Assembly (NCBI RefSeq): GCF_019311235.1 | Contig: NZ_JAHWDF010000007.1 | Location: forward strand, 62,001-126,000 | DNA: 64,000 nt | Origin: Mesonia aestuariivivens | GTDB taxonomy: Bacteria > Bacteroidota > Bacteroidia > Flavobacteriales > Flavobacteriaceae | Direction: 5' to 3' | Shown here: one piece after another, positions 1 through 64,000 of the stretch | Layout: the number at the start of each line of letters is the position of its first letter | Position numbering within the stretch: position 1 is the stretch's first letter | Position numbers and translations under genes: made by a program | The notes under the pieces: generated by a model | The model's input: the letters and a program-made list of their open reading frames with translations, nothing else | The model's database searches: none | What the model was told of the DNA's origin: nothing

Positions 1-542
1 AGGTTTGCACCCTCCATTTCAAAATTCTTATAAATAAGTTCTATAACTCTTTGTTGTTGAGCTGGCAGTTCTTGATTTTGAGATTGATCGTAAACATTCT
101 TAATACGTTGAAAAAGTTGTTTATTCTGAGAAATTTTTGAACGATATTTAGAAATTTCAGGAGCTAATTCTTGCTGAATTATTCTAAACTCTTCACTAGA
201 AATATTACTGCTATAAATACCGTAATATGTAAAAACCCGGTCTAAATCTTTCCCGGCCTTTTCCATAGCCACAATTGTATTTTGAAAATTAGGTTCACTA
301 TTTTGATTAGCAATCTTTTTAATTTCTTGCAAATGCAACTGCATTGCTTTTTCAATGGCAGGTTTTAAATCTGAAAGCTCCATTTTATCAAACGCAGGCA
401 CTCCTCCATAATTACCAGACCACTTTCTTAAGAATATATTTTCTTGATGATTACTTTCTTGCATTTTACTTTCGTTTTGCTTTTTGGCACAGCTTATGAT
501 TAATAATAAACATATCACTGATAAAAATATTCTCTTTTTCAT
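1..542 (-). CDS. dcp: Peptidyl-dipeptidase, M3 family (Dcp-like), 5' part only
   Basis: This is a 180-codon N-terminal fragment that starts at the ATG at 542 and runs off the left edge of the window without a stop. It opens with a lipoprotein signal (MKKRIFLSVICLLLIISC, lipid-accepting Cys18). The text around WSGNYGGVPAFDKM, followed by PAIEKAM and NTIVAMEKAG, is the typical N-terminal helical region of flavobacterial Dcp/oligopeptidase A relatives, which release dipeptides from the C-termini of peptides. The HExxH zinc site would lie outside the window, so activity cannot be judged. It is divergent from the light-signalling operon across about 160 bp. The family call rests on remembered N-terminal pattern only; the lipoprotein signal is seen directly. 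Confidence 0.72.
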   Translation of the reverse strand, partial: MKKRIFLSVICLLLIISCAKKQNESKMQESNHQENIFLRKWSGNYGGVPAFDKMELSDLKPAIEKAMQLHLQEIKKIANQNSEPNFQNTIVAMEKAGKDLDRVFTYYGIYSSNISSEEFRIIQQELAPEISKYRSKISQNKQLFQRIKNVYDQSQNQELPAQQQRVIELIYKNFEMEGAN

Positions 543-702
543 TACTTTAATGGGATAACACTCATTTTTTATTAAGAAAATCTTAAAAATCTAAATGAGT
601 TATTAATATAATTATTTAGGTTATAAATCTAAATAATAATTTTATTATTTTTACAACAATCATTTTCAAAATCGACCATTAATCTAGCGATTCAGTGCAA
701 AG

Positions 703-3700
703 ATGACAAAAACAAAAAAAAATCAAGTTATAGATAACCAAAAAAATAAATCTTACCAATCCCGATTAATTGCAGTTGGAGCTAGCGCAGGAGGCTTAGA
801 AGCTTTAAAATCTTTTTTTAGTAACTTACCTGATAACGATATTAACTCTTATATTGTTATTCAACATCTATCGCCAGATTACAAAAGTATGATGGCAGAA
901 CTTTTGTCTAAAACTGCAAAATTACCAATTGAAGAAATTCACGATAATTCTACAGTTGAACCTGGTAAAATATATCTTATTCCTCCAATTAATAATCTTA
1001 CTATAGAGGATGGAATATTACATTTAACAGAAAAACCTAAAAATCAAAAATTAAATCTTCCTATAGACATTTTTTTAGACTCTCTTGCAGATTATAAAAA
1101 AGATCAAGCTATTGCTTTAATTTTAAGCGGAACTGGTAGCGATGGTACACGAGGTATTAAAGCCATAAAAGAGAATGATGGGATGGTAATGGTACAAGAC
1201 CCGCGAGAAGCCAAATTTGACGGAATGCCTAAAAGCGCCATTAATTCTGGTATGGTAGATTATATTTTACCTGTAGAAGAAATGGGAGTTGAAATACATA
1301 GTTATATAAAAGCTGATATATCATTTAGCAGTCATGGAGATTTAGAAAGTTATGATGAAAAAGTTTTATCTAAAATACTCAACTATATAGACGAAAATAC
1401 AGGTTTAGATTTTAGAGAATATAAAACTTCTACCTTAGCAAGAAGAATAACTCGACGAGTGAATGTTTGTAAATGTAAAACGCTCAAAGAATACTACCAT
1501 TATTTACAAACTAACCCTGATGAAGTTTCTGTTTTATTTAAAGAGTTTTTAATAGGAGTAACCAAATTTTATAGAGACCCACGTGTGTGGCAAATCTTAA
1601 AAGAAGATATTATCCCTGAATTAATAGAAACTAAAGAAGATGGCGAAATTCTTAAAATATGGGATGTTGCTTGTAGTACTGGTGAAGAAGCTTATTCTTT
1701 AGCCATTTATATTTATGAAGAAATACAGCGACAAAATAAAAAAATAGAAGTTAAAATTTTCGCTACTGATATAGCTAAACAACATTTAGAAATTGGTGGT
1801 AATGGTATGTATTCTGAAAGTATGATAGCCGATATTGATAGTCAACTTTTAAATAGATATTTTATAAAAAAACCAGAAGGCTATCAAGTTATAGAGAAAA
1901 TACGCAGAATGGTTATTTTTTCACAGCATAATATTATTAAAAACCCACCTTTTAGTAATATGGATATGGTTTTCTGTAGAAACTTGCTCATTTATTTTCA
2001 ACAAAGTATTCAGAAAAAAGCATTAAATGTTTTACATTATTCATTAAAAGAAAAAGGGTTTTTAATTTTAGGTACTAGCGAAACGGTTAATTCACACCGA
2101 GAAAATTTTGAAGAAATAAGTCGAAAATGGAAAATATACCGAAATATATTACCTAGAAAAAGACTAAACAGCACCAATTTAAAGCCTAATTCTAAAATGA
2201 ATGTAGCTGAAAAGCGAAGTAAAAGAACCGAATCTAAAAGCTCTAATCCCCTTCAAAAATTCACCTCTGAGCTTAATGAGGCTATCTTAGATCAATTTGG
2301 TGGCGCAAGTGTATTTATAGATGAAGATACAAATATTTTAGAAGCAGTAGGTGAATTTAGAAAATATGCAAACCTGCCAGTAAAAGGTTTTACCACGAAA
2401 TTAAATGAAATGCTCGATGTGCATCTACAGCACATTTTGCAATCTTGTGTAAAAAAAGCAAAAAAAGACAATCAAAAAATAATATACAGAAATGCTACTT
2501 ATACACATTTAAAAGAAAAAAAAGCATTAGACCTAATTGTAAAACCATTTATACAGCATAATTTAGATGGTGAAATTAATTATGTAATCACTTTCTTAGA
2601 AAAAAACATTGATTTACGTGATATTGAAGAGTCAGAAAAAATCACTCTAGATTCTCGAACACAAGAATATATTCTCGATTTAGAAAATGAACTGAAGAGA
2701 ACCAAAGAAGAATTACATACTTCGATGGAAGAAATTGAAACCAGTAACGAAGAATTACAAAATGCGAACGAAGAATTATTAGCTTCTAACGAAGAATTGC
2801 AAAGCACTAACGAAGAATTACAAAGCGTAAACGAAGAAATTAATACGGTAAATGCAGAAAACATTCAAAAAATGGATGATTTATCTGAATTAAATGCCGA
2901 CATGAATAATATTCTAGAAAGCACCGATATTGGTGTAATTTTCTTAGATAGTCAACTAAGAATTAGAAAGTTTACCCCTGCTATTAAAAAACACTTTAGT
3001 TTAATAAACTCAGATACCGGAAGACCTATAGATAATTTTGTAACAAATTTTGGCAAAAACAGAGGTCGTGGTCTTGTTTCTAGATGTAAAAAATCTATGG
3101 AAACTGGTAAAACTTTAGAACGAAATATAGTCTCTAAAGAAGGTAGAAATTATTTAAGAAGAATTTCTCCTTTTATAGATTCTCAAAACAATATCGACGG
3201 AGTAGTAATTACCTTTGTAGACATAGAATCTTTACAAAGAGCTAAAGATAAATTAGTAGCCAGCGAAAAAAGGTTTAAATCTTTTTACGAAGAAGATCCA
3301 GTCATGCATTTTAGTATAGACCCTAACACTTCAGAAATTCTACAATGTAATGAAGAAGCGATTTTAAGATTAGGCTATGATGAAAAAGAAGAAATAATAG
3401 GTAGACCTATTTACGATTTATACGATGATAAAACGAAACTTAAAGTAGTTCAATTTAATAAAGTTTTAAAAGAAGAAGGAGAATTAAAACATATAGAAAT
3501 GGAAATGCTCACCAAAAAAGGTGAAAAAGTTCCCATTATTCTTTATTCTAATATAGAATATAACGAGAAAAAAGAAATTGTAACCAACCGTCTTACTTGC
3601 GTAGATGTATCTGAACTTAAAACCGTACAAGAAAAGCTTAAAGAGCAAAAAGCAGATTTACAAAGAGCTAATAAAGATTTAGAACAATTTGTTTCTATAT

Positions 3701-4335
3701 GCTCTCACGATTTACAAGAACCGCTAGCCACAATTAAATTTGGTAGTGATGTTTTAGGTAAACTTTATGCAGATAAATTAGACGATAAAGGAAAAAGTTA
3801 TATCTCTTATATAGATGAAGCTTCAGATAGATTAGCTAACCAAATTAAAGATTTATTAGAACACTCTAGAATTGGTAGAAATACTAAGAAAACATTAGTA
3901 GACACTAAAGAGTTAGCAGAAGTGGTAAGGTACGATCTTACTAAAAGAATAAAAGATACCCAAGCTAAAATAAGCATTGGTTCTTTACCAAAAATTAAAG
4001 CCTACAAAGTAGAGCTTAGGTTGCTTTTACAAAACTTAATGAGCAATGCTTTAAAGTATGTAGATAAAAACAGAAAACCAGAAATTAGAATATCTGCATA
4101 TCCCCAAGATGATTATTGGGTATTCTCTGTTATGGATAATGGTATTGGAATTTCTGAAGAAGATCAAAAAAATATATTTACTATTTTTAGTCGTGTTCCT
4201 ACTGAAGATAAATATGAAGGAACAGGGGTTGGACTGGCTCACGTAGAAAAAATTGTACAATTACATGAAGGTAGTATTTGGGTAGACTCTCAAAAAGGAG
4301 TTGGAAGTACTTTTTACTTTAAAATTAAAGCCTAA
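703..4335 (+). CDS. CheB-CheR-PAS-PAS histidine kinase
   Basis: This 1210-residue signalling protein joins chemotaxis-type modules to a kinase. Residues about 20-205 are a CheB methylesterase domain with the triad in place (Ser28 in GASAGG, His55 in QHLSP, Asp147 in GTGSDGT). Residues about 218-480 are a CheR methyltransferase domain (DVACSTGEEAYS, then FCRNLLIYF). A long coiled coil of NEEL heptads follows, then two PAS-like regions. The C-terminus is a HisKA/HATPase pair: phospho-His1002 in SHDLQEP, N box NALKYV, G boxes DNGIGI and GTGVGLA. There is no receiver domain, signal peptide or membrane segment, so it is cytosolic. It lies 3 bp upstream of the phytochrome gene and is probably cotranscribed with it. 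No MCP, CheA or flagellar genes are in view, so a role in motility is not supported here. Confidence 0.9.
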   Translation: MTKTKKNQVIDNQKNKSYQSRLIAVGASAGGLEALKSFFSNLPDNDINSYIVIQHLSPDYKSMMAELLSKTAKLPIEEIHDNSTVEPGKIYLIPPINNLTIEDGILHLTEKPKNQKLNLPIDIFLDSLADYKKDQAIALILSGTGSDGTRGIKAIKENDGMVMVQDPREAKFDGMPKSAINSGMVDYILPVEEMGVEIHSYIKADISFSSHGDLESYDEKVLSKILNYIDENTGLDFREYKTSTLARRITRRVNVCKCKTLKEYYHYLQTNPDEVSVLFKEFLIGVTKFYRDPRVWQILKEDIIPELIETKEDGEILKIWDVACSTGEEAYSLAIYIYEEIQRQNKKIEVKIFATDIAKQHLEIGGNGMYSESMIADIDSQLLNRYFIKKPEGYQVIEKIRRMVIFSQHNIIKNPPFSNMDMVFCRNLLIYFQQSIQKKALNVLHYSLKEKGFLILGTSETVNSHRENFEEISRKWKIYRNILPRKRLNSTNLKPNSKMNVAEKRSKRTESKSSNPLQKFTSELNEAILDQFGGASVFIDEDTNILEAVGEFRKYANLPVKGFTTKLNEMLDVHLQHILQSCVKKAKKDNQKIIYRNATYTHLKEKKALDLIVKPFIQHNLDGEINYVITFLEKNIDLRDIEESEKITLDSRTQEYILDLENELKRTKEELHTSMEEIETSNEELQNANEELLASNEELQSTNEELQSVNEEINTVNAENIQKMDDLSELNADMNNILESTDIGVIFLDSQLRIRKFTPAIKKHFSLINSDTGRPIDNFVTNFGKNRGRGLVSRCKKSMETGKTLERNIVSKEGRNYLRRISPFIDSQNNIDGVVITFVDIESLQRAKDKLVASEKRFKSFYEEDPVMHFSIDPNTSEILQCNEEAILRLGYDEKEEIIGRPIYDLYDDKTKLKVVQFNKVLKEEGELKHIEMEMLTKKGEKVPIILYSNIEYNEKKEIVTNRLTCVDVSELKTVQEKLKEQKADLQRANKDLEQFVSICSHDLQEPLATIKFGSDVLGKLYADKLDDKGKSYISYIDEASDRLANQIKDLLEHSRIGRNTKKTLVDTKELAEVVRYDLTKRIKDTQAKISIGSLPKIKAYKVELRLLLQNLMSNALKYVDKNRKPEIRISAYPQDDYWVFSVMDNGIGISEEDQKNIFTIFSRVPTEDKYEGTGVGLAHVEKIVQLHEGSIWVDSQKGVGSTFYFKIKA
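2725..2850 (+). repeat. In-frame 21-bp heptad repeats in the CheB-CheR kinase
   Basis: Six tandem units of 21 bp encode the heptads MEEIETS, NEELQNA, NEELLAS, NEELQST, NEELQSV and NEEINTV. The last five units share the DNA start AACGAAGAA. The pattern makes a rigid parallel coiled coil between the methyltransferase part and the PAS sensors. The same motif is a hallmark of this protein class, so it is a structural element and not a mobile repeat. Confidence 0.85.
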
Positions 4336-4338
4336 TTA

Positions 4339-6558
4339 ATGAAGCTTTCCTCTCAAAAAAACGATACAGTTACTATGACTAACTGCGATAGAGAGCCTAT
4401 TCATGTGATTGAAAAAGCACAGCAACACGGGGTGATTATTGTGGTGAATACTCATACACAAAAAGTATTGCAAGCAAGTGAGAATTGTATAACTATATTA
4501 GGCAAAAATACCAAAGAAATTGTAGATCAAGAGTTAGAAAAAACAGTCTCTAATACTATCGCAAAAGATCTTTTTGATAAGATTAATAAAAAAGAAACAC
4601 TTTACCCATATCACGCTCAATTTAGCGGAGAAAAATACTTACTTATTCCTCATATTTCAGAAACCAATCAACTCATTATAGACATTGAGCCTCTGGGGAA
4701 AAATATAGATCCTATTTTATTTCAAGAAGAATTAACAAAAATCCTAAAAGAAATAAAAGATACAGATCCTATTGAAGAAATGTGCAATCAAGCCGCATTA
4801 CTCATTAAAAATTTATATGGTTACGACCGTGTAATGATGTATCGGTTTGATGAACAGTGGAATGGTGAAGTTGTCGCTGAAGCTCGTGAAAAAGAATTAG
4901 AAAGTTGGCTAGGTTTACATTATCCTGCCACAGATATTCCTGAACCAGCTAGAAAAATTTTTTTTAAACAAGGGGTTAGAATGATTTGCGATGTAAACCA
5001 CCACCCCGCTGCCCTTCTACCTAATTTAGATGAAAAAATAAATTTATCTAAAAGTGAATTAAGAGGTGTTTCCCCTATTCATATTGAATATTTAAAAAAT
5101 ATGAACGTAGGTGCGTCTTTAACTGTTGCTATTATTTTAAATGGAAAACTCTGGGGTTTAATAGCTTGCCATCATTACAGTACAAAATTTATTAATTACC
5201 ATCAACGCCAATCTTGCAAATTTCTTGCACAAGTATTTTCAAATAAATTAGCATTAAGAACAAGCAATAATTTTTTAGATAAGATACATTTATCTGAAAA
5301 AATTAGAAAAGAATTAATACTTCAGCTAGATTATATTTCTAATTTCGATCAAGCTTTAAGCCTTTACAAGCCAAACTTCACTGATATTATAGAATCTACC
5401 GGAGGTGCTATATATAATAATGAAAAACTTACATTAGTTGGAAAAACACCTACAGAAAAACAAGTGCTAAAAATAATATCTAAGGTGCTTAGTAATACTG
5501 AAGAAAATGTTTTCTATACCCAACAACTTACAAAGTATTACGCTAAAGCTTCTAAATTTGCAGAAAAAGCATCTGGTGTTTTAAGTATTAGAATCGGTAA
5601 TGAAGAAAATTACCTTATTTGGTTTAGACCCGAAGAATCTACTACGATAACTTGGGGAGGAAATCCTAAAAAAAATGGGAGTATAAAAGATGGGGTAGAA
5701 TATTTACACCCAAGAAAATCTTTTGAAAAATGGACAGAAAAAATTTCAGGTATTGCAAAACCTTGGAAAAACTATGATGTTGAAGCTGCTTCAAACCTCA
5801 AAGAAAGTATCACTCATATTTTAGTAAAAAAACAAAAAGATCAAATAAAAGAACTTAATGAAAGTCTGCTAGATGTAAATAAGGAATTAGAAACTTTTAG
5901 CTACAGTGTTTCTCACGATTTAAAAGCACCTCTTAGAGGAATTGAAGGTTATACTAGAATTCTTATTCAAAAATACTTTGATAAGCTAGATGAATTTGGA
6001 CAGAATGCCTTAAAAACAATTCTTTCTTCTGCGGAAGAAATGGACCTTTTGATTGAAGATATTTTAACCTATTCTAAAGTAGGTCAAAATAAACTTAACA
6101 TCACTAATTACAATCCCAAACATCAAATAGAAAATATTATAGCTTCACAAAACATTAAATTAGAATACCCTAATATCCAAATTGATATCGCAGATAACTT
6201 ACCCAATATTATAGGTGATAAACGAATGCTATTGCAAGTATTTTCAAATTTAATAAGCAATGCAGTGAAGTATTCTTCAAAAGAAAAAAACCCGAAAATT
6301 GAAATTGGATTTTATATTCATGATAAAAATACAATCTATTATATAAAAGACAACGGCATAGGCTTTAAAGATGATTTTAAAAATAAAATTTTTGACGTAT
6401 TTTCACGCTTTGTTAATGGAAGCGAATTTAAAGGATCTGGCATAGGATTAGCTACAGTAAAGAAAGCTGTAGAAAAGCACCAAGGAAAAATTTGGGCAGA
6501 ATCAATTTTAGGTAAAGGAGCCACATTCTACTTTTATGTTTCGGTAAGCGAAAAATAA
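4339..6558 (+). CDS. bphP: Bacteriophytochrome histidine kinase
   Basis: This is a 739-residue red/far-red light sensor kinase with the standard order PAS-GAF-PHY-HisKA-HATPase. The biliverdin-binding Cys16 sits in TNCDREPIH, ahead of the PAS domain, as in bacterial phytochromes. In the GAF domain (about 135-305) I see PATDIP at 196-201 with the key Asp199, and the chromophore-contacting His248 (SPIHIEYLKN) and His278 (IACHHYS). The PHY tongue carries PRKSF at 458-462. The kinase part has phospho-His526 in SHDLKAP, N box NAVKYS, and DNGIGF and GSGIGLA G boxes. It has no receiver domain; the next gene probably supplies the partner. The heme oxygenase two genes downstream would make biliverdin, so all parts of a working photoreceptor are present. 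Confidence 0.95.
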   Translation: MKLSSQKNDTVTMTNCDREPIHVIEKAQQHGVIIVVNTHTQKVLQASENCITILGKNTKEIVDQELEKTVSNTIAKDLFDKINKKETLYPYHAQFSGEKYLLIPHISETNQLIIDIEPLGKNIDPILFQEELTKILKEIKDTDPIEEMCNQAALLIKNLYGYDRVMMYRFDEQWNGEVVAEAREKELESWLGLHYPATDIPEPARKIFFKQGVRMICDVNHHPAALLPNLDEKINLSKSELRGVSPIHIEYLKNMNVGASLTVAIILNGKLWGLIACHHYSTKFINYHQRQSCKFLAQVFSNKLALRTSNNFLDKIHLSEKIRKELILQLDYISNFDQALSLYKPNFTDIIESTGGAIYNNEKLTLVGKTPTEKQVLKIISKVLSNTEENVFYTQQLTKYYAKASKFAEKASGVLSIRIGNEENYLIWFRPEESTTITWGGNPKKNGSIKDGVEYLHPRKSFEKWTEKISGIAKPWKNYDVEAASNLKESITHILVKKQKDQIKELNESLLDVNKELETFSYSVSHDLKAPLRGIEGYTRILIQKYFDKLDEFGQNALKTILSSAEEMDLLIEDILTYSKVGQNKLNITNYNPKHQIENIIASQNIKLEYPNIQIDIADNLPNIIGDKRMLLQVFSNLISNAVKYSSKEKNPKIEIGFYIHDKNTIYYIKDNGIGFKDDFKNKIFDVFSRFVNGSEFKGSGIGLATVKKAVEKHQGKIWAESILGKGATFYFYVSVSEK

Positions 6559-6577
6559 TTTTGCATTAAAAAAAACT

Positions 6578-7144
6578 ATGATCACCACAAAACTAAGAAT
6601 CTTATTAGTAGAAGACTATAAAACAGATGCTGAACTTATTGAAATGCAAATTCAGCAAATAGTACAAAATTACGAGATTAACCTAGTAGACAATTTAGAA
6701 GATTTTAAAAATGAACTTCAAAACTTTGTGCCAGATGTAATTCTATCTGATTATAACTTACCTACGTGTAATGGTCTTGACATTTTGCAATTTGCACAAC
6801 GTTACGATGAGTCTATTCCGTTTATTTTTATAACCGGCACCATAGATGATGATGAGATTGCTGCCAATACAATTTTGTCTGGAGCCTCAGGTTTTATATT
6901 GAAAAAACATATGATTAATTTAGCTGAAAAGCTAAAACCATTATTTAAAAAAGTGGTTTTTAATATGATTCAAAAAGAAGAGCTTAGAGAAAAAGTAAGA
7001 AAAAATAAAATTGCGGTCAATCAAATTTATGATTATTTAGATAAAATTCAGAGTGAGAATAATGAACAACATTTAAATATTAATGAAATTAGAAAAAATA
7101 TAGATTTTATCAAACCTTTTAAAGAAGAAGACGATGCTGAATAA
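6578..7144 (+). CDS. Single-domain response regulator
   Basis: This 188-residue protein has a receiver domain at about 6-125 and no recognisable output domain. The acidic pair Glu12/Asp13, phospho-acceptor Asp58 (ILSDYNLP), the Thr of FITGT and the Lys of ILKKH are all present. The remaining about 60 residues are charged and helical. It starts 19 bp after the phytochrome gene and overlaps the heme oxygenase gene by 11 bp. By analogy with Rcp-type regulators next to phytochromes it is the likely phosphate acceptor from BphP, and possibly from the CheB-CheR kinase too. The downstream target cannot be read from the window. Confidence 0.88.
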   Translation: MITTKLRILLVEDYKTDAELIEMQIQQIVQNYEINLVDNLEDFKNELQNFVPDVILSDYNLPTCNGLDILQFAQRYDESIPFIFITGTIDDDEIAANTILSGASGFILKKHMINLAEKLKPLFKKVVFNMIQKEELREKVRKNKIAVNQIYDYLDKIQSENNEQHLNINEIRKNIDFIKPFKEEDDAE

Positions 7145-7679
7145 ATTTAGAGAAGCCACACATCAGTTACATAAAGATATTGAAAGTGAAAATTTAGCTG
7201 AATTAATTATGCAGCATAATATTACTTTAGAAGAATATAAAAAACTATTACTTCAAAATTATATAGCTTATTACGTTACAGAACGAGCTATTCAGCAACA
7301 ATTACCTACCTACACTTCAGATAAATCTGAAAATTTAGCCAAAGATTTAGCTCAATTAGGAGTAAAAATAGAAAATTCTAATAAATTTATCCAACAATAC
7401 CAACTCAACTCTCCAGCAGAAGCTTGGGGTGCGTGGTATGTAGTTGAAGGTTCATCTTTAGGAGGAATGATGATTGCAAAAAATATTAAAGAATGTGATG
7501 AACTAGCTGCTATAGAAAATCATCATTTTTTTAACGGAAAAAGACAAAGTGTTGATGGTTGGCGCCAATTTACTAAAGATTTAAAACATCAAGAATTTTC
7601 TAAAAGCGAAGAGAATGAAGCTATACAAAAAGCTAAAGACACTTTTATTTTCTTTGGTAATGTGTTTAAAGAAGTTTAA
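7134..7679 (+). CDS. bphO: Heme oxygenase, bacteriophytochrome-associated
   Basis: This 181-residue soluble protein is of the biliverdin-producing heme oxygenase family. The proximal heme ligand is His13 in the ATxxxHxxxE pattern near the N-terminus. The glycine-rich distal helix is seen in EGSSLGGMM, followed by the aromatic end typical of the family. It would open heme to biliverdin, CO and iron; biliverdin is the chromophore of the phytochrome encoded just upstream. The ATG lies inside the last codons of the response regulator (11-bp overlap), so the two are translationally coupled. Its stop is only 1 bp from the stop of the convergent SDR gene that closes the pectin operon. Confidence 0.9.
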   Translation: MLNKFREATHQLHKDIESENLAELIMQHNITLEEYKKLLLQNYIAYYVTERAIQQQLPTYTSDKSENLAKDLAQLGVKIENSNKFIQQYQLNSPAEAWGAWYVVEGSSLGGMMIAKNIKECDELAAIENHHFFNGKRQSVDGWRQFTKDLKHQEFSKSEENEAIQKAKDTFIFFGNVFKEV

Positions 7680-7680
7680 A

Positions 7681-8487
7681 TCAAACTCCGCTAAAAGCAC
7701 CAAAACCACCATCTACTGGAATAATTACACCCGTAACAAAAGAAGATTCATCACTCGCTAACCAATTAGCTAATCCTTGTAATTCTTCTGGTTTTCCAAA
7801 ACGCTTCATGGGAGTTTGATTCACGATGGTTTGCCCACGTTGCGTTAAACTTCCATCTTTATTTAATAGTAAACTTTTGTTTTGTTTACCTATAAAAAAA
7901 CCCGGTGCAATTGCATTTACACGAATACCGTCTCCATATTTATGATTCATTTCAACAGCTAACCACTTTGTGAAGTTATCTACTGCTGCCTTTGCTGCAG
8001 AATACCCTAATACTCGGGTTAAAGCTTGTTGGGCAGCCATAGAAGAAATATTAATAATGCTTCCTTTTTTTTGATTAACCATTTCTTTAGCAAATACCAA
8101 TGTAGGTAGTAAGGTTCCTTTAAAATTAAGGTGATTTACTTTATCAAAATCATCTAAATTTAAGTCGAAAAGCTCTTGTTCTGGAGTAATTACTGCTCCT
8201 TTTATATTACCACCAGCTGCATTTACTAAAATATCAATCTGTCCATATTCTTTTAGTATATTTTCTTTACAAACTTCTAATTCTTCTCGATTAAGAACAT
8301 CGGCTATTATAGAAAACGCTTTGCCTCCTAAAGTTTCTATTTCTTCTACTTTTTTAACAACGGTTGATTGAGTTCTTCCTAAAATACCAACCTTAGCACC
8401 TTCAGCCGCTAGACCTATAGCAATAGCTCCTCCTAAAACTCCGTTTCCACCAGTAACAATAGCAACTTTACTTTCTAATTTCTTCAT
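7681..8487 (-). CDS. uxuB: SDR oxidoreductase, probable D-mannonate (fructuronate) oxidoreductase
   Basis: This 268-residue short-chain dehydrogenase has the TGGNGVLG nucleotide motif near residue 12, NAAGG, catalytic Ser in NISSMAA and YSAAK. It ends in VDGGFGAFSGV, which I recall as characteristic of the SDR-type UxuB found in Bacillus and Bacteroidota, which interconverts fructuronate and mannonate. It is the last gene of the long pectin operon, downstream of KdgF. It differs from the KduD SDR at 43.8-44.6 kb in length and C-terminus, so it is not a simple duplicate. No mannonate dehydratase (UxuA) is present here. A different uronate-derived substrate is possible, so the class is firmer than the substrate. 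Confidence 0.7.
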   Translation of the reverse strand: MKKLESKVAIVTGGNGVLGGAIAIGLAAEGAKVGILGRTQSTVVKKVEEIETLGGKAFSIIADVLNREELEVCKENILKEYGQIDILVNAAGGNIKGAVITPEQELFDLNLDDFDKVNHLNFKGTLLPTLVFAKEMVNQKKGSIINISSMAAQQALTRVLGYSAAKAAVDNFTKWLAVEMNHKYGDGIRVNAIAPGFFIGKQNKSLLLNKDGSLTQRGQTIVNQTPMKRFGKPEELQGLANWLASDESSFVTGVIIPVDGGFGAFSGV

Positions 8488-8513
8488 TATATATTGAATA
8501 AAAAAAAAGATGA

Positions 8514-8867
8514 TTAATAATCATCTTCTTCATTTAAAAAATCTTCTCTAATCGGATTAAATACATCGATGAGCACCCCTGCTTCTAGACATTCGGCTCC
8601 GTGTTCTGTATTTGGAGATACAAAAAAACCGTCACCTTGCTCTAGAATTTTTTCATCGCCATTTATAATAATTTTAAACTTACCTGATGCGACATAAGAA
8701 CCCTGTGAATGAAAATGATCATGCAATGCTCCTACAGCTCCTTTTTCAAACTTCACTTTTACAAGCATTAATTCAGGATTATAGCCAATAAATTTACGGG
8801 TAATTCCTTCGGCTGCATATTCCCATTTACTTTCATTGTCTTTGAAAAAAATTGGTGGTGTGTACAT
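8514..8867 (-). CDS. kdgF: Cupin, KdgF-type unsaturated uronate linearising enzyme
   Basis: This is a 117-residue single-domain cupin. The metal-binding set is visible in HDHFHSQGSYV and the later His of PNTEHG, and the C-terminus reads IDVFNPIREDFL, the KdgF signature. KdgF converts the 4,5-unsaturated monouronates released by lyases and GH105 enzymes into the open-chain 5-keto-4-deoxyuronate used by KduI. There is no signal peptide, so it acts in the cytoplasm. Its ATG overlaps the stop codon of the upstream CE12 gene (TAATG), indicating cotranslation. It links the outer-membrane enzymes of this operon to the KduI/KduD genes further along. Confidence 0.85.
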   Translation of the reverse strand: MYTPPIFFKDNESKWEYAAEGITRKFIGYNPELMLVKVKFEKGAVGALHDHFHSQGSYVASGKFKIIINGDEKILEQGDGFFVSPNTEHGAECLEAGVLIDVFNPIREDFLNEEDDY

Positions 8868-9631
8868 TAAAGAATTTGTTTTTTTAAGGTTTGATTTTTT
8901 ATATATTTTTTCAAATCTAAATCTTTTTTTGCAATTTCTTTTAAGGCTAAGGTAGCTACTAGAGTTGCTCCCATTTTAGATAAATGTGTATCATCATCTT
9001 TACGTTTTTCATAATACGCTACTTCTCCCGGAGCAAAATGCAAATGTAAATTTCTTGAGTCTTCTTCTCCATATTTTTCTTCTAACTGCTCGGTAAGCCA
9101 TTGCATATCGATAAACGGAACGTCCAACTCTTTGCCCAGCATTCTCACAACTAATGGATAAGACCCGTGTGTATCTACAAATGTACCAAATTTATTAAAA
9201 TTTCTACGTACAATAGAACTCATCAAAATAGGAGTTGCCCCTTTTTCTCTGGTTTGGTTTACAAATTTTTCTAAGTTATAGCGGTAAGCCGTAAACGGAT
9301 TAGTATAACGATCTGGAGAATTAATTTTTTGATCGTTATGCCCAAACTGAATTATGACAAAGTCACCAGGTTTAAGTTGGTCATAAATCGTTTTCCAACG
9401 ACCTTCATTTAAAAAACTTTTAGTACTTCTACCATTAACGGCATGGTTCTCAATAGTTATTTTATTGGTCATTAATTCTGGAAGCATTTGCCCCCAGCCA
9501 TGCTCGGGGTTTTCTTCCGGATTTTTTTTATCGGCCATGGTAGAATCTCCAATAAGGTATAGTGTTGGTTTCTCTTGTGCATAAAAATGTATAGATATTA
9601 AAATAAAAATACAAGAAAATAATACTTTCAT
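8867..9631 (-). CDS. Rhamnogalacturonan acetylesterase-like SGNH hydrolase (CE12), copy 1
   Basis: This exported esterase removes acetyl groups from pectin backbones. The SGNH block I is GDSTMAD (Ser30), the GRST and FGHND blocks follow, and the Asp-x-His pair is in DDTHLS (His216). The open frame extends upstream to a TTG at 9652. I chose the ATG at 9631 because it gives a clean signal peptide (MKVLFSCIFILISIHFYAQ), clears the stop of the PL9 gene by 10 bp and removes an awkward overlap. It has no lipobox, so it is probably periplasmic. A second CE12 gene lies four genes upstream in the same operon. Confidence 0.87.
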   Translation of the reverse strand: MKVLFSCIFILISIHFYAQEKPTLYLIGDSTMADKKNPEENPEHGWGQMLPELMTNKITIENHAVNGRSTKSFLNEGRWKTIYDQLKPGDFVIIQFGHNDQKINSPDRYTNPFTAYRYNLEKFVNQTREKGATPILMSSIVRRNFNKFGTFVDTHGSYPLVVRMLGKELDVPFIDMQWLTEQLEEKYGEEDSRNLHLHFAPGEVAYYEKRKDDDTHLSKMGATLVATLALKEIAKKDLDLKKYIKNQTLKKQIL

Positions 9632-9641
9632 ATGTTTTGTT

Positions 9642-10889
9642 TTAAAATTCAAAAGCTCCTAAATCTGGGGCTGCTCCGTTAAACTCTACCCCTTCTACTT
9701 CTAATCCGGCGTCTATTAAATCGCTTCCTGAAACTAAATTCATAAAAGTCACTTCTGGTAAGCTACCATCTGCTTGACGTGGATTTGTTAATTCTTCTGC
9801 CATTAAACTTTCAAAATCTTCTTCAGATACCGATAAACCATCGTTCCAACTATTATTAGAAATATTTGTGGTAGTAGCATCAAAACTATTAGCCCCATTA
9901 AAAGAAATAGCGTTTTTAATAATTAACTCTTGAAGAGGATTTGTACTACTAAATGCGTAATTTCTTCCATTACCGTAGGCTGAACAATTGTAAATAGTTA
10001 CTGTGCCTCTGTTACTATTGTGGTCAAAACCATCGTAAATATTACCAACCGCAAGACACCTAATATACAAAGCATTATGGCTTAAATCTTTATCATCACT
10101 ACCTCCCGTTTTAAATCCGTTTCCATCACCTAAGCCTGGTGTTCCGTCCTCTAGGTATCCATTATTAATCGCCCAACAATTCATATAAGTGGTTGTAATA
10201 TTATCGTTATCTCTTAAATAACCATCCCAACCATCATCTAAATTATTCCAAGTACGGCATCCTTCAAATTTATTACCAGTTCCTGCATCTAATTTACAAG
10301 CAAATCCATCGGCATTTTCGATAGAAGAATCTGCATTGAAATATGAGTCACAATTTAATATCAAATTATTTGCACCTCCATTACCAATCTGAAGTCCTGT
10401 ATCTTTATTTCTTCTGAAATCACAAAATTCGATAATATTATTGCTTCCACTAATAACCATACCGTTATCACCAGCACCTTCGATAATTATACCTTTTATC
10501 TTCCAGTAATCTTGGTCTAAATTAAAACCTCTATTAGAAGCATTCTCTTCCATCACAGAAAAATCTAGTAGAGGTCTTTCACCCTGAGCCATGACAACAA
10601 TCGGCTCATTTTCAGTTCCTGAGGCTAATACAGATAATGGTGCACTAAATTCATAATTTCCTGCAGCTACGATAATTGAATCTCCAGCATTAGCTGCTAA
10701 TAAAGCATCTCTTAATCCTTCAGCGCTATTTACGTTTACAGCAATAGGCTGGGTAGGTTCATCTGGATCTTGATAGCCCGACCAAACAGAACCATCACTA
10801 TAATTATCATCTACAGATTCACAAGAGCTTAGGATAGCTAATATTGCCAACAAGCACAATTTAAATTTTATAAGATTTGAGATTCTCAT
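9642..10889 (-). CDS. Pectate lyase, family PL9, surface lipoprotein
   Basis: This 415-residue right-handed beta-helix enzyme cleaves de-esterified homogalacturonan by calcium-dependent elimination. The calcium cluster matches Pel9A-type lyases: Asp194 in ADGFACK, and Asp218, Asp219 and Asp222 in DDGWD. The catalytic base would be Lys260 in GNGFKTGG. The N-terminus is a lipoprotein signal with Cys23 (ILSSC) followed by an acidic stretch rich in Asp, a pattern often seen in surface-exported lipoproteins of Bacteroidota. It lies between the CE8 and CE12 genes, so methyl and acetyl removal and backbone cleavage are encoded side by side. Confidence 0.88.
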   Translation of the reverse strand: MRISNLIKFKLCLLAILAILSSCESVDDNYSDGSVWSGYQDPDEPTQPIAVNVNSAEGLRDALLAANAGDSIIVAAGNYEFSAPLSVLASGTENEPIVVMAQGERPLLDFSVMEENASNRGFNLDQDYWKIKGIIIEGAGDNGMVISGSNNIIEFCDFRRNKDTGLQIGNGGANNLILNCDSYFNADSSIENADGFACKLDAGTGNKFEGCRTWNNLDDGWDGYLRDNDNITTTYMNCWAINNGYLEDGTPGLGDGNGFKTGGSDDKDLSHNALYIRCLAVGNIYDGFDHNSNRGTVTIYNCSAYGNGRNYAFSSTNPLQELIIKNAISFNGANSFDATTTNISNNSWNDGLSVSEEDFESLMAEELTNPRQADGSLPEVTFMNLVSGSDLIDAGLEVEGVEFNGAAPDLGAFEF

Positions 10890-10911
10890 TTTAAGTTATT
10901 TTAGGTTAATA

Positions 10912-11895
10912 CTATTGAATTGGACTCCAAGAATTATTAGTTATGGAGAATATGTTTTCTAGTGTATATTTTTTCACTTCTTTTTTACTTAATTGATGCG
11001 ACCAGCTTACTCTGGTTTTTGGTGAAGCCCCTTCTCCTTTACTATTATACTCTGCGTAAAAAGTAGTTTTTTCTTTTTGCGGAAACATTTTATCACCCCT
11101 CCAAGGATCCCAGCCTTTTTCTACAATATGATCTCCTAAAATTGAATTGATAAAAACGGTTTTTGCATACGAACGCCAAGGTCTACCTAAGTAAACTTTA
11201 TCTATCCCATCTTTTGCAATTAAATTACAGTTAAAAAAAACATAACCAAATTCCTGATTTTGGGGTGTGGCTGCTGCGGTAATATAAGAATTATATAAAC
11301 TTTTAATTGTACAATCTTCAAAAACGCAAGTGGATTCACCAAAAATAAAATCGGTTGTTCCTTCGATATAACAATTTTTATAATATTGGCGACTACTTTC
11401 TGTTGCTGTATATAATGTATCTTGACAGCCTAATAACTTACAGTTTTCAGCAATAAAACGATCTCCTTCTACGTGAAGAGCTACTGCCTGACCACGATTA
11501 CACCACGTATTTTGAACACTTAAATTTCTAAAATGGATATCGTCGCCTTGAACTAAAACCGTAGAGGAAGTAAATGTTGATAATTCTTTACCAGTAACAG
11601 AATCGATTTTACCGGAATAATCACTACCTGTTATGATGGTATTTTCTTTGCTTTCTCCAATTAAAGTAAGTTGATGCTTCCAACTGGGAATCACCAATTT
11701 TTCTTGATAAGTTCCTTTTTTGATAAATATTTCAACTTCACCAGGACCTAAATCTCGAGTAGAATTTACCGCTTCTTGAATGGTTTTGAAATCGCCACTT
11801 CCATCTTGAGCCACCGTTAACTTAAGATATGGATCTTTAGCGATAGCACATTGAACTATTAATAATAATGCGAATATGGGTAGTAATTTCTTCAT
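10912..11895 (-). CDS. Pectin methylesterase (CE8)
   Basis: This 327-residue enzyme hydrolyses the methyl esters of galacturonate, releasing methanol and exposing pectate to lyases. Family motifs are all present: AQDGSGDF near residue 30, GTYQEK, QAVAL (Gln136), CQDTLY (Gln158, Asp159), DFIFGE (Asp182) and YLGRPW (Arg238, Trp240). The signal peptide ends near AIAK at residue 20 and has no lipobox, so it is probably periplasmic. It is 2 bp from the stop-to-start boundary with the upstream esterase gene. A second CE8 domain is fused to a lyase in the protein at 24.1-26.3 kb. Confidence 0.93.
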   Translation of the reverse strand: MKKLLPIFALLLIVQCAIAKDPYLKLTVAQDGSGDFKTIQEAVNSTRDLGPGEVEIFIKKGTYQEKLVIPSWKHQLTLIGESKENTIITGSDYSGKIDSVTGKELSTFTSSTVLVQGDDIHFRNLSVQNTWCNRGQAVALHVEGDRFIAENCKLLGCQDTLYTATESSRQYYKNCYIEGTTDFIFGESTCVFEDCTIKSLYNSYITAAATPQNQEFGYVFFNCNLIAKDGIDKVYLGRPWRSYAKTVFINSILGDHIVEKGWDPWRGDKMFPQKEKTTFYAEYNSKGEGASPKTRVSWSHQLSKKEVKKYTLENIFSITNNSWSPIQ

Positions 11896-11897
11896 CG

Positions 11898-12857
11898 TTA
11901 ATTTTTAAATATTTTGTTTAAAAAAGCAACTGTAAAATCTACGGTAGGTTCAAACCAAGGTTCTAATAACCAAAAGGAATGTGGCGAACCGTCTAAAGTA
12001 TGAACTTCAGAATAAATATTGTTTTTATCTAAAATTTTAATCATATCGTCGCGACCTGCGTGAAATCTTGGCATGGAACTATTGATAAATAAAGTAGGCG
12101 GAGTATTTTCTCCTACATATTCTAACGGTGAAGCTTCTTTCCAGTTTTTATAATTTTCGTTTCTCATACCACCTAGCCAAAGTCCTGCAATTTCACCTTC
12201 AGCATCAGCATCAGGGTGAACAAATGAAACAATACCATCTACATTTACGATCGCTTGAATTTCTGAACTAATAGTTTTATCTTCTTCATCATACAATTCT
12301 GAATTAGGCGTTACCCCAACTAAAGTCGCTAATTGCGCTCCTGCGGAAGTGCCTAAAACGGCAATCTTATTCGGATTCAACTTATAAGTTTTAGCATTTT
12401 TTCGCATCCACCGTAAAGCATCTTTCAAATCGATTACCGCCGCTGGATATTTTGCTTCCGGACTTAATCGATAAGAAGCAGTTACCGCTACAAAGCCATT
12501 ATCGGCTAAATGTTGCGCCATGATGCGCTGATTTTCTTTACTTCCAGAGATCCATCCGCCGCCGTGAATTAACAACACACCCGGACAGTTTTCATTAGTT
12601 TTTCCAGATGGGTAATACACATCTAGTTTTAAAACTGAGGTTTCTGTTTCTTTATATGCAATGTCTTCTTCAGCTAAAAATTGTTTTGACTCCAAAGGCT
12701 TGATACCTTTAATAAACGGATACTCTTTTTTGTATTTATCTACTGTAGTAGCAATGGTATAGGGGCGAACTTCTACTTTTTTCTGAGCAAAAGTGCTTCC
12801 CCCCATCACCAAAGTTACAAACACAACAATGTAATTTTTAATGATTTTCCTGTACAT
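11898..12857 (-). CDS. Exported alpha/beta-hydrolase esterase (BD-FAE-like)
   Basis: This 319-residue protein has an N-terminal signal peptide cleaved near TFAQ and an esterase/lipase fold. HGGGW at 98-102 is the oxyanion motif, Ser171 in GTSAG the nucleophile, and the His of GSPHSFW near the C-terminus completes the triad. The family includes acetyl xylan, feruloyl and other carbohydrate esterases. In this operon it most likely removes acetyl or feruloyl groups from pectin or its side chains; the exact ester is an inference. Its ATG overlaps the stop of the upstream CE12 gene (TAATG). Confidence 0.8.
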   Translation of the reverse strand: MYRKIIKNYIVVFVTLVMGGSTFAQKKVEVRPYTIATTVDKYKKEYPFIKGIKPLESKQFLAEEDIAYKETETSVLKLDVYYPSGKTNENCPGVLLIHGGGWISGSKENQRIMAQHLADNGFVAVTASYRLSPEAKYPAAVIDLKDALRWMRKNAKTYKLNPNKIAVLGTSAGAQLATLVGVTPNSELYDEEDKTISSEIQAIVNVDGIVSFVHPDADAEGEIAGLWLGGMRNENYKNWKEASPLEYVGENTPPTLFINSSMPRFHAGRDDMIKILDKNNIYSEVHTLDGSPHSFWLLEPWFEPTVDFTVAFLNKIFKN

Positions 12858-13705
12858 TATTTTGTATTAATTTTCTTCAACTCGTTAAATACCAATTGTG
12901 CAATTGCTTCTGCCCCTTTTGGCTGAAAATGAGTGTTATCATCTTGACCATCAGGATAAGCTTCATATTTACCCGCAGGTAAATTCATAAAGTAATTTTC
13001 AGTTACAAAATCTTTGCCTTTTTTTGAAAAGTAATCCATCGAAAGCTGATTTAGATCAATTAATTCTACCTGCATTTCTTCAGCAAGATCTTTTGGAGCC
13101 TGATCGTAATCTCCGTGTACATTTTGTAAATGGCCATCTTCCCAAGGATAATTTCTAGCGACTGGAGTTAAAATAATTGGAGTAGCTCCTTTCTCCCGAG
13201 ACTGACTTACGAAAAGTCTCAAAAATTCTTTATAGCCTTCAATATTCACATAACGTTCTGTTTTATTTTCAGCAGCGTCATTGTGACCAAATTGTATAAT
13301 CACTATATCGTTTTCTTGTAAATCTTCAAATACTCCACGCCATCTTCCTTCCTGAAAAAAAGTTCGTGTACTTCTTCCTCCACGAGCACGATCATCTACA
13401 ATAACAGAATCGGTTTGGATGATGTTTTTTACTTCAGCTAAACTATCTTTTACAAAAAATTGCTGAAATACTTGTCCCCAGCCGGTAACCGGATACCTCG
13501 TTTCCATATAATCCTTGCCAGGTTCGTAATCATCTGCATAATTTGCCATTGTAGAATCTCCTATTAAAAATATAGTTTGAGCAGTTTCCTCTTGAGTTAT
13601 TTCCTCTTCATTAGATTCTTTAGAAGATTCTTTCATTTCTTCAGCACAACTCTGCGCAAAAAAAGCGGCACAAATAATAATTACAATTTTCTTTAACTGA
13701 TTCAT
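12857..13705 (-). CDS. Rhamnogalacturonan acetylesterase-like SGNH hydrolase (CE12), copy 2, lipoprotein
   Basis: This 282-residue enzyme is a lipoprotein: the signal ends in FAQSC with Cys20, followed by a Glu/Ser-rich linker to about residue 42. The catalytic Ser51 lies in GDSTMAN; GGRST and FGHND form the next blocks, and Asp256/His259 sit in DDNTH. Compared with copy 1 it has an extra insert before the GWGQ motif and a lipid anchor, so the two probably act in different compartments (this one at a membrane surface). It lies 5 bp downstream of the GH43 gene. Confidence 0.87.
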   Translation of the reverse strand: MNQLKKIVIIICAAFFAQSCAEEMKESSKESNEEEITQEETAQTIFLIGDSTMANYADDYEPGKDYMETRYPVTGWGQVFQQFFVKDSLAEVKNIIQTDSVIVDDRARGGRSTRTFFQEGRWRGVFEDLQENDIVIIQFGHNDAAENKTERYVNIEGYKEFLRLFVSQSREKGATPIILTPVARNYPWEDGHLQNVHGDYDQAPKDLAEEMQVELIDLNQLSMDYFSKKGKDFVTENYFMNLPAGKYEAYPDGQDDNTHFQPKGAEAIAQLVFNELKKINTK

Positions 13706-13710
13706 TTCTT

Positions 13711-15345
13711 CTATTTAGTAATTCTAAAATATTCAACATCGGCATAGCCTCCTCGTTTAGCACCAGCTGAACTAATACTGAACAAACCAACTTTGGCTCC
13801 AATCCATTTTCCTACTCGAGCTTTAAAAGGTTTACCTATTTTTTTATAACGTTTGCCATTCTCACTATACATAAACTGACATTTAGCATCTGAACCAGAA
13901 ACTTCCAATTTTACATATACGGTATTCGATTTTAGTTTTTTCTCTTCTAAAACTTTTTCTACGGAACCCTTGTCGGCATTTATTGCTTCGGTTTGTTGCA
14001 AATAGAATTTATCATTCTTTTGAGTAATGGTAAGCGTAAAGTAATCTCTACCCATTACGATGAAACCTGCTTTACGCTGCATCTTAGCATCTTCAGGAAT
14101 TAGCGTAATTTTAGAATTTGCCGTAAATTCTGGTGCGGGAAATTTCTGTAATAATAAGTTGGGAACATCCCATAAATTTGTAGCCTTTTCAGGCTGAGCT
14201 ATACTAAATAATCGTAAATAATCATTACCAGGCAACTTAGCGTGCCATAATACATTTGGATTCGCATTCCATTGCCATTGAATCCCTAAGCTATCACTGG
14301 TAAATTCATCGGTTTCTTTAGGAGTGACTATTTTATAAGATTTTCCTACATTAGGTTTTTTATACTGAAAAACTGGCTCTCCAACACCGTTACCATCTTG
14401 ATCTTCTCCCATTACTGGCCAATCGTTTTCCCAACTCATCGGTTGTAAATGCACAATTCTGCCGTAAGCATCTTTATCTTGAAAATGGTAAAACCAATCT
14501 TCTGCGTTTGGAGTTTCTACCCACGCGCCCTGATGCGGACCGTTAATTTTTGTACTTCCTTGCTCTAGTACTACTTTTTCTTCATAAGGACCATAGATAT
14601 TTTTAGAGCGAAGAATTAGTTGCCACCCAGTTGAAACCCCACCTGCAGGAGCAAAAATATAATAATAGCCATTTCGCTTATAAAATTTAGAACCTTCTAC
14701 CGTGTCGTGATCTTCGTGACCATCAAAAACGTGACGCCCTTCATCTAAAACTTTGGTTCCGTCGGGAGACATTTTATGCACGGTTAATAAACTTTTTACA
14801 CCAGCACGACTTCCTGCCCAAGCGTGAACCAAATATGCTTTACCATCTTTATCCCAAAGCGGACAAGGATCAATAGCGCCTTTAGCTTTCATCACTAATA
14901 CTGGATCTTCCCATTCACCAGCGGGATCTTTGGTTTTCACCATATAAATTCCGAAATCTGGATCTCCCCAATAGATATAAAATTCATCATTATGATATCT
15001 AATTGCTGGTGCCCAAACTCCGTTACCATGTTGTGGAGTTTCAAAATGATCTACTGGAACTTGTTTTGGAAGCGCATAATTGATTAACTCCCAATTCACC
15101 ATATCTTTAGAATGCAGAATAGGTAAACCTGGTGCAGCATTAAAACTAGAAGCGGTCATATAATAATCTTCTCCTGCTCGAGCTACATCTGGATCTGAAT
15201 AATCGGCGTGTAAAATTGGGTTGGTATAGGTGCCGTCACCTTGGTCTGCAACCCAAACATCAGAAATATAATTTTCTGTAGTTTGTGCCTGAGAAAAAGT
15301 AACGATTCCTAATGCTATTATTGCTATGTATTTATTTAATTTCAA
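13711..15345 (-). CDS. Glycoside hydrolase family 43 with C-terminal beta-sandwich
   Basis: This 544-residue exported enzyme has the GH43 five-blade propeller. The catalytic base is Asp51 in YSDPDV, the pKa-tuning Asp159 is in AIDPCP, and the general acid Glu217 is in TVEGSK. A lectin-like beta-sandwich of about 200 residues follows. GH43 members of this layout act on arabinan, arabinoxylan or galactan; near pectin genes side-chain arabinose or galactose removal is the likeliest role. The only start that keeps the signal peptide (MKLNKYIAIIALGIVTFSQAQ) is a TTG at 15345; there is no upstream in-frame ATG, and the next internal Met falls inside the catalytic domain. A 10-bp gap separates it from the GH105 gene. 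Confidence 0.85.
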   Translation of the reverse strand: MKLNKYIAIIALGIVTFSQAQTTENYISDVWVADQGDGTYTNPILHADYSDPDVARAGEDYYMTASSFNAAPGLPILHSKDMVNWELINYALPKQVPVDHFETPQHGNGVWAPAIRYHNDEFYIYWGDPDFGIYMVKTKDPAGEWEDPVLVMKAKGAIDPCPLWDKDGKAYLVHAWAGSRAGVKSLLTVHKMSPDGTKVLDEGRHVFDGHEDHDTVEGSKFYKRNGYYYIFAPAGGVSTGWQLILRSKNIYGPYEEKVVLEQGSTKINGPHQGAWVETPNAEDWFYHFQDKDAYGRIVHLQPMSWENDWPVMGEDQDGNGVGEPVFQYKKPNVGKSYKIVTPKETDEFTSDSLGIQWQWNANPNVLWHAKLPGNDYLRLFSIAQPEKATNLWDVPNLLLQKFPAPEFTANSKITLIPEDAKMQRKAGFIVMGRDYFTLTITQKNDKFYLQQTEAINADKGSVEKVLEEKKLKSNTVYVKLEVSGSDAKCQFMYSENGKRYKKIGKPFKARVGKWIGAKVGLFSISSAGAKRGGYADVEYFRITK

Positions 15346-15355
15346 ATGAAAAAAT

Positions 15356-16624
15356 TTATTTGTTCAACTCTAAACTTGCCATGATAAAAGGTCCTGTTCC
15401 TTTGGGATCGTTAGAACGAATTTCTTCATTGACATAATATTCAAATGAAGCATCTCTGTAAGGATCACCGCCAAGACCTGCTACCGCACAACATTGCGTA
15501 AGGTTAACCATTCCATTATCTTCAACTTCAATTAGGTTATCTATAATTCCTTGGTAGCCTTTATTTGCAATTTCTAAGTACTTTTCTGGTAAGTAACCTT
15601 TATTAACCGCTTTAGCTAAAGCGTAAACAAACATTGCTGAACCAGTAGCTTCTAGATAATTACCGTCTCTTTTGGGTTGATCTAATACTTGATACCATAA
15701 CCCAGTTTCTCTATCTTGAACGCTAATTACTGCATCTGCATATTGCTGTAAATAGTTAATTAATCGCTCTCTACCTTTTTGACTCTCTGGTAAAAAATCT
15801 AATACATCGACTAATGCCATACCGTACCAACCCATTGCACGAGACCAAAAGTTAGGGGAAGTTCCGGTTTCTTTATTAGCCCATTTTTGCTCTCTACTCT
15901 CATCCCAACCGTGATATAATAATCCGGTTTCTTTATCTAAAGTATGTTTTTGAATAAGATCAAATTGCCTAACAATTTCATCAAAAGCTTTTTGCGCTTC
16001 GTCTCCTTCACTAAACATTCTAGTATAATGCGCATAAAAAGGTTCTGCCATATACAACCCATCTAACCACATTTGATGTGTATATCTTTTTTTATGCCAA
16101 AACCCTCCATCTGAAGTTTTAGGTTGAGTTTCAATTTGTTTTTTTAATGTTTTTAATGCGATTAAAAAACGTTCTTCTTTAGTCTTAGGATATAAGTAAA
16201 GTAATACGTCTCCAGATTTAAGCATATCTAAGTTTTGCTTTTCGATATCGTAAGTTCTAATTTCACCTTTATCAGTAATCATCGTATCAGCGTAATTGTA
16301 GATATAGTTATAAAACCTTTCATCTTTGGTTTCATCATAAACTCGTTTAGCCGCAGTTAGTACTAAACCATTTGTATAACTCCATTTAGGTTTGTCTCTA
16401 AAGTCAAGTTTTGATGCTTCTGGAAATCTTTCGATCTCTGAAAGCATCATGCGTTCTGACCACTTTAGATTTTCTGAAATCATCATTTCATTAGTTGCTG
16501 TTACTGATTCGTTTTCAGCTTTATCAACTTTCTCTTCATTTTTATTTTTACAAGCAAAAATTATTAAAACCATAACTATAATAGTTATTGAGCTTGTAAT
16601 AAAACTAAATTCCCTTTTTTTCAT
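15356..16624 (-). CDS. Unsaturated rhamnogalacturonyl/galacturonyl hydrolase, GH105, lipoprotein
   Basis: This 422-residue (alpha/alpha)6-barrel enzyme removes the 4,5-unsaturated uronate from the non-reducing end of lyase products. The catalytic Asp188 sits in MWLDGLYM, with the flanking family motifs WSYTNG, GGFWH and MGWYGMAL. The signal ends in a lipobox (IIFAC, Cys25) followed by a Lys/Glu-rich linker. It supplies the unsaturated monomer to KdgF, encoded at the end of the same operon. It begins 1 bp downstream of the stop of the DUF4861 gene. Confidence 0.9.
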   Translation of the reverse strand: MKKREFSFITSSITIIVMVLIIFACKNKNEEKVDKAENESVTATNEMMISENLKWSERMMLSEIERFPEASKLDFRDKPKWSYTNGLVLTAAKRVYDETKDERFYNYIYNYADTMITDKGEIRTYDIEKQNLDMLKSGDVLLYLYPKTKEERFLIALKTLKKQIETQPKTSDGGFWHKKRYTHQMWLDGLYMAEPFYAHYTRMFSEGDEAQKAFDEIVRQFDLIQKHTLDKETGLLYHGWDESREQKWANKETGTSPNFWSRAMGWYGMALVDVLDFLPESQKGRERLINYLQQYADAVISVQDRETGLWYQVLDQPKRDGNYLEATGSAMFVYALAKAVNKGYLPEKYLEIANKGYQGIIDNLIEVEDNGMVNLTQCCAVAGLGGDPYRDASFEYYVNEEIRSNDPKGTGPFIMASLELNK

Positions 16625-16625
16625 T

Positions 16626-17657
16626 TTACTGTAATTTTCCGTTTTGCTGAAGCGTATTTAATTTGATTTCTAAATCTTTCACAAAAGCTTCTTTAGTCGT
16701 TATTCCCTTTTTCTCTTGTTCCCAAGCTGCTAGAATGTAATAAGAAACTCGGTTTATGGTAGGTTTAAAAATTACCAAGTGATCGTGCGGTCCTTCTTGA
16801 ATTTTTTCTATTTCTGAAGTTTTATAAAAAATAGCCATTCCTAATTGATCTTCATCACTTACTAAAGTTTGCGTACCGTAAGTAGCTATATAACCCCAAT
16901 CCTCATTTTTATTTTTAATTAATTCTATATCCTTAAATTTTACGATTCCCGTGGTTAAACCCTCTATTTCGTCTGAAGGCTTTAAAGATATTTTTGAGTA
17001 ACGATCGGTTGGATAAATGGTAAATTTTGCTTCTAAATTGATGGTTTCTTTTCCTGTTTTCCATCCATCATAATTAATATTTACAGAAGAACTAGTTGAT
17101 GTATTTTTTACAGAAGCCACTGTTCTTGCAACATTTCTAAAATGTGCTACCGAATCATTTATAAATCTACCATATCCGCCTAATCCTAATGATTTACCGG
17201 CTTTAAGAATATCTTGCCCCCAAGCAGAATCGTGATGATAATCTTCGTAATTCTTTTGTCCTACATAAGGTAAAACGAGTGTATCTATTTTTTTTCCCCA
17301 AATATCTATAGCGTTTCTCCAATCGAGATACATTCTAAAACCAACTTGGCTATTTTCCCAACCTGGACCTTCGTAACGAATATAGTAGGCGTGATCTGAA
17401 TGTCCTTCCGGCAACTCTAGAGATTCAACATTTTTAAATTCTCCTCCTCCAAATTTTTTAGGCTCCCAATTGTCACCTTTTCGTATAGAAAGTTCTGCAT
17501 AAGTTTTGGCATCTTTATTAGGTTTTTGCCAAGCATCTTCTTCTAAAGATAGACTCAGCTTATTTACTTCTTCGTTTTGAGAATCTTTTTTTTCTTCCTT
17601 ACAACTATTTAATATGATGAATGATGTAAGAAAAATAGACAATATTATTTTTTTCAT
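16626..17657 (-). CDS. DUF4861 lipoprotein of unknown function
   Basis: This protein of about 343 residues has a lipoprotein signal (MKKIILSIFLTSFIILNSC, Cys19). The rest is rich in beta strands and aromatic residues and matches my recollection of DUF4861, a family seen beside GH105 and pectin genes in Bacteroidota. Conserved-looking patches are YIRYEGPGWEN, FRMYLDWRN and a His pair (DYHHDSAWG) that could form an active or metal site. The open frame starts at a GTG at 17699; I moved it to the ATG at 17657, which begins the signal peptide. It sits between SusD1 and GH105, so a role on pectin oligosaccharides, catalytic or binding, is inferred. Confidence 0.72.
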   Translation of the reverse strand: MKKIILSIFLTSFIILNSCKEEKKDSQNEEVNKLSLSLEEDAWQKPNKDAKTYAELSIRKGDNWEPKKFGGGEFKNVESLELPEGHSDHAYYIRYEGPGWENSQVGFRMYLDWRNAIDIWGKKIDTLVLPYVGQKNYEDYHHDSAWGQDILKAGKSLGLGGYGRFINDSVAHFRNVARTVASVKNTSTSSSVNINYDGWKTGKETINLEAKFTIYPTDRYSKISLKPSDEIEGLTTGIVKFKDIELIKNKNEDWGYIATYGTQTLVSDEDQLGMAIFYKTSEIEKIQEGPHDHLVIFKPTINRVSYYILAAWEQEKKGITTKEAFVKDLEIKLNTLQQNGKLQ

Positions 17658-17744
17658 AAGTATTTTTTGTAAAAAAGGAATTTGTATGATTTGCAACACC
17701 CCTCTTTAGTAGCTAATTTAACATCAAATTATTTTGAGATTTTT

Positions 17745-19367
17745 TTATTGGTATGCTGGGTTTTGTGGGAAATTATTATTTTGATTAAGATCTAATGCAG
17801 ACTGAGGTATTGGTCTTAAAATTTTTAACTCTCCGTTAGCACCGATAAAATTCCCAGGTTCTATAAGGTAGTGATACATAGATGCTCTTTCTACTAAAGT
17901 TCCAGTACGCTTCAAATCAAACCACCTATGGTACTCTCCTAAAAGTTCTCTACCTCTTTCATCTAAAATATAATTGATATCAAAATCTGCTGGGCTAGCA
18001 TCACTTACTCCTGCTCTTTCTCTTACTACATTTAGACGTTGTAATCCTATAGCAGCATTTCCTGCTTGTAAATAAGCTTCTGCAGCTATTAAATAGGTTT
18101 CTGCCAATCTTGCAAGTACTATATCTCGTCTATTTGTTTTTTCACCAAATGGAGCTGCTGGGTCATCAAATTTCTTAACTGGAATGGTTTGATAATCGTT
18201 GTTAGGATTAATGGAGGGTACATAAGAACCAAAAGAATGAAAAGTAGCTTCTGGATGCTCTGTTTGATAATCGTTTTCGAATTGTTGAGAGTTTTCCCAA
18301 GCAGCAGCATAATAATGCGCTACATTTAAGCTAGATGTATCTTCAAAATCATAAAAGTCAAAATAGCGCTCATAGACTTCTTGCATAAATGTTGCATGCC
18401 ACCTTTCATCCTCTTCTGTAAATAAATTTATAGCATATTGCGTAGGACATAAAGTATAAGTTCTATAAGGTGCATCACCTGCTATTTCACTACCGCCTTG
18501 ATATGGACCAAAATAGCTTGATTGCATATGTCCTAATTTAAAAGGATCTTGATTAGTAGAACTTTCATCATATTGTACTGAAAATATAGTACCTGGTTTT
18601 ATAGTATATTCTGTATCTGGTAACCAATATTCTGAAAAGGAAATGGTTAAACCTTCTCCTGCAATTGCATCATCTGCATAACTTGCTGCTGTTGCAAAAT
18701 CTGAGCTAGAACCAAAACTTTCATAGCCGCGTGTTAAATAAACTTTAGCTAAATAATGCTCAACAGCTCTTCTATTAACTCTTGCGCTTAGCATGTTATC
18801 CTCAACTAAATCTAACGATTCTTCAAGTTCTGAAATTATAAAGCTATAAACATCTTCTGCAGAATCACGATCAAATTCTAAAATAGGTTCTTCAATATAA
18901 TCGGTTACAATACTAACACCTCCATATGTTTGAACTAGTAAAAAATAAGCGTGAGCTCTTAAAAATTTCACTTCTCCTATTCTGTTTTGCTTTACAGGAG
19001 ATTCTTCCGTCGTTTCTGAATAAAATATAGCTGTATTTGCTAATTGTATAGCTCTAAAACAACTACTATAGAGATGAGCTACACCTTCAGAATTAGCATC
19101 AAGTTGTGTGTATTGACTCAATCCTGGTGGCTCTGCATCTCTACCTTCTGCGTACATATCTGTTCCTGCGGAAAAAAGCCAAGGCTCATTCCCGAATATT
19201 TCTCTTAATTGTGAATAATTAGAATTTACTATTAAATCGAATCCTTCTGAAGTATTATAAAATTCTGAAGATACATTAGATCTTACATCTTCTTCTAAAA
19301 AATCTTGACAAGAATTTAATGAAAGTCCCAAAAATAATGCTGTAGCTATATGTTTAATCTTTTTCAT
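17745..19367 (-). CDS. SusD-type glycan-binding lipoprotein 1
   Basis: This 540-residue outer-membrane lipoprotein has Cys20 in LSLNSCQDF. The N-terminal SusD pattern (CQDFLEEDV, then SSEFYNTSEGF), the helical TPR-like middle and the C-terminal RGRELLGEYHRWFDLKRTG motif are diagnostic. It caps the SusC1 transporter, which ends 5 bp upstream, and captures pectin oligosaccharides. An 87-bp gap follows before the DUF4861 gene, in which I saw no clear terminator. Confidence 0.94.
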   Translation of the reverse strand: MKKIKHIATALFLGLSLNSCQDFLEEDVRSNVSSEFYNTSEGFDLIVNSNYSQLREIFGNEPWLFSAGTDMYAEGRDAEPPGLSQYTQLDANSEGVAHLYSSCFRAIQLANTAIFYSETTEESPVKQNRIGEVKFLRAHAYFLLVQTYGGVSIVTDYIEEPILEFDRDSAEDVYSFIISELEESLDLVEDNMLSARVNRRAVEHYLAKVYLTRGYESFGSSSDFATAASYADDAIAGEGLTISFSEYWLPDTEYTIKPGTIFSVQYDESSTNQDPFKLGHMQSSYFGPYQGGSEIAGDAPYRTYTLCPTQYAINLFTEEDERWHATFMQEVYERYFDFYDFEDTSSLNVAHYYAAAWENSQQFENDYQTEHPEATFHSFGSYVPSINPNNDYQTIPVKKFDDPAAPFGEKTNRRDIVLARLAETYLIAAEAYLQAGNAAIGLQRLNVVRERAGVSDASPADFDINYILDERGRELLGEYHRWFDLKRTGTLVERASMYHYLIEPGNFIGANGELKILRPIPQSALDLNQNNNFPQNPAYQ

Positions 19368-19372
19368 TTCTC

Positions 19373-22300
19373 TTAAAATTTTAAGTTAAAACCAAATTGG
19401 TATGTTATTGAACTTGTACGCCCTGTATTTAAAGGAGCCGAAGCCCATTCTGGATCGTAACCTTCATACTTAGTAAAGACAAATGGATTAAGAACATTTG
19501 CATACACTCTAAGCTTTTCTAATTTTAATTTCGTTAGAATTTTATCTTTAAAATTATATCCTAAAGCAATATTTTTAACTTTCACAAAGGATGCATCATG
19601 ATAATAACCTACCCCATTATTTCTCCAAAAGTTTCCTTCATTTCTAGGTTGAGGATAACTATTTGAAGTTTGAGCTGCTAGACCTGCATCGTTTTCTGGC
19701 ATATACCAATTAATATCTAGTTTTTGCCTCCCGCGATCTCGAGTATTTGCGAAATTAGAATGAAATTCACTATAAACTAAAACTCCCTGATTTGTAATTA
19801 CAGATGCAGATAAATCAAAGTTTTTAACTTTTAAACTTGTAAATAAACTACCTGACCAATCTGGATTAGAAGATCCTAATATCACTCGATCTTCATTAGC
19901 TGTATATCTACCGTCACCATTAACATCTCTTAACTTTTCTTGACCTTCTTCCATACCATAACCTGCCGCCTGTTCCGCTTCATCTGCTTGCCATATTCCT
20001 GTAAATTGATAATTGTAATGAGCATCAAGTGATTCTCCTATAAATAAATTATTACCAATATCATCTATTTCACTCTGTCCATAAATAGATTCAACCGCAT
20101 TCGTATTTTTAGTAAATGTGAATGTTGTAGACCATGAAACATCAGGAGTTTGTATATTTCTAGTGGTTAAGCTTAACTCTAAACCTTTATTACTTACCGA
20201 ACCAACATTTGCATTTATAAAAGGATATCCTGTTTCTAATGGCAGATCTTGTTCAAATAAAATATCTTTAGATAGTCTATCGTAAATATCTAAGCTACCT
20301 ACGATTCTGCTATTTAAGAATCCAAAATCTACACCAGCATTAAACTCACGAGTTCTCTCCCAGTCTAAGCTTGAATTTGCAAGCCTATTAGGAACCCACC
20401 CATTATTAGCATTGCCATTGAAGTCATAAAAAACTTGTGAATTCAACAAATTTTTAGAAGAATATGGTGATATGTTATTATTTCCTGTAAATCCATAACT
20501 TAATCTAAGTTTTAGATTAGATAATGTGTTTTGATTTTTAAAAAAATCTTCTTCTAAAATTTTCCAAGCCACTGCTGCAGATGGAAATGAATCCCAACGC
20601 TTAGATTCTGAAAGTACCGATGAGCCATCCCAGCGATTTGTTAAAGTTAACAAATATCGCTCTTTAAATGAATAATTTAATCTTAAAGCGTAAGATGTAA
20701 TTGTTTGTTTAATAAAGCCTGTACCTAAATTAAAAGTACTTTGTTCACCACTACCTATATTATAAAAGCTAGTTTCAAAAGGCATAAATCTAGAACTTTG
20801 AAAAGAAGATTCTGTTTCATCTGAATATTGACTAAAAAGCCCTAAAAAATTAAAACTATGATCTTCCCCAATTTTTTTATCAATATTAATCTGATTATCC
20901 CACGTGTAATTAAAATTTTGATTTTTTTCAATTTCTGCTGAAGGCAAATTTCTATTATTTGCACCAGTATCTGTAAGTGCTCCCCACGCTTGACCTCTTC
21001 TATTTTGATTTAAACCCGAAGAAAAAGTAGACTTGAATGATAGCCAATCATTAAAATTAAATTGAAAATAGCTACTTGCTATAATATTCCATCTTTGAAT
21101 CTCATTAGTAGAATTAGCTATTTCTAATAAAGGGTTGTATGTACTTGTTTTATTAATTATAAAATCCCCATTATCATCTGTTAACTTACCTGGTAATGGA
21201 AAAAGTTCTCCATCTAAACCATAAGGATTTAAATAAGGGTTTAAACGAAAAGCGTCTCTCATCGCTACACTACTCCCTAAATTTTGATCTGTTTTTGTAA
21301 TTGTTAAATTTGTTCCAAAAGAAAATTTATCATTTACGGTATGATCTAACCCTAATTTTAAAGTATATTTTTCTAACTCTTCATTTTCAATATTCCCTGT
21401 TTCTTTTTGATAACCTAACCCTAAATTATATCCCATTCCATTATCTGAACGCCCAGATACATTTAAATAAGTATTTTGCTGATAACCACTTTTCAAAACA
21501 GCATCATACCAATCAAAAGAATCTCCATCGGCTACTCTTCTAAACAATTCTGCATTGTCACCACCACCACCAACGGCATTAGCTAGAGTCTCAGCAGAGA
21601 CGGCTCCAGTATTAGGATCTATTGCTGCTGTTTCTAAGTAAGCAGATTGGTGATATTGCCACCATTTATCTGGTGACATCATATTAGGTAATCGAGCTAC
21701 TTCCTTAACTCCAAAAAAGCTTTCTAAAGATACATTAAATCCTGATTTTGCTCCTGCACCATTTTTTGTCGTAACTATAACCACCCCATTTGTACCTCTA
21801 GAGCCATATATTGCTGTCGAAGATGCATCTTTTAAAATATCCATACGTTCTATATCTTGAGGATTTAGAAAATCGATATTATCTGTAGGCACACCATCTA
21901 CTACAAATAAAGGTTGATTATCACCAAAAGAATTTTTACCTCTTACAACAATATCAAATCCATCTCCAATACGACCAGTAGAATTACTAATCTGAACACC
22001 AGGTACGTTACCTTGTAAGGCTTCAAGAGGATTTGTCATATTCCTCTCGGTCAAATCATCTGAACCCACACTCCCTACGGCTCCAGTTAAATCCGTTTTC
22101 TTTACCGAGCCGTAACCTACAACTACAATTTCATTCAATGCTTCTACATCTGTTTCTAAAACAATATTGAAATTAGAGTCTTCTGAAACTTCAATCGTTT
22201 TCGTAACAAAGCCCACAAAACTAATTGTAATAACCGAATTCTGAGGCACGTCTAATAAAAACTTACCATCAAAATCTGTGATTGCTGCATAGCTTGTTCC

Positions 22301-22462
22301 TTTTACGAAAACATTTACACCTGGCAACGGCATTCCATCTTCTGCCGACGTTATTGTTCCTTGTATCGTTTTTAAATCTTGTGCCATTACCTGATATCCG
22401 GTGATGAAAAAAATTACCGAAAAAATAATCGACAGCTTAGCTTTTGATAGTTTTTTATACAT
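19373..22462 (-). CDS. SusC-type TonB-dependent transporter 1
   Basis: This 1029-residue outer-membrane barrel imports oligosaccharides using energy from TonB. After a signal peptide (about 1-27, ending YQVMAQ) come the carboxypeptidase-D-like domain (about 33-115), a TonB-box-like stretch (NEIVVVGYG), the plug (LTGAVGSV, DILKDASSTAIYGSRGTNGV) and a 22-stranded barrel ending in YQFGFNLKF with the usual terminal Phe. It lies between the GH28 gene (34 bp upstream) and SusD1. A second SusC at 30.0-33.3 kb is clearly different in sequence, so two pectin-derived ligands may be imported separately. Confidence 0.95.
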   Translation of the reverse strand: MYKKLSKAKLSIIFSVIFFITGYQVMAQDLKTIQGTITSAEDGMPLPGVNVFVKGTSYAAITDFDGKFLLDVPQNSVITISFVGFVTKTIEVSEDSNFNIVLETDVEALNEIVVVGYGSVKKTDLTGAVGSVGSDDLTERNMTNPLEALQGNVPGVQISNSTGRIGDGFDIVVRGKNSFGDNQPLFVVDGVPTDNIDFLNPQDIERMDILKDASSTAIYGSRGTNGVVIVTTKNGAGAKSGFNVSLESFFGVKEVARLPNMMSPDKWWQYHQSAYLETAAIDPNTGAVSAETLANAVGGGGDNAELFRRVADGDSFDWYDAVLKSGYQQNTYLNVSGRSDNGMGYNLGLGYQKETGNIENEELEKYTLKLGLDHTVNDKFSFGTNLTITKTDQNLGSSVAMRDAFRLNPYLNPYGLDGELFPLPGKLTDDNGDFIINKTSTYNPLLEIANSTNEIQRWNIIASSYFQFNFNDWLSFKSTFSSGLNQNRRGQAWGALTDTGANNRNLPSAEIEKNQNFNYTWDNQINIDKKIGEDHSFNFLGLFSQYSDETESSFQSSRFMPFETSFYNIGSGEQSTFNLGTGFIKQTITSYALRLNYSFKERYLLTLTNRWDGSSVLSESKRWDSFPSAAVAWKILEEDFFKNQNTLSNLKLRLSYGFTGNNNISPYSSKNLLNSQVFYDFNGNANNGWVPNRLANSSLDWERTREFNAGVDFGFLNSRIVGSLDIYDRLSKDILFEQDLPLETGYPFINANVGSVSNKGLELSLTTRNIQTPDVSWSTTFTFTKNTNAVESIYGQSEIDDIGNNLFIGESLDAHYNYQFTGIWQADEAEQAAGYGMEEGQEKLRDVNGDGRYTANEDRVILGSSNPDWSGSLFTSLKVKNFDLSASVITNQGVLVYSEFHSNFANTRDRGRQKLDINWYMPENDAGLAAQTSNSYPQPRNEGNFWRNNGVGYYHDASFVKVKNIALGYNFKDKILTKLKLEKLRVYANVLNPFVFTKYEGYDPEWASAPLNTGRTSSITYQFGFNLKF

Positions 22463-22496
22463 TTTAAATAGTTTAGTTAGTTAACTTTTTGGGGAA

Positions 22497-23954
22497 TCAT
22501 TTCATTTCTTGGTTATTAATTTTAGTGTTTTTAAAATTAATTTTTTCTGCGTGTTCTACAGATTGAATTTCTTTTACATCATTAATCACTACGTTGGTAA
22601 AGTTTACATTTTTTACAGGAGACTCTTCTCTACCGGTAATTAAAATACCATATTTACCTCCATTTTTTACCGTTACGTTTTCTAAATAAATATTTTTAAT
22701 GCTAGGCATAAATTCACCTTCTTGATTATCATAAATACCGTAATGTGTATTAATTTTTAAAACTGCTTCTTTTACACTTCCTACCCATAAATCTTTTACG
22801 TAAATATCTTCTACAAAACCACCTCTTAGTGTATTTGTTTTTATTCTAATGGCACGATCTAGATTAGGACTATCCATTTTACAATCTCTAACAAAAACAT
22901 TTCTAACTCCTGCAGAAATTTCGCTTCCCATCACAACGCCGCCATGACCATCTTTCATAACGCAATTTTCGATGACAATATTTTCACTTGGAATAGCTAC
23001 TCTTCTTCCGTCTTCATTTCTTCCAGATTTAATGGCAATACAATCATCACCTGTGTTAAATAAACAATTTGCTATACGAACATTTTTACTGTATTCGGGA
23101 TCACAACCATCATTATTGGGACCGTGACTATTTACAGTAACACCGTCTACGGTTACCGAATTAGATTTAATAGGATGAATTACCCAGAATGGCGCATTAG
23201 TAAAAGTTACGCCAGAAATTAAAACATTTTCACACTCAAAAGGCTCTAAAAATAAAGGTCTTAGTTGGTGACCTTCACCAAATACTCGTTCATTAACAGG
23301 TACACCAGCCTCATTCATTTTTCTTAAGGCAGGCAAATTAGCTTCATCTTTTTGTTGTGCCATACCTTCTTTGTGTCCATAACGCTCAGCTCCACACCAA
23401 GGCCACCAATTTTCATTACTGGCTTGACCATTAAAAGTACCTTTACCGGTTATGGCTATATTTTTTTGTTGATAAGCATATATTAACGGAGAATAATTCA
23501 TGAGCTCCACACCTTCATAAGAAGTATGAACTACTGGCAAATAATCTGCTTTATTTTTACTGAATAAAACTTCTGCTCCTTCTTTTAAATGAAGATTAAC
23601 ATTACTTTTTAAATGAATTGGTCCTGTTAAGTATTTCCCTTCAGGAACGATAACTTTACCGCCTCCTGACTTGTAACAAGCTGCAATTGCTTTTTTAAAA
23701 GCTACAGAATTATTAGTCTTTCCATCTGCTACAGCTCCAAAATCTGTAATTAGAAAATCTTTATCTGGAAATTGTGGAATTACAATAGAAGATACGATTT
23801 GATCTGCTTTTTCCCAAACTGAATTCTCAACGATTTCATTTTGATTTTCTTCAGAATCGCTTTCTTTAGCAATAGTTTTTTTTTGCTCTTTACACGAGCT
23901 AAATAACATTATTAATGTGAAGAAAAATAAGGAAGTAAATTTTATAAATTTCAT
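22497..23954 (-). CDS. Polygalacturonase-type glycoside hydrolase GH28, lipoprotein
   Basis: This beta-helix hydrolase cleaves galacturonate linkages. All catalytic motifs are seen: NNDGCD (Asp282, Asp285), TGDDC (Asp303, Asp304), GHGG (His337) and RIK (Arg370, Lys372), numbered from my start. The lipobox is LFSSC (Cys21). The open frame could start at a GTG at 23984, but that codon lies inside the operator palindrome; the ATG at 23954 gives a perfect lipoprotein signal, so I used it. It is the first gene of the long pectin operon and stands directly behind the operator/promoter pair. Residues before the barrel suggest an exo-acting form, but this is not certain. Confidence 0.9.
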   Translation of the reverse strand: MKFIKFTSLFFFTLIMLFSSCKEQKKTIAKESDSEENQNEIVENSVWEKADQIVSSIVIPQFPDKDFLITDFGAVADGKTNNSVAFKKAIAACYKSGGGKVIVPEGKYLTGPIHLKSNVNLHLKEGAEVLFSKNKADYLPVVHTSYEGVELMNYSPLIYAYQQKNIAITGKGTFNGQASNENWWPWCGAERYGHKEGMAQQKDEANLPALRKMNEAGVPVNERVFGEGHQLRPLFLEPFECENVLISGVTFTNAPFWVIHPIKSNSVTVDGVTVNSHGPNNDGCDPEYSKNVRIANCLFNTGDDCIAIKSGRNEDGRRVAIPSENIVIENCVMKDGHGGVVMGSEISAGVRNVFVRDCKMDSPNLDRAIRIKTNTLRGGFVEDIYVKDLWVGSVKEAVLKINTHYGIYDNQEGEFMPSIKNIYLENVTVKNGGKYGILITGREESPVKNVNFTNVVINDVKEIQSVEHAEKINFKNTKINNQEMK

Positions 23955-23968
23955 AGGTGAGTTTAATT

Positions 23969-23984
23969 TTGTAATCGATTGCAC
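23969..23984 (-). promoter_or_regulatory. LacI-type operator upstream of GH28-SusC1 operon
   Basis: The 16-bp site TTGTAATCGATTGCAC is a near-perfect palindrome around ATCGAT, the shape of LacI-family operators. The same 16 bases occur upstream of SusC2. It lies 15 bp before the GH28 start and directly downstream of the -7 element, a position where a bound protein would block transcription. The likely binder is the LacI-family protein encoded at 33.6 kb. Confidence 0.82.
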
Positions 23985-23993
23985 TAAAATATA
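23985..23993 (-). promoter_or_regulatory. -7 promoter element for GH28-SusC1 operon
   Basis: Read on the minus strand this is TATATTTTA, close to the Bacteroidota -7 consensus TAnnTTTG. It abuts the operator with no gap. I found no convincing TTTG -33 box at the right distance. Confidence 0.5.
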
Positions 23994-24039
23994 AAAGCTT
24001 TATGAATTAACATAATTTTTAATCTTAAAATTATTGATC

Positions 24040-24067
24040 TACTAATAAACGCCTGCAATTATTAGTA
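24040..24067. repeat. 9-bp perfect inverted repeat between PL1-CE8 and GH28
   Basis: TACTAATAA and TTATTAGTA are perfect reverse complements separated by 10 bases. The site follows the PL1-CE8 stop (24101) and precedes the GH28 promoter. On the minus strand no T-run follows, so it is a weak terminator candidate; a second regulator site is also possible. Confidence 0.45.
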
Positions 24068-24100
24068 AACTAAAATATATCATCCCATCTTGTTACAAGA

Positions 24101-26314
24101 TTAAATTCCGATCATTTTAGATAAAGTGTATTTTTCTAAGTCGTTTTTAGAAACTTTTTTAGCCCACTTGACCCGTTGATTTGAAGCACCTTGCCCAGAT
24201 GAGTTGTATTCGGCATAAAAAGAAGTTTTTTCAGCTTCAGGTTTATTCCAATTATGCCAACCTTCAGTTTTTATATGTTCACCTAAGCTACAATTAATGA
24301 GTACCGTTTGGGCATAATCTCTCCAAGGTCTTCCTAAATAGACCGTATTTTTTTCTGTATCTCCTGTAAAATTACACTTTTTAAATACCATACCGTACTC
24401 TGCACCTTTACTAGTAGAAGCTGCAGTCACATAACCTGGAGATTTACTATGAATTTGGCAATTTGTAAACAACCCTACAGACCAACCAAAAATAAAATCT
24501 ACAGTCCCTTCTATATAGCAGTTATTGTAATATTGTCTGCTTTCTTTACCATGTAGATAAAGTGTATCTTGATTTCCTAAAAAATTACAATTTTCAAAAA
24601 TTACTTGATCACCATCTACTCTAACAGCAACTGCTTGCGCAATAGGTCCTGCACTGTTTTCGAAAGTTAGGTTTTTTGCTTTAAAATGATTTGCTAATAC
24701 AAAAAATGAGGTAGAACCTGTAGTTCCTATTTCTTCCCCAAAATCATTAAGTTTAGTTGCATAATCATCATAAGTAAGTATGGTTTTTTCTTTATTTTCA
24801 CCTACAAAAGTGATATGGGTTTTAGAAGAAGGTAGTACCAATTTTTCTTTATAAACTCCATTTTTTATATAAACCTTAGTTTCATTTTTTCTAAAGTTTG
24901 GTAAATTATTTATCAATTGGGTTAAATTATCAAAATCACCAGTTCCATCTTTAGCTACTATAAAATCGTAAGCTTTACTAGCTGTGTCTTTTTGATGAAT
25001 TAACTGATTGGTATATACCTCCAAATTGGTATAATTTTTATCTAAATCGAAATTATTGGCATCATTACCGGTTACCAATAATTCATTTTTTCTTTCCCAT
25101 TCATCTGGCATGCCATCGCCATCTGAATCTGTTAAAGATTTTCCTTTCCTAAGTATTGGCCATCCGCCAACGTCTTCTTGAGAATCGATGATACCGTTAC
25201 CGTAAGTAGTTTTACCTGTACGCACTTCGTACACTATTCTTTGATCTACTACATCTCTTGCTAAACTAGCTCCTGAATTTTTAAGTACGTTTTCGTAAGC
25301 ATTTAAAGCGGTTTGAGTTTTTATATTATTATGGATAGCGTATTCTTCTTCTTTTTTTGCTTCCAAAATATTTTCTCCTTGCACTCCTCCATTCCAATTA
25401 TCTTTAGTAATTTCAGGAAAACCTACTATGTGATTTCCTTTAATATAAAATTTACCATAGGGTTGCGACGGACCTATAATTCTATCTGTTTTAGATGATG
25501 TTGTTGCAGGACCAGATTTAAAGTAATTATTTACAATATTATATTTACCTTTTTCTCCTCCATAAATACTATTGTCTCCCCAATTAAAAATTACGTTATT
25601 TCTAAAGTCTACAAATTCGTGAGAAGAATTAGGAACACTCTTAGAACCTCCAAATCTTGGATTTCTGCTGTTATTACTTACAATTAAATTATGATGAAAT
25701 GATGCATTTACACCTCCCCAAATCGCACCGTAACCGTGATTACCTTTATGATGTACAGACTCATTTAATGCTTCTGAAATAATACAGTATTGCATGGTGA
25801 AATTTTCTGTCCAATAAAAAGATGCATTTTCATCGGTTGCCCAACTTATGGAACAATGATCGATGACTGTATTCTTTAGTTCACGCCCACCTAAAGCATC
25901 ATCTTCTACTCCATTTTCATCTCCCATTCTAAAGCGCATATATCTAATTATTACATTATCTGCCTTCACTTTTACAGGATATCCTTTTATCGTTATTCCC
26001 TCTCCAGGAGCTGTTTGACCAAGTATAGAAAGATTACCGTGATTAATATCTAATGAAGAGTTAAGTTCTATCGTTCCTGAAACTTCAAAAACAATTGTTC
26101 TAACGGTATCTTTTAATATGCCTTTTCTTAAACTCCCTTCTCCATCATCTTTTAAATTGGTAACCTTATAAACTAAGCCTCCGCGACCACCAGTAGTAAA
26201 TTGACCAAATCCTTCTGCGGTAGGAAAAGCTTTCTGTTGACCATAGGCCACCATGAAAAATAAAATATTGATTAATAAAAAAATTGAATTTTGTATTTGT
26301 TTTTGATTGATCAT
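24101..26314 (-). CDS. Bifunctional pectate lyase (PL1) - pectin methylesterase (CE8)
   Basis: This 737-residue exported enzyme fuses two activities. After a signal peptide (ends near AYGQQ) the PL1 beta-helix spans about 28-330, with the family's VIDH-type motif at NTVIDHCSISW and the catalytic Arg220 in RNPRFGG. A linker with a calcium-loop-like DSDGDGMPDEWE (396-407) leads to a complete CE8 domain (about 450-735) with QAVAV, NQDTLY, DFIFGW and YLGRPW. One chain would therefore remove methyl esters and cut the exposed pectate. It has no lipobox. A strong terminator separates it from the upstream DUF5123 gene, so it is either expressed by read-through or from its own promoter in 26315-26333. 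Confidence 0.92.
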   Translation of the reverse strand: MINQKQIQNSIFLLINILFFMVAYGQQKAFPTAEGFGQFTTGGRGGLVYKVTNLKDDGEGSLRKGILKDTVRTIVFEVSGTIELNSSLDINHGNLSILGQTAPGEGITIKGYPVKVKADNVIIRYMRFRMGDENGVEDDALGGRELKNTVIDHCSISWATDENASFYWTENFTMQYCIISEALNESVHHKGNHGYGAIWGGVNASFHHNLIVSNNSRNPRFGGSKSVPNSSHEFVDFRNNVIFNWGDNSIYGGEKGKYNIVNNYFKSGPATTSSKTDRIIGPSQPYGKFYIKGNHIVGFPEITKDNWNGGVQGENILEAKKEEEYAIHNNIKTQTALNAYENVLKNSGASLARDVVDQRIVYEVRTGKTTYGNGIIDSQEDVGGWPILRKGKSLTDSDGDGMPDEWERKNELLVTGNDANNFDLDKNYTNLEVYTNQLIHQKDTASKAYDFIVAKDGTGDFDNLTQLINNLPNFRKNETKVYIKNGVYKEKLVLPSSKTHITFVGENKEKTILTYDDYATKLNDFGEEIGTTGSTSFFVLANHFKAKNLTFENSAGPIAQAVAVRVDGDQVIFENCNFLGNQDTLYLHGKESRQYYNNCYIEGTVDFIFGWSVGLFTNCQIHSKSPGYVTAASTSKGAEYGMVFKKCNFTGDTEKNTVYLGRPWRDYAQTVLINCSLGEHIKTEGWHNWNKPEAEKTSFYAEYNSSGQGASNQRVKWAKKVSKNDLEKYTLSKMIGI

Positions 26315-26333
26315 ATTCTATTAATTATGATTT

Positions 26334-26390
26334 AAAAAAATCCTCTATAGAGCTCTTTACATTGATACGTAAATTTACATCTATAGAGGA
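26334..26390 (-). terminator. Intrinsic terminator after the SusC2-SusD2-lipoprotein operon
   Basis: An 11-bp perfect stem (TCCTCTATAGA pairing with TCTATAGAGGA) encloses 28 bases that can form a second small stem (TTTAC/GTAAA). On the minus strand the hairpin is followed by seven T. It lies 97 bp past the stop of the upstream gene and 20 bp before the PL1-CE8 start. Confidence 0.82.
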
Positions 26391-26486
26391 AAATTATGAG
26401 AATGCTTATTGGTTAGAGTTACAGTTTATAAAAACTGAATGGCTAATAAAAACTAAAGCAATAAGCCTTCAATGTTAGATAACTAA

Positions 26487-28187
26487 TTAAAACCACCATT
26501 TAGGGTCTCCAATAGCTCCTCCTGTAGAAGAAGCATTTTGTAATTCTGAATCTGATGGAAGTGTAAAATCTGTAGTAGAATCATCCCATCCTAAATCTAC
26601 GTTGAAAATATTTTCTTGTGTAATAAAACTTTGTTCTGGTATAGTGACCGGTTGAGGATCATCTACATCTCCATTAGTTAAATTAAAAAAATTATTAAAA
26701 GTGAATGAGGCTGATGAAGTTGCATTACTCATTCTGATTAAATCTTCTCTAGCAGTACCTCCTGGTCTTGGAATATTTGCTAAAATATTATTCTTAAAGT
26801 TGAAGCTAAATTGCACATCGTTAACATCTAAAAGAGTATAATTATCTGCAAAACCAATACTATTTATTGTACAATAATTAATGTTAAAAACTGGAGAGGC
26901 AGAAACTTCTTTTCTGTACCTAATGAATAAATCTCCAGTTCTATAGAAAGTTGAATTTGATAAATTAACTTCGTTTACCACTAATTCTTCTGCATGTAAA
27001 AAAGCATAATTACCAGGTGCAAAATCGTAAAATGTAGAATAATCTATATTAAATGTATTCATAGAATAAGCCCCATCTGAACCTCTATTTGCTCTAAATG
27101 CGCTAGTCGCAACATCATGAATTTTACAATTGTCTATAAACACATCTGTAAAAGCCGCTGTATCTCCATTGCCATTACCACTAGTTAAATTAATTAAGTA
27201 TAATGCTCCTGCATCTGTTCCATCTAACTCTAAACCTCTTAACGTTATTCCTGCTCCTGAATTGTTTAACGTAAATTCTTTAAAGTTTATTTTAGTATCA
27301 TTAGGATCATTAGAAATAGACTCTATTACAATTGTTTTACCATCAATAAAGAAAGAACTACCGCCGGTTTCGTAAACACCCGGTTCTAAACCTATTACAT
27401 CACCATCTTGACTATTATTTACGATAGTTACAATATCATCTGCTGGAGTTAAAATTGCTGCGTAATCACTCTCTTCTTTGGTTTTAAAGCTTCTATACCC
27501 TATACTTACAGGACCTTTATATAGGTCTATGTTATATTTGGTGTCGGGGTCTAAATTTTCTATAACTTTACTCCCGTTTTGAGCTTCATCATCTGAAATT
27601 TCTATAGAAAAAGGATCTCCTACCAAAACTTTTTCGGCCGTAGGATCTGTTTCATCTTGCGTATATTCTTGTAATTTAAATTCTGTTACTCCTGCAGTAA
27701 TTTCCCAATTTACTTTTACACTTGTAGCCAAAATAGATGGACTTAAAACTGGATAAAGTTTTTGCACTCCTCTTATGCTGAAACCTCTACTTACACTCCA
27801 TTTTGATTCTGGTCGATCTGCTAGCGCAGCCACTTTTACACGAACATAATATTGCTGTCTTACCTCTAATTCTTGATCTGTAAAAATAACTCCTGAAGTA
27901 TCTGTTTGTTTCTCTACAACAATTTCTGAGGGAGTTGTAAATAAAGAATCTTCTGCTACTTGAGCCGTATAAATTTCTTGTATACCGCTAGTAAATAATG
28001 ATGCATCCCAAGTTAGTTCTGCACGGTCTTCATAGCTCTGTACGCTAATTTCACCAGGAGTAAACATTCTTGTTTCTCCTTCAGCTGAAAAATCATCATC
28101 TGATTCACAAGCCCATGTTAATGCTATTAACGTAAACAGCACTAACAGATTGCTCAATTTTATTTTATGAATAATGTTTGTTCTCAT
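26487..28187 (-). CDS. Surface lipoprotein with fibronectin-III repeats and beta-helix (DUF4957/DUF5123-like)
   Basis: This 566-residue lipoprotein has its lipid Cys in TWACESDDD; the acidic residues right after the Cys resemble a surface export signal. Two fibronectin type III-like domains (about 40-235) are followed by a beta-helical half (about 240-566) with repeated short beta rungs and Asn/Asp-rich turns. Proteins of this type, annotated DUF4957/DUF5123, often follow SusC/SusD in pectin loci. I see no lyase catalytic set like that of the PL9 or PL1 genes, so a surface glycan-binding role is more likely than catalysis; this is inference. It lies 16 bp after SusD2 and is the last gene before a terminator. 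Confidence 0.72.
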   Translation of the reverse strand: MRTNIIHKIKLSNLLVLFTLIALTWACESDDDFSAEGETRMFTPGEISVQSYEDRAELTWDASLFTSGIQEIYTAQVAEDSLFTTPSEIVVEKQTDTSGVIFTDQELEVRQQYYVRVKVAALADRPESKWSVSRGFSIRGVQKLYPVLSPSILATSVKVNWEITAGVTEFKLQEYTQDETDPTAEKVLVGDPFSIEISDDEAQNGSKVIENLDPDTKYNIDLYKGPVSIGYRSFKTKEESDYAAILTPADDIVTIVNNSQDGDVIGLEPGVYETGGSSFFIDGKTIVIESISNDPNDTKINFKEFTLNNSGAGITLRGLELDGTDAGALYLINLTSGNGNGDTAAFTDVFIDNCKIHDVATSAFRANRGSDGAYSMNTFNIDYSTFYDFAPGNYAFLHAEELVVNEVNLSNSTFYRTGDLFIRYRKEVSASPVFNINYCTINSIGFADNYTLLDVNDVQFSFNFKNNILANIPRPGGTAREDLIRMSNATSSASFTFNNFFNLTNGDVDDPQPVTIPEQSFITQENIFNVDLGWDDSTTDFTLPSDSELQNASSTGGAIGDPKWWF

Positions 28188-28203
28188 AGTATTAACTTTT
28201 TTA

Positions 28204-30024
28204 CTAATAACCGTAATCTTGTGTTAGGTTATAGTTTGTATTTATAATATCATCATATATTGGCAACAGCTCTTTTCTGTTAGGTTCAAAATATTGCATA
28301 AATCCTTTACGCTCACTATCTATATATTCTGGAGTTATACCATCTAACCATTGTGCTTGGGTATAACCTGCTGGCACTTGCGATGGATCAGGAGTAGCAT
28401 TATAAAAAACAGCAGAGGAATCATTTCCTGTAAAAAAAATATCTAAATTTTCTACTACTTGTTGCGCTGAAAGTGAAGGATCGTAAGTCGCTTCTTGGTA
28501 ATAAATTACTTCAGGGTAACCTGCATACTGACCTGTTCCTTCCATGAAATCTGTGAGTTTTTGTCTAGTCTCTATAAATTTATCATTAAGTAAATTCCAT
28601 CTAATTAAATCGTATTTACGAATACTTTCGCCTCCAAACTCTAAATATCTTTCTTGCACAATAGCATCAAAAAATGCTTGTTTACCAGTTGGAATTGGCT
28701 CTATTTGATCTTCATTACCCATAAAAGCTCTAGCTCTAACTTGTTGCAAAGCATCAATAGCTTGAGAAGTAGGACCGTTATTAACTTCATTATCTGCTTC
28801 AGCAAACATTAATAAAACGTCTGCATATCTTAAAATCGGCCAATTCACTGCTAAGTTCTGAGAAGGTCCTGTAATATCTGTCCAAGATTTTCTAAATTTA
28901 CCGTCTGTCCATCTATTAGATGCGGCTACAACGGTCATTTCTTTAGCATTAACTTGAAAAATATTAATCGTAACATCTCTTCTTAAATCAACTCTATTAA
29001 ATTCATAAAAATAAACCGGAATAGCATTTACACCAGCACCACCGTTCCATTGAGATGCTCTATCGTGTCTTAAACCATTGTAATAACCTAATTTACTATC
29101 TGTTTTTGAGTTTCCGCCAAAAGCACCAACTTCAAACATAATTTCATTAGTATTATCTGCCCTACCCTCATGAAGTGATCTAAAGATATCTTCATAATCT
29201 GGATTTAAACTATGATTACCACTATTTTGCATTATTTCAAGACATTCTTGCCTTGCGATAGCATAGTATTCTTGAGGATTAGCACCTTGTTCCATTTGTT
29301 GAGAATCTCTTCTTAAAGAATACCCAGCTCTTGCTAATGCTATTCTAGCTCTAAGCCCTTTAATTGCTCCTTTAGATAGTCTTGTTGGCGGAATATTAGC
29401 TTCTGTTCTCCATGGCACATATGTAGCAGCTTCTTCTAAATCTGCTATAATTTGCTCATAGATTATATCTCTATCTGTTTTTTCTAAGAAAAGGTTTTCA
29501 TAATCTGAAGAAGGCTTATCTTGAAAAGGAACATCACCCCAGTTTCTAATTAACTCATAGTAAAATTGTGCTCTTAATGCTAAAGCTTCCCCCAGGAGTC
29601 TATCCATCATATCTGCATCGCTTTGCGATCCGTTTTGATACACTGGAGAACTAGGAATGTATTTTATACATAAATTTGCTCTTTCTATACCACTATATAA
29701 TTGCTTAAATGGGTTGTTAAGCTCTGGGTTTGAAGAACAAGCTTCATACATACTTATCCCTCTTCGGTCATTACAATTGTAATCTCCAGAAGTTTCAAAG
29801 TCATCTGCTCCTTGAGGTAAAATTACACTTAACCTGTTCCCGTAACCGTTATCACCTATAAGCTCTCCATAGATAGCTACAACTGCTGAAGTAGCATTAG
29901 AAACATCGCCAAATTGTACATCTTGAGATGTTTTGGAGAGACTTTCTACTTCTAAATAATCTTGACATGATGTTACAGTTAAACCCACCATTATCAAACT
30001 AAAAATTATATACTTTTTCATCAT
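28204..30024 (-). CDS. SusD-type glycan-binding lipoprotein 2
   Basis: This 606-residue outer-membrane lipoprotein has Cys20 in TVTSCQDYLEV. It shows the SusD helical core (RAQFYYELIRNWGDVPF) and the C-terminal RYLEFGGESIRKYDLIRWN motif, and it ends in the common C-terminal tail before NLTQDYGY. It pairs with SusC2 encoded 9 bp upstream. The start is a double ATG (30024 and 30021); either gives the same signal peptide. It is longer than SusD1 and not closely similar, so a separate ligand preference is likely. Confidence 0.94.
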   Translation of the reverse strand: MMKKYIIFSLIMVGLTVTSCQDYLEVESLSKTSQDVQFGDVSNATSAVVAIYGELIGDNGYGNRLSVILPQGADDFETSGDYNCNDRRGISMYEACSSNPELNNPFKQLYSGIERANLCIKYIPSSPVYQNGSQSDADMMDRLLGEALALRAQFYYELIRNWGDVPFQDKPSSDYENLFLEKTDRDIIYEQIIADLEEAATYVPWRTEANIPPTRLSKGAIKGLRARIALARAGYSLRRDSQQMEQGANPQEYYAIARQECLEIMQNSGNHSLNPDYEDIFRSLHEGRADNTNEIMFEVGAFGGNSKTDSKLGYYNGLRHDRASQWNGGAGVNAIPVYFYEFNRVDLRRDVTINIFQVNAKEMTVVAASNRWTDGKFRKSWTDITGPSQNLAVNWPILRYADVLLMFAEADNEVNNGPTSQAIDALQQVRARAFMGNEDQIEPIPTGKQAFFDAIVQERYLEFGGESIRKYDLIRWNLLNDKFIETRQKLTDFMEGTGQYAGYPEVIYYQEATYDPSLSAQQVVENLDIFFTGNDSSAVFYNATPDPSQVPAGYTQAQWLDGITPEYIDSERKGFMQYFEPNRKELLPIYDDIINTNYNLTQDYGY

Positions 30025-30033
30025 TCCTTTTTT

Positions 30034-33000
30034 TTAAAATGTAACATTTAATCCTGCTAAATAAAATCTACTTCTTGGGTAAGCTGCGTAATCTACTCCA
30101 GGAGTTAATGGATTACTTCTTCTTGTGTTTGCTTCAGGATCATAACCTGTATAATTTGTAATTGTAAATAGATTATTTACTGTTCCATAAATTCTAAAGT
30201 TAGAAATAAATTTTAATTGATCCAATGCAGATTTAGGAAGCGAGTATCCTAAAGTTAAGTTACTTAACCTTAAAAATGATCCATCTTCAATTGCATAAGA
30301 ATGTAAAATATATTGTCCCGCAGGTGGAGTCCACAAGGTTGTATTTTGATTTAATTCTGCCAATCCTTGAGGGTCTGTAACTTTCACACCATTTGCATCA
30401 AACCATTTCCAACTATTGTTAACAGAAGTAAGCATATTATTATCTCTATATAAATACTGGGTTGTAAATTCTACTTTATTAGCATTATAAACATCATTTC
30501 CTAAAGAGAAATTAAAAAACATACTTAAATCAAAATTCTTGTATCTAAATTGTTGATTTAAACCTCCAAAAAAGTCAGGTTGAGAATTCCCTAATACTTT
30601 TTTATCGTCATCATCAATTACTCCGTCATCATTTAAATCTCTAAGTTTTAAATCTCCTGGATTAACACCTCTAGCACCTAATGCTGCAGCACTAGAACTA
30701 GGCACTCCTTCTTTTAAAGTGTAGCTTTGTGTAGAAGCATCGTAATTAAAATCGTCTAAATCGTAAAAACCTTCTGTAACGTAACCGTAAAACTGACCTA
30801 CAGGTTGATCTACTTCAACTTTAAAATCTCTAATATTATTTACCCAACCCGAAGTTTCATAGTAAAATTCTAAATCTTCTCCTGCAGTATTTGTTCCTAA
30901 ACTTATAATTCTATTATCATTGGTAGAAATATTAAAGTTAGCATTCCATCCAAAATTTTCAGTATTAATAATACTTGCCCCTAAAGTTAATTCTAAACCT
31001 TTATTTCTTGTTTTTCCTGAATTTTGATATTGATAATCATACCCACTCGTCTGAGGGATTTTTGCTCTTAATAACAAATCTTCTGTATCTGTAATATAAG
31101 CATCTAAACTTCCGTATATTCTATCATCAAAGAATCCAAAATCTATACCCGCATTTTTAGATACGGTAGATTCCCATCTTACTTTTGGATTAGCTAGCTC
31201 TGATGGAGGCGCTGCTCCTGGCGTTATTGATTGCCCAAAAGCATAACCATAGTCACTAGAAGTATCATAAAAAGTTTGATATAAAAATGCTGGAATTCTA
31301 TTATTTCCCGATTCCCCATAACTTAATCTTAGTTTAAGATTAGATAAGAAATTTGAATCTTTCAAGAAATCTTCTTTTGAAGCATTCCAAGCTAAAGAAA
31401 CAGAAGGGAATGTTGCATATCTATAATCTTCACCAAAAACGCTTGACCCATCTCGTCTTACAGAAACTGTCGCTAAATATTTTTTCTTATAAGAATAATG
31501 TGCTCTACCAAAGAAAGACAACAATCTATCTATTGATACTGAACTCCCTGGAGCATCTTGCACCATACCGTCTGGAGGCGTAGCTTTTTGAATTCCAGCA
31601 AAAGCTTGTTGAGGACTTATATTTTCTGGCAACCATTTAATATACATTCTTTCAGACTCTCCGTCAGTTTTTACAGTTTCCTGTCCCACTAATACATCTA
31701 AACGATGTTTTCCCGAAAACGTTTTAGAAAAATTTAAAGTATTAGAATTAGTTATTCTTCTAGATTGACTTCTTCTTAAATCTATTACTGGCATTTCTGC
31801 ATTTGCTCTAGCAACACTAGTCACTTTACCATTAAAGCTATTTACTTTACGATCATTCTGAACATAACCAAGAACAGATTTAAATGTCAGGTTATCTGTA
31901 AGGTCAAATGTTAAGAAACTATTTAAAATTAAATCGTTTCTATAATCATCCTGAATTTCGTTATTCACCAACTTCAACGGATTCACTAAATTTGTTAAGG
32001 TAGCATAGTTAGGATCAAATACATCTACAAAATCATCGTTATTAGGACCAATAAACGGCTGATACCTTACTGCATTTCTTAATCTATTTGAACCTTGAGA
32101 ACCTGTATTTGATGTTCCGGCTCCTGAAATTTTTCTTCTACTATATCTTGAATTTACACCAAATTTAACTCGATCACTAATTTTATGATCAAATTTAAAG
32201 TTAGCCATACTTCTTTTATAGCCCGATTTTAGCATAATCCCTTCCTCTTCCACATGGTTTAAAGCTAAACTGAATGTTGTTTTAGCAGTACCACCTGTAA
32301 CGGTAAGGTTATGAGTCTGATTAAAAGCATCTCTACCAAAAACCTCTTCTTGCCAATTTTGCATTTCAATAGATTTATAAATATCTAAATCTTGATATTG
32401 ACCATATCTATTTACAAAAGTGCTAGCTAATTGCTCATCTCCAGGAAAGTTATAAAGACCATACTGATATTGTACAAAATCGTAAGGATTCATTACATCT
32501 AATTTATTCACAATCTTTCTAACCCCCGCATATGTATTATAGTTTACTTGAGTAGGCATTGCTTTACCCCCCTTTGTTGTAATTAGCACTACACCGTTAG
32601 CACCACGCGCCCCATATATAGAGGTAGAAGCCGCATCTTTTAAAACATCGATAGTTTCAATCTCTTGAGGCGATAATATAGACAAGGCATTATCTACCTG
32701 AATACCATCTACAATATATAATGGACTGTTATCCTGAGTAATAGAAGTTCCTCCACGAACTCGAATATTAACTTCAGCCCCAGGAGCTCCTTCAGATTGA
32801 GTTACTCTTACCCCAGCCAAACGCCCTTGTATAGCTTCCGCAGCACTATTTACAGGCATATCTTTTATTTGTTCTTGATTTACAGAAGAAACTGCAGAAG
32901 TAAGCTCTTCTCTAGAAACCTGAGAATAACCTACAATTACCAGTTCTTCAAGCTGATTAGTTTCAGCTTCTAAGCTAACATCAAAATTTCTTTTTTCACC

Positions 33001-33318
33001 AACCTTCTGTGTAACCTTCTGAAAACCAACATACGTGAATTCCAAAATGCTTTCTTGACTAGCTACAACGATTTCGTAATTACCATCAAAATCAGTAGTA
33101 GTTCCGTTAGTTGTACCTTGTTCCATCACGGTTGCGCCTACTAATGGTACACCTTGATCATCTAACACAGTACCTCTTATTGTTAGTTCTTGCTGATAAA
33201 GAATTGTAATTTCTTCTTTAGCTATCACTTTGGTGTTAACCGCAGAGAGATTAAATGGAATAATCATCAGCGCAGCTAAAACACACTGAAAATTATTAAT
33301 TGTAGATTTTTTTCTCAT
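30034..33318 (-). CDS. SusC-type TonB-dependent transporter 2
   Basis: This 1094-residue outer-membrane transporter has a signal region (about 1-34), a carboxypeptidase-D-like domain (LTIRGTVLDDQGVPLVGATV), a TonB-box-like stretch (EELVIVGYSQ), a plug with DVLKDAASTSIYGARGANGV, and a beta barrel ending in YLAGLNVTF. It is the first gene of the SusC2-SusD2-lipoprotein operon and has an operator plus -7 element in front of it. It is divergent from lacI. Confidence 0.95.
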   Translation of the reverse strand: MRKKSTINNFQCVLAALMIIPFNLSAVNTKVIAKEEITILYQQELTIRGTVLDDQGVPLVGATVMEQGTTNGTTTDFDGNYEIVVASQESILEFTYVGFQKVTQKVGEKRNFDVSLEAETNQLEELVIVGYSQVSREELTSAVSSVNQEQIKDMPVNSAAEAIQGRLAGVRVTQSEGAPGAEVNIRVRGGTSITQDNSPLYIVDGIQVDNALSILSPQEIETIDVLKDAASTSIYGARGANGVVLITTKGGKAMPTQVNYNTYAGVRKIVNKLDVMNPYDFVQYQYGLYNFPGDEQLASTFVNRYGQYQDLDIYKSIEMQNWQEEVFGRDAFNQTHNLTVTGGTAKTTFSLALNHVEEEGIMLKSGYKRSMANFKFDHKISDRVKFGVNSRYSRRKISGAGTSNTGSQGSNRLRNAVRYQPFIGPNNDDFVDVFDPNYATLTNLVNPLKLVNNEIQDDYRNDLILNSFLTFDLTDNLTFKSVLGYVQNDRKVNSFNGKVTSVARANAEMPVIDLRRSQSRRITNSNTLNFSKTFSGKHRLDVLVGQETVKTDGESERMYIKWLPENISPQQAFAGIQKATPPDGMVQDAPGSSVSIDRLLSFFGRAHYSYKKKYLATVSVRRDGSSVFGEDYRYATFPSVSLAWNASKEDFLKDSNFLSNLKLRLSYGESGNNRIPAFLYQTFYDTSSDYGYAFGQSITPGAAPPSELANPKVRWESTVSKNAGIDFGFFDDRIYGSLDAYITDTEDLLLRAKIPQTSGYDYQYQNSGKTRNKGLELTLGASIINTENFGWNANFNISTNDNRIISLGTNTAGEDLEFYYETSGWVNNIRDFKVEVDQPVGQFYGYVTEGFYDLDDFNYDASTQSYTLKEGVPSSSAAALGARGVNPGDLKLRDLNDDGVIDDDDKKVLGNSQPDFFGGLNQQFRYKNFDLSMFFNFSLGNDVYNANKVEFTTQYLYRDNNMLTSVNNSWKWFDANGVKVTDPQGLAELNQNTTLWTPPAGQYILHSYAIEDGSFLRLSNLTLGYSLPKSALDQLKFISNFRIYGTVNNLFTITNYTGYDPEANTRRSNPLTPGVDYAAYPRSRFYLAGLNVTF

Positions 33319-33379
33319 AATTTAAGTATTCAATTATATAAATCTCATTTTATAGAATTACCTGTTCAGAATATAACAG

Positions 33380-33395
33380 TTGTAATCGATTGCAC
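33380..33395 (-). promoter_or_regulatory. LacI-type operator upstream of SusC2 operon
   Basis: The 16 bases TTGTAATCGATTGCAC are identical to the site before GH28. It lies just downstream of the -7 element and 62 bp before the SusC2 start. Repression by the divergently encoded LacI-family protein is inferred. Confidence 0.83.
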
Positions 33396-33425
33396 TAAAG
33401 TATATATTTATTACCAATATCCAAA
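33396..33425 (-). promoter_or_regulatory. Promoter for SusC2 operon
   Basis: On the minus strand a TTTG box (33422-33425) is followed after 17 bases by TATACTTTA (33396-33404), which fits the Bacteroidota -33/-7 pattern with one departure (A for the last G). The operator begins at the next base. Confidence 0.6.
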
Positions 33426-33574
33426 AAAAAACTTATAAAAATTAATAAAAAGTTAAATTAAAGAATTAATACTATTAATAAAACATTACATAGATGCAAA
33501 AATTACCATATTGTTAAGTAATACTAAAAAAAATATTATCTTGTACCTCTTTGATAACTGGATTGTATAAAAAA

Positions 33575-33589
33575 TACAATCGATTACAT
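33575..33589 (+). promoter_or_regulatory. LacI-type operator upstream of lacI (autoregulation)
   Basis: TACAATCGATTACAT shares the AATCGATTACA half of the other sites and ends 16 bp before the lacI ATG. A TTTG at 33550-33553 could be a -33 box, but the -7 is poorly defined. The position suggests the regulator limits its own synthesis. Confidence 0.72.
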
Positions 33590-33605
33590 CTATAAAAATT
33601 ACTAA

Positions 33606-34655
33606 ATGGCAGAAAAAATAACCATTTACGATATATCTAACAAATTAAACATTAGTGCTGCTACTGTTTCTAGAGCGCTTAATAATAACCCTAAAATTAG
33701 TTTAAAGACTAAAGAATTAGTGTTAAAAACTGCAGCCGAGATGAACTATAAGCAGAATCGTTTAGCACAAGCTCTAAAAAGTGGGAAGACTAATAATGTT
33801 GGGGTTATTGTTCCTTATATTAACAGAAGTTTTTTCTCTAGTGTAATTAGAGGTATTGAAGAAGAGCTATCTCCTCACGGTTACCACGTGATCATATGTC
33901 AAACCCATGAAGATGTTCACAATGAAATTGAACAAATAAATACGCTTTTAAACACACAAATAGATGGTATCTTTATGTCTGTTGCAAAAACAACTCAAGA
34001 TACCAAACATATTGAAAAAGTGGTTAAAGAAAATACTCCTTTAATATTTTTTGATAGGAAGAAGAATATCGACGGAATTAGCTCTGTTGTTATAGACGAT
34101 TTTAAGGGTGGTTATTTAGCCACAGAGCATCTCATTAAACAAGGATGCAAAAAAATTGCTCATTTTTCTGGAGATTTAAATCTAGAAATTTATAGAAATA
34201 GGCATGAAGGTTACTTAGCAGCTATGAAAGATTATGATGTAACGGCTATCCCTAAATTCAGTATGCAAGTAAATAGTAAAATAGAATCTGGTTCGACTGC
34301 TATTAATGATTTATGGAATTTATCAGAACAGCCCGATGCTATATTTTCTGCTAGTGATTATGCAGCTTTAGGAGCTATTCAAGAATTAAAAAGGAAAGGC
34401 ATTAAAGTTCCAGAAGAAGTTGGTGTGGTTGGTTTTAGTAACGAACCTTTTACCAAATATATGGAATTACCCATAACCTCTGTAGATCAAACTCCCGTAG
34501 AAATGGGTAGAAATGCTGCCAAAGTCTTTTTAGAACAAATAGAAGGGAGCAAGACACTTAGTATTGAAAAGAAAGTGGTTCTTACTCCCAAATTAAATAT
34601 TAGAGAATCTTCTAATCGTGAGCTTATAAAGAAACTCCTCGTTTCCAAGGAATAA
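33606..34655 (+). CDS. LacI-family transcriptional regulator of the pectin locus
   Basis: This 349-residue DNA-binding protein has a LacI helix-turn-helix at about 3-25 (TIYDISNKLNISAATVSRAL) and hinge helix (RLAQALKSGKTNNVG), then a periplasmic-binding-protein-like sensor domain (about 60-340). It is the only recognisable transcription regulator in the pectin region; no hybrid two-component regulator or ECF/anti-sigma pair was found. Its own promoter carries a copy of the palindrome that marks the GH28, SusC2 and kduI promoters. The inducer is probably a uronate catabolite such as KDG, DKI or galacturonate, but the sequence does not decide this. Its 3' end overlaps uxaA by 32 bp on the opposite strand. 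Confidence 0.93.
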   Translation: MAEKITIYDISNKLNISAATVSRALNNNPKISLKTKELVLKTAAEMNYKQNRLAQALKSGKTNNVGVIVPYINRSFFSSVIRGIEEELSPHGYHVIICQTHEDVHNEIEQINTLLNTQIDGIFMSVAKTTQDTKHIEKVVKENTPLIFFDRKKNIDGISSVVIDDFKGGYLATEHLIKQGCKKIAHFSGDLNLEIYRNRHEGYLAAMKDYDVTAIPKFSMQVNSKIESGSTAINDLWNLSEQPDAIFSASDYAALGAIQELKRKGIKVPEEVGVVGFSNEPFTKYMELPITSVDQTPVEMGRNAAKVFLEQIEGSKTLSIEKKVVLTPKLNIRESSNRELIKKLLVSKE

Positions 34656-36240
34656 AGTCGTTTTGATCATTCTGATCGGCTTTAGAAATGGTTTCACCAC
34701 TGGCTACCGATACAATATATTCTAAAATTTCTTCGCCCATTTCTTCTATGGTTTTTTCACCTTTTATTACACCACCACTATCAATATCGATAATATCAGG
34801 CATTCTTCCTGCTAAAATTGAATTGGAAGCGACTTTAATTACGGGTGAAATTGGGTTTCCTGTAGGTGTGCCTAATCCGGTAGTAAAAACCACTACATTA
34901 GCACCAGAGCCAACCATTGCCGTTGTACTTTCTACATCATTACCCGGGGTACACAATAAATTTAATCCTGGTTTGGTCACATACTCTCCGTAATCTAAAA
35001 TATCTTGAATAGGTGATGTTCCTCCTTTTTTTGCGGCTCCAGCAGATTTCATTGCATCGGTAATTAAGCCGTCTTTAATGTTTCCAGGAGACGGATTCAT
35101 ATCAAAACCTGAACCAGCTGCTTCTGCAGAATCTTCATAAGCACGCATTAATTTTAAAAAACGTTTTGCTTTTTCTTCATCTACACAACGGTTCACCAAC
35201 TCCTGCTCTACACCACATAACTCTGGAAATTCTGATAAAATAGGTGAACCTCCTAAGGCTGAAAGTAAATCGGATGCGTAGCCCAACGATGGATTTGCTG
35301 AAATTCCTGAAAAACCATCTGAACCTCCACATTCTAATCCTAATTTTAGTTTAGACAAGGGTGCTGGTTTACGTTGAATTTCATTGGCTTTTTTAATTCC
35401 GTCAAAAGAATCTTTAATGATTTTAGCTAGCATATCATCTATAGTTCCTTCTTGTTGCTGTTCGTAAATTAAAATGGGTTTATCTAAATCTGGATTAATA
35501 GCATCTAACGCATTCTGAAAAATATCAATCTGAAGGTTTTGGCATCCTAAACTCAACACCGTTGCTCCAGCTACATTAGGATTATTTACATAACCCGCCA
35601 ATAGCTTTGATAAAGCGACAGAATCTTGCCGAATACCTCCGCAACCGCCTTGATGTGTTATAAAACGCACATCTACATTATCAAAAATAGGATCTTCATC
35701 TGGGGTATTATCTTCAGCTAACTCTATATTTTCTCCGCTAATTAAATTTCGAAGTAATTTTCGCTGTTTACTAGATTTGTGAAAAGAAAGTTCTTTTTCA
35801 AAAACATCTTTTAGCAATTCTACATTTCTATTTTCACAAAATACTAACGGAAAGAACAACCAAACATTTTGTGTACCTACCTGACCGTCATTACGGTGAT
35901 AACCATTAAAGGTACGGTCTTTCCATTTTGAAATATCTGGTGCCGTCCAACTTGTGGTTTCTGTTTTACCTGAAGTGCTACTGGCTTGGTGTTTTACATT
36001 ATCTACTGTGAGCACATCACCGCGTTTAATACTTTCAGTAGCTTTACCGACCAATACACTATACATAAAAATCTTATCTTCTGGCGCTAAATCGACCATC
36101 GTGATTTTATGTTTGGCTTTTACATCCGATAATATAATGATTTCTTCACCTTCAAAAGTAAGCTTATCTCCTTGCCATAAATCGACTAAGGCAATGGCTA
36201 CATTATCATCTGGATGTACTTTTATGAGTTTATTCTTCAT
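34624..36240 (-). CDS. uxaA: Altronate dehydratase
   Basis: This enzyme of about 538 residues dehydrates D-altronate to 2-keto-3-deoxygluconate (KDG). It has the N-terminal SAF-like domain (about 1-90: NVAIALVDL, then IKRGDVL) and the large UxaA/GarD domain with conserved Cys and Gly patches (THQGGCGGIRQDS, LGLECGGSDGFSG, FTTGLGTPTGN). The open frame begins at a TTG at 36249; the ATG at 36240 matches the family start (MKNKLIKVHPDDN), so I chose it. It is the last gene of the catabolic operon, 33 bp after uxaB. Confidence 0.95.
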   Translation of the reverse strand: MKNKLIKVHPDDNVAIALVDLWQGDKLTFEGEEIIILSDVKAKHKITMVDLAPEDKIFMYSVLVGKATESIKRGDVLTVDNVKHQASSTSGKTETTSWTAPDISKWKDRTFNGYHRNDGQVGTQNVWLFFPLVFCENRNVELLKDVFEKELSFHKSSKQRKLLRNLISGENIELAEDNTPDEDPIFDNVDVRFITHQGGCGGIRQDSVALSKLLAGYVNNPNVAGATVLSLGCQNLQIDIFQNALDAINPDLDKPILIYEQQQEGTIDDMLAKIIKDSFDGIKKANEIQRKPAPLSKLKLGLECGGSDGFSGISANPSLGYASDLLSALGGSPILSEFPELCGVEQELVNRCVDEEKAKRFLKLMRAYEDSAEAAGSGFDMNPSPGNIKDGLITDAMKSAGAAKKGGTSPIQDILDYGEYVTKPGLNLLCTPGNDVESTTAMVGSGANVVVFTTGLGTPTGNPISPVIKVASNSILAGRMPDIIDIDSGGVIKGEKTIEEMGEEILEYIVSVASGETISKADQNDQNDFIPWKRGVSL

Positions 36241-36273
36241 CTTCTTCAATTTTAAACTGAAATATTTCAGTAA

Positions 36274-37728
36274 TTATTCTACCTCAACCTTTTCTGAAAA
36301 TTGCTGGTAACCTTCCTTTATACCTTTGGTTTCAATAAGTTCTAAAGCCATTGCTATATGGTTCTTTAACTCTGGTATCTGAGTTAAATCTTGATCCCAA
36401 AATTTTTCGTTTTTCAATACCGCTTCACTAATCTCTTGATAACTATGCAATTCCCAAACTCTTTTAAGCTCTGCAACTACAGCTTCATCGTCTTTAATTG
36501 GTAGCGTATGGTTATTCCATTCTCCTTTATAAAATCTTATAAGACAAGCAAATGCAAAAGTAAGATGCAAAGGTAATCGATTACAATCTTTTTGAAAAGC
36601 TAATAAACTTGGTAATACTCTTACTTTAAATTTTGAAATTGAATTTAAAGCAATACTCGCCAATTGGTGTTTGATAAAAGGATTTCTAAAACGGTCTAAC
36701 ACTTCTTCAGAAAAAGTTTTTAATTCGTCTTTAGATAAAGAAAGTGTCGGATTAATTTCTTTAAAAATTGCTTCTTTAACAAACGCTCCTGTAAACTCGT
36801 GATCTACGGTTTCTTTTACGGTTTCATTCCCAAAAAGAATCGAAAAAGGAACCATCGTGGTATGTGCACCATTTAAGATTCGAACTTTTCTAGTTCGGTA
36901 TGGTTGCATATCTTTCACTATTAAAATATTCTCGTCAATTTTATCGAATGGAATTTTAGCTTTTAGTGCTTCTCCTCCTTCGATTACCCAAAGTAAAAAT
37001 ACTTCTGAGGAAACAATTAAAGTATCTTCAAATTCTAACTGACTTTGATACGCATCGATATCGTCTTTTGGATAACCTGGAACAATACGATCTACTAATG
37101 TATTATGAAAGCTATTGCTTTGATTGATCCAAGTTACAAAATCTGCTTCTAATTTCCACAATTCGGCATACTGAAGAATTATTTTCTTCAATGTATCGGC
37201 ATTATAATTGATTAATTCACAAGGAATAATCGTTAATCCTTTAGTTATATCTGCATTAAAATGTTTAAACCTTCTATATAATAAAGCCGTTAGTTTTGCA
37301 GGAAAACTCTTATGCGGTGTTCCTTCTAAAGTATCGGTTTCATCGTAAGCAATCCCTGCTTCTGTGGTGTTAGAAATTATAAATTCTAAGCTTTCTTCTT
37401 CCGCTAATTTTAAATATTCTTTGTAATCTGTGTAAGGATTAATTCCTTTCTGAATACACGAAATTGTGCGTTGCTCTTGTATTTCCTTACCTTGTTTTAC
37501 GCCCTTCATAAACAAGTTATATAAGCCATCTTGTTCATTGAGCATTTTTACTAATCCGCCGGATAAAGGCTGAATTACCGCTACACCAGCATTAAAATCT
37601 GCTTCTTTATTTAATTTATCGATTACAAAATCGACAAAGGCTCTTAAAAAGTTTCCTTCGCCAAACTGAACTACTTTTATTGGTAAAGTTGTCGTGATAT
37701 TTGTATTTTTTCTTGTTAATCTTTCCAT
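36274..37728 (-). CDS. uxaB: Tagaturonate reductase
   Basis: This 484-residue NADH-dependent oxidoreductase of the mannitol dehydrogenase family reduces tagaturonate to altronate. Visible marks are VVQFGEGNFLRAFVDF (dinucleotide-binding start), NTTEAGI, and KVRILNGAHT with the catalytic Lys-Asn-His region. It stands between the TRAP transporter and uxaA, giving the order needed for galacturonate breakdown. An operator-like palindrome occurs inside the gene. Confidence 0.93.
   Translation of the reverse strand: MERLTRKNTNITTTLPIKVVQFGEGNFLRAFVDFVIDKLNKEADFNAGVAVIQPLSGGLVKMLNEQDGLYNLFMKGVKQGKEIQEQRTISCIQKGINPYTDYKEYLKLAEEESLEFIISNTTEAGIAYDETDTLEGTPHKSFPAKLTALLYRRFKHFNADITKGLTIIPCELINYNADTLKKIILQYAELWKLEADFVTWINQSNSFHNTLVDRIVPGYPKDDIDAYQSQLEFEDTLIVSSEVFLLWVIEGGEALKAKIPFDKIDENILIVKDMQPYRTRKVRILNGAHTTMVPFSILFGNETVKETVDHEFTGAFVKEAIFKEINPTLSLSKDELKTFSEEVLDRFRNPFIKHQLASIALNSISKFKVRVLPSLLAFQKDCNRLPLHLTFAFACLIRFYKGEWNNHTLPIKDDEAVVAELKRVWELHSYQEISEAVLKNEKFWDQDLTQIPELKNHIAMALELIETKGIKEGYQQFSEKVEVE
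36572..36587. promoter_or_regulatory. Operator-like palindrome inside uxaB
   Basis: GGTAATCGATTACAAT holds a 12-bp perfect palindrome, GTAATCGATTAC, matching the core of the intergenic operators. It encodes the ordinary residues CNRLP, so it may be chance. If bound, it could act as an auxiliary looping site. Confidence 0.3.
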
Positions 37729-37749
37729 CTTATGAATGCTAATTATTTT

Positions 37750-39039
37750 TTATTCAAATAAACTTGGTAACCACAGACTAATTTGTGGTATGTAGGTAAC
37801 TAATATAAGTACAATTGCCATCACTACATATAAGGGTAGCAAAGGCTTAATTACTTTTTGAATGCTGGTTTTTGCGACTCCTACTCCTATAAAAAGTACA
37901 GAACCTACTGGTGGTGTACATAAACCAACACATAAGTTCATCACCATAATCATTCCGAAGTGAACGGGATCTACTCCTAAACTTTCCATAATAGGTAAAA
38001 AGATTGGTGTAAAGATTAGTATGGCTGGAGTCATATCCATAAACGTTCCTACAAAAAGTAAGAGTAAATTAATGATAATGAGAATAACATATTTATTATC
38101 ACTTAAACCTAACAAAGCATCACTTACTGTTTGCGGTATATTTTCAAAAGACATTACCCAAGACATTCCCATTGAGGTGGCAATTAATAACAATACAATA
38201 GATGTAGTGACTACAGAACTTAAAAAGATCTGAAATAATTTCTTCGGATTAATTTCTCTGTAGATCGCAGCTAAAATTAACGTATACAAAACCGCAATTC
38301 CTGAGGCTTCTGTAGCTGTAAAAATTCCTGAAACAATACCTCCAATAACTACCACTAATAATAATAAACTTGGTAAAGCATCTAAAAAAGTAGACCCTAT
38401 TCTTTTTACGTTTGTTTTTTGCCCAGATGGATATTTTTTCTTTTTAATCCATACCGCTGCTACTAGCATTAACGACAATCCCATTAAAATACCTGGAATG
38501 TAACCTGCTAAAAATAAACTAGCGATAGAAACACCACCACTAGCCAATGAATAGACTATGAGTACGTTTGAAGGCGGTATAATTAAGCCTGTAGTGGAAG
38601 CTGTCACATTTATTGCCGCTCCAAATTCTTTAGAGTAATTTTCTTTTTCCATGGGTGGTCCTAAAATCCCTCCAATCGCAGATGCTGCCGCAACTGCTGA
38701 TCCTGATATTGCACCAAAAAGCATGGCTGCAATTACATTCACATAAATTAAACCTCCAGGTAGTGAGCCTATGAGTGCTTTTGCAAAATTAATGAGTCGA
38801 TGAGCAATCCCGCCCTGATTCATAATTTGACCGGCGAGAATAAAAAATGGAATTGCTAATAAAGAAAAACTATCTAATCCTGTGGCCATACGTTGCGCCA
38901 TTGTGGTAAATGCCGCAAGAGAATCTATAGATACTACTAAAGTTAATAAACAAGAAATACCAATAGACCAAGCTACAGGAACTCCTAAACTTAAGAGTAT
39001 TAAAAATGAAATAACTAACAATAAAATTTCGGCAATCAT
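37750..39039 (-). CDS. dctM: TRAP transporter large permease
   Basis: This 429-residue inner-membrane protein has about 12 hydrophobic segments and the DctM features: LSLGVPVAWSIG at the start, PFFILAGQIMNQGG, SGSAVAAASAIGG, and NLCVGLCTPPVG near the end. With DctQ and DctP it drives Na+-coupled uptake of an organic acid, here most likely a uronate or unsaturated uronate made in the periplasm. It overlaps dctQ by 4 bp (ATGA), so the two are translationally coupled. Confidence 0.93.
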   Translation of the reverse strand: MIAEILLLVISFLILLSLGVPVAWSIGISCLLTLVVSIDSLAAFTTMAQRMATGLDSFSLLAIPFFILAGQIMNQGGIAHRLINFAKALIGSLPGGLIYVNVIAAMLFGAISGSAVAAASAIGGILGPPMEKENYSKEFGAAINVTASTTGLIIPPSNVLIVYSLASGGVSIASLFLAGYIPGILMGLSLMLVAAVWIKKKKYPSGQKTNVKRIGSTFLDALPSLLLLVVVIGGIVSGIFTATEASGIAVLYTLILAAIYREINPKKLFQIFLSSVVTTSIVLLLIATSMGMSWVMSFENIPQTVSDALLGLSDNKYVILIIINLLLLFVGTFMDMTPAILIFTPIFLPIMESLGVDPVHFGMIMVMNLCVGLCTPPVGSVLFIGVGVAKTSIQKVIKPLLPLYVVMAIVLILVTYIPQISLWLPSLFE

Positions 39040-39503
39040 ACTAAATACTTTTTACTGTTAAACACTTCATTTAATTTATATACAATTATTAAACATCCGC
39101 TTATAGGCAAAACAATATAAACCACCGATAGCGGTAAATGTAAAGCTGCAGAAGTTTGGCCTAGTAAATAACTAATATAGACTAGATTTCCTCCTCCTAT
39201 AATTAGGGCAAATAAAGAAAAAGCAATAATTAAAATATTAATCCCTACACGTAAACGAATACGATTTCGTTCGTTTAACTTAGGCGGAAGTATATTAATT
39301 GCTAAATGTTCTTGTTGTCCAGAAGCGTAAGCCGCTCCTAAAATTCCGATCCAAATCATTAGATACCGAGCAATTTCTTCGGTAAATGAACTTGGATTTT
39401 GTAATACATATCGAGAAAATACTTGCCATAAAACAGCAATTACAATCAAAGCCATTAAAAAGACTAAAACCGTTCCCAGTATTTTATCTAAACTTTTTTT
39501 CAT
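39036..39503 (-). CDS. dctQ: TRAP transporter small permease
   Basis: This 155-residue membrane protein has four hydrophobic helices and the DctQ core (VLWQVFSRYVLQNPSSFTEE, then RYLMIWIGILGAAYASG). It helps couple DctP delivery to the DctM channel. It sits 9 bp after dctP and overlaps dctM. Confidence 0.92.
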   Translation of the reverse strand: MKKSLDKILGTVLVFLMALIVIAVLWQVFSRYVLQNPSSFTEEIARYLMIWIGILGAAYASGQQEHLAINILPPKLNERNRIRLRVGINILIIAFSLFALIIGGGNLVYISYLLGQTSAALHLPLSVVYIVLPISGCLIIVYKLNEVFNSKKYLV

Positions 39504-39512
39504 GAATCAATA

Positions 39513-40499
39513 TTATTTAATAGCTTGAATAGCTTCTATGGTTTTCTTCAATTCAGGATCTTCCTTAAATTTATCATACATGGGTTGCACCATTTCTCTA
39601 AATTGTTCTTTTTCTGGATAGGTTACTTTTACACCTGCTTTTTTAATTTCTTCTAATGCATGTAGTTCTGCTTCTCTCCAAATTTCTTTTTCATATTCTG
39701 AAGATTCCATGGCAGCTTCTTTTACCCACTTTTGTTCTTGCTCAGTAAGCTTATTCCAAACTACTGTACCAATTAAAAGTTCATCTGGAAGCGCAGTATG
39801 CTCATCGACCATAAAATGCTTACAAACCTCGTAGTGATATGATAAATAAAAGCTTGGCAAATTATTTTCTGCACCATCTACAATACCTTGTTGTAAGGCA
39901 GTATATAATTCTCCCCAGCTTACTGGTGTAGGAGAACCTCCCAAATATTTCACCATATTCATCGCCGTTTGACTTTCCATTACTCTCACCTTTTGTCCTT
40001 TTAAATCTTGTGGAGAGTTTAATGGTTTAGTGCTATAAAAACTTCTACTTCCCGCATCGTAGAAAGTTAATCCTTTCAATCGATTTCGTACACTAGACTC
40101 TAAAAGTTTTTCGCCTATTTCGCTTTCTAAAACATTAAAGCGATGCTGACGATCTTTAAATAAAAAAGGCAATCCGAAAACTTTTAATTCTGGAGCAAAA
40201 TTTTCTAAAGTTCCTGTTGAAACTTTAGTCATTCCTAAACTACCGATTTGTAAAAGCTCAATAAGCTCTCTTTCTGAACCTAATTGCTGACTTGAATAAA
40301 TATCTACTTTTAACCTTCCATCAGATTTTTCTTCAATACGGTCTGCCATAAATTTCATGGCTTTATGTACTGGATGTGAAACATCTAAAGCATGACCTAA
40401 GCGAATTACTTTAGTTTGCTCATCTTTTTTACAAGCTGAAAAAACTAAGGTAAAAACTAAAAGTGCTGCTACTGCTATTTTCTTTTTGAATGAAATCAT
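39513..40499 (-). CDS. dctP: TRAP transporter substrate-binding protein, lipid-anchored
   Basis: This 328-residue binding protein is of the DctP family. The motifs RLGHALDVSHPVHKAMKFMAD, QLGSERELIELLQIGS and GQKVRVMES are typical, with the Arg of the last motif binding the substrate carboxylate. The signal ends in VFSACKK, a lipobox with the lipid Cys at about 22, so it is tethered and not free in the periplasm. Placement between eda and uxaB points to a uronate ligand; which one is unknown. It overlaps eda by 4 bp. Confidence 0.92.
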   Translation of the reverse strand: MISFKKKIAVAALLVFTLVFSACKKDEQTKVIRLGHALDVSHPVHKAMKFMADRIEEKSDGRLKVDIYSSQQLGSERELIELLQIGSLGMTKVSTGTLENFAPELKVFGLPFLFKDRQHRFNVLESEIGEKLLESSVRNRLKGLTFYDAGSRSFYSTKPLNSPQDLKGQKVRVMESQTAMNMVKYLGGSPTPVSWGELYTALQQGIVDGAENNLPSFYLSYHYEVCKHFMVDEHTALPDELLIGTVVWNKLTEQEQKWVKEAAMESSEYEKEIWREAELHALEEIKKAGVKVTYPEKEQFREMVQPMYDKFKEDPELKKTIEAIQAIK

Positions 40500-41167
40500 T
40501 TCTTTAAGCTTTCTACAATTTGAATAGCTTCACTCACCTTTGCTTGCACTTTGTTCAAGTCGAAATTTCCTTCTTCATTTTTAATAAAAAGTTTAGAACC
40601 AATTCCAACACAGTGAACACCTGCTTCAAACCACTCTTTTAAATTCTCTTCAGTTGGTGAAACTCCACCTGTAGGCATAATGCTAGACCAAGGTAACGGT
40701 CCTTTTACTGCTTTTACAAATGATGGTCCGCCTACTTGAGAACCCGGAAAAATCTTTACAACCTCTGCTCCTAATTCTTGTGCGTAGTTAATTTCCGTAA
40801 CAGATCCGCAACCCGGCATCCAAGCTACTTTTCTACGATTACAGGTTGTAGCCATTTCAGCATTAATTAAAGGAGAGACAATAAAATTTGTCCCTAATTG
40901 AAGGTATAATGCGGTGGTTGCAGCATCTATTACAGAACCTACTCCTAACATCATTCCTGGTAATTCTTTATTGGCATATTTTACTAATTCGGTAAAAACT
41001 TCGTGTGCAAAATCACCTCTATTGGTAAATTCAAATACACGAGCTCCACCATCGTAACAAGCTTTTAATACCTCTTTGCAAGTCTGTACATCTGCATGGT
41101 AAAAGACAGGAACGATACCTGTTTCCTTCATTTGTTGTGCGACTGCTATTCTTGAATATGTTGCCAT
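40496..41167 (-). CDS. eda: 2-keto-3-deoxy-6-phosphogluconate aldolase
   Basis: This 223-residue class I aldolase cleaves KDPG to pyruvate and glyceraldehyde-3-phosphate. It shows the family marks GIVPVFYHAD, Glu in FEFTNRG, GVGSVIDAAT, the Schiff-base Lys in EVVKIFPGS, and IMPTGGV. It follows the intergenic gap after kdgK and starts the eda-dctPQM-uxaBA stretch. It is the last step of the pathway encoded here. Confidence 0.94.
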   Translation of the reverse strand: MATYSRIAVAQQMKETGIVPVFYHADVQTCKEVLKACYDGGARVFEFTNRGDFAHEVFTELVKYANKELPGMMLGVGSVIDAATTALYLQLGTNFIVSPLINAEMATTCNRRKVAWMPGCGSVTEINYAQELGAEVVKIFPGSQVGGPSFVKAVKGPLPWSSIMPTGGVSPTEENLKEWFEAGVHCVGIGSKLFIKNEEGNFDLNKVQAKVSEAIQIVESLKK

Positions 41168-41189
41168 TTATTAATGGTTATAAATTAAT

Positions 41190-41345
41190 TTATTTACTAT
41201 TTGTGATTCTGTTTTTAGAACGAAATCACATTACATGATCGACAGAATGAGATCCTGAAAGAAATTCAAGATGACCTAAAAATTGTTTCTCGATACTATT
41301 TTAATTCCGCTTGCGCTTCATTAAAATCAATCGAAGTGACGATTA
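41190..41345. repeat. Degenerate REP-like intergenic sequence
   Basis: The 225-bp gap between kdgK and eda contains GATCCTGAAAGAAATTCAAGATGAC, an imperfect hairpin, and CAATCGAAGTGACGA. Both resemble fragments of short dispersed intergenic repeats (TCCTGAAACAAGTTCAGGATGA type) that I recall from flavobacterial genomes. A 7-bp inverted repeat (TGTGATT/AATCACA) lies at 41202-41230. No promoter or operator is evident. Confidence 0.35.
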
Positions 41346-41392
41346 CTATAATTTAGCTTAAGGTCTATATTCTAATATCTGACTTTCTAAAT

Positions 41393-42415
41393 CTATCTTT
41401 TTATTCTTCCGCCGGTACTTCCTTCCGCTACTTCTAAAACTTCTTCAGGGCTTACCAAATTAGCATCACCTAAAATGGTATGTTTTAAAGCACAAGCTGC
41501 GTTTGCAAATTCTATTGCTTTTTGATCGTCAAAATGAAGTAATCCATAAATAAGTCCAGCTGCATAAGCATCTCCCGTACCTATTCGATCTACTACATTG
41601 GTAATTTCTAATTGTTGTGTTTCGATATATTCTGAACCTGTCCAAGCATGAGCATAAACTTTTTGCCAACTTGCACTTACTCCTTCTCGTATTTTATCGA
41701 ACACTTTTTCTACGGAAGGACATTCTTTTATCAACGCTTTACTAGCGGCAATAAATCCTTCCTTAGAAAAATTAAAATCAGTTTTTAAAATCTCATTAAT
41801 TTCATTAACGCCACCAATAAATATGGTAGACATCCCTACTAATTCTTTTAAGACTTCGTGACCATCTTTACCGTATTTCCAAAGATTACTACGATAGGCA
41901 GGATCTGCGGTTACTGCTATTCCTTTTGCTTTAGCTACTTGCAAGCCTTCTTTTAAAGTTTGATAAGCACCTTCTGAAATTGCAGGAGAAATCCCCGTCC
42001 AATGTAAAAAACCAGCATCTTCTAAAACTTCTTCCCAATTTACACTTTCTGGTATAATATTGGCAAAACTTCCTTGTAAACGGTTATAAGCGATTTTGCT
42101 AGCTCGAAGCCCAGAACCTACTTCTAAAAAATAAAGCCCAAGTGGGTGATCTACTTTATTGACCGCCGATACATTAATGCCAAACTGGCGCATAGCAGCA
42201 ATAGCAGCATCACCTACTAAATCGTTTGAGACATTAGTCACTTGTTGTGTTTTTTCGCCAAAATAAGCAAGCGAAGCCGCTACATTCATTTCTGTTCCTC
42301 CAAAGTAGAAATCCATCGATGTTGCCTGCGGAAGCTTTCTGTTTTCCGCAGGTGATAATCGCATTAAAACTTCTCCGAAAGAGACAATTTTTTTATGTTG
42401 AGTTGAATTTTTCAT
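41393..42415 (-). CDS. kdgK: 2-keto-3-deoxygluconate kinase
   Basis: This 340-residue PfkB-family sugar kinase phosphorylates KDG to KDPG. The start FGEVLMRLSP and the FYFGGTEMNVAASLA pattern are the KdgK N-terminus, and the catalytic Asp lies in DRIGTGDAYAAGLI. It abuts uxaC with no gap. It feeds Eda. Confidence 0.93.
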   Translation of the reverse strand: MKNSTQHKKIVSFGEVLMRLSPAENRKLPQATSMDFYFGGTEMNVAASLAYFGEKTQQVTNVSNDLVGDAAIAAMRQFGINVSAVNKVDHPLGLYFLEVGSGLRASKIAYNRLQGSFANIIPESVNWEEVLEDAGFLHWTGISPAISEGAYQTLKEGLQVAKAKGIAVTADPAYRSNLWKYGKDGHEVLKELVGMSTIFIGGVNEINEILKTDFNFSKEGFIAASKALIKECPSVEKVFDKIREGVSASWQKVYAHAWTGSEYIETQQLEITNVVDRIGTGDAYAAGLIYGLLHFDDQKAIEFANAACALKHTILGDANLVSPEEVLEVAEGSTGGRIKR

Positions 42416-43819
42416 CTAAAAATTGAAATAATCGTTGGCGTTTCCGTAGCAAATATTAGCAATGGTTTTTCCTACCAACTCCATATCTTGTGGTAATTCA
42501 CCTGAAACCATTTCTTTTCCGAAGAGATTACATAAAACTCTTCTAAAATATTCGTGTCTTGGGAACGAAAGGAAACTTCTAGAATCGGTTAACATTCCAA
42601 TAAAACAGCTAATTAAACCCATATTAGAAAGCGCATTCATCTGCTTTTCCATTCCGTCTTTTTGGTCTAAAAACCACCAACCAGAACCCCACTGTACTTT
42701 TCCTTTTATACTACCGTCGTTAAAGTTACCAATCATAGTGGCAAAAACTTCGTTATCGGCAGGATTTAGGTTGTACAAAATGGTTTTTGTTAATTTATCT
42801 TTACCGTCTAAAGTATTTAAAAACTGAGATAATTTTTCAGCTTGACTGTAATCTCCAATAGAATCCCAACCTGTATCTGGACCTAATTGTGCCAACATAC
42901 GCTTGTTATTGTTACGAAGCGCACCTAAATGAAATTGTTGTACCCAACCAAATTTGTGATATGTTTCGCTTAAAAATAATAATAAAGCCGTTTTGAATTT
43001 TTCAGCATCTTCTAAAGAAACAGTTTTTCCTGCTAATTTAGCTTTTAAAGCAGCATCAACTTCAGCATCTGTAAATTCTGAAAACGACATTGAATTTAAT
43101 CCGTGGTCGCATAATTTACATCCGTTTGCATCAAAATATTCAACACGCTTTAATAACGCATCTTTTAAATCTTGAAAACTCTGAATATCTACTTCTGCAA
43201 CTTTTCCTAATTCTTTTAAATAATCGGTATAACCTTCAGCATCAATTAAAATTGATTTATCTGGGCGAAAAGCGGTACTAACTTTAATCCCGATATTTTG
43301 TTGTTTGATAGCTTGATGATGCTTTAAATTATCTGTAGGATCTTCTGTCGTACATAAAGTCTCTACATTCATCTTATTCAACAAACCTCTACACGAATTC
43401 TCTTTTTGCTGAAGCTGTGCATTTACATTTTCATAAATGGAAGAAGCGTTGTTCTCATTCAGCAATTCATCAATACCAAAATAACGTTTCAATTCTAAAT
43501 GCGTCCAATGGTATAATGGATTTCTAAGTGTATGCGGAACTGTTTTTCCCCAAGCTTCAAATTTTTCTTTATCGCTTGCATCACCTGTAATAAACTTTTC
43601 GTTTACTCCCATAGTTCGCATTGCACGCCATTTGTAATGATCGCCATTTAACCATACGCGAGAAATATTCTCGAATTGCGTATCGGCTTCAATTTGAGCC
43701 GGAGGTAAATGGTTATGGTAATCTATAATAGGTTGGCTTTTCGCATACGAATGGTAAAGTTGTTCTGCGAATTTGTTTTCCAACAAAAAATTATCGGTAA
43801 TATATGTTTTTGTACTCAT
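42416..43819 (-). CDS. uxaC: Uronate isomerase
   Basis: This enzyme of about 467 residues interconverts galacturonate and tagaturonate (and glucuronate and fructuronate). The metal-binding DYHNHLPP near the N-terminus, the WTHLELKRYFG motif, CTTEDPTDN and SDSRSFLSFPRHEYFRR-type end (here LTDSRSFLSFPRHEYF) are diagnostic. The open frame begins at a TTG at 43834; I use the ATG at 43819 (MSTKTYITDNF), which fits the family. It lies 27 bp after kduD. Confidence 0.95.
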   Translation of the reverse strand: MSTKTYITDNFLLENKFAEQLYHSYAKSQPIIDYHNHLPPAQIEADTQFENISRVWLNGDHYKWRAMRTMGVNEKFITGDASDKEKFEAWGKTVPHTLRNPLYHWTHLELKRYFGIDELLNENNASSIYENVNAQLQQKENSCRGLLNKMNVETLCTTEDPTDNLKHHQAIKQQNIGIKVSTAFRPDKSILIDAEGYTDYLKELGKVAEVDIQSFQDLKDALLKRVEYFDANGCKLCDHGLNSMSFSEFTDAEVDAALKAKLAGKTVSLEDAEKFKTALLLFLSETYHKFGWVQQFHLGALRNNNKRMLAQLGPDTGWDSIGDYSQAEKLSQFLNTLDGKDKLTKTILYNLNPADNEVFATMIGNFNDGSIKGKVQWGSGWWFLDQKDGMEKQMNALSNMGLISCFIGMLTDSRSFLSFPRHEYFRRVLCNLFGKEMVSGELPQDMELVGKTIANICYGNANDYFNF

Positions 43820-43846
43820 TTTTTTAAATTTCAATTTTTAGAAGAA

Positions 43847-44608
43847 TTATCTTCCCATCCAGCCACCGTCAACGGTAACAATACTACCACTCATATAATC
43901 ACTAGCTTCTGAAGCTAAGAAAATGGTAGGTCCTTTAAAATCTTTTGGTTGCCCCCAACGTCCTGCAGGGATTCTGGCTAAAATTGCTTCGCTACGATCT
44001 TCATCTTCTCGTAAAGCCTGCGTATTATCGGTAGCAATATAACCCGGTGCAATTGCATTTACATTTACTCCCTTGCTAGCCCATTCGTTAGAAAAAGCCA
44101 TCGTTAATTGACCAATTGCCCCTTTTGAAGCCGCATAACCAGGAACAGTGATTCCTCCCTGAAAGGTTAACAACGAAGCAGTAAAAATCACTTTACCAGA
44201 ACCACGCTTAATCATTTCTTTTCCAATTTCTCGAGTTAAAATGAATTGCGCGTTTTGGTTAACTTCAATCACTTTATCCCAATATTCATCGGGATGTTCT
44301 GCTGCCGGTTTACGCATAATCGTACCCGCATTATTGATTAAAATATCAATTTTTGGATTTTCAGCTTTTGCTTTTTCTATAAACGCATAAAGCGATTTAC
44401 GATCTGAAAAGTCACATTGATAGGCTTTAAAATCTCTTCCTATTTCTTTAATTCGCTTTTCTATTTTAGAATCTTGTAATTCTAAAGAAGCGGAAACACC
44501 AAGAATATTTGCGCCAGCTTCAGCTAAAGCTTCTGCCATGGCGAAACCGATACCTCGTTTACATCCGGTTACTAAGGCTGTTTTTCCTTCTAAACTAAAT
44601 AAACTCAT
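43847..44608 (-). CDS. kduD: 2-dehydro-3-deoxy-D-gluconate 5-dehydrogenase
   Basis: This 253-residue SDR reduces 2,5-diketo-3-deoxygluconate to KDG. TGCKRGIG, NNAG, the Ser of FTASLLTFQG, YAASK and the ending VDGGWMGR fit KduD closely. It follows kduI by 9 bp. With KdgF and KduI it completes the lyase-product branch of the pathway. Confidence 0.93.
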   Translation of the reverse strand: MSLFSLEGKTALVTGCKRGIGFAMAEALAEAGANILGVSASLELQDSKIEKRIKEIGRDFKAYQCDFSDRKSLYAFIEKAKAENPKIDILINNAGTIMRKPAAEHPDEYWDKVIEVNQNAQFILTREIGKEMIKRGSGKVIFTASLLTFQGGITVPGYAASKGAIGQLTMAFSNEWASKGVNVNAIAPGYIATDNTQALREDEDRSEAILARIPAGRWGQPKDFKGPTIFLASEASDYMSGSIVTVDGGWMGR

Positions 44609-44617
44609 AATTGCTTT

Positions 44618-45451
44618 TTATTTAAGTTCGTCTGGCGTTACTTTATCCATATCTCCATAATCTAAATTCTCACCTGCCATTCCCCAAATAAAAGTATAGT
44701 TTGAAGTTCCTGCACCTGCGTGAATAGACCATTCTGGCGAAATGATGGCTTGATGATTTTTCATAAACACGTGACGAGTCTCTTGTGGTTGTCCCATAAA
44801 ATGACTAATAGTTTGCCCTTCTTCTAAATCGAAATAAAAGTAAACCTCCATTCTACGTTCGTGTGTATGTGGTGGCATCGTGTTCCAAACTGAACCTTCT
44901 TGAAGTTCTGTCATCCCCATTTGAAGTTGACAAGTTTCTACAACACTGTTTACGATTAGTTTATTAATCACACGTTTATTGGATGTTTTGGTATCTCCCA
45001 GCTCTACAATCTCAGCTTCAGCTCTTGTTACTTTTTTAGTAGGATTTGCTTTATGCGCAGGTGCCGAATTGATGTAAAAATAAGGCTGTTCTTCTGTAGC
45101 TTCAAAAATTACTTCTTTAGATCCTCTACCTACATAAATAGCTTCACGGTGACCAATTTCGTAAACTTTACCATCTACCGTTACTTTCCCTTTACCACCA
45201 ACATTAATCACTCCTAGCTCACGACGGTCTAAAAAGTTTTCTGCTTTTAGCTCATCGATAGCTTCTAATTTTAATGCTTTATCTACCGGAAATGCACCAC
45301 CAGCAATATAGCGGTCGTACATAGTGTAAGTTAATTTAATTTCATCTTTCACAAACAAATTCGGGATTAAGAAATGCTCACGAAGTTGATCTGTTGTATA
45401 TTTTTTGACATCTTCTGGATGATGCGCGTATCTAAATTCTGATGTGGTCAT
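44618..45451 (-). CDS. kduI: 5-keto-4-deoxyuronate isomerase
   Basis: This 277-residue cupin-fold isomerase converts 5-keto-4-deoxyuronate to 2,5-diketo-3-deoxygluconate. The zinc-binding set is in PPHTHERRMEVY, and the N-terminal RYAHHPED and ELGVINVGG motifs are typical. It is the first gene of the catabolic operon and stands behind a promoter whose -7 box touches an operator palindrome. Confidence 0.95.
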   Translation of the reverse strand: MTTSEFRYAHHPEDVKKYTTDQLREHFLIPNLFVKDEIKLTYTMYDRYIAGGAFPVDKALKLEAIDELKAENFLDRRELGVINVGGKGKVTVDGKVYEIGHREAIYVGRGSKEVIFEATEEQPYFYINSAPAHKANPTKKVTRAEAEIVELGDTKTSNKRVINKLIVNSVVETCQLQMGMTELQEGSVWNTMPPHTHERRMEVYFYFDLEEGQTISHFMGQPQETRHVFMKNHQAIISPEWSIHAGAGTSNYTFIWGMAGENLDYGDMDKVTPDELK

Positions 45452-45561
45452 GATTTTAGGTGTTTTTAATTCGAAATTTTTATTAATACTAGCAAGGTAT
45501 TCATATTAGGTCAAGATTTGCATCCTGAGCTTACCTGAATTGCTCTTAACTAAATCAATTT

Positions 45562-45577
45562 GTGCAATCGATTACAC
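45562..45577 (-). promoter_or_regulatory. LacI-type operator upstream of kduI operon
   Basis: On the minus strand this is GTGTAATCGATTGCAC, the most symmetrical of the four sites, flanked by TTTG/CAAA that extends the dyad. It is 110 bp before the kduI start, overlapping the end of the -7 box. It would bring the uronate catabolic genes under the same regulator as the two SusCD operons. Confidence 0.83.
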
Positions 45578-45607
45578 AAATATATAAATGTTTTTTCATC
45601 ATTTCAA
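45577..45607 (-). promoter_or_regulatory. Promoter for kduI operon
   Basis: On the minus strand TTG (45605-45607) is followed after 20 bases by TATATTTG (45577-45584), an exact match to the Bacteroidota -7 consensus TAnnTTTG. The operator overlaps its last base. Confidence 0.65.
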
Positions 45608-45733
45608 TATTTCTCATTTTTTTTACATTGAAAATGAAGAATTAACAAATAAAATAGCTCAAAGAAATCATTAATAACAATATTAAAGATTTTATAAGAA
45701 TTCTCCCTATACCTTTTTCGAAAATTTTATTGT

Positions 45734-46708
45734 TTAAGATTTTGTGAATTTTTCCATAATCTTCATGACTTCTAAGCCTGTTGTAACGGAGCAAGGATTT
45801 GCTTCTTTCTCTAAAAAATAATGTATTGCAGATTGGATCATGGGTTGCTGTACATGTTTCGGGTTTTTGAAACTGAACGTTTCACGGTGTGTTTTTGTGA
45901 TTAGCTGAAGTTGATCTCCGAAAAAAGAAAACTCTAACACACCTTCATCTCCGTAAATCACACAAGAATCTTTTCGTTTTCCAACTTCACAATTAAAAGC
46001 CCAAACTCCTTGGAAATGAATGTTGTTATTAAATTTCAAAATACCGTTTACGGTAGTATTTGTTGTATGAAGATTTGATTGACCACTAGCAAAACCATCT
46101 ATTTGATTTGGTTTACCAAAAAAATGAATCAGTAAATCGAGTTGATGTGGAGCTAAGTCGTAAAAATATCCACCTCCAGAAATTTCGGTATTTAACCGCC
46201 AATCTTCTGGCGTTTCTACAGTCAATTTATCATGATTAGGCTGAATAAGTTTAATTTCTGCAAATTGAACATTTCCTATTTCATTTTGATCTAGTAATTC
46301 TTTTACTTTTAAAAACAACGGAAGTTTTCTTCGGTAATGCGCAACCACCAATTTACTTTTCGAAGTTTTTAAAGCTATTTCTAATTGCAAAGCTTCTGCT
46401 AGATTCAACGTCATAGGTTTCTCTAAATACACGTGCTTTCCAGCTTCAAGGGCTTTTAATGCGTAGTCTAAATGCGAAGACGGCGGCGTAGCAATGTAAA
46501 CCGCATTAATTTTAGGATTATTTAAAATTTCATGTACTTGATTCGTCCAATGCTGTACTTTATGACGTGATGCAAAATCTTTAGCTTTCTCCAGATCTCT
46601 TCGCATCACACTAAGTAATTCTGAATGTTCACATTTTTGAAATGCAGGTCCGCTTTTTACTTCAGCAACATCACCGCAACCTATAATTCCCCAAGAGATT
46701 TTATTCAT
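45734..46708 (-). CDS. Gfo/Idh/MocA-family oxidoreductase
   Basis: This 324-residue NAD(P)-dependent oxidoreductase has the Rossmann start WGIIGCGDVAE, IATPPSSH, the EKP motif in LEKPMTLN and the C-terminal alpha/beta domain with GGGYFYDLAPHQLD. There is no signal peptide. Members oxidise or reduce sugars and sugar acids; the substrate cannot be told. It lies upstream of the kduI promoter on the same strand and has no operator of its own, so membership in the pectin regulon is uncertain. Confidence 0.85.
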   Translation of the reverse strand: MNKISWGIIGCGDVAEVKSGPAFQKCEHSELLSVMRRDLEKAKDFASRHKVQHWTNQVHEILNNPKINAVYIATPPSSHLDYALKALEAGKHVYLEKPMTLNLAEALQLEIALKTSKSKLVVAHYRRKLPLFLKVKELLDQNEIGNVQFAEIKLIQPNHDKLTVETPEDWRLNTEISGGGYFYDLAPHQLDLLIHFFGKPNQIDGFASGQSNLHTTNTTVNGILKFNNNIHFQGVWAFNCEVGKRKDSCVIYGDEGVLEFSFFGDQLQLITKTHRETFSFKNPKHVQQPMIQSAIHYFLEKEANPCSVTTGLEVMKIMEKFTKS

Positions 46709-46715
46709 CTAATAT

Positions 46716-46829
46716 TTATTTTTCAGGAGTCCAATAATTTTCACTTTTTCGTTTCGTACTAAACAAATTACCTATACTTAAATTGACTGTTGATCTATTT
46801 TTATCAAAATCATTCAATTCTCTAATCAT
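46716..46829 (-). other. 37-codon open frame, possible remnant
   Basis: A short ATG-started frame ends 7 bp before the oxidoreductase gene. Immediately upstream on the same strand, another stretch of about 30 codons (46834-46923) is open and ends in a stop. Neither matches anything I recognise. They could be decayed ends of a lost gene or chance; the rest of the 261-bp gap holds no visible signal. Confidence 0.15.
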
Positions 46830-46969
46830 AATTTTAAGTGGAATCACTCTCTACTTGAATCAAAGCCTTACCAATATATTTTTTTGAAAATAGAATAAAA
46901 TCCCTTATCAACTCTTGGTTGACGAAAATAATAGTTTATTACTCATTTTATAGGTGAAAAATTAAAGAA

Positions 46970-47743
46970 TTACTCTACTGAAAAATCAAAAATTGATTGA
47001 TTATTAAATCCACCCATTGGGACTGTTCCTTGAAAAAAGAAACAATATTCTCCCGTTTCTAAAGCTTCTTTTAATGTTACTTTAAACCTACCATTTTCTA
47101 AATCTTCAATCAAAAAATTAATAGTATCTCTTACATCAACCCCCATTTGTGATGTTGCTGTAATTCCAGTAACTTTGCCCGTTATTAGTTCTCTTCTATT
47201 TCTTTTTTCCTTTAGTTTTGTTAATGCAAATTCCTTTGGAGAAGAAGCCGATCTAAACCACCAATTAACGCTACCTAAATCATTTTTGTTTTTATTATCA
47301 AATTGAAAGATAAACGTTAAATTATCTTTATTTAATTTATTTGAAGATGAATTACCGTTAACATAAGATTTAATTTTAGCAGAAGCTATCCCGTAAGAAA
47401 AAGCTGCACCAAGAGCATTTGTTTTAGTCCCTGCAAAAACAGAAGGATTAATTTTTTTTAGTATATTGTTTTCATAATAAAATACTCCTGTTTCAATTTC
47501 AACTTTAGATTTATCTATCATTAAAGCTAAAACATCAGAAGAAATTCCTTTTTCTTTAAGAAATTTAAGCTGTTCTATAGATGTATCAAAATCTACAGAA
47601 GAAGAATTTATTTTCGCCATTATGACTTCACTCTCAAACCCTAAATCTAATAAGTCAAGCACTGATTGATTATTCATTTTCTCTTGTGCCCTACTTAAAA
47701 AACTTGATAAAAACATAAAGAAGATAAAAATTGATTTTTTCAT
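46970..47743 (-). CDS. Exported protein of unknown function
   Basis: This 257-residue protein has a signal peptide (about 1-19, ending SRAQ). Residues about 25-75 form two helical repeats (LLDLGFESEVIMAKI, LKFLKEKGISSDVLALMI), a pattern I have seen in other uncharacterised Bacteroidota exported proteins. The rest is beta-rich, with an FFFQG stretch near the end suggesting a sandwich domain. It has Lys/Asn-rich patches and lower codon complexity than the pectin genes. No neighbour explains it: it stands alone with 190-260-bp gaps on both sides. Confidence 0.6.
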   Translation of the reverse strand: MKKSIFIFFMFLSSFLSRAQEKMNNQSVLDLLDLGFESEVIMAKINSSSVDFDTSIEQLKFLKEKGISSDVLALMIDKSKVEIETGVFYYENNILKKINPSVFAGTKTNALGAAFSYGIASAKIKSYVNGNSSSNKLNKDNLTFIFQFDNKNKNDLGSVNWWFRSASSPKEFALTKLKEKRNRRELITGKVTGITATSQMGVDVRDTINFLIEDLENGRFKVTLKEALETGEYCFFFQGTVPMGGFNNQSIFDFSVE

Positions 47744-47933
47744 AATAAATAATATAGTTGGTTATAAAATTGATTTCAATTTCACAACAAATATATAAGA
47801 AAAAAAAACTTTTAATCTTACTATATTCAACATCATACAGTCTAACCCTCAATTATAATGAATTATTCAATAATAAAATCTGAAATTACATTTAGCATCG
47901 TTAATAAAAAAATCAAATATTGACTACGAATTT

Positions 47934-48557
47934 TTAATTAGAGAGTTCTATTTCAGAAACTTCTGCCGCAAGATTTCCTTGTATATTTATCAAAGCTACT
48001 AATCCATCTTCTTTAAAATAGAGATCGTTGACTTTAAAAGTATCGATAGCTCCAAATAGATTAATTCCTTTTTTTACTTCCAAAATATTTTTAAGTTTAT
48101 CGTTAATTTGGTTGAGCAACTCAGATATTTTTGGAGTCAATTCAAGTTTAAAATTGTTAGAAAGTTTCTTTTTAAACAATAACCCCATCACCACATTAAT
48201 CAAAATGTTGGTTAGCCAAGACTTTTTTTCTCCTTCAACTTTATAATTTTTAATAACTAATTCTTGGTCTTTTTGATTATATTCAAAATTAAGCTGCATC
48301 TTGAAACCTATTTTCTTATTTTTAAACAGAAATGTTTTCATTAAAATTTCCTGCTGAATACATAAACCGTAATCATCTATTCCTGAAGATAAATTAATCG
48401 ATAAGATTTCACCGAATTGTTTTGCTCCATCTTCTTCTTTCTGAATTTTAAACCCAACCAATTTATCTTGAAGTACTTTCTCCAAAGCTTCTAATCTTAT
48501 TTTTACGGGTATCTGAATGGAAACGCCGCTTTCGGTAGTTATATTTTCTTTACTCAT
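47934..48557 (-). CDS. Unrecognised protein, possibly DUF4403-like
   Basis: This protein of about 207 residues has alternating strands and a helix, with a pattern (IPVKIRLEALEKVLQDKL, and a C-terminal FKVNDLYFKEDGLVALINIQG) that resembles half of the DUF4403 lipid-binding-like family; I am not sure of this. A longer open frame reaches a GTG at 48605, but the ATG at 48557 (MSKENITTES) looks like the natural start. It has no clear signal peptide. It is divergent from the PspA operon with a shared upstream region of about 120 bp, so the two may be coregulated. Confidence 0.45.
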   Translation of the reverse strand: MSKENITTESGVSIQIPVKIRLEALEKVLQDKLVGFKIQKEEDGAKQFGEILSINLSSGIDDYGLCIQQEILMKTFLFKNKKIGFKMQLNFEYNQKDQELVIKNYKVEGEKKSWLTNILINVVMGLLFKKKLSNNFKLELTPKISELLNQINDKLKNILEVKKGINLFGAIDTFKVNDLYFKEDGLVALINIQGNLAAEVSEIELSN

Positions 48558-48680
48558 AATGGATAAATATAGATTGCTAATACTTAAACATAGAAGCATT
48601 AACACATTTTTTTAATAAAAGTTTAAGACCTTATACGTGTTTAAGGTAAAACCATTAGTTTTATAGAAATTTTATCAAAG

Positions 48681-49073
48681 ATGGAAAATCACTTCAATAA
48701 AGTAAAAACATTTTTACTAGATTTAGAATATACAATTATCAAAGAAAATGAAGCTGAACAGCTCTTTATCGCCGAAAATTTAGAAGCAGGGATCACTAAC
48801 TTAATTATAGACTGCGAAGATCCTCTACTTATTATAGAGGTTTATTTATTCGACATCAAAAACAAAAATTTAGCAACAATTGAGAGTTTACTCATAAAAA
48901 ACCGTGATATTATTCACGGAGCCTTTGCCTTAGACGACAATGGACAAAAAGTATTTTTTAGAGATACCTTACAATTAGAAAATTTAGATTTTAACGAATT
49001 ACAAGCTACTTTATATTCATTAGAATTACTACTAAGTGAATACGCAGGTAATATTATAGCTTTTTCAAAATAA
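48681..49073 (+). CDS. YbjN-like small protein
   Basis: This 130-residue acidic protein has an alternating alpha/beta layout (FNKVKTFLLDLEYTI, LIIDCEDPLLIIEVYLFDI) resembling YbjN/type III secretion chaperone-like folds. Such proteins often precede PspA in Bacteroidota and are thought to act as protein-binding partners. It is the first gene of the PspA operon, 6 bp before pspA. Confidence 0.65.
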   Translation: MENHFNKVKTFLLDLEYTIIKENEAEQLFIAENLEAGITNLIIDCEDPLLIIEVYLFDIKNKNLATIESLLIKNRDIIHGAFALDDNGQKVFFRDTLQLENLDFNELQATLYSLELLLSEYAGNIIAFSK

Positions 49074-49079
49074 CAAACC

Positions 49080-49781
49080 ATGGGAATTTTTAAACGACTT
49101 TTTACAATAGGGAAGGCTGAAACCAATTCAGCAATTGATAAATTAGAAGACCCTATAAAACTTACCGAACAAGGTATAAAAGACTTAAAAAAAGATTTAG
49201 ACAATAGTTTACAGGCTTTAGCTGAAGTTAAAGCGATAGCCATTAGAAGTAGAAAAGAATTAGGTGAAAGTAAATCTAGAGCAGAATCTTATCAACAAAA
49301 AGCTGTTGCCATTCTTAAAAAAGCTGAAAGTGGAGCTATAGATAGTACGGAAGCCGATAGACTTGCTACAGAAGCTTTAAAGAAAAAAGATCAAGCTCAG
49401 CAGCAGGCAGCAACTCATCAAGAAGAGGTTAATAAATTTGATGGTAACATTTCTCAGCTAGAATCTAATATTCAGAATCTAAAATCTACAATTTCTAAGT
49501 ACGAAAACGAGCTTAAAACGCTAAAGGCAAGATCTAAAGTAAGTGCAGCTACCAAGAAAATAAATAAACAAGTTTCAGGAATTGATAGCAGCGGAACAGT
49601 AAGTATGTTAGAAAAAATGAAAGAAAAAGTGGCCGAAGAAGAAGCTCTAGCAGAGGCTTACGGTGATATTGCTAAACAAGGCAAAAGTGTTGACGACGAA
49701 ATTGATCAAGCCTTAGATAATACTGATACTAGTGCAGAATCTTCATTAGAAGCATTAAAAAAACAACTTAAAGATTCATAA
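49080..49781 (+). CDS. pspA: PspA/IM30-family membrane-remodelling protein
   Basis: This 233-residue protein is almost entirely coiled coil, starting GIFKRLFTIGKAETNSAIDKLEDP, the N-terminal amphipathic helix and helix 1 of PspA/IM30. Family members form ESCRT-III-like rods and rings that bind and repair stressed inner membranes. No PspF-type regulator is nearby. It is followed 2 bp later by the DUF4178 gene, which suggests a tightly coupled unit. Confidence 0.92.
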   Translation: MGIFKRLFTIGKAETNSAIDKLEDPIKLTEQGIKDLKKDLDNSLQALAEVKAIAIRSRKELGESKSRAESYQQKAVAILKKAESGAIDSTEADRLATEALKKKDQAQQQAATHQEEVNKFDGNISQLESNIQNLKSTISKYENELKTLKARSKVSAATKKINKQVSGIDSSGTVSMLEKMKEKVAEEEALAEAYGDIAKQGKSVDDEIDQALDNTDTSAESSLEALKKQLKDS

Positions 49782-49783
49782 TC

Positions 49784-50332
49784 ATGGGCTTTTTAAAAAA
49801 TTTATTTTCAAAAGAAAAAGAGCCTTCTTACGATAGTATAAGAATTGGGATTAAAGATCTAAAAACCGGATTTATTTTTGATTACGATCTTAGTTCTTGG
49901 GAGGTGCTTAATACTTATAAATATGATTGGGGAAATCATTTTTATACCTTAGAGTATAAAATTAGTAATGGTAGCCAAACCTTATTTTTAGGAGTCGAAG
50001 AAGACGATGAGTTACTTTTAACGTTAGGTAAAAAAATAAAGCTTAGTAAAATCGATAAAAATCTATCTACCGAACTTATTAATAATCAAAAGCCACCTCA
50101 GAAAATAATCTATCAAGATGAAACTTTTGTTTTGGAAGAAGAATCTCCTGGATACTTTTTAGATACCGCTAGAAAGCAGAGCGATTGGGAAGAGTTAATT
50201 AGCTGGGATTTGATTGGTCAAAATTCTCAAAATATTTTAACTATTGAACAATGGGCTAAAAATGAATTTGAAGGTAGTCTAGCTAAAGTAGTAAAAGAGT
50301 TTGAAATTAGTAACATTTTGCCCGTAAAATAA
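49784..50332 (+). CDS. DUF4178 protein
   Basis: This 182-residue protein fits DUF4178: two beta-rich repeats with IKDLKTGFIFDYDLSSWEV and LEYKISNGSQTLFLGVEEDDEL in the first half and VLEEESPGYFLDT in the second. There is no signal peptide or membrane segment. DUF4178 proteins are known as neighbours of PspA, DUF350 and polyamine genes; their biochemical role is not established. An accessory binding role at the membrane is inferred. Confidence 0.75.
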   Translation: MGFLKNLFSKEKEPSYDSIRIGIKDLKTGFIFDYDLSSWEVLNTYKYDWGNHFYTLEYKISNGSQTLFLGVEEDDELLLTLGKKIKLSKIDKNLSTELINNQKPPQKIIYQDETFVLEEESPGYFLDTARKQSDWEELISWDLIGQNSQNILTIEQWAKNEFEGSLAKVVKEFEISNILPVK

Positions 50333-50345
50333 TCCAATATTTATT

Positions 50346-51086
50346 ATGAAAAATTTCGCAAAGATAATTGCAGCTCTTTTAGTTGTTTCATTTATCACCC
50401 AATCTTGTAGAAATAGATCACATTCTAACCCTGCTAGTCCTACTCCTATTGCTATTTTAAAAGGGAAACTTAAAAATGAGCAAAATTACAGTATCATTTT
50501 AGAAGACATGGACGCTAAAAATCTAAATACGTCTTCTGAAAAATACCTTCATAAATATCAAATTTTAAAAGAAAGAAAAGATACCGTGCTCGTAGAAAGT
50601 ACAGAATGGTACCCTGTAACCTCCACCTATTTTAATAAACATATTGATGATTTAGGAATGGAGCTGGTTACTAAAGAAAATGGTAAAGTACACGAAGAAA
50701 CTGTTCCTGCAGGTTATCGTGGTTATGTAGGTAATAGCCAATACGGGCAATGGAGGCAGCATAACGGGCATTCTTTTTGGGAGTTTTATGGTCGATATAT
50801 GTTTCTTTCCCATGTATTTAATAGATTCAATAATCCTTACCGAAGAGATTATTATAATGATTATCGCACAAACTATTCAGGTAGAAGTTATTACGGTCCC
50901 AATGGCAGAAAAGTTTACGGCACTAGTACTTATACAGGAAAAAGTTCTTGGAATAGTAAAGACCAAAGCTTTAAAAACAAAGTAAGAAGTCAAGTGAAAC
51001 TTTCTAGCGCCCGCAGAGCACGTAGTGCATCAAGATCTTCAAGAAGCACTTCTTACAGATCAAGAAGCGGAGGCTTTGGTAAATAA
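50346..51086 (+). CDS. Lipoprotein with Tyr/Arg/Ser-rich C-terminal tail
   Basis: This 246-residue lipoprotein has its lipid Cys21 in ITQSCRN. The middle part (about 35-140) looks folded. From about residue 155 on it is rich in Tyr, Asn, Arg, Ser and Gly, ending in runs such as SARRARSASRSSRSTS and a terminal GGFGK. The tail is strongly basic and probably disordered, suited to binding anionic lipid, LPS or nucleic acid. It lies between the DUF4178 and DUF350 genes, the place where enterobacterial yjf-type clusters carry an exported DUF1190 protein; equivalence is inference only. Confidence 0.65.
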   Translation: MKNFAKIIAALLVVSFITQSCRNRSHSNPASPTPIAILKGKLKNEQNYSIILEDMDAKNLNTSSEKYLHKYQILKERKDTVLVESTEWYPVTSTYFNKHIDDLGMELVTKENGKVHEETVPAGYRGYVGNSQYGQWRQHNGHSFWEFYGRYMFLSHVFNRFNNPYRRDYYNDYRTNYSGRSYYGPNGRKVYGTSTYTGKSSWNSKDQSFKNKVRSQVKLSSARRARSASRSSRSTSYRSRSGGFGK

Positions 51087-51097
51087 AAAATAAGAAA

Positions 51098-51967
51098 ATG
51101 ACATTATCAGAAATTTCTACATTAATTTATAACGGACTCATTTATTTTGTCTTAGCATTCTTTATTTTCTTCATAGGAAAGAAAATATATCAACTCGTAC
51201 ATCGCGACATTTCTCTAAAACAAGAATTAGTCATTAAAGATAATCTAGCATTTACTCTTTCACATCTAGGTTACTTATCGGGTTTATTAATAATAATTGG
51301 TGGCAGTATTATAGGCCCTTCAGAGGGATTAGTAAATGATGTCATCGATATACTTAGTTATGGTGTATTAGGTATTATTTTACTAAATCTATCCATTATA
51401 ATTTCAGATAAAATAATTCTAAGGCATTTTTCAATTAAAAAAGAAATTATAGAAGATAAGAATGTTGGTGTAGGTGTTATAGAGGGAGCAATTTCTATAG
51501 GCTCGGGTTTAATAATTTTTGGAGCTATAAGTGGTGAAGGGTATTCATTACTACACGGCATAATTTCAACTCTTATTTTTTGGGCAATTGGTCAAGTTGT
51601 ACTCATTATCACGACTCGAGTATATAATATGATCACTAGTTATAATATTCATAAACACTTAGAAGAAGATAATTTTGCGGTAGGTATTGGTTATGCCGGA
51701 GCACTTATAGCAATTTCTATTATCATTAAATTCGGTATCTCAGGAGTATTTGAAGATTGGACCGATGTGGTTTATGAAGCAGGAGCAGAAATTTTGATTG
51801 GCTTATTACTTCTTCCATTAATGAGGTATTTAACAGATAAAATTCTATTACCTGGCGCAAATTTAACTGAAGAAATCATCAATCAAGAAAAGCCGAATAT
51901 CGGAGCTTCATTAATTGAAGGTTTTGCTTACATTGGTGGAGCAATTCTTCTTACTTGGTGTTTATAA
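51098..51967 (+). CDS. DUF350 inner-membrane protein
   Basis: This 289-residue protein has about eight hydrophobic helices arranged as two similar halves, each with a pattern like NLAFTLSHLGYLSGLLIIIGG and DNFAVGIGYAGALIAISIIIK, the DUF350 repeat. E. coli YjfL is a one-repeat relative encoded near a PspA homologue. Function is unknown; a transport or channel role has been suggested for the family. It lies 11 bp after the lipoprotein gene and 10 bp before the spermidine synthase gene. Confidence 0.82.
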   Translation: MTLSEISTLIYNGLIYFVLAFFIFFIGKKIYQLVHRDISLKQELVIKDNLAFTLSHLGYLSGLLIIIGGSIIGPSEGLVNDVIDILSYGVLGIILLNLSIIISDKIILRHFSIKKEIIEDKNVGVGVIEGAISIGSGLIIFGAISGEGYSLLHGIISTLIFWAIGQVVLIITTRVYNMITSYNIHKHLEEDNFAVGIGYAGALIAISIIIKFGISGVFEDWTDVVYEAGAEILIGLLLLPLMRYLTDKILLPGANLTEEIINQEKPNIGASLIEGFAYIGGAILLTWCL

Positions 51968-51977
51968 AGCAATTAGA

Positions 51978-53549
51978 ATGATAGATTTCAAGAAGGTTTT
52001 CAGTAAAAAATCTACTTTACTAAAAATTGCCATTTTCGCTACTGGTTTTTCTGGAGTTGTTGCAGAATATATACTTTCTACGCTAGCGACTTATTTTCTG
52101 GGAGATTCTATCTTTCAATGGATTATGATCATCTCATTGATGCTATTTTCTATGGGATTAGGTAGTAGGTTTAGTAAGTTTCTTCATAATAACCTATTAA
52201 ATAAGTTTTTATTAATAGAGTTTACTTTATCGCTTATTGTAGCATTTTCTCCATTAATTATATACTTATGCGCAGCATATACCGAGGCTTATGGCCTGCT
52301 CATTTACTTAATAGCAATAGCGATTGGCTTGCTTATAGGCCTAGAGGTTCCTTTAGTAATTAGAATAAACAATGATTTTGAAGATTTGCGCTTCAATATC
52401 TCTAATATTCTAGAAAACGATTACTACGGAAGTTTGTTAGGGGGTGTATTTTTTGCTTTCATTGGTTTACCACTTTTAGGTTTAATGTATACTCCGTTTG
52501 TATTAGGTCTAGCTAATTTCTTAGTGGCTTGCTTACTAATTACATTACTCTGGAAAGCTTTTTCTACCTCACAAAAGAAAAAATTAGTCCCAATTTCTAG
52601 TATCCTATTTATTTTATTAGTGGGTGGTTTTTTTATTGCTGAACCCATCATCTTATATGGTGAACAATCTAAATACCAAGATAAAGTAGTTTTCTCTAAA
52701 CAGACCGCTTATCAAAAAATAGTTATTACAGAATGGAAAGATGATTTTTGGCTTTATTTAAACGGAAATCAACAATTATGCAGTAGAGATGAAGTAATGT
52801 ATCACGAACCCTTGGTTCACCCAGCAATGCGTTTACATCCGCATCCACAAAACGTCTTGGTCTTAGGCGGTGGTGATGGTTGTGCAGTTAGAGAGATTTT
52901 AAAGTACGCGACTGTAGAAAAGATTAAACTTATCGATCTTGATCCAGAAATGACTAGATTAGGAAAAGAAAATAACATTCTGTCTCAGCTTAATAACAAC
53001 TCTTTAAACAATGATAAAGTTGAAATCGTAAATGCAGATGGATATGAATATTTAACCAATGATAAATCGAGTTATGATGTGATTATTATAGACCTTCCAG
53101 ATCCTCGAACTATAGAACTTTCTAGACTTTACAGTTTTGAGTTTTATAAAACTTGCTACCGAGTTCTTCGAAATAGAGGCGTGATTGTAACCCAAGCAGG
53201 AAGCCCCTATTTCGCTACCAAAGCATTTAAATGTATTGAAAAAACGATGAAGAAAGCAGGATTCAACACAGCAACTTTACACAATCAAGTAGTTACTATG
53301 GGAGAATGGGGATGGAGTTTAGGGCAAAAACAATCTCCTTATGACGATCTTTCTTCAACATTAAAAAATTTAAATTTCAACAACATATCTACTCAATGGA
53401 TTAATCACGAAGCCATGAGTTTAATTACTTCTTTCGGAAAAAACACGTATCTCGATAAAAATTTCGAAGCGCGTAAAATTGAAGTAAATAGTATTCATAA
53501 CCCTGTTCTTTATAAATATTATTTAAAAGGAAATTGGGACTTATATTAA
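51978..53549 (+). CDS. speE: Membrane-fused spermidine synthase-like protein
   Basis: This protein of about 523 residues has about seven membrane helices (1-215) followed by a Rossmann aminopropyltransferase domain. The SAM/dcSAM site is VLGGGDGCAVREI with an acidic LIDLDPEMT, and the catalytic Asp lies in IIDLPDPRT. The open frame could start at a TTG at 51915 inside the DUF350 gene; I chose the ATG at 51978 (MIDFKKVF), just after the DUF350 stop. The next gene encodes AdoMet decarboxylase, which makes the aminopropyl donor. The membrane part is unusual for a plain metabolic enzyme and suggests the product is made at, or moved across, the membrane. Confidence 0.88.
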   Translation: MIDFKKVFSKKSTLLKIAIFATGFSGVVAEYILSTLATYFLGDSIFQWIMIISLMLFSMGLGSRFSKFLHNNLLNKFLLIEFTLSLIVAFSPLIIYLCAAYTEAYGLLIYLIAIAIGLLIGLEVPLVIRINNDFEDLRFNISNILENDYYGSLLGGVFFAFIGLPLLGLMYTPFVLGLANFLVACLLITLLWKAFSTSQKKKLVPISSILFILLVGGFFIAEPIILYGEQSKYQDKVVFSKQTAYQKIVITEWKDDFWLYLNGNQQLCSRDEVMYHEPLVHPAMRLHPHPQNVLVLGGGDGCAVREILKYATVEKIKLIDLDPEMTRLGKENNILSQLNNNSLNNDKVEIVNADGYEYLTNDKSSYDVIIIDLPDPRTIELSRLYSFEFYKTCYRVLRNRGVIVTQAGSPYFATKAFKCIEKTMKKAGFNTATLHNQVVTMGEWGWSLGQKQSPYDDLSSTLKNLNFNNISTQWINHEAMSLITSFGKNTYLDKNFEARKIEVNSIHNPVLYKYYLKGNWDLY

Positions 53550-53552
53550 TTA

Positions 53553-53918
53553 ATGATGAATAAAAACCTTTCTTACAAACCTGTAGAAGCAGCTATATTC
53601 AATCTGAAGTTTTGGATTAGAAATATTGAACCTCAAGAAATTACTCCAGTTTTCGAAAAGCTATTAAAAGATACCGAATTCGGAATTTTAAATTTTTCTG
53701 AACACCATTTTCCCGTTAAAGGTTATACCGCATTGTGGCTCTTGGCAGAATCCCATTTAGCAGTACATACATTTCCCGATAATAACTATACTTACGTAGA
53801 ACTTAGCGGTTGTAATGAAAGTAAAACGGAAAACTTCAAAAATAAAATTCAAGATTACGAAGAAACATTGGGCTTATTTCAGATTAATCAAACAGAATTT
53901 TTTAATCCGAACTTCTAA
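53553..53918 (+). CDS. speH: S-adenosylmethionine decarboxylase
   Basis: This 121-residue proenzyme would cleave itself at Glu66-Ser67 in AESHLAVHTFP to form the pyruvoyl cofactor. His72 and Cys87 (LSGCNES) are the catalytic partners expected in the bacterial class 1B enzyme. It provides decarboxylated AdoMet to the upstream aminopropyltransferase, 3 bp away. It starts with a double ATG. Confidence 0.92.
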   Translation: MMNKNLSYKPVEAAIFNLKFWIRNIEPQEITPVFEKLLKDTEFGILNFSEHHFPVKGYTALWLLAESHLAVHTFPDNNYTYVELSGCNESKTENFKNKIQDYEETLGLFQINQTEFFNPNF

Positions 53919-53921
53919 GGA

Positions 53922-54947
53922 ATGAGAAAGATAAAATACTTTCTACTGGTAACCTTACTTTACATTGCCTCGGTAATTGCTATAGGATACATCGAAAGTC
54001 AAAATCCAGATGGTAATATAAAAGACATAGGAGATGCTTTTTGGTTTGCCATTGTCACCCTCACGACCGTAGGATACGGGGATTTATACCCGGTAACCAT
54101 TCTAGGAAAAATAATTGGACTAGTCCTTATCTTGGGTAGTATTGGGATTTTAGGAATTATCATTAGTGAAATTACCAATAAAATTAATAGCTATATGGAA
54201 AAGAAAAAAAACGGATTTTATGGTACCGATTTTAAAAATCACTACATCATTATAGGTTATAATGATTTTGCTTTAAAAGTTGGAAAAGAAATAATTAGTA
54301 CGGGGCATAAAATTGCTTTTCTCACCAATGCAAAAGATGATCTAGAAAAAATTAATACCCACTTTAATCATCAAAATTGTTTTAGTCTCCTGGCCGAATA
54401 TAAAGATGAAGAAAAATATGAAAAACTAAATTTCAAAGCTGCCAAAAGTGTATTTATTAATTTTGAAGAAGATGCAGATACACTTGTATTTGTACTTAAT
54501 GCAAAGAAAGCTTACCCTAACTTAGAATACGTTGCACTTTGTAATAACACAGAATTAAAAGGTACTTTTGAAAATGCTGGAGTAAAATATGTTGTATCAC
54601 CTTTAGAAGTAACCTCAAAATTAGTGGCTAGCTATATTTTTGAACCCGAAGTAGCTACCTATACTGAAGACTTAATATCTTCCAGTAAAAATAAAGAAGA
54701 CTCAGATATTCAGCAATATAAAATTTTAACCAATTCTTTCTACCACAACAAAAGCTTCAATACAGCATTTCACGAACTAAAAGATAATTATGATGCTATT
54801 GCCATTGGAGTAGTGAAAGATAATAAAGTATATAAAAACCCTTCTTCAGATTATATATTATCTATAAACGATTACATTATTCTAATTTCAAACGGAGCTA
54901 GCAAAAAAGGCTTAGAAGATATTTTTGGAATTAAAGAAGGTAAATAA
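53922..54947 (+). CDS. Two-helix potassium channel with RCK/TrkA domain
   Basis: This 341-residue protein has TM1 at about 5-24, a pore loop with the K+ selectivity filter TVGYGD, and TM2 at about 63-83. A cytoplasmic Rossmann RCK (TrkA-N) domain (about 105-225) and a TrkA-C domain (about 260-335) follow, the MthK/Kch layout. The RCK start HYIIIGYNDFA replaces the usual GxGxxG Gly with Tyr-Asn, so nucleotide control may be altered. It begins 3 bp after the AdoMet decarboxylase gene; polyamines are well-known blockers of K+ channels, so the pairing may be functional. Confidence 0.92.
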   Translation: MRKIKYFLLVTLLYIASVIAIGYIESQNPDGNIKDIGDAFWFAIVTLTTVGYGDLYPVTILGKIIGLVLILGSIGILGIIISEITNKINSYMEKKKNGFYGTDFKNHYIIIGYNDFALKVGKEIISTGHKIAFLTNAKDDLEKINTHFNHQNCFSLLAEYKDEEKYEKLNFKAAKSVFINFEEDADTLVFVLNAKKAYPNLEYVALCNNTELKGTFENAGVKYVVSPLEVTSKLVASYIFEPEVATYTEDLISSSKNKEDSDIQQYKILTNSFYHNKSFNTAFHELKDNYDAIAIGVVKDNKVYKNPSSDYILSINDYIILISNGASKKGLEDIFGIKEGK

Positions 54948-54964
54948 ATTAAAATTTTCTAAAA

Positions 54965-57658
54965 GTGAACTTCAACCCAAAAGACGTTTTTAATTATTTT
55001 AGAGATTGCTATCAGCTAGATTATAAAGAGTTTACCATTAATAATATTCTTTCTAGCAAATATCCCTATAAGTGGTTTGTAAAAACGGAAGAAGAATTTC
55101 TTGCTGAAGATTTACCGATCATCCCTTACAACAATAAAAAGGTATTAGCTTTAGAAAAAGAGATATCGCTTTATAATTTAGAAAAAAAACTGTTTTACGG
55201 GTGTTTTTTTATTTTAGGCAATAGTAAAAATCCACTTATTAAAGACAAACGAATTTGCGCTCCACTCCTACTCTTTCCGGCTCAAATAGAAACCCTAGAC
55301 GAAGAAAGATTTTTGAGAATTGAACAAGATAATTTCGACATTAATAGGTCTGCCCTCAGTTTACTAGACTTAAGAGAAGAGCATATTAAAAAAGATGAAT
55401 TTGTACAATTACTCTCAGAACAAATTCAAAACAAAAATTATATTGGCTTAAAGAGCTTTTTAGAAAAATATGTTGCCAATATAGAAACCGAAGAGCTCTT
55501 GCTATTTCCAACAGTTTGGTCTGCAGAAAAAACTAGAAATTTTTTAGCTTCAGATAAAGTTGAAGATGACAGCTATCATATGGTTCCGGCAGCAGGAACC
55601 ATATTAGTTGAAAAGTCTGAATCTCCACTAAGGGTTTTAAACGACCTGAAAGAAATGGCAGAATTAGAAAAATTTAATTCTAGTTTGTATCAATTATTAA
55701 GCAGTGATCGACAAGAATTTTCATTTCAGCAAAGCGTTTATAAAACTCGATTAAATACAGATCAATATAAAGCACTCCAAAATGCATATCGTTATTCAAA
55801 TTCTGTAATTGTAGGACCACCAGGAACGGGAAAAAGCTATACTATCACTTCAATAATTTCTGATGCGGTGATTAATAATCAATCGGTTTTAGTAGTTTCT
55901 AAAACAAAGCAAGCTGTAGAAGTTTTACGCCAAATGCTTGAGAAAGATTTTAAGTTAAAAAACTATCTAATTCATACCACTGGGCATAATTACAAAGTAA
56001 GTTTAAAAGCTAAAATCAAACGTTATTTAAGTGGAATTTCAGCAAAAATAAATACCAATTTTGACCTAGAAAAAGTCAATCAGCTTTCTGGGCAACTCGA
56101 TCTACTCGAGCAAGAATTTGAAGCATATATTGAAAAAGAACTTAAAAGATCTGATCTCGAATTTTCTCCAGAACTTAGCTTGTGGGAAAAATGGCAACAA
56201 TTTTATCTTAATACACTAACTTACAACGGAGAGAAATTATGGGTGATTTTTGAAAAAATAAATCAGGTTTTAGAGCAATTAGAAAAAGAAGCGAGTCTAT
56301 ATTCTAAACGAAAAATTGCCCTTAACATTAAAAATAATTCCCATCGCTATCGTGATGAAATATCAACATTCTATGATGCGCTCGACACTTCTAGTTTTTC
56401 AGCCTATAAACGCATTCTAAAACAAGTAGATTTTGAACATGTTTTAAAAGCTTTTCCCATTTGGTTGGCTAATCTATCAGATTTAAATTCGGTCTTACCT
56501 TTAAAAGCAGACTGCTTCGATTTGGTGATTATCGATGAAGCCACACAATGCGATATCGCTTCTGCTTTACCAGCATTATATAGAGCAAAACGGGTGGTGA
56601 TTGCAGGTGACCCTAACCAATTAAGGCATTATTCTTTTGTAGCAAAAGCGCAACAATTCAGCCTTCAAGAAAAATATAATTTACCAAAAGATAAGATTTT
56701 TGATTATCGAAACCGAAGTGTTTTAGACTTATTTATTTCTAAAATGAAACACCAAGAACAAATTACTTTTCTACGTGAACATTTTAGATCTACACCATCT
56801 TTAATAGAATTTAGTAACCGCCAGTTTTACGATAATCAGTTAGAAATCTTAAAATCTACACCTACTCACATTGAAGAGAAACAAATAGAATTGATTAAAG
56901 TTAAAGGTAAAAGAAATCGGAAAGGAGTAAATGAAATTGAAGCTGAACAGGTACTACATCAATTAAATAAAATTATAGCAGCCTACAAAGATGAAACATT
57001 AAAACCATCTATCGGAATTATTTCGCCTTTCAATAGCCAAGTAACACATCTTAATAAATTATTATCGAAGCATTACGAGTTAGCCACTCTGCGCCAATTT
57101 AATATTCTTTGTGGAACGCCATATAACTTTCAAGGTTCTGAGCGCGAAATAATTCTAATATCATTTGGTGTTTGCCCAGAAACTCATCATTCTGCTTATA
57201 TTCATTTAAACAAACCAGAAGTCCTTAATGTAGGTATCACTAGAGCAAAATCTTTACAAATAGTAATTACATCGGTAGGTAAAAATGAGCTAAAAAATGA
57301 TTCTTTATTTTATGAGTATTTAACCTTTATCGAAAATTTCAGTCACTTTAATGAAGAAGAAAATACGATTGATCAATTTCAAGATGAAGTAGTGAAAGCT
57401 TTACAACAAGAGGGAGTTAAAGGTATTAAATGTGGTTATCCTGTTGCCGGAAACCTTTTAGATATTTTAGTTACGAATAACAATAAAAATTACTTTATAG
57501 ATTTAATTGGTTATTCTGGAGCTTATCGAGAAGCTTTTAGTTTAGAACGTTACAAAACTCTAGCCAGAACCGACATTAAGACTTTACCCCTACATTATAG
57601 TTTTTGGAAAAAAGATTCAAAAAAAGCGATTGATAAATTGATGGAGTTTATTTCATAA
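54965..57658 (+). CDS. UPF1-like superfamily 1 helicase with C-terminal nuclease-like domain
   Basis: This 897-residue protein has a roughly 260-residue N-terminal region of unknown fold, then an SF1 helicase core: Walker A GPPGTGKS (284-291), DEAT (524-527), GDPNQLRHY, REHFRSTPSLIEFSN and the last motif LNVGITRAK. The final about 100 residues (from DQFQDEVVKALQQEGV) look like a Vsr/PD-(D/E)XK-type endonuclease fold, with LLDILVTN and FIDLIGYSGAY as the possible active strands. The start is a GTG at 54965, 17 bp after the channel gene. Similar helicase-nuclease fusions are found in defence and repair contexts; its link with the membrane genes before it is unexplained. Confidence 0.82.
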   Translation: MNFNPKDVFNYFRDCYQLDYKEFTINNILSSKYPYKWFVKTEEEFLAEDLPIIPYNNKKVLALEKEISLYNLEKKLFYGCFFILGNSKNPLIKDKRICAPLLLFPAQIETLDEERFLRIEQDNFDINRSALSLLDLREEHIKKDEFVQLLSEQIQNKNYIGLKSFLEKYVANIETEELLLFPTVWSAEKTRNFLASDKVEDDSYHMVPAAGTILVEKSESPLRVLNDLKEMAELEKFNSSLYQLLSSDRQEFSFQQSVYKTRLNTDQYKALQNAYRYSNSVIVGPPGTGKSYTITSIISDAVINNQSVLVVSKTKQAVEVLRQMLEKDFKLKNYLIHTTGHNYKVSLKAKIKRYLSGISAKINTNFDLEKVNQLSGQLDLLEQEFEAYIEKELKRSDLEFSPELSLWEKWQQFYLNTLTYNGEKLWVIFEKINQVLEQLEKEASLYSKRKIALNIKNNSHRYRDEISTFYDALDTSSFSAYKRILKQVDFEHVLKAFPIWLANLSDLNSVLPLKADCFDLVIIDEATQCDIASALPALYRAKRVVIAGDPNQLRHYSFVAKAQQFSLQEKYNLPKDKIFDYRNRSVLDLFISKMKHQEQITFLREHFRSTPSLIEFSNRQFYDNQLEILKSTPTHIEEKQIELIKVKGKRNRKGVNEIEAEQVLHQLNKIIAAYKDETLKPSIGIISPFNSQVTHLNKLLSKHYELATLRQFNILCGTPYNFQGSEREIILISFGVCPETHHSAYIHLNKPEVLNVGITRAKSLQIVITSVGKNELKNDSLFYEYLTFIENFSHFNEEENTIDQFQDEVVKALQQEGVKGIKCGYPVAGNLLDILVTNNNKNYFIDLIGYSGAYREAFSLERYKTLARTDIKTLPLHYSFWKKDSKKAIDKLMEFIS

Positions 57659-58201
57659 TTAAGGAGTAATCTACTTCAAATGAAAACTTTACAATTCAGC
57701 ATTCATTTTTTCATAAATCTCTAGCTATATGTTCATCTTTCCTACTCACATAAGTTAAGATATAAATTAGAGTTCTTTTTACATATATAATCTTCAACGT
57801 ACCTGTGCAAAACTTTATTCGAAAATACTTTAGTTCCTAATCCAAGATCCTAAGTTGCTAGTAAAATTAGTTTAATAAAAAAGCTATAATGACTCCCACC
57901 CGAACGGCTTATTTTTTTAGTTAATGAAGAGCTTGGGCTAAACTTATACCCTCATAATCACGAATTTTTATAATAATTTTTTCTTCGTAAGCACGGTTAG
58001 CGTATGAAGATTCGAATTTAAGATAAATGAATCAGTGTCATTTTCCCGCTCTCCTTCAGTGATAAATTGAATAATAATTATCGTTTTCTAAAGCTCACTA
58101 ATTATTTTTTAACAACTTATACTTTGAAAGGAATTGATATTAATATGGGATACCTCATATAAATATGGAGGTAAATCTATGCAACTCTAAATGGTTATAA
58201 A
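57659..58201. other. Gene-free stretch between the PspA-helicase operon and the sugar permease
   Basis: I found no coding frame of useful length, no tRNA and no rRNA here. A weak hairpin (AAAAAAGC to GGCTTATTTTTTT, about 57877-57918) could end the plus-strand operon, but its stem is short. The stretch is AT-rich with many stops in all frames and looks like decayed or regulatory sequence. Confidence 0.5.
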
Positions 58202-58230
58202 ACAATGCCAAGCGAAAAACTTGGCATTGT
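58202..58230 (-). terminator. Intrinsic terminator of the sugar permease gene
   Basis: An 11-bp perfect stem (ACAATGCCAAG with CTTGGCATTGT) and a 7-base loop lie 4 bp past the permease stop. On the minus strand a short T-run follows. Confidence 0.88.
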
Positions 58231-58234
58231 CATT

Positions 58235-59557
58235 TTAAATTGTGACTTCTGTTTTCTTATGTCGATAAGCGAAAAAGAAAATATAAAGATAGCAACACAT
58301 AACTAACATAAAGGCTAAACCAAATCCGGAGGTGTCTGTTAATAATCCAAATAAAGGTGGTACAACTGCTCCACCTACAATCATCGTACACATTAAGCCA
58401 GAACCTTGCGGTTTACTTTCACCTAACTCGTCTAAGCCTAAACTAAAGATTGTTGGAAACATGATTGAATTAAATAAACCTACAGCGATAATTGTCCACA
58501 TTGCGGTTAAACCAGCACTTTGTGTTGAAATAATTATAAGTGTTAAAGCTAGTAGAGCAAAAATACTCAATACTTTAGCTGGCTTAATGATACTGGTCAA
58601 GTAAGCACCAATAAATCTACCTACCATCGCTCCTGTCCAGTAAAAGGTTACAAAAATACCTACTACTGCTTTACCATCTACAGATTTTAAATCGTCTGTT
58701 AAAAACCAATTAGCGATACCTCGCATAAAAGGTGTATTTCTTACCACATCGGCTAGATCTAGTTTCATAAAATAATTCACCATATAGCTTCCTATAGCAA
58801 CCTCAGCACCTACATAACAGAAGAGACCTATAGCACCTAAAATTAAGTTTTTATTTTTGAAGGCTGCTGCGTAGCTTCCTTTGCTTTCTCCTTCTCCGAT
58901 TACTTTAGGAAGATTTACAAATACAAATACTAAAGCGATTGCGATTAAAATACCAGCTATCGTTAAAAATGGCGTTTGTACTGCTGAAGCTTCTGAAGCA
59001 TAATAATCTGCTTGATCTACCGCATTAAGCGTACTAATTTGCTCTGAGGTTTTAATTTTATCACTTAAGATAAATAATGCTCCTACAATAGGAGCTATAG
59101 AAGTACCTAAAGCATTAAATGCTTGTGATAAATTTAACCGACTAGCAGCACTTTTTTCTGGACCTAGAATAGTCACGTATGGATTAGCAGCAACTTGTAA
59201 GATGGTAATACCACCGGCTAGTATAAAATACCCAAGCATAAATATCCAAAAGATTCTAAGTGAAGATGCTGGATAAAACAACAAGCACCCCCCAGCCATC
59301 ATTAAAATTCCTAATATAATTCCTTTTTTATAACCTATTTTAGATAAAATAAAACTTGCGGGGATTGACAGTAAAAAGTAAGCGCCAAAAAATGCAAACT
59401 GAACCATACCTGCTTGAAAGTAGGTTAACTCGAATACTTCTTTAAGACGCGGAATTAATGAATCTACAATTACTGTTAAAAAACCCCATAGAAAAAATAA
59501 CAGGGTTAAAAATATAAATGCAGTTTTGTGAGATGTTTTAGTTTTAGAATTATTCAT
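58235..59557 (-). CDS. FucP-type sugar/H+ symporter (MFS)
   Basis: This 440-residue permease has 12 hydrophobic helices. The opening FLTLLFFLWGFLTVIVDSLIPRLKE and the ILQVAANPYV motif are typical of the fucose/glucose/galactose FucP family. It would import a neutral sugar by proton symport. It stands alone with its own terminator and lacks the pectin operator, so a tie to the pectin locus is not supported. The substrate cannot be told from sequence alone. Confidence 0.85.
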   Translation of the reverse strand: MNNSKTKTSHKTAFIFLTLLFFLWGFLTVIVDSLIPRLKEVFELTYFQAGMVQFAFFGAYFLLSIPASFILSKIGYKKGIILGILMMAGGCLLFYPASSLRIFWIFMLGYFILAGGITILQVAANPYVTILGPEKSAASRLNLSQAFNALGTSIAPIVGALFILSDKIKTSEQISTLNAVDQADYYASEASAVQTPFLTIAGILIAIALVFVFVNLPKVIGEGESKGSYAAAFKNKNLILGAIGLFCYVGAEVAIGSYMVNYFMKLDLADVVRNTPFMRGIANWFLTDDLKSVDGKAVVGIFVTFYWTGAMVGRFIGAYLTSIIKPAKVLSIFALLALTLIIISTQSAGLTAMWTIIAVGLFNSIMFPTIFSLGLDELGESKPQGSGLMCTMIVGGAVVPPLFGLLTDTSGFGLAFMLVMCCYLYIFFFAYRHKKTEVTI

Positions 59558-59701
59558 TTGTTATTGATTACTTAATTAAAAATTCTGCTAACAAAATTAA
59601 TTCTAAATTTGCTTTTTTCAGTCAATTTTTGTGATTCCTTTTCGTTTTTTTTAAACAAAAAGCAATTGATAAGCTTTGTTATAGCTCAATTTTTAGGTTC
59701 T

Positions 59702-60292
59702 TTATTTTTTTATTGCTCCCAAAGGAAGCAATTCTTTACCGTAAACTTCATTTAGCAATGTACCTACTCCTGCATAAATGGCTGATCCTCCACAAATAAT
59801 CCCTTCAAAACCAGTAATTTGTTTTAACATTTCATTTCCAGTAGCATCACCCAAGGCAAGTAAGAAAAAAAGTAAAGCTAAGGTTGCAAATACAAATTGA
59901 AGTGCTTTATTTATTCTAAGTGTACCAAAAAAAAGTAATGTGGTAAAGATTCCCCACATCACCAAATAACTAATCATAGCTGTATTAGAGGTAGCTTCTA
60001 CCCAACCTAATTTAGGCATAACAAGTAAACCTACGAGCGTAAGCCAGAAAAAACCATAAGAAGTAAATGCTGTTAAGCCGAATGTATTTCCTTTTTTTGC
60101 CTCTAAAATTCCTGCTATTACCTGCGCAATACCGCCATAAAAAATTCCCATTCCAAAAATCATTGAATTCATTTCATAAAAACCAGCATTATGAATATTC
60201 AACAAAACGGTAGTCATTCCGAAAGCTAAAAGCCCTAAAGGCCCTGGATTTGCTGTGGTATCAGTAATACGATAGGTAGAGTTATTTTCCAT
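59702..60292 (-). CDS. satP: Acetate/succinate transporter, GPR1/FUN34/SatP family
   Basis: This 196-residue membrane protein has six helices. The signature NPGPLGLLAFGMTT near the N-terminus is the family's NPAPLGL motif, and the middle GIFYGGIAQVIAGI also fits. It moves acetate in or out with protons. Acetate is released by the several pectin acetylesterases in this window, though there is no sign of coregulation. Confidence 0.9.
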   Translation of the reverse strand: MENNSTYRITDTTANPGPLGLLAFGMTTVLLNIHNAGFYEMNSMIFGMGIFYGGIAQVIAGILEAKKGNTFGLTAFTSYGFFWLTLVGLLVMPKLGWVEATSNTAMISYLVMWGIFTTLLFFGTLRINKALQFVFATLALLFFLLALGDATGNEMLKQITGFEGIICGGSAIYAGVGTLLNEVYGKELLPLGAIKK

Positions 60293-60430
60293 AATTTATC
60301 TATATTTAGTTTTTAAATACTTTAACCAAAGAAATAAAATTATCACGAATAATTAAATTTTATGTTAAAAAAATAAATATAAACAATTATTCATTTTATG
60401 CTTTTTATAATTAATAATTGTTTACAAATA

Positions 60431-60459
60431 AAAAAGCCTTCCAAATGGGAAAGCTTTTT
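60431..60459 (-). terminator. Intrinsic terminator of guaB
   Basis: AAAAAGC pairs with GCTTTTT and, after one C-A mismatch, TTCC pairs with GGAA around a 5-base loop. The arm itself gives the T-run on the minus strand. It lies 22 bp past the guaB stop. Confidence 0.78.
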
Positions 60460-60481
60460 CTATATATAAATAAATTTATTT

Positions 60482-61954
60482 CTATCTAGAATAATTAGGC
60501 GCTTCTTTGGTTATCGTTACATCGTGAGGATGACTTTCCATAATTCCTGAAGAAGTAATTTTAATAAACTTAGCCTCTTTCTTTAATGTTTCAATATCAT
60601 TAGCTCCGCAATAACCCATTCCTGCACGAAGACCGCCAATAAATTGATTCATACTTTCAACAAGTTCACCTTTATAAGGTACGCGCCCTACAATACCTTC
60701 GGGTACTAATTTTTTAATATCATCTTCTACATCTTGAAAATAACGATCTTTAGAACCTTTTTGCATCGCTTCTACAGATCCCATTCCGCGATAAGATTTA
60801 AATTTTCTGCCCTCGTAAATAATAGTTTCTCCTGGTGATTCTTTTGTTCCTGCTAAAAGAGAGCCTAACATCACACAGTCTGCTCCCGCTGCTAAAGCTT
60901 TAGGAATATCACCTGTATAACGAATACCACCATCTGCAATTACTGGCACCCCTGTTCCTTTAAGTGCTTCTGCAACTTCTAATACTGCAGAAAATTGAGG
61001 AAAACCTACTCCAGCTACCACACGTGTAGTACAAATAGAACCAGGTCCTATACCTACTTTTACAGCATCGGCTCCTGCATCTGCTAAGTATTTGGCTGCT
61101 TCTGGAGTCGCAATATTTCCTACAACTACTTCAAGTTCTGGAAATTTTTTCTTTACTTCTTTTAACACATAAACCACCCCTTTAGTATGGCCATGAGCTG
61201 TATCTATAACCACTGCATCTACACCTGCATTAACTAAAGCTTCTGCTCTTTCTACTGCATCTGCAGTAACTCCTAAAGCTGCAGCGACCCGTAATCTTCC
61301 GTATTGATCTTTATTAGCTATTGGTTTTTGGGTAAGCTTGGTAATATCTCTAAATGTAATTAAACCTACTAGTTTATTTTCTTTATTGACAACCGGTAGT
61401 TTTTCAATTTTATTTTCTTGTAAAATATCTTCTGCCTCTTCCAGAGAAGTTCCTTCGGCAACGGTTACTAAATTACCAGAAGTCATTACTTCAGCTATAG
61501 GCCTATTTAAGTTTTTCTCAAAACGTAAATCACGGTTGGTTACAATACCTAAGAGTTTTCCTTCTTCATCAACAATAGGTATTCCTCCAATACTATGTTC
61601 TGCCATTGAGGCTTTTGCATCTTTCACTTTTGCCGTAATAGGTAAAGTTACCGGATCTATAATCATTCCGCTTTCTGCACGTTTTACTTTTCTAACTTTA
61701 AGGGCTTGCTGCTCAATAGTCATATTTTTGTGCAACACACCAATACCTCCTTCTCTAGCAATAGCAATAGCCATTCTAGATTCTGTCACGGTATCCATCG
61801 CTGCCGATACAATAGGAACATTAATACTAATGTTTTTCGTGAATTTTGTCTGAATATTTACCTCTCTAGGAAGTACTTCTGAAAAGGCTGGGACAAGTAA
61901 GACGTCGTCATAAGTAAGACCTTCGCCAAGAATCTTGTTTTCGTGTGCAGTCAT
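60482..61954 (-). CDS. guaB: IMP dehydrogenase
   Basis: This enzyme of about 490 residues oxidises IMP to XMP, the first committed step to GMP. The N-terminal [18 protein letters not shown], two CBS domains inserted at about 95-205, the catalytic Cys in GPGSICTTR, the GGIRYTGDI phosphate loop and the RGMGS flap are all present. The open frame reaches a TTG at 61981, but the ATG at 61954 (MTAHENKIL) matches the family start. It is a single-gene unit with its own terminator. Confidence 0.97.
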
Positions 61955-62125
61955 AGCAATTAAAGATTTAATTGCATGCAAATATAGGTTTTTACTATGA
62001 GACTAAATTAAATCCACTTAATTATTTTACAATTTAATAAAGCGCTAATGTTCATAAAATGAGAAAAATCATTGTTCAACTAGATTCGCCTTAATAATTT
62101 TGGTGTGGTTAAAAAAACAAATGTT

Positions 62126-62959
62126 ATGATGAATATTTTGCTTCCTACAGATTTTTCAGATAATGCATACAATGCCATTTCTTATGCATTAAACTTTTTT
62201 AAAGATGAGAAATGTAATTTTATTCTTTTAAACACACTTTACAATTCTGATCATATTATTTACAGTAGTTTTAATCTTATTTATAAAAAAAACGCACTAA
62301 GAGAATTAAATGAACTAAAAAACAAAATTATTACAGAATTTAAAAATTCTAATCATGAGTTTGAGCTCGAGTTTTCTTTGAATACGCTTTATGAAGAAAT
62401 AGAAAGCCGAGTAAATAACAAAGAAATAGATTTAATTGTAATGGGCACCAAAGGAGCTTCTGGCGGAAAAGAGCTGCTGGTAGGCACACATACCGTTCAT
62501 GCCATTCAGGTTGCAAAATGCCCTCTTTTAGTGATTCCTTCTGCTTATAAATTCAGAAATATTAAGCATATTTTATTCGCTACAAAATATGAAATTGATT
62601 TCTCTGAATATCAAATGAATCTAATTAAAAATTTTGCTGAAGCCAACAATGCGCAAATACATACGGTTTATGCTAATTTTGGAAATGAATTTACAGACAA
62701 CCAACGTAGAGCAAAAAAGAATCTTAATCATTTTTTAGATAAAGTAGCACACGATTTTAATAGTATCGCAAAAGACAATGTTCCTGAAGCTATTGAAGAG
62801 TTTAATAAAGAAGTATCGAATGATTTGTTAGTGATGATTAAACACAAAAGAAATTTTATAGAGAAAATTTTATTTCCTTCCATTATCAAAGAAATAGGTT
62901 TTCATACTAAATTTCCGTTTTTAGTATTACCCGCTGAAAATTATGATCCAAAAATTTAA
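62126..62959 (+). CDS. Tandem universal stress protein
   Basis: This protein of about 277 residues has two Usp domains. The first (about 1-140) has ILLPTDFSDNAYNAI and an ATP-binding type end, MGTKGASGGKELLVGTHT; the second (about 145-277) is degenerate and lacks the GxxG loop. The open frame begins at a GTG at 62105; I use the ATG at 62126 because family members begin directly with the first strand (the next codon is also ATG). Its last 4 bases overlap the 3' end of the convergent membrane-protein gene. Confidence 0.85.
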   Translation: MMNILLPTDFSDNAYNAISYALNFFKDEKCNFILLNTLYNSDHIIYSSFNLIYKKNALRELNELKNKIITEFKNSNHEFELEFSLNTLYEEIESRVNNKEIDLIVMGTKGASGGKELLVGTHTVHAIQVAKCPLLVIPSAYKFRNIKHILFATKYEIDFSEYQMNLIKNFAEANNAQIHTVYANFGNEFTDNQRRAKKNLNHFLDKVAHDFNSIAKDNVPEAIEEFNKEVSNDLLVMIKHKRNFIEKILFPSIIKEIGFHTKFPFLVLPAENYDPKI

Positions 62960-63456
62960 CTCTTTTGGTCTTTCTTTTTAAATAACTGAAAAAAAACAAT
63001 TACTACGGAAGCAACAAATGAGGTGCTCATCAATATTCCAGATAGCATCACAATATATCGCATAAAATGCCAACTTGACCACATAAAGTAAATTCCGCCA
63101 AATGTAAGTAAGACTGAAAGTAAAGGCTCTACCATTAAAGCTTTTTTAAGCCAAGGTTTTAATTGGGTTAAACTTACTAGCCCACCTAAAATAAAAAAGA
63201 TGACAGACATCGATAAGATATGGGTATGAATTACCGTAAGCATTTCTCGCTTTGGTTTTTTAAATTTCATCGCCTCTGCCTCGAGATCTTCTTCATTCCC
63301 TAAATAATTTTCCTGAATACCAGTAGGTGTGTTTTTGGTCGTTTCATTTACAAAACGAAAACCAGTAAAATAACCGGCGCTTAACACGATAAGAAAAGCG
63401 CCGATTAATAATTTTACTTCTTTGGGTAATTCAGCAATACGTCCGTTAAAATTCAT
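62956..63456 (-). CDS. Membrane protein of unknown function paired with FMN-binding protein
   Basis: This 166-residue protein has four hydrophobic helices: one near 16-34, then three after a charged loop of about 45 residues. The sequence VIHTHILSMSVIFFILGG and SSWHFMRYIVM place His residues in or near helices, as in heme- or quinone-binding membrane subunits; this is only a hint. Its ATG directly follows the stop of the FMN-binding protein gene, so the two form a unit. Confidence 0.6.
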   Translation of the reverse strand: MNFNGRIAELPKEVKLLIGAFLIVLSAGYFTGFRFVNETTKNTPTGIQENYLGNEEDLEAEAMKFKKPKREMLTVIHTHILSMSVIFFILGGLVSLTQLKPWLKKALMVEPLLSVLLTFGGIYFMWSSWHFMRYIVMLSGILMSTSFVASVVIVFFQLFKKKDQKS

Positions 63457-63978
63457 TTAAATGACTTTTTCTTCCTGAAGGATTTTCATAGTTTTTAAAA
63501 CTTTATTTACTGCTCTTGCCATTGAAGAAGCAGAAATGGTTGCACCACTAATTGCTGCCACATTTTCGCCATAATTCACTTCTGAAGAGGGCGACATTCC
63601 TATAAATTGTTTTAACCAACGTTGGGTACCTATTTGCTGACCGTAATTTTCACGATAGATAAGCACTTTTGATTTTTTTATGATTAAATCATTATCAAAC
63701 ATCACCACATAATCAAACTCTTTCTTTTTACTGGGAGCTTTTCCTAAATAGGCATAACCTACAGAAGTGCCTTCAGAAAAAATTTGAAAGAAACGCTTAT
63801 CACCTGTTTTTGCGGGTAACTTTTCATTAATGTCTGCAGGTGCTTCAATTTCTTTTACATCGAAATTTTCGACATCATAAGTACCTCGAATGGCTTTATG
63901 AAATTTCTCTTCTAATTCGCCATTTTCAAAGCTAAAACTAATGCATGCCAGAAAAATTAAAAAAACTTTATTCCACAT
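63457..63978 (-). CDS. Exported FMN-binding domain protein
   Basis: This 173-residue protein has a signal peptide (about 1-17) and a C-terminal FMN-binding domain of the RnfG/NqrC/NosR type. The motif ISGATIS fits the site where FMN is attached to Thr by a flavin transferase. It would carry electrons on the periplasmic side, probably from or to the four-helix protein encoded next to it. The substrate pathway is unknown. It starts near the right edge of the window, so any further upstream partner is not visible. Confidence 0.8.
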   Translation of the reverse strand: MWNKVFLIFLACISFSFENGELEEKFHKAIRGTYDVENFDVKEIEAPADINEKLPAKTGDKRFFQIFSEGTSVGYAYLGKAPSKKKEFDYVVMFDNDLIIKKSKVLIYRENYGQQIGTQRWLKQFIGMSPSSEVNYGENVAAISGATISASSMARAVNKVLKTMKILQEEKVI

Positions 63979-64000
63979 AGATTAACCTTTAATTACGTAA

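What the first reader, a model, noticed from the sequence alone, without database searches (positions are those of the whole stretch)
48681..57658. PspA, polyamine, K+ channel and helicase operon: candidate undescribed system
Nine plus-strand genes with gaps of 2-17 bp combine a YbjN-like protein, PspA, DUF4178, a basic-tailed lipoprotein, DUF350, a membrane spermidine synthase, AdoMet decarboxylase, a K+ channel and an UPF1-like helicase/nuclease. PspA with DUF4178, DUF350 and polyamine genes has been noticed in comparative genomics, as far as I recall, but the mechanism is open. The addition of an RCK channel and helicase suggests a response in which membrane damage triggers polyamine-controlled ion flux and nucleic-acid processing, as in stress or anti-phage defence.
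Basis: partly seen in the sequence, partly recalled or inferred. Interest (0 to 1): 0.75.

Follow-up and report, generated by a model that had tools for sequence, protein, structure and literature searches.

The report
Envelope operon with lysine-tipped lipoprotein tail
Eight of the nine genes form a known kind of bacterial membrane-stress operon; its exported lipoprotein ends in a conserved lysine-tipped tail that may be the missing target of the operon's membrane-bound polyamine enzyme, while the helicase gene next door is at most a loose associate.

Summary
The nine genes are present as described. Genes 1-8 (CesT/Tir, PspA, DUF4178, lipoprotein, DUF350, membrane SpeE, SpeD, K+ channel) resemble published PspA operons (Ravi 2024). 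The helicase is not a conserved member: of 66 other membrane-SpeE loci held, one (L175) has it nearby and one (L050) a 56-residue remnant.

New here is a rule about the acceptor. All 39 ligase-free membrane-SpeE loci of the first set encode an exported protein whose last residue is lysine. The carrier varies: the Bacteroidota lipoprotein (...RSRSGGFGK), a DUF4178 fusion, short membrane peptides. In a test with the prediction written down first, 22 of 22 new ligase-free tails ended in Lys, although 5 of 28 new SpeE genes had no tail beside them. Beside ATP-grasp peptide-polyamine ligases, tails end in Gly, Ser or Leu (0 of 21 in Lys). Charge statistics over 38 proteins put the SpeE domain outside the cytoplasm, on the tail's side.

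Best reading: SpeD and membrane SpeE aminopropylate the tail's C-terminal lysine. Inferred, not shown.

The parts
48681..49073 (+). CesT/Tir-like chaperone (CesT_Tir_1)
   Evidence: Pfam E 2.2e-48; found upstream of PspA in L002-L005, L008, L012, L047
49080..49781 (+). PspA/IM30 family protein
   Evidence: Pfam E 1.1e-44; one PspA_IM30 match in the whole genome at E <= 0.001
49784..50332 (+). DUF4178 protein
   Evidence: Pfam E 2.6e-18; intracellular location as predicted by Ravi 2024
50346..51086 (+). Lipoprotein with Ser/Arg-rich C-terminal tail: the tail protein
   Evidence: No Pfam family at E <= 0.1; lipobox Cys read by eye in the 23 aligned rows; 24 homologues, mean pairwise identity 42%
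50871..51083 (+). Basic low-complexity tail, residues 176-246, net charge +16
   Evidence: composition; linker of variable length
51057..51083 (+). Tail tip RSRSGGFGK-COOH, proposed acceptor site (C-terminal Lys)
   Evidence: last two residues GK in 24 of 24; last six columns 92% mean identity
51098..51967 (+). DUF350, eight long helices arranged as four TM-short helix-TM units
   Evidence: Pfam E 4.9e-55; model pLDDT 86.5; no PDB match at E <= 0.001
51978..53549 (+). Membrane aminopropyltransferase: predicted 7 TM helices, then a spermidine-synthase domain from about 52662
   Evidence: NCBIfam PRK03612 563.6 bits over cut-off 472; fold match to spermidine synthases; topology
53553..53918 (+). 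SpeD, S-adenosylmethionine decarboxylase
   Evidence: Pfam E 2.1e-13; NCBIfam TIGR03330 44.4 bits, below its cut-off of 75.65; AESH site read, its meaning recalled
53922..54947 (+). Two-TM K+ channel with TVGYGD filter and RCK/TrkA_N domain
   Evidence: Pfam Ion_trans_2 and TrkA_N; filter read
54965..57658 (+). SF1 helicase with a C-terminal nuclease-like domain; neighbour, judged not part of the system

Best explanation
Genes 1-8 are a PspA-linked envelope module. SpeD makes decarboxylated SAM (dcSAM) in the cytoplasm. Gene 6 is an aminopropyltransferase whose catalytic domain is predicted to sit outside the cytoplasm behind seven TM helices. Its acceptor is not free putrescine but the side-chain amine of the C-terminal lysine on the exported tail of the gene-4 lipoprotein. 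The product would be N-epsilon-aminopropyl-lysine, a protein-borne copy of spermidine. In sister operons an ATP-grasp ligase is present and the tail mostly ends in Gly or Ser, so the polyamine would be joined to the carboxyl end instead. The capped cationic tail then probably acts on its membrane partner DUF350, a four-unit pore-like protein, while CesT/Tir and PspA on the inner face and the K+ channel respond to membrane damage. Shown here: gene content, the tail-tip rule and its test on new genomes, the charge pattern of the enzyme. Inferred: catalysis on the lysine, dcSAM reaching the outer side, DUF350 as pore and target. The helicase is a separate gene.
For: Tail tip: GK-COOH in 24 of 24 lipoproteins of 42% mean identity. 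All 39 first-set ligase-free membrane-SpeE loci have a K-ended tail (found; recounted). Outside the lipoprotein family the carriers are: a DUF4178-TM-tail protein in L060, 78-79-residue peptides in L013, L061, L112, short peptides in L113, L114, L117, L128, mini-lipoproteins in L115 and L129, a 536-residue protein in L116. New genomes, prediction noted first: 22 of 22 ligase-free tails end in K, and the one locus with a ligase (L245) ends GG. With SpeE plus ligase, tails end GG in 3 of 3 (L180, L181, L245); L180 and L181 sit inside a K-tail clade of SpeE (clade 100/98, inner forks 89/76 and 92/76). Ligase-only tails: 11 G, 6 S, 1 L, 0 K of 18. Background Lys ends: 19% of low-GC and 5.6% of high-GC ORFs, tails included. 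Topology: mean K+R 2.4-3.5 in the four predicted inner segments, 0.05-0.26 in the three outer loops, 38 proteins. Of 17 small tails measured all have one hydrophobic stretch and 24-56 residues after it. The SpeE domain keeps GGGDG, YHE and DxxDP. No GSP_synth ligase in the window's genome at E <= 0.001.
Against: No modification was observed. 5 of 28 new SpeE genes had no tail beside them: three second copies (L221, L222, L223) and L229 and L243, where no DUF350 was found either. The K-ended ORF of L230 has no visible TM. Tails were not picked blind: several non-lipoprotein tails of the first set were found by their K ending, and in L230, L231, L236, L237 and L241 of the new set the frame was chosen by eye among overlapping ORFs after the ends were in view. 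SpeD was not found in the held flanks of L006 and L055-L058. In the topology table inner loop 4 is rich in acid (4.4 D+E) and the segment after TM7, predicted outside, holds 2.1 K+R; the AlphaFold model, from 12 sequences, draws TM5-TM6 as one 51-residue helix at low confidence, so six helices and an inner domain are not excluded. A domain outside needs dcSAM export, for which there is no direct evidence. The genome can probably make putrescine (arginine-decarboxylase-like protein below its NCBIfam cut-off, agmatinase above), so an ordinary acceptor exists. Ligase-type tails share an inner SRGGFG-like motif, so that motif is not specific to SpeE.
Confidence: 0.45

Rival explanations
1. The tail tip is not modified. 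The Arg/Ser-rich tail with its terminal lysine is a plug or ligand, a ball-and-chain that binds DUF350, the K+ channel or the SpeE domain, and SpeE makes or senses free polyamine.
For: Variable linker plus invariant tip is a tethered-ligand layout; DUF350 has a four-unit, pore-like build.
Against: Does not explain why the last residue follows the enzyme type: Lys with SpeE alone, Gly, Ser or Leu beside an ATP-grasp ligase.
Confidence: 0.2
2. Membrane SpeE is a spermidine synthase acting on free putrescine and perhaps exporting the product; PspA-linked polyamine shields the membrane.
For: Catalytic motifs are intact; the genome has an arginine-decarboxylase-like gene and agmatinase; NCBIfam calls the family polyamine aminopropyltransferase.
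Against: Tail rule; predicted outer location of the domain. Ravi 2024 allows aminopropylation of other substrates, citing Li 2019. From memory, Li 2019 reports that such fusions do not replace SpeE in E. coli and that spermidine is absent; that paper was not held.
Confidence: 0.2
3. The acceptor is an amine-bearing lipid or glycan of the envelope, and the tail protein only positions the enzyme.
For: Membrane anchoring of the enzyme; link to PspA and membrane stress.
Against: I noticed no recurring lipid-modifying gene in the loci, but did not search for one systematically; it does not explain the lysine tip.
Confidence: 0.08
4. One reading: a nine-gene defence or stress system in which the helicase-nuclease executes nucleic-acid processing.
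For: 17-bp gap to the channel gene; helicase one gene after the channel in G657 and a helicase remnant before DUF4178 in L050; partial similarity of the helicase to defence helicases such as PDC-S37 and MkoC and, far below the cut-off, ProA.
Against: Intact helicase in 1 of 66 other membrane-SpeE loci held (6-21 kb each). In the helicase loci compared, no neighbour is shared except between the sister genomes G033 and G639 and the channel of window and L190. The closest operon (SpeE 68%, Labilibaculum) has no helicase in its locus, and G117 with the closest helicase (63%) has no DUF350 match. In the defence library PspA gives coiled-coil-like matches and SpeE one match to mad2 over 147 residues (E 2e-21); genes 1, 3, 4, 5, 7 and 8 give none.
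Confidence: 0.05

Closest known systems
CesT/Tir-PspA operon with 7TM-spermidine synthase, DUF350, DUF4178 and Ctha_1186 lipoprotein (second group of Ravi et al. 2024, PMC11237479; abstract and passages seen)
   Same: Genes 1-6 match by kind.
   Different: The passages seen do not put SpeD and the K+ channel in that group, and mention neither the lysine tip nor the side of the membrane of the SpeE domain.
E. coli yjfIJKLMC and ygiBC: PspA family, DUF350, DUF1190 protein and ATP-grasp peptide-spermidine ligase (RefSeq names; Pederick 2023 seen only as citation and one citing sentence)
   Same: yjf: PspA partner, DUF350, tail protein with Ser/Gly/Arg tail, polyamine enzyme; ygi: tail protein and ligase only.
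   Different: ATP-grasp ligase instead of SpeE/SpeD; tails end GG, not K.
Soluble spermidine synthases (1inl, 2e5w, 3o4f)
   Same: Fold and catalytic motifs.
   Different: Here fused to predicted seven TM helices, with the catalytic domain predicted outside the cytoplasm.
Deoxyhypusine modification of eIF5A (from memory)
   Same: A lysine side chain turned into a polyamine-like group.
   Different: Uses spermidine and an aminobutyl group on an internal lysine; other enzyme.

Membership tests
Ravi 2024 group 2 PspA operon | CesT/Tir-PspA dyad | tested here: met
   Pfam
Ravi 2024 group 2 PspA operon | DUF4178, lipoprotein, DUF350 and TM-spermidine synthase in one operon | tested here: met
   operon by gene spacing only; the lipoprotein was not matched to a Ctha_1186 model (no Pfam hit)
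Ravi 2024 group 3 / yjf-type | ATP-grasp glutathionylspermidine-synthetase-like ligase | tested here: not met
   none among the nine proteins, no PF03738 match in the genome at E <= 0.001
Peptide-spermidine ligase system | Tail protein ending in a small residue (Gly or Ser in 17 of 18 here) | tested here: not met
   tail ends GK
Spermidine synthase | Fold and catalytic motifs | tested here: met
Spermidine synthase | Aminopropyl transfer to putrescine | not testable with these tools
   needs enzyme assay
Canonical Psp response | PspB, PspC or PspF beside pspA | tested here: not met
   none among the nine proteins; the rest of the genome was not searched for them
Known anti-phage defence system | Match to a PADLOC system | tested here: not met
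   single-protein partial matches only
Known anti-phage defence system | Protection from phage | not testable with these tools
   needs plaque assays

The most novel reading that the evidence does not exclude
Bacteria carry a general protein modification outside the cytoplasm in which a membrane aminopropyltransferase turns the C-terminal lysine of an exported tail into a spermidine-like cap. It has an interchangeable twin in which an ATP-grasp enzyme joins a polyamine to a C-terminal glycine. Both feed a four-unit DUF350 pore and PspA. This would be the missing function of the 'polyamine-independent' SpeD/SpeE pairs and would need a dcSAM transporter.
Probability: 0.35. Interest if true: 0.88.

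Novelty: new variant of a known kind. Interest (0 to 1): 0.7.

Why it matters
What membrane-bound SpeE modifies, and hence the role of the SpeD genes beside it, is open: Ravi 2024 speaks of polyamine level or aminopropylation of other substrates, citing Li 2019. The lysine-tip rule names one candidate residue on one candidate protein, so a single mass-spectrometry experiment can answer it. It would also explain why PspA operons carry polyamine genes and would unify the SpeE-type and ATP-grasp-type operons. For the finding as given, it takes the helicase and the anti-phage reading out of the core.

Tried and rejected
Helicase as a ninth member: rejected on distribution and neighbourhoods, with the two exceptions L175 and L050. 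Anti-phage system: PADLOC gives only partial single-protein matches. Helicase on phages or plasmids: 7 phage records, none over 80% of the query; 1030 plasmid records with a match, one over 80% of the query, Persicobacter (48%), with no operon genes within 12 kb. A DUF350 fold match in the PDB: none at E <= 0.001. Viral contigs with the SpeE profile: 27 loci, not followed. GC content: no clear break at the operon.

Rows dropped before counts. Ligase loci without an identified tail: L097, L105, L118, L127. DUF350 loci where neither a ligase nor SpeE was hit: L063, L098, L104, L108. L109 and L110: no anchor found. L010: lipoprotein present, contig ends before SpeE (kept only in the lipoprotein counts). 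L219: partial SpeE match, not examined. Second SpeE copies in L221, L222 and L223 count as without tail. Plasmid hits not fetched: 4 of 12 SpeE records (same genera as fetched ones) and most of 147 ligase records (10 fetched). The 39 first-set loci include close kin (five Labilibaculum-type loci, G300/G488, G033/G639, L115/L129, L117/L128), so the counts are not independent events. The Fisher test (39/39 against 0/20) was made before L245 and treats related rows as independent; I do not rely on it. The middle of the output was cut; one search recounted every tail end and scanned all 66 loci for the helicase afresh.

Papers. Ravi 2024: abstract and passages. PMC12568646, PMC12506659, PMC10948618, PMC11107197, PMC10407285: passages only. 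Pederick 2023: citations and a citing sentence only; which peptides were used was not seen. Li 2019: not held, recalled. No paper describing a lysine-tipped tail or its aminopropylation appeared in the searches; the library holds only openly licensed papers.
Full report
Observation. All nine ORFs are there on the plus strand. Gaps are 2-17 bp.

What is conserved. Relatives of this DUF350 were found in 12 loci of a public genome set, in 6 of 120 genomes of the family and in 18 of 395 of the phylum. Genes 1-8 in this order occur in L002-L005, L008, L012 and L047. Others lack the CesT-PspA dyad in the held flank (L009, L011, L049-L051, L058, L060), SpeD (L006, L055-L058) or the channel (L006, L048, L057-L061). 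The steadiest block is DUF4178, tail protein, DUF350 and membrane SpeE. Genes 1-6 are the second CesT/Tir-PspA group of Ravi 2024, so the operon as such is a known kind. Two genomes of the window's own genus have no membrane SpeE at E <= 1e-80 (G053, G653), so the operon is patchy even among close kin.

The helicase. It is found in 4 of 120 family genomes (E <= 1e-30) and 4 of 395 phylum genomes (E <= 1e-60). In 21 other genomes with DUF350 or membrane SpeE there are five matches: three near full-length (G657 50%, G033 37%, G639 36%) and two over about 320 residues (G185, G444). A fresh scan of 66 other membrane-SpeE loci (6-21 kb each) found one intact copy, L175 (G657), one weakly transglutaminase-like gene (below Pfam's cut-off) after the channel, and in L050 a 56-residue remnant of its C-terminus just upstream of DUF4178. 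Among the ten helicase loci compared, nothing else is shared except between the sister genomes G033 and G639, and the channel of window and L190. Its best relative (63%, G117) has no DUF350 match, and the best operon relatives have no helicase in their loci. I conclude that it is a neighbour; a loose association is possible.

The tail. The lipoprotein ends RSRSGGFGK. Over 24 homologues with 42% mean identity the last six columns average 92%, and the last two residues are GK in all 24, behind a Ser/Arg-rich linker of variable length. In L060 no separate lipoprotein was found; DUF4178 is extended by a membrane helix and a tail ending SSRGFGK. Far from this family, membrane-SpeE operons carry other single-anchor proteins with the same kind of end: 78-79-residue peptides in Gastranaerophilales (L013), Ensifer (L112) and a GC-rich genome of the phylum (L061), short peptides in Gemmatirosa (L113), Tritonibacter (L114) and Novosphingobium (L117, L128), mini-lipoproteins in Burkholderia (L115, L129, here on the strand opposite to SpeE), and a 536-residue protein in Alteromonas (L116). 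All 39 ligase-free loci of the first set have a Lys end (recount).

Contrast. Tails beside ATP-grasp ligases without membrane SpeE end in G (11), S (6) or L (1), 0 of 18 in K: E. coli YjfM and YgiB and sixteen others. RefSeq names YjfC and YgiC peptide-spermidine ligases. Where membrane SpeE, SpeD and a ligase occur together (L180, L181) the tail ends SFRSFGG, and in the SpeE tree this pair sits inside a clade of K-tail loci (100/98 for the clade, 89/76 and 92/76 inside).

Test on new genomes. I wrote the prediction down, then searched 242 genomes of the class, of which 26 had a match including the window's own, and examined 28 new membrane-SpeE genes in 26 loci. 22 ligase-free tails: all end in Lys (tips such as RFYHK, YYHK, GGFGK, RSTRGK; one, L230, without a visible anchor). 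One locus with a ligase, L245: tail ends STRSYGG, as predicted. Five SpeE genes had no tail of their own: three are second copies followed by an oxidoreductase-like gene, two (L229, L243) showed no DUF350 either. The rule on the residue held every time a tail was identified; the rule that a tail is always there did not. In five loci (L230, L231, L236, L237, L241) I chose among overlapping frames by eye with the ends in view, so the test was not fully blind.

Chance. Lys is last in 19% of low-GC and 5.6% of high-GC ORFs of 120 residues or more in 75 loci, tail proteins included. A count of eight separate carrier families gives a product of about 4e-9, but rows are related, small carriers may share an origin, and the first set was partly read with the ending in mind. 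The new-genome set is the better evidence.

Side of the membrane. In 38 membrane-SpeE proteins the positive charges lie in the N-terminus and loops 2, 4 and 6 (means 2.4, 2.5, 2.8, 3.5 K+R) and hardly in loops 1, 3 and 5 (0.13, 0.05, 0.26), which means seven helices with the enzyme domain outside. Loop 4 is also acidic (4.4 D+E), and the stretch after TM7 holds 2.1 K+R. The AlphaFold model agrees on helices 1-4 and the last one, but draws helices 5-6 as one. Of 17 small tail proteins measured, 10 have more positive charges in the 12 residues before the hydrophobic stretch than after it, 5 the same and 2 (L232, L242) fewer; the lipoproteins have a lipobox. Tails are therefore most likely on the outer side too. 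An amine-oxidase-like flavoprotein (Pfam tested in L117, L226 and L233), whose product in most of these loci begins with a twin-arginine-like signal by eye, accompanies many membrane-SpeE genes, which fits amine chemistry outside the cytoplasm.

DUF350. The model shows eight long helices as four TM-short helix-TM units, each with a Glu...Asn motif. DUF350 relatives of about 70 residues (L113, L114, L117) equal one unit and YjfL, by length, two, which suggests a pore of four units. No solved structure matches. This is inference.

Mechanism. SpeD makes dcSAM; membrane SpeE transfers its aminopropyl group to the terminal lysine of the tail; the cap makes the tail spermidine-like. The alternative enzyme, the ligase, would join a polyamine to a terminal Gly. 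The capped tail may act on DUF350, with PspA and CesT/Tir inside. Catalysis, dcSAM export and the effect on DUF350 are not shown. The genome has an arginine-decarboxylase-like gene and agmatinase, one further, weaker spermine-synthase-domain match elsewhere (E 1e-15), and no ligase match.

Verdict. A known operon type with a neighbour gene taken for a member; the lysine-tip rule found on the way did not turn up in the paper searches named under Tried and rejected, and makes the open question of the SpeE acceptor directly testable.

Noticed in passing
L221, L222, L223, L226, L227, L232-L242: Membrane-SpeE genes are often followed by a ~500-550-residue flavin amine-oxidase-like protein with, by eye, a twin-arginine-like start (Pfam tested only in L117, L226, L233) and a ~355-residue protein (no Pfam family in L233); second SpeE copies in L221-L223 pair with this enzyme and have no tail.
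   Followed up: partly
L226:5241-6041 and L227:6726-7589: A second protein of these two loci also ends ...YFGK, so one SpeE may have two lysine-tipped partners.
   Followed up: no
L050:7790-7957: A 56-residue remnant of the helicase C-terminus lies just upstream of DUF4178 in G002.
   Followed up: partly
window:51098-51967 and L113, L114, L117: DUF350 seems to occur as one, two or four repeats of a TM-short helix-TM unit, suggesting a four-unit pore; no PDB fold match.
   Followed up: partly
L006, L007, L011, L050, L051: A protein of about 1600 residues lies just upstream of DUF4178 where CesT-PspA are not adjacent; in L006 and L007 a PspA lies about 8 kb upstream.
   Followed up: no
window:47934-48605: A DUF4403-like gene is divergently transcribed just upstream of the operon.
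   Followed up: no
L125, L119, L121 and E. coli YjfM/YgiB: DUF1190 tails contain an inner SRGGFG-like motif followed by 9-23 further residues ending in Gly, as if the SpeE-type tip had been extended.
   Followed up: partly
L130-L156: 27 IMG/VR contigs encode relatives of the SpeE domain; the matches start at residue 232 or later, so not the TM part.
   Followed up: no
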